Shown piece by piece: positions 1 to 26,871 of a stretch of DNA of 26,871 nt. The notes below the pieces were generated by a model. That model saw nothing but the letters and a program-made list of their open reading frames with translations, ran no database searches and had not been told where the DNA came from. Source of the DNA: Flavobacterium psychrophilum (GTDB lineage Bacteria > Bacteroidota > Bacteroidia > Flavobacteriales > Flavobacteriaceae); NCBI GenBank assembly GCA_945905915.1, contig CAMDQL010000018.1:1-26871 (forward strand), written 5' to 3'. The stretch's first letter is position 1. Each line of letters opens with the position of its first letter. Position numbers and translations under genes: made by a program.

Positions 1-2767
1 TTGGCCAAAATTTATTATCAGCAATATATTCTAATGGAAATGCTGCAACTTCTCTTGTATAAGGGAAAACCCATTCGTCTGAAGTAACCATGGCTAACGT
101 GTGCGGTGCATTTTTTAAAATATTTTGTATATCTTCTTTTGAAGACGCATTAATTTCTTTACGAATAGCAATCATAGCATCACAAAAACGATCTAATTCT
201 GCTAAATCTTCTGATTCTGTTGGTTCAATCATCAAAGTTCCAGCAACTGGGAAAGAAACTGTTGGGGCGTGGAAGCCATAATCCATTAAACGTTTCGCAA
301 TATCAGTTACTTTAATTCCATTATCTTCAAAAGCACGACAATCTAAAATCATTTCATGAGCAGCTCTTCCCATTTCGCCTGAATATAAAATTGGATAATG
401 CGCTTCTAAACGTGCTTTCATATAATTGGCATTTAAAATGGCGTGTTTTGTGGCATTTGTTAATCCTTCTGCACCTAACATGCAAATGTAACCATACGAA
501 ATTAAGCATACTAAAGCCGAGCCATAAGGAGCTGCAGAAATAGCTGTAATGGCTTGGTCACCACCAACTTTAACAATTGGGTTAGATGGTAAAAAAGGCA
601 CTAATTTATCGTTAACACAGATTGGTCCAACACCAGGTCCGCCACCGCCATGAGGGATAGCAAACGTTTTGTGAAGGTTTAAGTGACAAACATCTGCGCC
701 AATCGTAGCTGGATTGGTTAATCCAACTTGCGCGTTCATATTGGCACCATCCATATAAACTAAACCGCCATTTTCATGAATTAGGTTTGTGATTTCAATA
801 ATTGAACTTTCAAAAACACCGTGAGTAGATGGATAGGTTACCATTAAAGCAGCCAAATTAGCCGAATGTAAAATAGCTTTTTCTCTTAAATCTTCTACAT
901 CAATATTTCCTTCTGGAGTAGTTTTTGTAACAATAATTTCCATTCCAGCCATTGCTGCTGAGGCAGGATTTGTACCGTGTGCCGATGATGGAATTAAACA
1001 AACCGTTCTGTGTTTATCGCCGCGTGATAAATGAAATGCGCGAATGGTCATTAAACCTGCATATTCGCCTTGTGCACCAGAATTAGGCTGTAATGTTGTA
1101 CCTGTAAAACCAGTTACTTCATTTAATTGCAATTCCAATTTTTTAAGCATGGTTAAATAACCTTCCACTTGGTCTAATGGTGCGAATGGATGAATGTTGT
1201 TCCAATTTCCCATAGATAAAGGCAACATTTCGGCAGCTGCGTTTAATTTCATCGTACAAGAACCTAATGAAATCATCGAGTGATTTAATGCTAAATCTTT
1301 ACGTTCTAATTTTTTAATATAACGCATCAACTGACTTTCAGAATGATTGTTATTAAAAACATCATGTTGTAAGAAAGTTGATTTTCTAATTAAATTTTCT
1401 GATATTACAGATATTTCTACTAATTCAGTAATAGGTTCAAATGTTTTTTCTTTGGCTTCAGCGAAAATAGCTACAATCTGATTGATATCAGAAATAGAAG
1501 TAGTTTCATTGAATGAAATTGAAATGGTATTGGTATCAATATAATAGAAATTCACCTCATTTTTTTCTGCAATAGCTTTCACTTTTGCAGCATCCCCTTT
1601 TACATTTATGGTGTCAAAATAAGAAGTATTCGTTTGATACACACCAATTTTGTTTAAAGCTTCTACAGCCGTGTTTGCTGAATTATGCACTTTGTTGGCA
1701 ATATATTTTAATCCTTTTGGTCCGTGATAAACCGCATACATTCCGGCCATAACTGCTAATAAAACTTGAGCGGTACAGATATTTGAAGTTGCTTTTTCAC
1801 GTTTAATATGTTGTTCTCTTGTTCCCAAAGCCATACGTAAGGCGCGATTTCCGTTTACATCAATTGAAACGCCAATAATTCTACCTGGCATTGAGCGTTT
1901 GTATTCGTCTTTTGTTGCGAAAAAAGCAGCATGAGGACCACCATAACCCATTGGAATTCCAAAACGTTGTGAAGTACCAACTACAACCGCAGCGCCCATT
2001 TCACCTGGAGATTTTAATTTTACTAAAGATAAAATATCAGCAGCAACAGCAACTTTAATTTCATTTTCTGATGCTTTTGCTATAAATGAAGTATAGTCGT
2101 TTAATTGACCAAACTTCCCTGGATACTGAAGGATGGCTCCAAAAAAGTCTGAAGAAAAATCAAATGTTTCATGATTTCCAACTACTAATTCTATATTTAG
2201 TGGCGTAGAACGAGTTTGTAAAACAGATAATGTTTGTGGTAAAATTTCTTCTGAAACAAAGAATTTAGAAACATTATTTTTCTTTTGATCACGAGTACGA
2301 ACATCAAACAGCAAAGTCATTGCTTCAGCTGCAGCTGTAGATTCATCTAATAAAGAAGCATTTGCAATTTCCATTCCAGTAAGTTCAATAACTGTAGTTT
2401 GGTAATTTAAAATGGCTTCTAAACGACCTTGCGCAATTTCCGCTTGATAAGGCGTATATGCTGTGTACCAACCCGGATTTTCAAAAACGTTTCTTTGAAT
2501 TACCGCAGGAACAATAGCAGGGTTGTAACCTAATCCAATATATGATTTGAAAACTTTATTCTTTTTACCCAATTCTTGAATATGATTTAAATATTCATAT
2601 TCAGTCATCGGTTTTTCAAGATTTAGTTCGTTTTTTAAACGAATATCTGTAGGAATAGTTTCGTAAATTAATTGATCTACTGAATCTACTCCAATAGTTT
2701 TTAACATGTGGTTTAGGTCTTTTTCACCTGTTCCAATGTGTCTTAAAGCAAAAGCATCTGTTTTCAT
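1..2767 (-). CDS. gcvP: Glycine dehydrogenase (decarboxylating), P protein, 3'-truncated by window edge
   Basis: This is the PLP-dependent P protein of the cytosolic glycine cleavage system. It decarboxylates glycine and passes the aminomethyl group to lipoylated GcvH. The reverse-strand frame opens with [12 protein letters not shown] at 2767 and stays open to base 1, giving 922 residues with both homologous halves of the family. The PLP-binding lysine is Lys700, in [16 protein letters not shown] (codon at 668-670), a near-invariant motif. The visible end, ADNKFWP, matches the conserved C-terminal block, so only about 25-30 residues should be missing beyond the edge. I see no frameshift. Open frames on the opposite strand inside it, for example 90-281, are shadows. 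GcvH and GcvT are not in the window, so the gene appears to stand alone, as is common in Bacteroidota. Identification is secure. Confidence 0.97.
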
Positions 2768-2812
2768 TTTTTGATAAAATGTATAAGTGTTTTTTTGTGT
2801 TGTATTAAACAA

Positions 2813-2820
2813 CAAAAGTA
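2813..2820 (-). promoter_or_regulatory. Probable gcvP -7 box
   Basis: Read on the minus strand this is TACTTTTG, an exact match to the Bacteroidota -7 consensus TAnnTTTG. It lies 45 nt upstream of the gcvP ATG. I see no TTG at the -33 spacing, so only half the promoter is supported. No glycine riboswitch-like structure was recognised in the short leader. Confidence 0.4.
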
Positions 2821-2905
2821 ATTATTAATCTTTTAATTTTTAGAATTTAAAGACTGATTTTTTGTGATTTTATCAACTAAATCAATATCTTATTAACAGA
2901 TTGAT

Positions 2906-2913
2906 TATTTTTG
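2906..2913 (+). promoter_or_regulatory. Possible -7 box, 4 nt before the UbiA-like gene start
   Basis: TATTTTTG matches TAnnTTTG exactly and ends only 4 nt before the ATG at 2918. If it is used, transcription would start at or next to the start codon and give a leaderless mRNA. No -33 TTG is present at the usual distance. Confidence 0.35.
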
Positions 2914-2917
2914 TTGA

Positions 2918-3730
2918 ATGATGTTTTATAAGAAAATATTTGACTTTTACATTGCGAGTAGCATTCATGTTGCGTTTGCCGCCTATGCATTTATTTTGCT
3001 GACTTTTACATCATTAAACAGTTCTTATGATTGTGATGTTGCTTATTTCGGTTTTTTTGGCACCATTACTGCTTATAATGTAATTAAATATTTTAGCGTT
3101 TATAAATTAAAAAAGCATCAAATTTCAAAGAAATTTCAATTTATATTTTTGCTAAGTTTGATTGCTTTTGCAGCCGCACTTTATTATTTTTTTCAGTTTG
3201 AAATAGAAGCGCAAGTTGTTGCTATATCGTCATTATTTATAACCATACTTTATGGATTTTCTTTTTTTGGCTGGTTGAATTCTGGTCGAAATTGGATTGG
3301 ATTTAAGGTGTTTTTAGTAGCCTTGAGTTGGACACTAGTTACTTTTTTACTTCCGGTTGTAGCATTAGAGATTACTATTACTGAAATAGTAGTGTTGCAA
3401 GCTATACAGCGGTTTGTATTGATCTATGCTTTGATGTGCATTTTTGAAATCATTGATTTGCAATTTGATACAGTTGCATTACAGACATTGCCACAACGAA
3501 TAGGAATAGCAAACACTAAAAAATTGGGTTATTTTTTATTGTTGGTGTTTATAGGAATTGATGGTGTAATTCAAAATGAAATACTACTTCTCAATTTGTT
3601 TTTTATCCTAGTTATTGCCGGTTTTTTATATTTTTCGAACGAAAAACGATCCAAATATTACGCTAGTTTTTGGGTTGAAAGTATTCCAATATTTTGGTGG
3701 TTAGCCCAAAGGATGCTTACTTATTTCTAA
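2918..3730 (+). CDS. Integral membrane protein, degenerate UbiA-prenyltransferase-like
   Basis: This 270-residue protein is highly hydrophobic, with roughly seven to nine predicted membrane segments across its length. The stretch FEIIDLQFDTVALQTLPQ (residues 176-193) resembles the second aspartate-rich motif of UbiA-family prenyltransferases, with Asp180 and Asp184 in place. The first motif, normally NDxxDxxxD, is replaced around residues 52-62 by YNVIKYFSVYK, which keeps an Asn but has no Asp. It is therefore a UbiA-fold relative that may have lost, or changed, metal-diphosphate chemistry. It starts with tandem ATGs (2918 and 2921). Its 3' end overlaps the convergent galE by 14 bp. No substrate can be assigned. 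Confidence 0.72.
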   Translation: MMFYKKIFDFYIASSIHVAFAAYAFILLTFTSLNSSYDCDVAYFGFFGTITAYNVIKYFSVYKLKKHQISKKFQFIFLLSLIAFAAALYYFFQFEIEAQVVAISSLFITILYGFSFFGWLNSGRNWIGFKVFLVALSWTLVTFLLPVVALEITITEIVVLQAIQRFVLIYALMCIFEIIDLQFDTVALQTLPQRIGIANTKKLGYFLLLVFIGIDGVIQNEILLLNLFFILVIAGFLYFSNEKRSKYYASFWVESIPIFWWLAQRMLTYF

Positions 3731-4733
3731 TCTTTCTTTCCCATTTCCAAGCACTCGCTAAAGCTTCTTCTAAAGACGATTGCGTTTTCCAACCAAGAAT
3801 GGAATTTGCTTTTTCGGTATTAGCATAAGCTTCTGTAATGTCACCTTCACGTCTGCCAATAATTTGGTATTTTAATTTTTGATCAGATACTTTTTCAAAC
3901 GCGTTTATGACTTGTAAAACCGAACTACCTGTTCCAGTTCCTAAATTGAAAATTTCTACGTTTTCAAGATTTTGTTGGTTTAGTAATCGTTTAAGTGCCA
4001 CAACATGTGCTTTAGCTAAATCCACAACATGAATATAATCTCTTATTGCAGTTCCGTCTGGAGTGGGATAGTCGTTTCCAAACACCGATAATTTTTCACG
4101 TAAACCAATAGCCGTTTGTGTAATAAATGGCACTAAATTTTGAGGAACACCTAAAGGTAATTCACCAATTTCAGCCGATTCATGTGCGCCAATCGGATTA
4201 AAATAACGCAATAAAATAGCATTTAATGCACTTACTTTTGAAGTATCGGTAATGATTTCTTCACCAATTTGCTTTGTGTTTCCGTAAGGCGACATTGCAG
4301 TTTGAATTGGTGCGTCTTCTGTAATCGGCATTTTTTCGGCTTGACCGTAAACCGTACAAGAAGAACTAAAAATAAAATTTGCAGACGGTAATTTAGTAAG
4401 TTCTTGCAGAACATAAATTAAGGCACTAATGTTGTTTTCGTAATATAATAATGGATTTTCGACACTTTCACCCACAGCTTTACTTGCAGCAAAATGAATT
4501 ACTCCAGAAATATCAGTATGTGTTGCAAAGAAATTTTGAACTGCAGTTTTTTCTCGTAAATCGATATTTTCAAAAATTGGTTTTTTACCGGTTATTCGTT
4601 CAATTCCATTTAAAACTTCCATAGAAGAATTGGAAAGATTGTCAATTGCAATAACCTCAAAACCTTCATTTTGCAATTCTACAACGGTGTGTGAACCGAT
4701 AAACCCTAAACCACCTGTAACTAATATCTTCAT
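3717..4733 (-). CDS. galE: UDP-glucose 4-epimerase
   Basis: This cytosolic NAD-dependent SDR epimerase interconverts UDP-glucose and UDP-galactose, supplying sugar for surface glycans. The N-terminus carries the Rossmann motif TGGLGFIGSH (residues 6-15). The active-site serines sit in SSSCTVYG (123-130), and the catalytic YxxxK pair is Tyr150/Lys154 in SPYGNTK. At 338 residues it is the normal family length. It lies 70 nt downstream of a DegT-type aminotransferase on the same strand, so the two are probably co-transcribed in a sugar-nucleotide unit. The gap holds a short-period repeat and no terminator. Its 3' end overlaps the convergent UbiA-like gene by 14 bp. Specificity for the N-acetylated sugars cannot be excluded from sequence alone. 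Confidence 0.95.
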   Translation of the reverse strand: MKILVTGGLGFIGSHTVVELQNEGFEVIAIDNLSNSSMEVLNGIERITGKKPIFENIDLREKTAVQNFFATHTDISGVIHFAASKAVGESVENPLLYYENNISALIYVLQELTKLPSANFIFSSSCTVYGQAEKMPITEDAPIQTAMSPYGNTKQIGEEIITDTSKVSALNAILLRYFNPIGAHESAEIGELPLGVPQNLVPFITQTAIGLREKLSVFGNDYPTPDGTAIRDYIHVVDLAKAHVVALKRLLNQQNLENVEIFNLGTGTGSSVLQVINAFEKVSDQKLKYQIIGRREGDITEAYANTEKANSILGWKTQSSLEEALASAWKWERKIRNK

Positions 4734-4740
4734 TTTTTTT

Positions 4741-4803
4741 AGCTTATGGCTTACAGCTGATAGCTAACAGCTTAACTACTGAAAGCATAAACTGAAAACT
4801 AAT
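4741..4803. repeat. 7-bp-period imperfect tandem array (galE/aminotransferase gap)
   Basis: Positions 4741-4775 are five consecutive heptamers with consensus AGCTTAY and no indels. They are followed at 4778-4803 by copies of ACTGAAA/ACTAATT (at 4778, 4791 and 4798), which read in reverse as TTTCAGT. Two different heptamer families are therefore joined in one 63-bp gap. The array fills nearly all the space between the aminotransferase stop and galE. No function is known to me. Confidence 0.7.
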
Positions 4804-5931
4804 TTAAACGTATTCTAAAACCGTATCGGTAATAAATTTAATTTGTTCATCGTCTAATTCGGTATGCATTGGTAAAGCAATCACTTCTTTACATAACTGA
4901 TTGGTTACAGGGAAATCTTCTTCTTTATAACGAACATCCGCATACGCTTTCTGACTATGTAAAGGAATTGGATAATAAATAGCACAAGGAATACCTTTTT
5001 CTTGTAAATGAGCTAATAATCCATCGCGTTTTCCATTGGTAATACGAATTACATATTGATGGAATACGTGACAATCGCAACTTTCACAAATAGTTGGTGC
5101 TACGATATTTTTATTTACACCTAATGCAAGTGAATATTTTCTTGCTGCATCTTGACGTGCAATGTTATATGTGTCTAAATGCTGTAATTTTGCTTTTAAA
5201 ACCCCAGCTTGAATACTATCTAAACGAGAATTTACACCTACAACATCGTGATGATATCTTTCATACATTCCGTGATTTACAATTCCTCTAATAATGTGTG
5301 CTAAATTGTCATCGTTTGTATAAATAGCTCCACCATCGCCGTAACAACCTAAGTTTTTAGATGGAAAAAAAGAAGTAGCAGCTACGTGCCCAATGGTTCC
5401 TACTTTCTTTTTAGAACCATTTTTTGATGTATAATCCGCTCCAATGGCTTGCGCATTATCTTCAATTACATATAAATTATGTGCGTTGGCAATTTCCATA
5501 ATCGCATCCATATTTGCTGCACGACCAAATAAATGAACGGGAACAATGGCTTTAGTTTTTGGAGTAATCGCTTTACGAATTCCTTCTAATGAAATATTCA
5601 TATTATTCATATCAACATCCACCAAAACTGGCGTTAATTGCAATAAAGCAATAACTTCGACAGTAGCCGCGAAGGTGAAATCGGCAGTGATTACTTCGTC
5701 ACCAGGTTGAAGGCCTAATCCCATCATGGCAATTTGTAAGGCATCTGTTCCGTTGGCACAAGGAATTACGTGTTTTGCGCCTAAATATTTTTCTAAATCG
5801 GCCTGAAATTGATGCACTAATGGACCATTAATATAGGTATTGTTGTCTAAAACCTCTTGAATAGACGCATTTACTTCTTCTTTTATCTTTTCGTACTGAC
5901 TTTTTAAGTCAACCATTTGTAATTTTTTCAT
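4804..5931 (-). CDS. DegT/DnrJ/EryC1/StrS-family PLP sugar aminotransferase (WbpE-like)
   Basis: This is a fold-type I PLP aminotransferase of 375 residues that transfers an amino group, usually from glutamate, to a keto-sugar nucleotide in the cytosol. Family landmarks are NGTDALQIAM (60-69) for phosphate binding, VIEDNAQ with Asp158 contacting the pyridine nitrogen, and FFPSKNLGCYGDGGA with the aldimine lysine Lys192. The closest pattern I recall is WbpE/WlbC, which acts on UDP-GlcNAc3-keto-uronate, including the RYHHxxVGVNSRLD block. This assignment is from memory and the substrate is not proven. galE follows downstream and waaA is divergent upstream, so the context is surface polysaccharide or LPS sugar synthesis. 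A clear -7 box precedes it. Confidence 0.9.
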   Translation of the reverse strand: MKKLQMVDLKSQYEKIKEEVNASIQEVLDNNTYINGPLVHQFQADLEKYLGAKHVIPCANGTDALQIAMMGLGLQPGDEVITADFTFAATVEVIALLQLTPVLVDVDMNNMNISLEGIRKAITPKTKAIVPVHLFGRAANMDAIMEIANAHNLYVIEDNAQAIGADYTSKNGSKKKVGTIGHVAATSFFPSKNLGCYGDGGAIYTNDDNLAHIIRGIVNHGMYERYHHDVVGVNSRLDSIQAGVLKAKLQHLDTYNIARQDAARKYSLALGVNKNIVAPTICESCDCHVFHQYVIRITNGKRDGLLAHLQEKGIPCAIYYPIPLHSQKAYADVRYKEEDFPVTNQLCKEVIALPMHTELDDEQIKFITDTVLEYV

Positions 5932-5954
5932 CTTCCTAATCTAATTAAGTCAAG

Positions 5955-5962
5955 CAAAAGTA
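5955..5962 (-). promoter_or_regulatory. Aminotransferase-galE -7 box
   Basis: The minus-strand sequence TACTTTTG exactly matches TAnnTTTG and lies 23 nt upstream of the aminotransferase ATG. The -33 element is weak. It sits back to back with the waaA promoter in the same 97-bp divergent gap. Confidence 0.5.
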
Positions 5963-5981
5963 AGAAATTCTGCTTACATTT

Positions 5982-6011
5982 TTTGTGTTCCATAAAAGAA
6001 ACGTAATTTAG
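5982..6011 (+). promoter_or_regulatory. waaA promoter, TTTG-N18-TAATTTAG
   Basis: A TTTG ends at 5985, followed by an 18-nt spacer and then TAATTTAG at 6004-6011. Both boxes fit the Bacteroidota consensus with one mismatch in the -7 element. The waaA ATG follows 17 nt later. Confidence 0.55.
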
Positions 6012-6028
6012 CAACATAAATTAGTACT

Positions 6029-7258
6029 ATGTCATTTATATATAACTTTATACTACTTTTTGTTTCGCAGCTTTTAAAGATTTTGGCGCTTTTTAGTCCA
6101 AAATTGAACTTGTTTGTAGAAGGAAGAAAATCAGTTTTCGAAACTTTAGCTGATAAAATTCAAACTTCTGATAAAACAATTTGGTTTCACGCAGCATCTT
6201 TGGGTGAATATGAACAAGGCTTGCCAGTAATTGAAGCCATCAAGCAACACTATCCAAATCATAAAATTGTTCTTACTTTTTTCTCGCCTTCGGGTTATGA
6301 AGTACGAAAAAACAATACAATAGCAGATGTTACCGTTTATTTACCTTTGGATACGATTTCCAATGCAAAACAATTTTTAGATTTGGTTCATCCGGAAAAA
6401 GCATTTTTTATTAAGTACGAATTTTGGCCGAATTATTTAAAAGAGCTTAAAAAAAGATCGATTTCAACATATTTAATCTCAGGAATTTTTCGCGAAAAGC
6501 AACTCTTTTTTAAGTGGTATGGTGGATTTTATAGAAAGGCACTGAAAACATTTACTTATTTTTTTGTACAGAATGAAAATTCAAAAAAATTATTACAGTC
6601 TATAGGTTTTGAAAACGTTAAAATTTCTGGAGATACCCGTTTTGATAGGGTAGTGGCGATTTTAGAAAAAGACAATACGTTAGATTTTATCGAACAATTT
6701 AAAAACAATCAAACTACAATTGTTATTGGTAGTAGTTGGCCTAAAGATGAAGATTTATTAGTAAATTACATTAATAAATCTTCAGAAAACGTAAAATTTA
6801 TTATTGCACCACATAATATAAATCATAATCAAATTTTAAATCTCAAAACCCAAATTTCTAAAAAAACGATTCTGTTTTCGGAAAAAAATAATGTTGATGT
6901 ATCAAATTATGCTGTTTTCGTTATTGACACCATCGGAATTTTAACCAAAATTTATTCCTATGCAGACATTGCCTATGTTGGTGGTGGTTTTGGAAATCCA
7001 GGTGTGCATAACCTTTTAGAACCGGCTACGTTTGGAATTCCAGTGGTTATTGGTCCAAATTATTCGCATTTTTCAGAAGCGATAGCTTTAGTAAATTTAG
7101 AAGGTTGTTTGACTATTCAAAATCAAACCCAATTGAATGAGGCGTTTGATCTATTACTTCAAAACGAAGACGAACGACTCGAAAAAGGACATATTTGCAA
7201 CACATTTGTTCAAATGAATAAAGGAGCGACTCAAACTATTATGTCGCATATTGTTTAG
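6029..7258 (+). CDS. waaA: 3-deoxy-D-manno-octulosonic acid (Kdo) transferase
   Basis: WaaA/KdtA is a membrane-anchored GT30 glycosyltransferase that moves Kdo from CMP-Kdo to lipid IVA at the inner face of the inner membrane. The 409-residue product starts with a hydrophobic anchor (about residues 4-23). It carries WFHAASLGEYEQG with the expected catalytic Glu60, KYEFWPN (about 129-135), and the C-terminal donor-site block YVGGGFGNPGVHNLLEPA (about 315-332). Length and order fit the family. It has its own promoter and diverges from the aminotransferase-galE pair. Its stop is 12 nt from the convergent M3 peptidase stop, with no terminator hairpin between them. How many Kdo units it adds cannot be told from the sequence. 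Confidence 0.95.
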   Translation: MSFIYNFILLFVSQLLKILALFSPKLNLFVEGRKSVFETLADKIQTSDKTIWFHAASLGEYEQGLPVIEAIKQHYPNHKIVLTFFSPSGYEVRKNNTIADVTVYLPLDTISNAKQFLDLVHPEKAFFIKYEFWPNYLKELKKRSISTYLISGIFREKQLFFKWYGGFYRKALKTFTYFFVQNENSKKLLQSIGFENVKISGDTRFDRVVAILEKDNTLDFIEQFKNNQTTIVIGSSWPKDEDLLVNYINKSSENVKFIIAPHNINHNQILNLKTQISKKTILFSEKNNVDVSNYAVFVIDTIGILTKIYSYADIAYVGGGFGNPGVHNLLEPATFGIPVVIGPNYSHFSEAIALVNLEGCLTIQNQTQLNEAFDLLLQNEDERLEKGHICNTFVQMNKGATQTIMSHIV

Positions 7259-7270
7259 TAATTCGATCAA

Positions 7271-9325
7271 TTAAACCAACCCAGCCCTTTTCAACAAAGC
7301 CTCCACTTTCGGTTCCTGACCTCTGAATTTTTTATACAATTCCATTGGTAATTCGGTGCCGCCTTTTGAAAGTACGTTATCTTTGAATTTGGTTGCTACT
7401 TCTGTATTAAAAATGCCTTTTTCTAGGAAATACGCAAAGGCATCGGCATCTAAAACTTCTGCCCATTTGTAGCTGTAATATCCCGAAGAATAACCGCCTT
7501 GAAAAATATGCGAAAAAGAAGTACTCATGCAATTTTCTGCTACATCTGGATATAAACTTGTGCCTTCCATTGCTTGTTTTTCAAAGGCTTTTACATCTTC
7601 AATAGTTTGTGATTTTCCATGATACGTCATGTCTAAAATTCCAAAACTTAATTGGCGCAACGTTGCCATTCCTTCTAAGAAACTCGAACTTTCTTTGATT
7701 TTTTCTACATAGTGTTGCGGAATAATTTCTTCCGTTTCATAATGTTTCGCAAACAAAGCCAATGCTTCGGGTTCATAACACCAGTTTTCCATCACTTGAC
7801 TTGGTAATTCCACAAAATCCCAATACACCGAAGTTCCTGATAAACTCGGATAAGTTGTGTTGGCTAACATGCCGTGCAACGCGTGTCCAAATTCGTGAAA
7901 CAATGTCGTTACTTCATTGAAAGTTAATAGCGAAGGTTTTGATTCCGATTTCTCGGAACTGACAATAGGAGGTGTGAAATTACAAACGATAGAAACATGA
8001 GGTCTTTCGTTGATTCCGTCTTTTATATATTGAGGTTTAAATGACGTCATCCAAGCGCCATTTCGTTTTCCTTTTCTTGGAAAAAAATCGGAATAGAAAA
8101 TGGCTACTAGTTCGTGAGATCCCCTACTGCTAGGGGATAATACTTCAAAAGTTTGTACGTCTTCATGATACTTGTCAATATCAAAAACTTCTTTGAATGT
8201 TATTCCGAATAGTTTTTCAGCGATGGTGAAAGCTCCATTCAACACATTTTCCAATTTGAAATACGGTTTTAATAACTCATCATCCAAACTGAATAATTTT
8301 TGTTTCAATTTTTCTGAATAGTAGGCACCATCCCATTTTTCTAGTTGATCAATTCTGTCTAATTCTTTTGCGAAAGCGGTCAACTGAGCAAATTCTTTTT
8401 CAGCAGCAGGTTTTGCTTTTTCCAATAAATCATTCAAAAACGATTGTACGTTGGATGGATTTTGCGCCATTCGTTCCTCTAAAACAAAATGCGAATGCGA
8501 TTCATAACCTAATAAATTAGCTCGTTTATGACGCAATTCTACAATTCGTTTTACATTTTCTTTATTATCAAATTCATTTTCTTGAAATGATTTTTTACCA
8601 GCAGCAATGGCGATTTCTTTTCGTAATTCACGATTGTCTACATAAGTCACGAAAGGTAAATAAATAGGAAAATCTAAGGTGAAAATCCAGCCATCTACTC
8701 CTTTTGATTTTGCCAAACTTGAAGCCATTTCTTTAGCTCCGGCAGGCAAACCTTTTAAATCAGCTTCATTGGTAATATGTAATTGATAATTATTAGTTTC
8801 GGCTAACACATTTTCACCATAAGTTAATTTTAGTTTGGCCAATTCAGTATCAATTTCACGAAGTTTTACTTTATCTGCTTCATTAAGTAAGGCGCCATTT
8901 CTAGAAAATCCTTTGAATTTTTTATCGAGTAAAGTTGCTTGTTCAGTGGTTAAATGTAACGAATCTTTTTGATCGTAAACGGACTTGATGCGTTTAAATA
9001 AATCTTCATTTAGCGCAATATCATTACTAAATTCGGTTAATAATGGTGAAACTTCTTGTGCAATTTTTTGCATTTCGTCACAGGTTTCCGCTGAATTCAA
9101 ATTGAAGAAAATTGAGGATAAGCGATCTAAAGCTGCTCCTGAAAAATCTAAAGCTTCAATAGTATTTTCAAATGTTGGCGCTTCTAAATTGATTGCAATA
9201 GCATTAATTTCATTTCGTGCAATTTCAATAGTTTTCTCAAAAGCAGGCTGATAATCGGATAATGAAATTTTACTAAAAGGAGCAGTTTTGTATTTTGTTG
9301 TAAAAGGTGCAAAAAAAAGTGTCAT
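7271..9325 (-). CDS. M3-family zinc oligopeptidase / peptidyl-dipeptidase (Dcp/PrlC-like)
   Basis: This metallopeptidase of the M3 (thimet oligopeptidase) family trims short peptides, probably in the cytosol because no signal peptide is visible. The 684-residue length is typical of Dcp and oligopeptidase A. The zinc site is HEFGH (His477, Glu478, His481), and the third ligand is probably Glu506 in YWDFVELPSQ. The block FFPRKGKRNGAWM (about 415-426) precedes it as usual. The ATG at 9325 opens MTLFFAPF. An oddity is a perfect 8-bp inverted repeat at 8119-8138 that encodes SPSSRGS (397-403), where relatives have a short acidic turn. It may be a small in-frame insertion. Sequence does not separate a Dcp-type dipeptidase from an endo-oligopeptidase, so no symbol is given. 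Confidence 0.93.
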   Translation of the reverse strand: MTLFFAPFTTKYKTAPFSKISLSDYQPAFEKTIEIARNEINAIAINLEAPTFENTIEALDFSGAALDRLSSIFFNLNSAETCDEMQKIAQEVSPLLTEFSNDIALNEDLFKRIKSVYDQKDSLHLTTEQATLLDKKFKGFSRNGALLNEADKVKLREIDTELAKLKLTYGENVLAETNNYQLHITNEADLKGLPAGAKEMASSLAKSKGVDGWIFTLDFPIYLPFVTYVDNRELRKEIAIAAGKKSFQENEFDNKENVKRIVELRHKRANLLGYESHSHFVLEERMAQNPSNVQSFLNDLLEKAKPAAEKEFAQLTAFAKELDRIDQLEKWDGAYYSEKLKQKLFSLDDELLKPYFKLENVLNGAFTIAEKLFGITFKEVFDIDKYHEDVQTFEVLSPSSRGSHELVAIFYSDFFPRKGKRNGAWMTSFKPQYIKDGINERPHVSIVCNFTPPIVSSEKSESKPSLLTFNEVTTLFHEFGHALHGMLANTTYPSLSGTSVYWDFVELPSQVMENWCYEPEALALFAKHYETEEIIPQHYVEKIKESSSFLEGMATLRQLSFGILDMTYHGKSQTIEDVKAFEKQAMEGTSLYPDVAENCMSTSFSHIFQGGYSSGYYSYKWAEVLDADAFAYFLEKGIFNTEVATKFKDNVLSKGGTELPMELYKKFRGQEPKVEALLKRAGLV
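8119..8138. repeat. Perfect palindrome inside the M3 peptidase gene
   Basis: Arms ATCCCCTA and TAGGGGAT flank a 4-nt centre, CTGC. The element is far richer in G+C than its surroundings and lies in frame within the coding sequence, at codons 396-403. It could be a tiny inserted palindromic repeat. Confidence 0.6.
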
Positions 9326-9329
9326 AAAA

Positions 9330-9360
9330 TTTGTTTTGTCCGATAAAGTGTTTATATTTG
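9330..9360 (+). promoter_or_regulatory. Consensus promoter with no annotated gene downstream
   Basis: TTTG at 9330-9333, a 19-nt spacer and TATATTTG at 9353-9360 match both elements of the Bacteroidota consensus with no mismatch. It points to the plus strand, away from the M3 peptidase start, and the next plus-strand gene begins at 11903. The only thing it can serve nearby is the short unit ending at the 9444-9472 terminator. Confidence 0.55.
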
Positions 9361-9364
9361 TCGA

Positions 9365-9472
9365 TGAAATGTCGATTAATTCCCTTTTTTCCCAAATTAA
9401 GAGAAATTAAATTTTTTTAGAGTTGTTTGAATTATGTAAATAGAAATCCCAAATTAACGTTTGGGATTTTTT
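9365..9472 (+). ncRNA. Candidate small RNA of about 105 nt
   Basis: The unit is defined by a consensus promoter upstream (9330-9360) and an intrinsic terminator at its 3' end. It lies between the M3 peptidase and purE, both on the opposite strand. It contains one very short frame, ATG at 9364 to TAG at 9420, encoding MKCRLIPFFPKLREIKFF. That ATG is only 3 nt past the -7 box, so translation would need a leaderless or slightly upstream start. I could not draw a strong conserved fold apart from the terminator. Size and position beside purE/purK recall 6S RNA loci in some bacteria, which is inference only. The exact 5' end is unknown. Confidence 0.35.
9444..9472. terminator. Bidirectional intrinsic terminator
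   Basis: A 10-bp stem pairs AAATCCCAAA (9444-9453) with TTTGGGATTT (9460-9469) around a 6-nt loop. Read on the plus strand it ends in six Ts (9467-9472). Read on the minus strand it begins right after the purE stop codon and is followed by an interrupted T run. It can therefore end both the small plus-strand unit and the purK-purE message. Confidence 0.7.
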
Positions 9473-9953
9473 ATTTTAAGTTTTCAGAAGCTTTTAAAAC
9501 TCCAAGTTTCAATCCCTCTTTGTAGGCTAAAATTTTATCTAAAACACATTTGTCTGAACTTCCAATGATTTGAGCGGCTAATATTCCGGCGTTTTTAGCT
9601 CCGTTTAGTGCAACGGTTGCCACAGGAACGCCTCCAGGCATTTGAAGTATAGATAAAACAGAATCCCAGCCATCAATTGAATTACTCGATTTTACAGGAA
9701 CACCAATTACAGGAAGTGGTGACATTGAAGCAACCATTCCAGGTAAATGAGCCGCACCACCAGCACCAGCAATAATTACTGAAATACCTCTTTCGTGTGC
9801 GTTTTTACTGAAGTCAAATAATTTTTCAGGCGTTCGGTGTGCCGAAACAATATCAACTTCGGTTTCAATATCAAATCCTTTTAAGATGTCGATGGCTTCT
9901 TGCATAACTGGCATATCCGAAATGCTTCCCATTATTATTGCTACTTTACTCAT
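9471..9953 (-). CDS. purE: N5-carboxyaminoimidazole ribonucleotide mutase, class I PurE
   Basis: PurE rearranges N5-CAIR, made by PurK, into CAIR in de novo purine synthesis in the cytosol. The 160-residue length matches bacterial class I enzymes. Visible landmarks are GSISDMPVM (9-17), SAHRTPE (37-43) and the substrate loop AGAGGAAHLPG (62-72) with His69. It follows purK on the same strand after a 72-nt gap holding a period-10 repeat, so the order is purK-purE. The presence of PurK supports the N5-CAIR route over the class II AIR carboxylase route. A terminator starts directly at its stop. Confidence 0.97.
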   Translation of the reverse strand: MSKVAIIMGSISDMPVMQEAIDILKGFDIETEVDIVSAHRTPEKLFDFSKNAHERGISVIIAGAGGAAHLPGMVASMSPLPVIGVPVKSSNSIDGWDSVLSILQMPGGVPVATVALNGAKNAGILAAQIIGSSDKCVLDKILAYKEGLKLGVLKASENLK

Positions 9954-9970
9954 ATGATTTATTTATTTAA

Positions 9971-10023
9971 CACGAATTCCACCAATTTATACCAATTAAT
10001 TCGTGGTAATTCGTGAAATTGGT
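9971..10023. repeat. 10-bp-period palindromic array between purK and purE
   Basis: ACCAATT recurs at 9981 and 9991, and AATTCGTG recurs at 9998 and 10008, each 10 bp apart. CACGAATT at 9971 is the inverse of the AATTCGTG units, and ACCAATTT at 9981 pairs perfectly with AAATTGGT at 10016. The array is thus both tandem and inverted, and its RNA could fold into alternative hairpins in the purK-purE mRNA. Confidence 0.7.
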
Positions 10024-10025
10024 TT

Positions 10026-11186
10026 TTATTTTACTTCACTAATTACTCTTATACTATTCTTCACTTCCTCTGCAATTTTTCTGGCTGCTGCCATGTCTTC
10101 ATTTACAATCGTAACGTGTCCCATTTTTCGGAAAGGTCTTGTTTCTCTTTTTCCATATATATGAGGCGTTACACCATCGATTGCCATGATTTTATCTATG
10201 TTTTCGTATACTACTTGTCCAGAATAACCTTCTGAACCCACCAAATTTACCATAATTCCGGCAACTTTGCTATCCGTATTTCCCAAAGGTAGATTTAAAA
10301 TCGCACGCAAATGGTTTTCAAATTGGGAAGTATAACTCGCTTCAATTGAATAATGACCCGAATTATGGGGTCTTGGCGCGACTTCATTTACTAAAATTTC
10401 ATCGTCTTCGGTTTGGAACATTTCTACAGCTAATAATCCAACATGGTTGAACGCTTCTGAAACTTTTAAGGCAATTTCTGTTGCTTTTTGAGCTACTGTT
10501 GCTTCAATACGAGCTGGACAAATTACATATTCCACTTGATTAGCTTCGGGATGAAATTCCATCTCAACTACGGGATAGGTTTTAACTTCACCAGAAACCG
10601 AACGCGCTACAATTACCGCTAACTCATTTTTAAACGGAACCATTTCTTCGGCAATACATTCTACATCGGGTAAATTTACCAAGTCTAATGCCGAACGACA
10701 AATTTTTACGCCATTTCCATCATAACCAAATTGCGCACATTTCCATACAAACGGAAATTCTAATTCATCTTTTTCTATCGTAGTTCTCAAATCATTTAAA
10801 TCCACAAAGCGACTGTGAGGCGAAGTGGGAATATCGTTTGCTACGTAATAATCTTTTTGTTTTCCTTTATTTTGAATCAAACGCAAGGTTTTTGGTGAAG
10901 GGTAAATAGGTAATCCTTCTGCTTCTAGTTGATCTAAAGCGTCTAAATTTACATTTTCAATTTCGATAGTTAATACATCTACTTTTTTTCCAAATTGGTA
11001 CACCGTGTCAAAATCCATCAAACTACCTTTAATAAATTCGTTACAACTCAAACGGGCAGGCGCTTCTTCACTTGGTTCTAATACGAAAGTTTGGATATCA
11101 AATTTTCGGGTTTCGGTCAAAAGCATTTTACCCAATTGCCCTCCGCCTAAAATTCCTAATTTAAAATCAGAAGAAAAATAGTTCAT
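10026..11186 (-). CDS. purK: 5-(carboxyamino)imidazole ribonucleotide synthase
   Basis: PurK is an ATP-grasp enzyme that makes N5-CAIR from AIR, ATP and bicarbonate, feeding PurE downstream. From the ATG at 11186 the product has 386 residues. It has the N-terminal nucleotide-fold motif GILGGGQLGKM (11-21), the central ATP-grasp block with KCAQFGYDGNGV, and VNEVAPRPHNSGHYSIEAS near the ATP/Mg site. The C-terminal KMGHVTIV is also typical. The frame runs 8 codons further up to a TTG at 11210. That codon lies in the -7 box at 11208-11215, so transcription would begin after it and the ATG is preferred. Confidence 0.96.
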   Translation of the reverse strand: MNYFSSDFKLGILGGGQLGKMLLTETRKFDIQTFVLEPSEEAPARLSCNEFIKGSLMDFDTVYQFGKKVDVLTIEIENVNLDALDQLEAEGLPIYPSPKTLRLIQNKGKQKDYYVANDIPTSPHSRFVDLNDLRTTIEKDELEFPFVWKCAQFGYDGNGVKICRSALDLVNLPDVECIAEEMVPFKNELAVIVARSVSGEVKTYPVVEMEFHPEANQVEYVICPARIEATVAQKATEIALKVSEAFNHVGLLAVEMFQTEDDEILVNEVAPRPHNSGHYSIEASYTSQFENHLRAILNLPLGNTDSKVAGIMVNLVGSEGYSGQVVYENIDKIMAIDGVTPHIYGKRETRPFRKMGHVTIVNEDMAAARKIAEEVKNSIRVISEVK

Positions 11187-11207
11187 TTGTTGTAGTTGTT
11201 GTTTGCG

Positions 11208-11215
11208 CAAAGATA
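11208..11215 (-). promoter_or_regulatory. purK -7 box
   Basis: The minus-strand sequence TATCTTTG matches TAnnTTTG exactly, 21 nt upstream of the purK ATG at 11186. No TTG is present at the -33 distance. The box overlaps an upstream in-frame TTG and so argues against that start. Confidence 0.5.
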
Positions 11216-11220
11216 AGAGT

Positions 11221-11255
11221 AAGAATTTAGATTTCAGAATTTAGCATTCAGAAAA
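11221..11255. repeat. 7-bp-period imperfect tandem array upstream of purK
   Basis: Five consecutive heptamers with consensus YAGAATT fill the gap between the helical-repeat gene's stop and the purK -7 box. The register is unbroken and divergence is mostly at single positions within units. Confidence 0.65.
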
Positions 11256-11257
11256 TA

Positions 11258-11806
11258 TTACTTGTAGAGTTTTTTTAGTAAATTTCTTGTTGCGGCTTGA
11301 TACGCTGCCGAATGATTTGCATAATCTTGTTCGATGATGATTTTTAATTCATCATGCACCCAATTATATTTTTTCCCTAACATAAATAGCGCTCGCATGG
11401 CATACACTTTTGCGGCTACTTTTTCGTTTTGAATTAATCGGTCAAGTAAGGCTTCTATTAATAGATGTTCTTGTTCTTGAGTTAACGAAATGCCATTTTT
11501 TCTATGGTTACTTTTGGATAAAAACAAGCAAATTTTCGTTGCAGGTCTAATCGCCGAATCATCTTTCAATTTAGGTAACACTTCGCAAAACAAATCGAGA
11601 TAAGGAACAAAAAGCTTTAACTTTTTTTGACAAACCAATTCTATACTCCAAAACGCCTTTACATGATTTTTATCAGAAGTATCGAAAGCAATTTGAACGA
11701 AATAACTTAGCATATCCAAATTCCGAAGAATATAATTGCTCAACTGCTCACGACTTTTTCGATGTGCCGTGCTTTGGTCAATTTTCGATACTAATTCGGT
11801 TTTCAT
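11258..11806 (-). CDS. Uncharacterised all-helical, HEAT-like protein
   Basis: The product is 182 residues with no signal peptide or membrane segment. It looks entirely alpha-helical, with amphipathic helix pairs such as AFWSIELVCQKKLKLFVPYL (about 65-84) and KVYAMRALFMLGKKY (about 139-153) that resemble HEAT-type repeats. I recognise no catalytic motif. Similar flavobacterial proteins are, as I recall, sometimes labelled adenylosuccinate lyase, but the lyase signature loop is absent and the length is far too short. The ATG at 11806 is preferred. The frame extends 11 codons to a TTG at 11839 that falls in a -33 element. It diverges from hpt and lies upstream of purK-purE, which hints at but does not show a purine link. 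Confidence 0.75.
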   Translation of the reverse strand: MKTELVSKIDQSTAHRKSREQLSNYILRNLDMLSYFVQIAFDTSDKNHVKAFWSIELVCQKKLKLFVPYLDLFCEVLPKLKDDSAIRPATKICLFLSKSNHRKNGISLTQEQEHLLIEALLDRLIQNEKVAAKVYAMRALFMLGKKYNWVHDELKIIIEQDYANHSAAYQAATRNLLKKLYK

Positions 11807-11810
11807 TTTG

Positions 11811-11840
11811 TAAATATACCAAATTTGCAAAAAAGTCAAA
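11811..11840 (-). promoter_or_regulatory. Promoter of the helical-repeat gene, TTTG-N18-TATATTTA
   Basis: On the minus strand TTTG (11840-11837) is followed by 18 nt and TATATTTA (11818-11811), one mismatch from consensus. The -7 box ends 4 nt before the ATG at 11806, so the mRNA may be leaderless. Confidence 0.5.
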
Positions 11841-11848
11841 ATAGTTAG

Positions 11849-11878
11849 TTTGAAATCCTTACTACTTCATTAAATTTG
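11849..11878 (+). promoter_or_regulatory. hpt promoter, TTTG-N18-TAAATTTG
   Basis: TTTG at 11849-11852, 18 nt, and TAAATTTG at 11871-11878 are a perfect match at both elements. The TTG that could open the hpt frame (11876) is inside the -7 box, so the real start must lie further down. The -33 element is only 8 bp from the -33 of the divergent helical-repeat gene. Confidence 0.7.
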
Positions 11879-11902
11879 TTCACTATTTTAAAAACAACTA
11901 AA

Positions 11903-12433
11903 GTGATTCAATTACACGATAAAAAATTTGAGGTTTTCATTGCTGAAGAAGAAATTAATTTTGCGCTAGAAACCATGGCGAAGCAAATTGAGGCTGATTT
12001 TTTTGACGATATTCCAGTTTTTATTGGGGTTTTAAACGGTTCTTTTATGGTGGTTTCCGATTTACTAAAAAAATACAACCAACCTTGTGAAGTTTCTTTT
12101 GTAAAAATGGCTTCTTATGAAGGAACACAAACAACAAATGAGGTAAAACAATTAATTGGAATCAATCAAAATTTAGAAGGTCGTTCTGTAATTATCGTAG
12201 AAGATATTGTAGATACGGGTCATACTATTGAAGAATTAAAAGCAATATTTAAATCGCATAATGTAAAACATTTTAAAATAGCCACTTTGTTTTTAAAACC
12301 CGAAGCCTATAAAAAGGACATCAAATTAGATTATGTAGGAATTCGTATTCCGAATAAATTTATTGTTGGCTATGGATTAGATTATGATGGATTAGGTCGG
12401 AATTTAAAAGACGTATATCAATTATCTGAGTAA
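11903..12433 (+). CDS. hpt: Hypoxanthine(-guanine) phosphoribosyltransferase
   Basis: This purine salvage enzyme joins hypoxanthine or guanine to PRPP, giving IMP or GMP. The type I PRT signature IIVEDIVDTGHT is at residues 97-108. The flexible-loop region SYEGTQTT (71-78) and the base-contacting YVGIRIPNKFIVGYGLDY block near the C-terminus are also present. I start it at the GTG at 11903, giving 176 residues beginning MIQLHDKKF, which agrees with flavobacterial homologues as I recall them. The frame continues upstream only to a TTG inside the promoter. The predicted leader is about 20 nt without a clear Shine-Dalgarno. adk follows 57 nt downstream, probably in the same operon. Guanine versus hypoxanthine preference is not resolved. 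Confidence 0.93.
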   Translation: MIQLHDKKFEVFIAEEEINFALETMAKQIEADFFDDIPVFIGVLNGSFMVVSDLLKKYNQPCEVSFVKMASYEGTQTTNEVKQLIGINQNLEGRSVIIVEDIVDTGHTIEELKAIFKSHNVKHFKIATLFLKPEAYKKDIKLDYVGIRIPNKFIVGYGLDYDGLGRNLKDVYQLSE

Positions 12434-12468
12434 AGAAAATAGATAAGAGAAAATAGAATAAAGACTAA
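12434..12468. repeat. 7-bp-period imperfect tandem array between hpt and adk
   Basis: Five consecutive heptamers each begin with AGA (consensus AGAAWAW), starting at the base after the hpt stop codon. The register is perfect over 35 bp. The next 22 nt lead to the adk ATG. Confidence 0.6.
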
Positions 12469-12490
12469 AATTTATAAACACAACGTAACA

Positions 12491-13063
12491 ATGATTAATA
12501 TCGTATTATTTGGGAAACCAGGAGCAGGAAAAGGAACACAAGCCGAATTTTTAAAAGACAAATATAATTTAGTGCATTTATCTACGGGTGATATTTTTAG
12601 ATTTAATATTAAAAATGATACAGAACTAGGAAGATTAGCCAAAACATTTATGGATAAAGGAGATTTAGTGCCCGATGCCGTAACCATTCAAATGTTGCAA
12701 AGCGAAGTAGATAAGAATCCACAAGCTGCCGGTTTTTTGTTTGATGGTTTTCCTAGAACTATTGCACAAGCTGAAGCTTTAGATACTTTTTTAACTAGTA
12801 AGAATCAAGAAATTACAGCTACTGTTGCCTTAGAAGCCGACGATAATATTTTAGTGGCACGTTTATTAGAAAGAGGAAAAACTTCGGGTAGACCAGACGA
12901 TCAAGATGAAGAAAAAATCAGAAATCGTTATGATGAATACAACCAAAAAACGGCTCCATTGATGAATTTTTATAAAAATCAAGATAAGTTTTATGCAGTT
13001 AATGGAATAGGTTCAATAGCAGAAGTTACTGAAAGATTAAGCTTGGTATTGGATCAATTATAA
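12491..13063 (+). CDS. adk: Adenylate kinase (short form)
   Basis: Adk catalyses ATP + AMP to 2 ADP and balances adenylate pools in the cytosol. The 190-residue protein has the P-loop GKPGAGKGT (8-16), the AMP-site block STGDIFR (31-37), DGFPRT (about 85-90), and RLLERGKTSGRPDD (about 124-137) in place of a long LID. The LID is the short type with no zinc cysteines, which accounts for the length below the common 214-220 residues and is usual for Bacteroidota. It sits downstream of hpt, so purine salvage and adenylate interconversion are probably co-expressed. A hairpin with a T tract at 13129-13169 follows before the next gene. Confidence 0.96.
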   Translation: MINIVLFGKPGAGKGTQAEFLKDKYNLVHLSTGDIFRFNIKNDTELGRLAKTFMDKGDLVPDAVTIQMLQSEVDKNPQAAGFLFDGFPRTIAQAEALDTFLTSKNQEITATVALEADDNILVARLLERGKTSGRPDDQDEEKIRNRYDEYNQKTAPLMNFYKNQDKFYAVNGIGSIAEVTERLSLVLDQL

Positions 13064-13128
13064 TCTGAAAATTAAGCAACTAAGATAAATTTCGAGCATT
13101 CATTTTTTTTTTAGATATTTGCAAAGAG

Positions 13129-13169
13129 AAAAGGAGCAAATTCCAATATTCAGGATAGGCTCTTTTTTT
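13129..13169 (+). terminator. Probable adk terminator hairpin
   Basis: A 9-bp stem (13129-13137 with 13159-13167, including one G-U pair) has a GAGC/GCTC core, a 21-nt loop and a run of seven Ts at 13163-13169. The loop is long, so it is a weaker candidate than the other terminators here. Confidence 0.45.
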
Positions 13170-13182
13170 ATAACTTTAAACT

Positions 13183-14457
13183 ATGGAAATTTTAATTATT
13201 CTTTTCTTGATTTTATTGAATGGTATCTTCTCAATGTCTGAAATTGCATTGATTTCTGCCCGAAAAAATCGATTAGAAATGGCTGCAAAAAAAGGCAATA
13301 AAAATGCAAAAGCAGCATTAGATTTAGCCAATTCGCCTAATAAATTTTTATCTACCGTTCAAATTGGAATAACCTTAATTGGAATCTTAACCGGTATTTA
13401 TTCGGGAGATAAAATTACCACCGATGTACAAAATTTTGTAGCATCATTCGAAGCTTTAAGTCCGTATGCAAATTCAATTGCTGTTGGAATTGTAGTAGTA
13501 ACTTTAACTTTTTTCTCATTGGTTTTAGGTGAATTGTTGCCAAAACGTATCGGTTTAAATTTCCCAGAAACTATTGCAAAAGGAGTTGCTTATCCTATGA
13601 AATTTGTTTCAATAATAACAATGCCTTTTATTTGGTTATTAACAACTTCAACCGATTTTTTGCTTAAAATATTTCAAATCAAACCTACCGCAGATGGAAA
13701 AGTAACCGAAGAGGAAATCAAAGCCATTATAAAAGAAGGTACAGAAGTAGGGGAAGTTCAGGAAATTGAGCAAGATATTGTGGAACGGGTGTTTCATATT
13801 GGCGATAGAAAAGTAAATTCTTTAATGACGCATCGTAGTGATATTGTTTATTTATCACTTGAAGATTCCAAAGAAGAAATTAAGGCAAAGGTTATTGATG
13901 AATTGCATTCGGTTTATCCGGTATGTGAAGATAATTTAGATAATGTTATCGGATTGGTTTTGCTTAAAGACTTATTTGTGAGTTTTGAATCGGGCGATTT
14001 TGATTTAAAAATTATTACTAAAGAACCGGTTTATTTAATAGAACAAACTTCGGCTTATAAAGCCTTGGAAAATTTCAAAACTTCAAAGCTACACTATGCA
14101 TTTGTTGTAGACGAACATGCTATTTTTCAAGGAGTTATAACGCTCAATGATATTTTAGAAGCTCTAGTAGGCGATGCCTCTGATTTTGACGAAGATGAAT
14201 ACAAATTAGTAGCAAATGAAGATGGAACCTGGCTAGTTGATGGCCAATATTCTTTACACGATTTCTTAACTTTTTTCGATTTGGACGAATTAATTAATGA
14301 TTATGAAGTAACTACAGTAAGCGGTTTTTTCATCACAGAACTTGGAAATATTCCTAATCAAGGTGACAAAATAATTTGGAATAAATTAGAATTAGAAGCG
14401 TTAACTATGGAAGGCGCCAAAATAGATAAAGTACTTATCAAACAATATAAAGAATAA
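13183..14457 (+). CDS. CNNM/CorC-type membrane protein (DUF21 + CBS pair + CorC_HlyC)
   Basis: This 424-residue inner-membrane protein belongs to the HlyC/CorC family, whose better-studied members take part in magnesium or other divalent cation efflux. The DUF21/CNNM transmembrane domain covers about 1-165, with hydrophobic segments near 2-20, 58-75, 98-118 and 138-160 and the conserved LGELLPKRIGL (115-125). The CBS pair follows (about 210-335) and a C-terminal CorC_HlyC domain occupies about 345-422. The name hemolysin sometimes given to the family is historical and not supported here. It stands between adk and obg with a terminator-like hairpin upstream, so it probably has its own promoter, which I could not place firmly. 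The transported ion is unproven. Confidence 0.9.
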   Translation: MEILIILFLILLNGIFSMSEIALISARKNRLEMAAKKGNKNAKAALDLANSPNKFLSTVQIGITLIGILTGIYSGDKITTDVQNFVASFEALSPYANSIAVGIVVVTLTFFSLVLGELLPKRIGLNFPETIAKGVAYPMKFVSIITMPFIWLLTTSTDFLLKIFQIKPTADGKVTEEEIKAIIKEGTEVGEVQEIEQDIVERVFHIGDRKVNSLMTHRSDIVYLSLEDSKEEIKAKVIDELHSVYPVCEDNLDNVIGLVLLKDLFVSFESGDFDLKIITKEPVYLIEQTSAYKALENFKTSKLHYAFVVDEHAIFQGVITLNDILEALVGDASDFDEDEYKLVANEDGTWLVDGQYSLHDFLTFFDLDELINDYEVTTVSGFFITELGNIPNQGDKIIWNKLELEALTMEGAKIDKVLIKQYKE

Positions 14458-14465
14458 TAATAAAC

Positions 14466-14595
14466 TATTCAGTGTTCAGTATCTAGTAAGCAATTATAAA
14501 TACAGCACATTTAAAACAACAAATTGTCATCAGATAGGAAAGTTTATAGGTTAAAAAATAACTGAATACTCCATACTGATGACTGTACACTAAGA
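14466..14595. repeat. Inverted pair of 7-bp-period arrays upstream of obg
   Basis: Three heptamers of type TNTYTAG/TNTTCAG occupy 14466-14486. Five heptamers each starting with ACT (mostly ACTGNNN) occupy 14561-14595, ending 4 nt before the obg ATG. The two arrays carry the same CAGT-type core on opposite strands, so they form a large imperfect inverted repeat around a 74-nt centre. Confidence 0.65.
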
Positions 14596-14599
14596 AAAA

Positions 14600-15610
14600 A
14601 TGACAGAGGGAAATTTTGTTGACTACGTAAAAATATATGTTTCTTCCGGAAAAGGAGGGAAAGGCTCATCGCATTTGCATCGTGAAAAATTTATAGAAAA
14701 AGGTGGGCCCGATGGAGGAGATGGAGGTCGTGGCGGACATGTTTACATCAAAGGAAATAAAAATCTTTGGACGTTATTTCACTTAAAATTTGTAAAACAC
14801 ATGCGTGCTGGTCATGGTGGCGACGGAGGAAGCTCTAGAAGTACAGGTCATGATGGAGAAGATAAATTTGTAGAAGTGCCTTTAGGAACGGTCGTAAAAG
14901 ATCAAGAAACAGGCGATATTTTATTTGAAATAACGGAACACGAAGAGGTTAGAATTTTAGCGGAAGGAGGAAAAGGCGGTTTAGGAAACTGGAATTTTAG
15001 AAGTTCAACCAATCAAACACCTCGTTACGCGCAACCTGGAATGCCAGTTAAAGAAGTTGATGTTACTTTAGAATTAAAAGTATTAGCCGACGTAGGATTA
15101 GTAGGTTTTCCAAATGCTGGAAAATCAACGTTGCTTTCCGTATTAACTTCGGCTAAGCCAAAAATCGCGGATTATCCGTTTACCACTTTAAAGCCTAATC
15201 TAGGAATTGTAGCATATAGAGATTTTCAATCCTTTGTAATGGCAGATATTCCAGGAATTATTGAAGGTGCAGCTGAAGGAAAAGGATTAGGACATTACTT
15301 TTTGCGTCATATTGAGCGTAATTCAACTTTGTTGTTTTTAGTTCCAGCTGATGCCGATGATATTAAAAAAGAATTCGAAATTTTGTTAGATGAATTACGT
15401 CGTTACAATCCCGAAATGTTAGATAAAGATCGTTTGATTGTCATTTCAAAATGCGATATGTTAGACAGTGAATTACAAGCAGAATTGAAAAAACAATTAG
15501 ACGCAGCATTCAAAGGAACACCTTATTTATTTATTTCGTCTGTTGCGCAACAAGGTTTACAAGAGTTGAAAGACAAATTGTGGCAAATGTTGAATGTAGA
15601 AGAAAAATAA
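14600..15610 (+). CDS. obgE: Obg/CgtA ribosome-assembly GTPase
   Basis: Obg binds the 50S ribosomal subunit and links GTP/ppGpp levels to ribosome maturation. The 336-residue protein has the glycine-rich Obg fold (about 5-160, including [14 protein letters not shown]). The GTPase domain follows, with G1 GFPNAGKST (169-177), the G2 region [10 protein letters not shown]3 DIPG (216-219), G4 SKCD (283-286, in place of NKxD) and G5 SSVA (313-316). The C-terminal OCT domain of some homologues is absent, as is usual in this phylum. The start [12 protein letters not shown] fits the family. A strong terminator follows. The 142-nt upstream gap holds a heptad repeat pair and no clear promoter. Confidence 0.97.
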
Positions 15611-15630
15611 CTAGTTATAAAACTCATTAG

Positions 15631-15660
15631 AAAGCATCTTCAACTTGAAGATGCTTTTTT
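15631..15660 (+). terminator. Strong intrinsic terminator after obg
   Basis: An 11-bp perfect stem (15631-15641 with 15647-15657, core GCATCTTC/GAAGATGC) closes a 5-nt loop and runs into six Ts (15655-15660), followed by another T-rich run. Confidence 0.9.
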
Positions 15661-15751
15661 GTTTTATTGCAGTTAATCTAATAAAAAGTTAAAATTGATA
15701 CAATTTTTCATGATTTTTTCATGATAATTTTATCGAAATCGTATTTTTAAG

Positions 15752-15759
15752 TATATTCG
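15752..15759 (+). promoter_or_regulatory. Possible -7 box of the S46 peptidase gene
   Basis: TATATTCG differs from TAnnTTTG at one position and lies 29 nt before the ATG at 15789. No -33 TTG is found at the normal spacing. Confidence 0.35.
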
Positions 15760-15788
15760 CAACACAAATCAAAAGAACAAAATACATT

Positions 15789-17936
15789 ATGAAAAAAGTA
15801 TTATTATTTGTCGTTTCAGCTATTATGCTAATTCCAGCTTCGGTAAAAGCCGATGAAGGAATGTGGTTTTTAATGTTCATCGAACGTTTAAATCACCGCG
15901 ACATGCAAAAAATGGGTTTACAATTAACAGCCCAAGAAATTTACAGCATCAACAATCATAGTTTAAAAGATGCAATTGTGCAATTTAACGGTGGATGTAC
16001 TGCTGAAATGATTTCTAAAGATGGTTTAGTATTAACAAATCACCACTGTGGATATGATGCTATTGCAGAATTATCATCTGCAGAAAAAAATTATTTAAAA
16101 GACGGATATTGGGCAGCTAATAGAAAAGAAGAATTAAAACCTTCAAGTTTATTTGTTCGTTTTTTTGTTCGTATGGACGATTGTTCAAAAAGAATTTTAT
16201 CAGTAGTAACGCCAGGAATGAGCGAAGCTGAAAGAGAAAAAGCAATCAATCAAGAAATTGCTAAAATTGAAAAAGAGAATAACGAGGGCGGAAAATATAC
16301 CGTTTCTGTTCGTCCTTTTTTCCAAGGGAACGAATATTATTATTTTGTTTACCAAGATTATAAAGACGTTCGTTTAGTTGGAACTCCTCCAGAAAGTTTA
16401 GGAAAATTTGGTGGTGATACAGACAACTGGGAATGGCCGCGTCATACAGCAGATTTCTCTATGTTTAGAGTTTACGCTGATGCTAATGGAAATCCAGCAG
16501 ACTATTCTCCAAACAATGTTCCATTACAACCAAAACACCATTTACCAGTTAATTTAGGTGGTGTTAAAGAAAATGATTTTGCTATGATTTTAGGTTATCC
16601 AGGTAGAACAAACCGTTGGATGCCAGCAAGTGGAATTGAGCAAAATGTAAAATTTGCTTATCCAGCTTGGGTTGAAGGTTCAAAAACAGGAATGGACAAT
16701 ATGAAAAAATATATGGTTCAGTCTGAAGCTTTAAATTTAGTTTACGCGTCTAAATTTGCTGGTGTGGCAAATTATTGGAAAAACCGTCAAGGAATGATTG
16801 ATGCGTTATCAAAATTTGGTACAGCAAAAACTAAAGCAGCACAAGAGGCAAAATTTAATACATGGGCTAACTTACCAGAAAACAAAGCTAAATATGGTAA
16901 TGTAGTAGCAACAATCAATAATTATTATGGTATGACCAATGAGAAGTCACGTCATGATAATTATTTACAGCAATTATTCAGAACTTCTGCATTTGGAACT
17001 ATCGGAAGATCATTAGGAAGACAATTAGACGCCTATGCAAAAGCAGATGCTGCTAAACGTGCTGAAATGGCTCCGTCAATTATGGAAATGGTTGATGAAA
17101 TGTACAAAGAAATTCATATTCCAGCTGAAAAAGATATTTTGGCAGCACAATTGAGTTTGTATGCTAAAAAAGCAGGTTATGCATTAGCTCCAATGGTTGA
17201 AAAATTAGCTGCATCAAACAATGGCGATTTTACTCAATATGTAAATGAAGCTTTTGAAACCAGTATTTTTACTTCTAAAGATAGAATTAAAGCCTTTTTA
17301 GAGGTGCCTAATGAAGCTGCCTTAGCAAATGATCCATTACAAGTTTTAACATTGGATTTAGTATCTCATTTTGGAAAAAGAAGTGAGGAGTTAATGAAAG
17401 CTCAAAATGATTTTGGTGCTTCTTTCCGATTATTAGTAGAAGGTTTAAGAGAATCTAAAATTGGAGAAATCAAATATCCAGATGCAAATTCAACATTACG
17501 TTTAACGTATGGTAAAGTTCGTTCATTACCTGCAGACAAACGTAACGATGCAAAAATCAACAACTACACAACATTAACAGGTCAAGTTAAAAAATACAAA
17601 AAAGGAGATTTAGAATTTGATCTACCTACAAAAGTATTAGAAATGAATTCGAAAAAAGAATTTGGTCGTTATGCAGATAAAGACGGATCTTTACACGTTA
17701 ACTTCTTAACGGATAATGACATTACAGGTGGTAACTCAGGTTCTCCAGTATTAAACGGAAAAGGAGAATTAATCGGATTAGCATTCGACGGAAATATCGA
17801 AGCTATGGCGGGTGATGTTATTTTTGATAATAAATTACAAAGAACAATCAATGTTGATATTCGTTATGTGTTATGGGTAATTGAGAATTTCTCAGGTGCT
17901 AAACATATTGTAGACGAAATGACAATCGTAAAGTAA
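15789..17936 (+). CDS. Exported S46 dipeptidyl-peptidase, DPP7 type
   Basis: S46 serine peptidases release dipeptides from oligopeptide N-termini in the periplasm of Bacteroidota that feed on peptides. The 715-residue precursor has a signal peptide (1-21, ASVKA). The chymotrypsin-like triad is His85 or His86 in LTNHHCGY, Asp222 in PRHTADF and Ser650 in TGGNSGSPV, with a helical domain inserted between. Eighteen residues after the catalytic serine comes Gly668, in AFDGN. DPP11 enzymes, selective for Asp/Glu at P1, carry Arg at this site, so the sequence points to DPP7-like preference for hydrophobic P1 residues. That is inference from the known Porphyromonas enzymes. It is flanked by terminators on both sides and so is monocistronic. 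Confidence 0.94.
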   Translation: MKKVLLFVVSAIMLIPASVKADEGMWFLMFIERLNHRDMQKMGLQLTAQEIYSINNHSLKDAIVQFNGGCTAEMISKDGLVLTNHHCGYDAIAELSSAEKNYLKDGYWAANRKEELKPSSLFVRFFVRMDDCSKRILSVVTPGMSEAEREKAINQEIAKIEKENNEGGKYTVSVRPFFQGNEYYYFVYQDYKDVRLVGTPPESLGKFGGDTDNWEWPRHTADFSMFRVYADANGNPADYSPNNVPLQPKHHLPVNLGGVKENDFAMILGYPGRTNRWMPASGIEQNVKFAYPAWVEGSKTGMDNMKKYMVQSEALNLVYASKFAGVANYWKNRQGMIDALSKFGTAKTKAAQEAKFNTWANLPENKAKYGNVVATINNYYGMTNEKSRHDNYLQQLFRTSAFGTIGRSLGRQLDAYAKADAAKRAEMAPSIMEMVDEMYKEIHIPAEKDILAAQLSLYAKKAGYALAPMVEKLAASNNGDFTQYVNEAFETSIFTSKDRIKAFLEVPNEAALANDPLQVLTLDLVSHFGKRSEELMKAQNDFGASFRLLVEGLRESKIGEIKYPDANSTLRLTYGKVRSLPADKRNDAKINNYTTLTGQVKKYKKGDLEFDLPTKVLEMNSKKEFGRYADKDGSLHVNFLTDNDITGGNSGSPVLNGKGELIGLAFDGNIEAMAGDVIFDNKLQRTINVDIRYVLWVIENFSGAKHIVDEMTIVK

Positions 17937-17955
17937 TTGTCAAATACAATAAGAG

Positions 17956-17989
17956 AAAAAACGACTTGAGTAATTAAGTCGTTTTTTTT
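17956..17989 (+). terminator. Intrinsic terminator after the S46 peptidase
   Basis: A 12-bp stem pairs AAAAAACGACTT (17956-17967) with AAGTCGTTTTTT (17976-17987) around an 8-nt loop, ending in eight Ts (17982-17989). The A run makes it potentially bidirectional. Confidence 0.88.
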
Positions 17990-18015
17990 ATGTAGAAAAT
18001 CCAAAATCATTTCAC

Positions 18016-18023
18016 TATTTTTG
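18016..18023 (+). promoter_or_regulatory. -7 box 4 nt before the TPR gene start
   Basis: TATTTTTG matches TAnnTTTG exactly and ends 4 nt before the ATG at 18028. Because a strong terminator ends at 17989, a promoter must lie in the remaining 38 nt or within the gene, and this is the only match I see. Confidence 0.5.
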
Positions 18024-18027
18024 AGCA

Positions 18028-18717
18028 ATGAAATATTTGCAGCTAATTTTCTTGTTTTTTTCACTACTCACATTTTCTCAATCAAGTTTTGAGAAAGGGG
18101 AAAAGCTCTATGTGCAAAAAAAAATGAATGAAGCAAAACAGATGTTTCAAGATTATTTAAAATCTCATCCAAACCATTCAAAATCTATTGAATATATAGG
18201 AGATATTGCAGGAAATCAAAAACAGTGGAATGAAGCAATAGAATATTATCAGAAACTGAAAATAAGTTTTCCAAAAAATGCAAATTATTGGTACAAATAT
18301 GGTGGTGCGCTTGGCATGAAAGCTAAAGAGTCTAATAAATTCAAGGCTTTAGGAATGATTGATAAAATAGAAGAGTCCTTCCTTATGGCTGCAAAATTAG
18401 AAAGTAAACATGTTGAAACGCGTTTTGCTTTAGTAATGTTATATCTTGAATTGCCTGGAATCATTGGTGGCAGCGAAAAAAAGGCGCAAAAATATGCAGA
18501 CGAATTGATGCGTATTTCGAGCGTTCAAGGTTTTCTTGCTCAGGGTTACATTGATGCTTATTTCAAGCGATTTGTTAAAGCAGAATTAAATTACAAAAAG
18601 GCATTCGAAATTGAACCATCAAAAATTACATTTGAAAAATTATATGATTTATATTTGAATAAGCTTAAAGATAAATCAAAAGCAACTAAGTTAAAGGATC
18701 AATTTGAGAACAAATAG
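18028..18717 (+). CDS. Exported TPR-repeat protein
   Basis: The product is 229 residues with a signal peptide (about 1-18, ending TFSQ), then tetratricopeptide-like helix pairs. The clearest are about 20-53 (EKGEKLYVQKKMNEAKQMF) and 54-87 (IGDIAGNQKQWNEAIEYYQK), with another near 180-213 (AYFKRFVKAELNYKKAFEI). The middle (about 130-160) contains LELPGIIGGSEKKA, a block I have seen in flavobacterial periplasmic TPR proteins of unknown role. TPRs mediate protein-protein contacts, so a scaffold or assembly role in the periplasm is plausible but unproven. It lies between a terminator and mpl, with a period-8 array after its stop, and could be co-transcribed with mpl. Confidence 0.82.
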   Translation: MKYLQLIFLFFSLLTFSQSSFEKGEKLYVQKKMNEAKQMFQDYLKSHPNHSKSIEYIGDIAGNQKQWNEAIEYYQKLKISFPKNANYWYKYGGALGMKAKESNKFKALGMIDKIEESFLMAAKLESKHVETRFALVMLYLELPGIIGGSEKKAQKYADELMRISSVQGFLAQGYIDAYFKRFVKAELNYKKAFEIEPSKITFEKLYDLYLNKLKDKSKATKLKDQFENK

Positions 18718-18733
18718 GGTAATTGTAGAAATG

Positions 18734-18781
18734 TTTAATCGTTTTATCGATTTTTCAAATTAACAGTTTAACAATTCAACA
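18734..18781. repeat. 8-bp-period imperfect tandem array upstream of mpl
   Basis: Six consecutive octamers with consensus NTTTAACA (first two ending TCG) fill the 70-nt gap between the TPR gene and mpl, ending 6 nt before the mpl ATG. The register is unbroken. Unlike most arrays in the window, the period is 8 rather than 7. Confidence 0.6.
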
Positions 18782-18787
18782 TAAAAA

Positions 18788-20155
18788 ATGAGAACACATT
18801 TCATAGCCATTGGTGGTGCTGCCATGCACAATTTAGCATTAGCTTTACATAACAAAGGATATCATGTAACAGGAAGTGACGACGCTATTTTTGAACCTTC
18901 AAAATCACGTTTGGAGAAAAAAGGATTATTGCCAAAAGAAGAAGGTTGGTTCCCCGAAAAAATTACAACCGATATTGAAGCAATTATTTTAGGAATGCAC
19001 GCAAAAGCTGATAATCCTGAATTGTTAAAAGCACAAGAACTAGGGTTGAAAATCTATTCCTATCCCGAATTTTTATACGAGCAATCGAAAAATAAAACCA
19101 GAGTGGTTATTGGTGGTTCACACGGAAAAACAACCATTACTTCGATGATTTTACACGTAATGCATTATCATAATATTGAAGTAGATTACATGGTTGGAGC
19201 ACAGCTAGAAGGGTTTGATACTATGGTGCATTTAACTGAAAATAATGATTTTATTGTGTTGGAAGGCGATGAATATTTGACTTCACCTATTGATTTGCGA
19301 CCAAAATTCCATTTGTACCAACCTAATATTGCGTTGTTATCAGGAATTGCATGGGATCATATTAATGTGTTTCCAACATTTGATAACTATGTAGAACAAT
19401 TTAGAATTTTTGCCAACAAAATTACGCGTGGCGGAATTTTAGTCTATAACGAAGAAGACGAAGCTGTAAAATCGGTTGCAGAAGGAACCGATAATCCAAT
19501 CCGAAAAATTGCATATCAAACGCCAAGCTACACGGTTGAAAACGGAACCACTTTACTAGATACTCCTGAAGGGCCTATGCCAATCGAAGTTTTTGGAGCA
19601 CACAATCTAAGCAACTTAGCCGGTGCCAAATGGATTTGCCAATGCATGGGTGTTGATGAAGCTGAATTCTATGAAGCTATTGCTGGTTTTAAAGGGGCGT
19701 CCAAACGATTAGAAAAAATTGCAGAAAGTGCTAATAAAGTTGCGTACAAAGATTTTGCACATTCGCCAAGTAAAGTTTCTGCTACTACAAAAGCCGTAAA
19801 AGAACAATATCCAGATAGAAAATTAGTAGCTTGTTTAGAATTGCACACCTATAGTAGTTTGAATGCCGAATTTCTTAAAGAGTATGAAGGTGCTCTAGAT
19901 TCAGCAGACGTTGCAGTAGTTTTCTATTCGCCAGATGCAGTAAAAATCAAACAATTAGAAGAAGTCTCACAAGAACAAATTGCAAAAGCATTTAACAGAA
20001 AAGATTTAATTATTTATACCAATCCAACAGAGTTTAAAGATTTTCTTTTTGATTCATTCCGTGAAAACGGAATGTCTAATTCTGCTTTACTATTAATGAG
20101 TTCAGGAAATTACGGCGGATTGAATTTTGATGAGGTGAAAAATTTGATGCATTAA
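18788..20155 (+). CDS. mpl: UDP-MurNAc : L-Ala-gamma-D-Glu-meso-DAP ligase (Mpl)
   Basis: Mpl attaches the recycled murein tripeptide directly to UDP-MurNAc, bypassing MurC, MurD and MurE, in the cytosol. The 455-residue protein belongs to the Mur ligase family. It has the N-terminal Rossmann start HFIAIGGAAMHNLALAL, the central ATPase P-loop GGSHGKTT (109-116), EGDEY (about 159-163), and the C-terminal domain with KDFAHSPSKVSATTKAV. The lack of a MurC-like GIGG start and the phrase FAHSP fit Mpl rather than MurC. Mur ligases are similar enough that automated labels often call this protein MurC. An AT-rich hairpin overlaps its stop codon. Confidence 0.88.
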   Translation: MRTHFIAIGGAAMHNLALALHNKGYHVTGSDDAIFEPSKSRLEKKGLLPKEEGWFPEKITTDIEAIILGMHAKADNPELLKAQELGLKIYSYPEFLYEQSKNKTRVVIGGSHGKTTITSMILHVMHYHNIEVDYMVGAQLEGFDTMVHLTENNDFIVLEGDEYLTSPIDLRPKFHLYQPNIALLSGIAWDHINVFPTFDNYVEQFRIFANKITRGGILVYNEEDEAVKSVAEGTDNPIRKIAYQTPSYTVENGTTLLDTPEGPMPIEVFGAHNLSNLAGAKWICQCMGVDEAEFYEAIAGFKGASKRLEKIAESANKVAYKDFAHSPSKVSATTKAVKEQYPDRKLVACLELHTYSSLNAEFLKEYEGALDSADVAVVFYSPDAVKIKQLEEVSQEQIAKAFNRKDLIIYTNPTEFKDFLFDSFRENGMSNSALLLMSSGNYGGLNFDEVKNLMH

Positions 20156-20181
20156 TTTGAGAATTTATTTATTTTCAAATT
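20154..20181 (+). terminator. Weak terminator-like hairpin at the mpl stop
   Basis: An 11-bp stem with one G-U pair (20154-20164 with 20171-20181) and a 6-nt loop overlaps the last bases of mpl. It is nearly all A-T and the next T run starts several bases later, so termination strength is doubtful. Confidence 0.3.
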
Positions 20182-20194
20182 ACTCCATTTTTTA

Positions 20195-20202
20195 TATCTT
20201 TG
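20195..20202 (+). promoter_or_regulatory. radC -7 box
   Basis: TATCTTTG is an exact match to TAnnTTTG and ends 27 nt before the radC ATG. The -33 position holds a T run without the G. Confidence 0.5.
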
Positions 20203-20229
20203 TTCTTATAAACGCCAAAATAAAATTTT

Positions 20230-20913
20230 ATGTACACGCCAATCCATCAATGGGCTGAAGACGATCGCCCTCGTGAAAAATTTCTTCTAAAAGGTAAATC
20301 TACCTTATCTGATTCCGAATTATTAGCTATTTTAATTGGTTCTGGTTCTCGAAATGAGAGTGCCGTACAATTGTGCCAACGCATTTTAGCTTCTTCAGAA
20401 AACAATTTGAACACCTTAGGTAAAATGTCGGTTGCTCAACTCACACAATTCAAAGGAATTGGAGAAGCTAAAGCTATTTCTATCGCAGCAGCATTAGAAT
20501 TAGGAAGAAGACGCAGAGCTGAAGATGCTATCGAACTCAAAAAAATCACCTCAAGCAAAGCAGTTTTTGAGATCATGCAACCAATTATTGGAGAATTACC
20601 ACATGAAGAATTTTGGGTATTATATCTAAATAATTCCAATAAAGTCATCTACAAATCTCAACTTTCAAAAGGCGGAATCACAGGAACAGTTGTAGATATT
20701 CGTTTAATTTTCAAAATGGCTTTTGAGCAAAACGCTACAGCGTTAATACTATCTCACAATCATCCATCGGGTAAATTAATCGCTAGCGAAGCCGATTTAA
20801 AAATCACTAAAAAAATCAAAGAAGCTGGGCAAACATTGGAAATTCAGGTTTTAGACCACATCATTATCACCGAAAACGGTTATTTGAGTTTTCAGGATGA
20901 AGGGATTTTTTGA
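20230..20913 (+). CDS. radC: RadC-family JAB/JAMM-domain protein
   Basis: The 227-residue protein has an N-terminal helix-hairpin-helix-like part (about 1-95, with FKGIGEAKA at 74-82). The C-terminal JAB/MPN domain has a complete zinc motif: Glu126/Glu127 in PHEEFWVLYLN, His176 and His178 in SHNHPSG, and Asp189 in SEADL. This predicts an intact metalloenzyme-like site. The name comes from an Escherichia coli locus once linked to DNA repair, but the family's reaction is not established and the repair role is doubted. It is the chromosomal full-length form, not the short form found on mobile elements. The upstream box suggests its own promoter. Confidence 0.92.
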   Translation: MYTPIHQWAEDDRPREKFLLKGKSTLSDSELLAILIGSGSRNESAVQLCQRILASSENNLNTLGKMSVAQLTQFKGIGEAKAISIAAALELGRRRRAEDAIELKKITSSKAVFEIMQPIIGELPHEEFWVLYLNNSNKVIYKSQLSKGGITGTVVDIRLIFKMAFEQNATALILSHNHPSGKLIASEADLKITKKIKEAGQTLEIQVLDHIIITENGYLSFQDEGIF

Positions 20914-20923
20914 TTTTTTAAAA

Positions 20924-20939
20924 CACATAGTCACATAGT
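20924..20939. repeat. Two tandem CACATAGT octamers after radC
   Basis: CACATAGT occurs twice head to tail (20924-20931 and 20932-20939) in the 142-nt gap before the sod gene. The rest of that gap is AT-rich, with no hairpin or promoter I can support. Confidence 0.4.
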
Positions 20940-21055
20940 TTTTAGTAAATTTTAATTGTAAGCTTTACCTCTAAACCAACAATTATGTTAATTTTAAGAC
21001 ATCATAATTTTTTATGTAATCGATAAGCCGTAATTTTATAAAAAATTTAGAGATC

Positions 21056-21718
21056 ATGAAAAACATAAAACTTTTAGTCGTATTATTTTTAGTTGCATTT
21101 ACAGCCTCTGCTCAGTTTACTCAAAAAGCGTTGCCATATGTATATAATGCTTTAGAACCATTCGTAGATGCTCAAACAATGGAAATCCATTACAGCAAAC
21201 ATCATGCAGCCTATGTAAAAAATCTAAATGCAGCTTTAACAGGAACTGCCGATGAAAAATTAAGTTTAAACGAAATTTTTGATAAAGTATCAAAATTACC
21301 AATGGCGGTTAGAAATAATGCTGGCGGACATTACAATCATGAATTGTTTTGGTCGGTGTTAACCCCTGAAAAAAACACTAAAATGTCAACTGAATTGGAA
21401 AATGCAATTAACGATACTTTTGGGAGTTTAGACAAATTAAAAGAAAAACTGAACGCTGCTGGAGCTAGTCGTTTTGGATCAGGCTGGGCTTGGTTAGTTG
21501 TGACTAAAGAAGGTAAATTAGTGGTTAGTTCAACTGCAAATCAAGATAATCCGCTAATGGATGTTGCCGAAGTGAAAGGAACACCAATTTTTGGCATTGA
21601 TGTTTGGGAACATGCATACTATTTGAAATACCAAAACAAAAGGGCAGATTATTTAGCTGCCTTATGGAATGTAGTTAATTGGACAGAAATCAGTAATAGA
21701 TATAAAGCGGCACTATAG
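21056..21718 (+). CDS. Exported superoxide dismutase, Mn/Fe family (Mn-type residues)
   Basis: This SOD converts superoxide to hydrogen peroxide and oxygen. Residues 1-19 (ending TASA) form a clear signal peptide, so the mature enzyme should work in the periplasm, unlike the usual cytosolic SodA/SodB. The metal ligands are His45 (MEIHYSKHH), His95 (GGHYNHELFW), Asp182 and His186 (GIDVWEHAYY). Gly90-Gly91 before the second His and Gln163 in ANQDNPL follow the manganese pattern, whereas iron enzymes normally carry the second-sphere Gln near the second His. A cambialistic enzyme remains possible. At 220 residues it is normal length plus the signal. The gene stands alone between radC and the ABC operon. 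Confidence 0.94.
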   Translation: MKNIKLLVVLFLVAFTASAQFTQKALPYVYNALEPFVDAQTMEIHYSKHHAAYVKNLNAALTGTADEKLSLNEIFDKVSKLPMAVRNNAGGHYNHELFWSVLTPEKNTKMSTELENAINDTFGSLDKLKEKLNAAGASRFGSGWAWLVVTKEGKLVVSSTANQDNPLMDVAEVKGTPIFGIDVWEHAYYLKYQNKRADYLAALWNVVNWTEISNRYKAAL

Positions 21719-21774
21719 TTTTTTATTTAAATTTTTTAGTAACTTTCGACCTAATTTAAGCGGAATTTTTAAGC

Positions 21775-22404
21775 ATGATAAGTACCAAAAATTTACTATT
21801 TTCTTATACTAAAGACCAAGAATTTATTTTTCCAGATTTGTATTGCGAAGCAGGAAGTACGTTGCTTATTACCGGAGATTCGGGTAAAGGAAAAACAACT
21901 TACTTACACTTATTGGCAGGATTGTTGCAACCAAAATCGGGTGAAATTATAATTGATAATACCGATTTAGTTTCATTATCAGAAAAGAAAACAGATAGAT
22001 ATCGCGGAAAAAATATCGGTGTAGTTTTTCAAAAATCCTATTTCATTGCGGCTTTAACGGTTCTGGAAAATCTACAAATAGCAAGTTGGTTAGCAACAGG
22101 TAAAAAGCATACTAAACGAGCAAAAAGATTGCTAGAACAATTAGGAATTGAAAATCAAGCATCTAAATTGCCATCTCAGTTGAGTATTGGTCAACAACAA
22201 AGGGTTTCAATTGCTCGCGCATTAATGAATGAACCAAAAGTACTTTTGGCAGACGAACCAACTTCTAGTTTGGATGATAAAAATGCTGAAAAAGTAATCG
22301 ATTTGCTAACTTCTTTGTCAAAAGAATACAAAGCAGCTTTACTTATTGTAACGCACGATAGCCGAATTAAAGAAAAATTCATTAATAAAATTACTTTGGT
22401 ATGA
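21775..22404 (+). CDS. ABC transporter ATP-binding protein, LolD/MacB class
   Basis: This 209-residue cytosolic ATPase drives the FtsX-type permease encoded next. All nucleotide-site motifs are present: Walker A GDSGKGKT (34-41), Q-loop Gln86 (VVFQKS), signature LSIGQQQR (136-143), Walker B VLLADEP (156-162) and switch His194 (IVTHD). It is slightly shorter than the typical 220-235 residues of LolD/MacB ATPases. It overlaps the permease by 4 bp (ATGA), indicating translational coupling. It is the first gene of a tight five-gene run. This class usually moves lipoproteins or transmits mechanical force across the envelope rather than importing small solutes. The partner proteins suggest a link to metal handling. 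Confidence 0.93.
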   Translation: MISTKNLLFSYTKDQEFIFPDLYCEAGSTLLITGDSGKGKTTYLHLLAGLLQPKSGEIIIDNTDLVSLSEKKTDRYRGKNIGVVFQKSYFIAALTVLENLQIASWLATGKKHTKRAKRLLEQLGIENQASKLPSQLSIGQQQRVSIARALMNEPKVLLADEPTSSLDDKNAEKVIDLLTSLSKEYKAALLIVTHDSRIKEKFINKITLV

Positions 22405-23654
22405 TTGCAAAATTAGCGTGGAAAAACATTTGGTTTAAACCATTAAATACTATCTTGAGTGTTATTTTATTAACATCGAGTGTCGCAATAATCACTACTT
22501 TAATTTTGGTTGAAAAACAATTTGAAGAAAAATTTTCAAGTAATATTGAAGATGTAGATCTTGTTTTGGGCGCCCAAGGAAGTCCGTTGCAATTAATTTT
22601 ATCTTCGGTTTACCAAGTAGATGCTCCAACCGGCAATATTAATTTTGATTCAGCAAAAGTATGGATGAATAATCCCTATGTTGAAAAAGCAATTCCGTTA
22701 GCCTTTGGCGATAATTATCGCGGTTACAAAATTTTAGGAACAACACACGATTATTTAACAAAATTCAAGGCAAAAGTGTCCGATGGAAGACTTTATGAAA
22801 AGAATTTTGAAGTAGTAGTTGGAAGCGAAATCGCTCAAAAATTAAATATAAGTGTTGGAGATGAATTCTTTGGCTCACATGGTGATGCAGAAGAAGGTGA
22901 GGTGCACGAAAACTATGCTTACAAAGTAGTTGGAATAGCAACTCATACTGGAAAAGTGGTTGATAATTTAATTCTTTGTACTATTCCCACGGTTTGGCAA
23001 ATGCACAGCGGACATGAAGAAAATCCTGCGCATGGCGAGGAAGGGCATGTGCATGAAGAGGGTGAACACGAACACGAAGAGGCGGATTTAACTCTAGATG
23101 AACCTAATATGGAGATCACAGCAGTTTTATTGAAAATGCGCAATCAAATGGCAAAATTAACTTGGCAACGCGTCATACCACAAAATACAAAAATGCAAGC
23201 AGTTTCACCAGCTTTTGAAGTTAATCGTTTATTTGGTTTGTTTGGGATAGGTGTAACGGCGTTGCAATATTTAGCCTACGGAATTATGTTGATTTCTGGA
23301 ATCTCCATATTTATTGCCTTATTCAATACATTAAAAGAACGAAAATCTGAATTTGCATTGCTTCGTGTTAATGGAGCAGGCAGATTTCAATTATTAAAAG
23401 TAGTAATGATAGAAAGTTTATCACTTTGTGTAGTTGGGTTTGTTTTTGGTACGATTTTAGGTAGAGTTGCATTAAGTTTTCTCTCTAATTCCTCAGAAGC
23501 AGATTTTAAAATGAGTTTTAATCCGTATGAATTTCTTTGGGAAAAAGAAGGAACGCTGTTTTTACTCACCCTATTTGTTGGCTTTATTGCTGCTTTGATT
23601 CCTGCTATAAAAGCCTATAATTTAAACATATCAAAAACATTAGCCAATGCGTAA
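22401..23654 (+). CDS. FtsX/MacB-type ABC permease with histidine-rich extracytoplasmic loop
   Basis: The 417-residue inner-membrane subunit has the FtsX/MacB layout: TM1 (about 16-38), a large extracytoplasmic domain (about 40-285), then three membrane segments (about 288-310, 332-358 and 386-406). KERKSEFALLRVNGA (312-326) is the typical cytosolic coupling loop. The extracytoplasmic domain contains an acidic, histidine-rich stretch at residues 202-228, with seven histidines between 202 and 225. Further histidines (160, 169, 182) lie just before it. Such loops commonly bind Zn, Ni or Cu. The gene overlaps the ATPase by 4 bp and the next gene by 8 bp. I recall a similar trio, with a DUF3299 protein, in gammaproteobacteria near zinc-regulated genes; substrate here is inference. 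Confidence 0.9.
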   Translation: MIAKLAWKNIWFKPLNTILSVILLTSSVAIITTLILVEKQFEEKFSSNIEDVDLVLGAQGSPLQLILSSVYQVDAPTGNINFDSAKVWMNNPYVEKAIPLAFGDNYRGYKILGTTHDYLTKFKAKVSDGRLYEKNFEVVVGSEIAQKLNISVGDEFFGSHGDAEEGEVHENYAYKVVGIATHTGKVVDNLILCTIPTVWQMHSGHEENPAHGEEGHVHEEGEHEHEEADLTLDEPNMEITAVLLKMRNQMAKLTWQRVIPQNTKMQAVSPAFEVNRLFGLFGIGVTALQYLAYGIMLISGISIFIALFNTLKERKSEFALLRVNGAGRFQLLKVVMIESLSLCVVGFVFGTILGRVALSFLSNSSEADFKMSFNPYEFLWEKEGTLFLLTLFVGFIAALIPAIKAYNLNISKTLANA

Positions 23655-24132
23655 TTTTAGTAAATTAGTTTTAGCCTTAGTTGTATTTATTTCATTAATG
23701 GGTTTCGAAAAAAACTCGAAAATTGAAAAACCATCAATTAATAAAACAACAGTTGTAACAGATACACTAACTTGGAAATTATTAGGTGATATCAAATATA
23801 TTCGTAAAAAACACGCTACATATGGCGAAGTAGAATTCCCACAAGTGAATTTAAAATTAAAAGCATATCATAATAAAACAGTTTATTTGACAGGTTTTAT
23901 TGTTCCTATTGATTCAAAAAATTATGCGCTTAGTAAAAATGTTTTTGCATCTTGCTTTTTTTGTGGAAAATCTGGGCCTGAAACCATTGCTGGATTAAAA
24001 TTTAAAGGAGGTTTGCCAAAGCTAAAAACCGACACTTATTTAACTATTAAAGGAACATTCAAAGCCAATGAGACCGATGTAGATGATTGGATTTACAACA
24101 TTGAAAATGCCGAAATTGTTTCAAAAAAATAA
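23647..24132 (+). CDS. Exported DUF3299-like protein with CxxC motif
   Basis: The 161-residue product has an N-terminal signal or anchor (about 5-20) without a lipobox cysteine. Its body is predicted mostly beta, with NKTVYLTGFIVPID (76-89) and YLTIKGTFKANETDVDDWIYN (131-151), the pattern I associate with DUF3299. The core motif SCFFCGKSGPET (102-113) has Cys103 and Cys106, which could bind metal or act in redox. Its start overlaps the permease stop by 8 bp (ATGCGTAA), so it is translationally coupled to the transporter and probably acts with it in the periplasm. The family assignment is from pattern memory, not a search, and its molecular function is unknown. Confidence 0.75.
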   Translation: MRNFSKLVLALVVFISLMGFEKNSKIEKPSINKTTVVTDTLTWKLLGDIKYIRKKHATYGEVEFPQVNLKLKAYHNKTVYLTGFIVPIDSKNYALSKNVFASCFFCGKSGPETIAGLKFKGGLPKLKTDTYLTIKGTFKANETDVDDWIYNIENAEIVSKK

Positions 24133-24831
24133 GTGAAGTTGCAAGATTTTAAACATAAAAAGCATCTCTTTTTCGATTTAGATCACACGCTTTGGGATTT
24201 CGATAAAAATTCTTCTTTTGCGTTTGAAACTATTTTTAAGGAACGAGATTTTAAAATTTCACTAGACGATTTTCTCAAAATTTATATTCCCAGAAATCAA
24301 CATTACTGGAAATTGTATCAAGTAAATCAAATTTCGCATGATGAGTTACGCTATTTTCGTTTGAAAGACGTTTTTGATGCTTTGAAATTTGAAGTTTCAG
24401 ATGCAATAATTCATCAAATTTCAGATGACTATATTAACTATTTACCGGAGCACAATCATTTATTTGACGGCGCAACCGAAATTTTAGATTATTTAAAACC
24501 CAATTATAAATTGCACATTATTACCAATGGTTTTGCTTTGGTGCAAACAAAAAAATTAAATAATTCTAAAATTGGTCATTATTTTGATACGATTACCAAT
24601 TCTGAAATGGCGGGTGTAAAAAAACCACATCCAACTATATTTGATTTTGCCTTATCTTTGGCAAACGCTTCAAAAGAAGAAAGCTTAATGATAGGCGATA
24701 GTTATGAAGCCGATATTATCGGTGCGCAAGAAGCCGGTATTGAAGCAATATTTTTCAATGAGCAAAATGTTGAAGTGGATAATCCGGTGTTACAAATAAA
24801 TCATTTATTAGATTTAAAAAATTTATTATAA
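24133..24831 (+). CDS. YjjG-type HAD pyrimidine nucleotidase
   Basis: This cytosolic HAD phosphatase of 232 residues resembles YjjG, a nucleotidase that removes phosphate from noncanonical pyrimidine nucleotides and protects DNA from their incorporation. Motif I is FDLDHTLWD with nucleophile Asp15 and acid/base Asp17. Motif II is ITNG (about 125-128), motif III Lys in GVKKPHP (about 156-162), and motif IV GDSYEADIIGA (about 184-194). The start is the GTG at 24133, directly after the upstream stop TAA in the same frame, so no earlier start exists. The alternative is a TTG two codons on. It is fourth in the ABC operon, with zero gap before it and 3 nt after. Confidence 0.88.
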   Translation: MKLQDFKHKKHLFFDLDHTLWDFDKNSSFAFETIFKERDFKISLDDFLKIYIPRNQHYWKLYQVNQISHDELRYFRLKDVFDALKFEVSDAIIHQISDDYINYLPEHNHLFDGATEILDYLKPNYKLHIITNGFALVQTKKLNNSKIGHYFDTITNSEMAGVKKPHPTIFDFALSLANASKEESLMIGDSYEADIIGAQEAGIEAIFFNEQNVEVDNPVLQINHLLDLKNLL

Positions 24832-24834
24832 ATT

Positions 24835-25548
24835 ATGAAAAAAATAGTCTTGTTATTAGTGTTATTTACGTTTACTTTTTCTGTGGCTCAGGAAAATTAT
24901 AAGTATGCAATTGTTCCTAAAAAATTTAGTTTTTTCAGTGACGAAAACGAGTACAATACCAGTTCAATGACAAAAGCTTTTTTTGAGAAAGAAGGATTTG
25001 TTGTTTATTATGATACCGATGAATTTCCAAGTGAATTAGCAAATAATCGTTGTATGGCATTTTATGTAAATGTGCTTAAGAAAAGCAATATGTTTATCAC
25101 AAAAATTAACTTTGAATTGAAAGATTGTGCCAATAAAATAATCTATACTAGTATTCAAGGAAGTAGTAAAGAAAAGGAATATCAAAAGTCTTATAACGAA
25201 TCTTTTAGAATGGCTTTAGGAACCATGAAAGGACAATTAAATTTCACGAATACTAGTACTGGTATTGCTATAATTGAAAAAGAAACGGTTACTGCAACAC
25301 CAATAGCTGTTGAAAGTAAAAATATTCCAAAGGAAGGATTAACTGCAATAGCCATTCAAAACGGTTATAAATTAGTAGATAGTGTTCCTTCAGTGATTTA
25401 TGAATTATTAGCCACCAGTATTGAAAATGTTTTTACAGCCAAAAAAGGTACTATTTCCGGAACTTTTTTAAAGAAAAATACGGGTTGGTATTTCGAATAT
25501 TATCAGAATGACCAATTGGTTTCAGAAAAAGTTGAGGTAAAGTTTTAA
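24835..25548 (+). CDS. Exported protein of unknown function
   Basis: I do not recognise a characterised family. The 237-residue product has a signal peptide (about 1-18, ending FSVAQ), followed by a soluble, lysine- and tyrosine-rich region with two cysteines (Cys73 and Cys98) that might form a disulfide. The first part (about 20-130) looks mixed alpha/beta, and the C-terminal part (about 195-237) has a beta-rich KGTISGTFLKKNTGWYFEYY segment. It begins 3 nt after the nucleotidase stop, so it is probably the last gene of the ABC operon. It converges on rarA with 7 nt between stops and no terminator hairpin. Small Bacteroidota-restricted exported proteins like this are common. Confidence 0.8.
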   Translation: MKKIVLLLVLFTFTFSVAQENYKYAIVPKKFSFFSDENEYNTSSMTKAFFEKEGFVVYYDTDEFPSELANNRCMAFYVNVLKKSNMFITKINFELKDCANKIIYTSIQGSSKEKEYQKSYNESFRMALGTMKGQLNFTNTSTGIAIIEKETVTATPIAVESKNIPKEGLTAIAIQNGYKLVDSVPSVIYELLATSIENVFTAKKGTISGTFLKKNTGWYFEYYQNDQLVSEKVEVKF

Positions 25549-25555
25549 TTGGGAT

Positions 25556-26833
25556 TTAATAATCGTATTTGTCTTTCCAACGATTCTTTAAAAATTGACG
25601 CAATTCTTTTTCGCGAATATTTTCTCCAGGCTCAAAGAATTTTGTTGCTGAAATTTCTGTAGGTAAAAATTCTTGTTCGGCAAAGTTATTCGGAAAATCA
25701 TGCGAATATTTATATTCATCTCCATAGCCTAATTCCTTCATTAATTTGGTAGGTGCATTTCGTAAATGAATGGGCACCGGTAAATCTCCTGTTTGTTTTA
25801 CCATTTGTTGTGCTTTTCTAATAGCCATATAACTGGCGTTACTTTTAGCTGAAGTGGCTAAATAAATCGCACACTGACTCAATATAATGCGACTTTCTGG
25901 GTAACCAATTGTTGCCACCGCTTGAAAGGCATTATTTGCCATGATAAAAGCCGTTGGGTTGGCATTTCCAATATCTTCACTCGCTAAAATTAATAGTCGC
26001 CGGGCTATAAATTTCACATCTTCACCACCTTCAATCATTCGGGCTAACCAATACACCGCACCATTTGGGTCGCTTCCACGAATTGATTTAATAAATGCCG
26101 ATACAATATCATAATGTTGTTCGCCTGTTTTATCATACAATACGGTATTTTTTTGCACCAATTGCATTACTTTTTCATTCGTAATTTCAATTGAATCGTT
26201 TTCTGATGCGTTAATGACTAGTTCAAAAATATTCAATAATTTTCGTCCATCGCCACCTGAAAGTCTTAATAAAGCCTCTGTTTCATTTAGTTGAATATTT
26301 TTATTTTGAAGTTGCACATCGGTCTTAATCGCACGATGTAACAATGCTTCCAAATCGTCTTTGGTAAAGGCATTCAATACATAAACCTGACATCTTGACA
26401 ACAAAGCGGGAATGACTTCAAAACTCGGATTTTCAGTCGTTGCGCCTATTAAGGTTATCCAACCTTTTTCTACTGCCGCTAATAATGAATCTTGTTGGGA
26501 TTTTGAGAATCGATGAATCTCATCAATAAATAAAATCGGATTTTTGGCTGTGAATAAACCACTGCTTTGTTTTGCTTTTTCAATGACTTCACGAATGTCT
26601 TTTACACCCGAATGTATCGCGCTCAGTTGGTAAAACGGTCGTTTACTTTCTTGTGCCATAATTTGTGCCAAAGTGGTTTTTCCGGTTCCTGGTGGTCCCC
26701 ATAAAATTAAACTTGGAATTAAACCTTTGGCAATTTGTTGTGTTAACGAACCTTCAGGACCAACTAAATGCAATTGGCTAATGTAATCCGATAATTGTTG
26801 TGGACGAATGCGTTCGGCTAATGGTTGATTCAT
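25556..26833 (-). CDS. rarA: Replication-associated recombination ATPase RarA/MgsA
   Basis: RarA is a cytosolic AAA+ ATPase of the clamp-loader/Mgs1 (WRNIP1) family that acts at stalled replication forks with SSB. The 425-residue protein has the N-terminal [11 protein letters not shown] segment, Walker [10 protein letters not shown] (46-54), Walker B FIDEIHRF (102-109), sensor 1 [11 protein letters not shown] (130-140) and the arginine finger in LLSRCQVY (Arg147). The C-terminal tetramerisation region holds [20 protein letters not shown] and DIGNANP, both family hallmarks. Length is normal. It is convergent with the ABC operon. A TAAATTTA box ends 4 nt upstream of the ATG. No other start is plausible. 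Confidence 0.96.
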
Positions 26834-26837
26834 GATG

Positions 26838-26845
26838 TAAATTTA
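26838..26845 (-). promoter_or_regulatory. Possible rarA -7 box
   Basis: TAAATTTA, one mismatch from TAnnTTTG, ends 4 nt before the rarA ATG. The box is palindromic (within TGTAAATTTACA), so it could equally be an operator-like site or chance AT-rich sequence. The window ends 26 bp further on. Confidence 0.25.
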
Positions 26846-26871
26846 CATATTTTTTCTCTTTTTTGTCATTT

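Follow-up and report, generated by a model that had tools for sequence, protein, structure and literature searches.

A ZrgA-less, Zrg-type ABC gene trio in Flavobacterium psychrophilum and its probable role in handling zinc or a related metal

Three overlapping genes within a 26,871 nt contig of Flavobacterium psychrophilum (the whole stretch analysed, hereafter the window) probably encode a ZrgA-less, Zrg-type ABC machine of MacB fold, which acts at the inner membrane in handling zinc or a transition metal closely related to it. All on the forward strand, they comprise a ZrgC-like ABC ATPase of 209 aa (21775..22404; recognised as an ORF and by domain searches), a ZrgB-like permease of FtsX/MacB fold of 417 aa (22401..23654; domain searches, Foldseek and a tree) and an exported, DUF3299/ZrgE-like OB-fold protein of 161 aa (protein 3; 23647..24132). 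By sequence comparison the trio is homologous to the ATPase-permease-DUF3299 core of the zrg and PA4063-4066 operons. No feature of the window points to a particular metal; zinc is suggested by the relatives. A sequence-only reading of this DNA, which took the trio for an envelope metal-handling machine, is supported.

Gene order and relationship to Zrg-type operons

The overlaps of 4 bp (ATPase/permease) and 8 bp (permease/third gene) given by the sequence-only reading agreed exactly with the coordinates, and the 8 bp overlap was kept in 74/74 close loci. Conserved co-occurrence of the trio, on which that reading had staked its case beforehand, was found: the three genes were side by side in 73 of the 74 close loci (the remaining contig begins inside gene 2), and a family permease lay within 3 kb of the third-gene homologue in 51 of 72 wider loci bearing the third gene. 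The adjacent order of ATPase, permease and DUF3299-type protein, by which a Zrg-type core was recognised, is that of the window.

The assignment of the first two products to a LolD/MacB-class ATPase and an FtsX/MacB-type permease also held. The ATPase is an ABC_tran protein (Pfam, 6.5e-35) with Walker A from residue 34, the signature LSIGQQQR from 136, the Walker B region from 157 and the H-loop VTHD from 192; its best NCBIfam model was LolD, at 177.9 bits and under the cut-off of 307.75. Pairwise identity to its counterparts in four related operons was 33-37%; the tree covered the permease. The permease contains FtsX (3.4e-16) and MacB_PCD (1e-8) domains and its predicted fold is MacB/LolC-like, the best Foldseek match being 5gko MacB (1.1e-14), with the heme exporter HrtBA (7w7a) among the other structural matches. 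It is nearer to Zrg-type permeases (162 bits to that of Phaeobacter, 150 to that of a P. aeruginosa plasmid, 140 to that of Ruegeria) than to LolC, LolE, MacB and three F. cucumis FtsX paralogues (17-36 bits; LolC 29.6, LolE 16.9). In the permease tree one branch split 48 family rows from 6 outgroup rows (91/93; 90% of bootstrap trees), and the score against TIGR02212, 44.1 bits with a cut-off of 362.45, placed the protein outside the LolC/LolE model.

The comparison with the zrg operon made in the sequence-only reading proved correct: the portions of PMC9817125 that treat V. parahaemolyticus give zrgE as DUF3299, zrgB as permease and zrgC as ATPase, matching the trio, and report the zrg genes to be up 76- to 206-fold at zinc scarcity. 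According to the part of PMC9820375 that concerns V. cholerae without znuA, growth at zinc limitation depends in some measure on the zrg operon and on zrgA. Our comparison of Zrg sequences used proteobacterial stand-ins for those of Vibrio. The order ATPase-permease-DUF3299 was seen in Phaeobacter, behind a Fur-family gene and DUF2796/ZrgA; on a P. aeruginosa plasmid record, behind ZrgA and with a DUF3299 protein that is 4hsp/PA4066 save one visible difference (4.9e-96); and in Sulfitobacter. Ruegeria, where the three genes stand in the same order, carries a gene for an HlyD-type adaptor (HlyD_D23 1.1e-8) at the place where ZrgA would stand. By tblastn neither the window nor any of the 74 close loci showed a ZrgA (DUF2796), and PF10986 (ZrgA) rose above its cut-off in 0/296 genomes of the phylum, with weak matches in 13; the positive control in Phaeobacter gave 2.6e-49. 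The Zrg kind is already known, if little studied, and the ZrgA-less branch with a His-rich permease loop is a variant of it. The earlier view that metal features are unexpected in an FtsX/MacB-type permease did not stand, as the Zrg family already provides a precedent for metals in permeases of this type.

Candidate metal ligands in the permease and the third protein

We aligned 65 family permeases with 33 other MacB/FtsX permeases. Asp104 (22710..22712, forward strand) was present in 65/65 family rows and 3/33 others; His160 of an HG pair (22878..22880, forward) in 65/65 and 1/33, with a gap there in 29/33; His169 (22905..22907, forward) in 60/65 and 0/33; and His202 in 65/65 and 0/33. All four were kept in 74/74 close orthologues. 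The family-wide Asp104/His160/His202 set, rare in the 33 other permeases, is a new observation; a literature search found no paper on the Asp/His set or on a Flavobacterium trio.

The invariant His202 is the first residue of a His-rich extracytoplasmic loop (residues 202-232; 23004..23096, forward strand; placed by alignment and model), which carries seven of the 11 His of the window permease (at 202, 205, 211, 216, 218, 223 and 225) and where the predicted model falls below pLDDT 50 at residues 205-233. The sequence-only reading had treated this loop as the metal feature of the permease, and its loss in nearly all orthologues as a result that would tell against that view. The loop was retained in 74/74 close orthologues, with a His count of 4-29; that part of the claim stands, but the family-wide Asp/His set is the stronger feature and the loop is variable, many relatives outside the 74 having few loop His. 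A maximum of at least 8 His per 40 residues was reached by 51/74 permease orthologues and, among 676 neighbouring ORFs, by just one; taken alone, the loop of the window permease is only moderately unusual, because its value is 7 while at least 6 occurs in 22/676 ORFs. All three ZrgA-bearing permeases had 2-3 His per 40 residues, and four of five non-Bacteroidota permeases without a ZrgA neighbour had 7-10 (Deinococcus 2). Strict mutual exclusion of ZrgA and the His loop was considered and rejected, since many ZrgA-less Bacteroidota permeases are also without a rich loop; what is left is a tendency, drawn from a small sample.

Protein 3 bears out its description as an exported protein with a CxxC: it has an N-terminal signal or anchor helix, and its only two Cys, 103 and 106, form a CFFC motif (23953..23964, forward strand) kept in 74/74 close loci. 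In a family alignment of 17 rows Cys103 never varied; Cys106 is replaced in the classical DUF3299 branch, and is Ser, His or Val in the relatives L104, L102 and L143. The predicted fold is an OB-fold.

The label "DUF3299-like" was checked by HMM search and held only through intermediates. Protein 3 by itself matched no Pfam family (PF11736 DUF3299 not even at E 10) and no NCBIfam model, whereas its relatives L104, L143, L099 and L137 exceed the curated PF11736 cut-off of 22 bits. DUF3299 was matched by 7/25 protein 3 relatives (best 0.0017), and a 25-row protein 3 profile found the L104 protein, a DUF3299 at 3.7e-19, at 2.7e-8 in its genome. In a PDB search, 4hsp (PA4066) was found at 1.4e-10 by the 17-row wide profile and by that profile only, its alignment already including rows above the DUF3299 cut-off; PDB searches with the single sequence or a Flavobacterium-only profile gave nothing credible. 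Foldseek placed 4hsp first (6.8e-4), and in another structure search it was tied with other OB-folds. By blastp the window protein had no direct match to DUF3299 proteins of Zrg operons (E 0.97 or worse), which the Flavobacterium-only profile also missed. Through these intermediates protein 3 is homologous to ZrgE/PA4066. A weak DUF1980_C match was also seen in 3/25 family members (best 0.0025).

Genes and upstream sequences beside related loci

We found no relative of Fur, ZigA, ZrgA, MerC or alkaline phosphatase in the window. In relatives, among them other Flavobacterium, genes of the Fur family, MerC-like genes and ZigA-type genes neighbour the trio, and a palindrome, TGCAAC-N3-GTTGCA, precedes them. 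A ZigA-type GTPase adjoins protein 3 or the trio in 5/39 genomes, also in F. bernardetii (L025), which has a Fur-MerC-ZigA-trio cluster; in six such loci the ZigA-type proteins scored 529-570 bits against NF038288 (cut-off 600). The ATPase has a Fur-family gene upstream of it in L213, L215 and L219 and in four of the 74 close loci (L025, L045, L065, L069), with no Fur relative found in the other 70; these regulators all score far below NCBIfam cut-offs and are not clearly Zur, the one in L136 being nearest PerR (93 bits).

The palindrome was first derived from L025, where its match is circular. Upstream of the window trio the best match was 7/12 letters, and 0/74 stretches upstream of close loci reached 10 of 12; it was likewise not found upstream of ZigA in L113 or of MerC in L139 and L102, and a literature search linking TGCAAC to Zur in Bacteroidetes returned nothing relevant. 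Perfect palindromes with 9-bp arms occurred upstream of the ATPase in 12/74 stretches versus 8/370 shuffles; general upstream palindromes were rejected as operators, the conspicuous ones reading as terminator hairpins of upstream genes. TTGCA within the last 70 bp upstream, seen in 49/74 stretches versus 103/740 shuffles and not in the window, may be part of the promoter.

Alkaline phosphatase, enzymes of the PhoX/5'-nucleotidase type and M28/M42 peptidases use zinc. Records from Deinococcus, Shinella, Rhizobium and Paracoccus show an alkaline phosphatase (PF00245) gene followed by those for an OB-fold relative with CPFC, an ATPase and a permease; L113 has ZigA-ATPase-permease-CFFC and then alkaline phosphatase; L069 has alkaline phosphatase 3.3 kb beyond protein 3; and in L115 PhoX and 5'-nucleotidase pieces surround the ATPase-permease-CFFC set. 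An M28 or M42 peptidase was a near neighbour in 6/21 loci with the third gene but without the permease (L114, L117, L119, L137, L138, L141), four of the six being confirmed by Pfam; M28 was found in 0/74 close loci.

Proposed mechanism, alternatives and known systems

Two ATPases and two permeases would assemble as in MacB, and ATP binding and hydrolysis would move the periplasmic domains. Asp104, His160, His169 and His202 would form a putative metal site of the extracytoplasmic domain; the His loop would gather metal, locally doing the job of the His-rich ZrgA in Vibrio; and the CxxC protein would exchange metal with the permease, the net gain being zinc supply at zinc scarcity. We consider delivery toward the cell (uptake) more likely than export. 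Counting against the zinc reading as a whole are the lack of palindrome or zinc-linked neighbour at the window, Fur-family regulators that are not clearly Zur, the absence of ZrgA, which Vibrio zrg function needs, the scarcity of loop His in many relatives, the missing direct match of protein 3 to DUF3299 proteins of Zrg operons, and the fact that MacB-fold transporters usually export.

The last point leads to an alternative that we regard as rather unlikely, in which a MacB-type pump exports a metal complex or metallophore and the Asp/His site recognises the chelated metal. The pertinent part of PMC11481552 makes this proposal for PA4063-4066, arguing for pyochelin-cobalt export, and reports that loss of PA4065 in a zinc-import-deficient background gave more intracellular pyochelin and cobalt. 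The MacB and HrtBA structural matches and the adaptor gene of Ruegeria are in line with it; however, tblastn with the Ruegeria protein as query turned up no relative of an HlyD-type adaptor, either in the window or among the 74 close loci, 0/23 scanned window proteins matched any family of adaptors or outer-membrane channels, and ZigA as a neighbour suggests that zinc is shared out in the cytosol when it is short. Somewhat less probable still is an envelope metallation machine which loads zinc into exported zinc enzymes or takes it back from them, the OB-fold protein with its CxxC serving as carrier. The phosphatases and peptidases described above argue for it, but several of those loci look like close kin (we guess about five independent cases), no such enzyme lies beside the window trio, and co-location may reflect only a shared zinc regulon; a literature search for zinc metallation in connection with MacB and alkaline phosphatase gave nothing relevant.

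FtsX/MacB-fold relatives move lipoproteins, peptides or mere force, and the trio could be an ordinary LolCDE- or MacB-like transporter of lipoproteins or peptides with incidental histidines, as the top, though sub-threshold, LolD model and the FtsX/MacB_PCD domains would allow. This is very improbable given the low scores to LolC, LolE and MacB, the Asp/His set common to Zrg permeases and absent from those proteins, the single permease gene and the lack of an adaptor. Hardly credible is a redox system with protein 3 as thiol-disulfide partner: a CxxC in an exported protein invites it, yet the predicted OB-fold and the replacement of Cys106 beside an invariant Cys103 fit a redox pair poorly.

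Returning to the Zrg-type reading, one extension would make the MacB-fold family from Deinococcus to Bacteroidota an ATP-driven engine of envelope zinc transfer, with an Asp/His metal site and an OB-fold Cys carrier, which supplies or strips alkaline phosphatase and M28 peptidases, its His loop replacing the missing ZrgA and Fur-family zinc control acting at TGCAAC-N3-GTTGCA in many Bacteroidota; taken whole, this is speculative and probably wrong in some part. Zinc service by a MacB-fold ABC protein is disputed, between import in Vibrio and pyochelin-cobalt export in Pseudomonas, and the conserved Asp/His set points both camps to particular residues for mutation. A simpler machine, in harmless bacteria, is available in the ZrgA-less branch, and the candidate operator provides a handle on a Bacteroidota zinc regulon.

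Among known systems, ZrgABCDE of Vibrio resembles the window in that one gene set encodes an ATPase, a MacB-like permease and a DUF3299 protein; the window branch differs in lacking ZrgA (DUF2796), in the His-rich segment on its permease, in a third protein with CFFC where the classical motif is CIHxPPP, and in that no zinc operator was found at its promoter. PA4063-PA4066 of P. aeruginosa likewise has a split MacB (PA4064 ATPase, PA4065 permease) with PA4066, whose structure (4hsp) is the closest solved one to protein 3, but it includes PA4063 (ZrgA) and its permease is without the His loop. MacAB-TolC has the same permease fold; the window ATPase is, however, unfused, no adaptor or TolC lies beside the trio, and E. 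coli MacB is without the Asp/His set. LolCDE also pairs a separate LolD-class ATPase with an FtsX-type permease, but the window has one permease gene, and E. coli LolC and LolE are without the Asp/His set save for a single His of LolE whose alignment is uncertain. ZnuABC and other cluster A-I zinc importers are defined by a cluster A-I binding protein; the presumed metal is alike, but the permease fold is unrelated and the trio includes no such protein, nor is any substrate-binding partner visible beside it, as the earlier note had said. Roughly a thousand homologous protein clusters, most of them without a name, make up the family and would gain a function if the Zrg-type reading is true.

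The gene trio in the window and in related loci

The trio comprises an ABC ATPase gene (21775-22404, + strand) encoding Walker A, signature, Walker B and H-loop motifs, a permease gene (22401-23654, + strand) encoding FtsX and MacB_PCD domains, and the gene of an exported protein, protein 3 (23647-24132, + strand), which overlaps the permease gene. The sequence-only reading had described three overlapping genes, the third encoding an exported CxxC protein, and had expected them to occur together elsewhere. The window coordinates confirmed the tight overlaps, and a scan of a genome collection gave a close set of 74 loci, mostly Flavobacterium: the three genes were adjacent in 73/74 loci (the exception, L023, starts within the permease), the permease and protein 3 genes overlapped by exactly 8 bp in 74/74, and the CxxC was kept as CFFC in 74/74. 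The ATPase/permease overlap was 4 bp in 52/73 loci. A YjjG-like gene lay within 1 kb downstream of the trio in 72 of the 73 loci with room, and RadC within 1.5 kb upstream in 51/70. A Pfam scan of 20 other window proteins revealed no metal-binding partner, adaptor or Fur-family protein, and the window's first 2.9 kb held no ORF of at least 90 aa closed at both ends.

An exported Mn/Fe superoxide dismutase (21056-21718) adjoins the window trio but was present beside the trio in only 18/70 related loci, and so probably does not belong to the system. In Flavobacteriales loci such as L192, L196, L204, L208 and L216, protein 3 is in tandem duplicate behind the permease, followed in recurrent order by a ~330-aa and a ~670-aa protein. 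A contig titled as a Limnohabitans MAG (L061) carries a Flavobacteriaceae-type trio; its genome grouped with Bacteroidota in searches, and the contig is probably mis-titled or mis-binned.

Permease kinship and a candidate metal site

Zrg-type operons were found in the plasmid records searched. The annotated order in Phaeobacter is Fur family regulator, DUF2796 (ZrgA), ATPase, permease and DUF3299; the same order was seen in Sulfitobacter and in a P. aeruginosa plasmid record, whose DUF3299 protein matched the PA4066 structure 4hsp at 4.9e-96, and an HlyD-type adaptor takes the place of ZrgA in Ruegeria. With permeases from Phaeobacter, P. aeruginosa and Ruegeria standing in for those of Vibrio as Zrg-type references, the window permease scored 162, 150 and 140 bits, respectively; its scores were 36.2 bits for MacB, 29.6 for LolC, 16.9 for LolE and 22.7-28.1 for three F. 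cucumis FtsX paralogues. All 48 family rows of a 54-row permease tree fell on one side of a branch with support 91/93, the deep order within the family being poorly resolved. By sequence relationship the window permease is Zrg-type. Overall, what the sequence-only reading observed is confirmed, and its interpretation as a candidate envelope metal-handling machine comparable to the zrg set is supported. ZrgA was above cut-off in 0/296 genomes of the phylum. Because ZrgA was looked for and not found, the window trio is a ZrgA-less variant with a Zrg core, rather than a strict ZrgABCDE member.

The residues D104, H160 and H202 (window permease numbering) were present in 60/60 family permeases and 0/6 others in an alignment of 66, and H169 in 56/60 and 0/6. 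The comparison was enlarged by five family rows and by 27 MacB_PCD permeases from eight genomes, to 65 family against 33 other permeases: D104, H160 and H202 were each kept in 65/65 family rows and H169 in 60/65, versus 3/33, 1/33, 0/33 and 0/33 of the others, column 160 being a gap in 29 of these 33. The alignment-free pattern [AST]HG-x(4,22)-H-x(4,14)-[VI]xGI occurred in 51/65 family rows and 0/33 others, and all four residues were present in 74/74 close loci. D104/H160/H169/H202 are a candidate family-wide metal site. The His-rich loop, starting at H202, spans 10-137 residues between fixed columns and holds 1-32 His (60 rows). Outside Bacteroidota, a small sample showed 2-3 His per 40 residues in permeases encoded next to ZrgA (3/3) and 7-10 in those lacking such a neighbour (4/5). 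At L214 (10001-10300) a small exported protein with an HDHGCEECH stretch lies directly 5' of the trio ATPase, and the permease loop there is His-poor.

Zinc-linked neighbours and a candidate operator

According to PMC11834433, ZigA is a predicted zinc metallochaperone raised when zinc is scarce. A COG0523 GTPase nearest ZigA adjoined protein 3 or the trio in 5/39 genomes; in the six such neighbouring loci that were scanned it scored 529-570 bits, and in L212 560, against a cut-off of 600, and 19 of the same 39 genomes had a cobW match below 1e-40. Gene order was ZigA-ATPase-permease-CFFC in L113 and L115, and L213, L215 and L219 each have a Fur-family gene directly 5' of the ATPase, which in L123 lies within the cluster instead. 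In the close set, tblastn detected Fur relatives in 4/74 loci and ZigA in 2/74 (63/74 loci having at least 5 kb on each side): in F. bernardetii (L025) a MerC-like gene, ZigA and then the trio come after a divergent Fur-family gene; in L065 the trio comes after Fur, and in L045 after Fur and a MerC-like gene; and Salegentibacter (L069) has Fur, MerC-like, trio, ZigA, with an alkaline phosphatase further along. Pfam matches confirmed the MerC genes of L123, L139 and L102; MerC-like and FolE-like labels in L025, L045, L069, L274, L280 and L286 were assigned by eye. L123 carries four CxxC OB-fold paralogues behind the ATPase and permease, with the Fur-family gene between two of them and the MerC gene upstream.

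In L025, TGCAACATAATTGCA lies between the Fur and MerC-like genes (L025:5463-5527), and a perfect palindrome, TGCAACTATGTTGCA, lies 5' of the Fur gene of L069 (L069:6213). Allowing one mismatch, TGCAAC-N3-GTTGCA occurred three times in 1.22 Mb (74 loci plus the window): at these two sites and at 23252, within the window permease coding sequence. Eight whole genomes held 45 such sites, five of them exact, versus 11 for the backward control pattern. Genes were read at 15 sites: six adjoin Fur, MerC-like, ZigA, FolE-like or P-type ATPase genes (L274, L278, L280, L285, L286, L287), one is intergenic by other genes (L279) and eight are within coding sequence. TGCAAC-N3-GTTGCA near such genes in several Bacteroidota is a candidate zinc-regulon operator. 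The window promoter lacks the site (best 7/12 letters); today, therefore, the palindrome probably does not control the window trio. TTGCA recurs near the presumed promoter, 5' of the ATPase, in 49/74 stretches, far above shuffles; it is absent in the window.

Proposed mechanism and the protein 3 family

The trio probably works as a split MacB, in which two permeases would be driven by two ATPases. The permease periplasmic domains would carry the metal site and a metal-gathering loop, and the permease would exchange metal with the exported OB-fold cysteine protein (protein 3). The parts, their homology and the conserved residues are observed; the metal handled, its direction and this exchange are what we infer. 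Published work conflicts on direction: the V. cholerae data favour zinc import, with ZrgA required (PMC9820375), whereas the P. aeruginosa data favour pyochelin-cobalt export (PMC11481552).

Searched alone, protein 3 had no match in Pfam or NCBIfam. An alkaline phosphatase (PF00245), a CPFC OB-fold protein, the ATPase and the permease follow in that order in Deinococcus, Shinella, Rhizobium and Paracoccus, and the CPFC proteins scored 41-52 bits with the wide 17-row family profile but just 12-18 with the Flavobacterium-only profile. In these plasmids (L232, L241, L242, L243) the CPFC protein, directly 3' of the alkaline phosphatase, is unannotated. Transporter-less CxxC OB-fold copies adjoin M28 or M42 peptidases in L114, L117, L119, L137, L138 and L141. 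DUF1980_C was weakly matched by 3/25 members of a protein 3 alignment (A1; best 0.0025), a hint of a wider superfamily.
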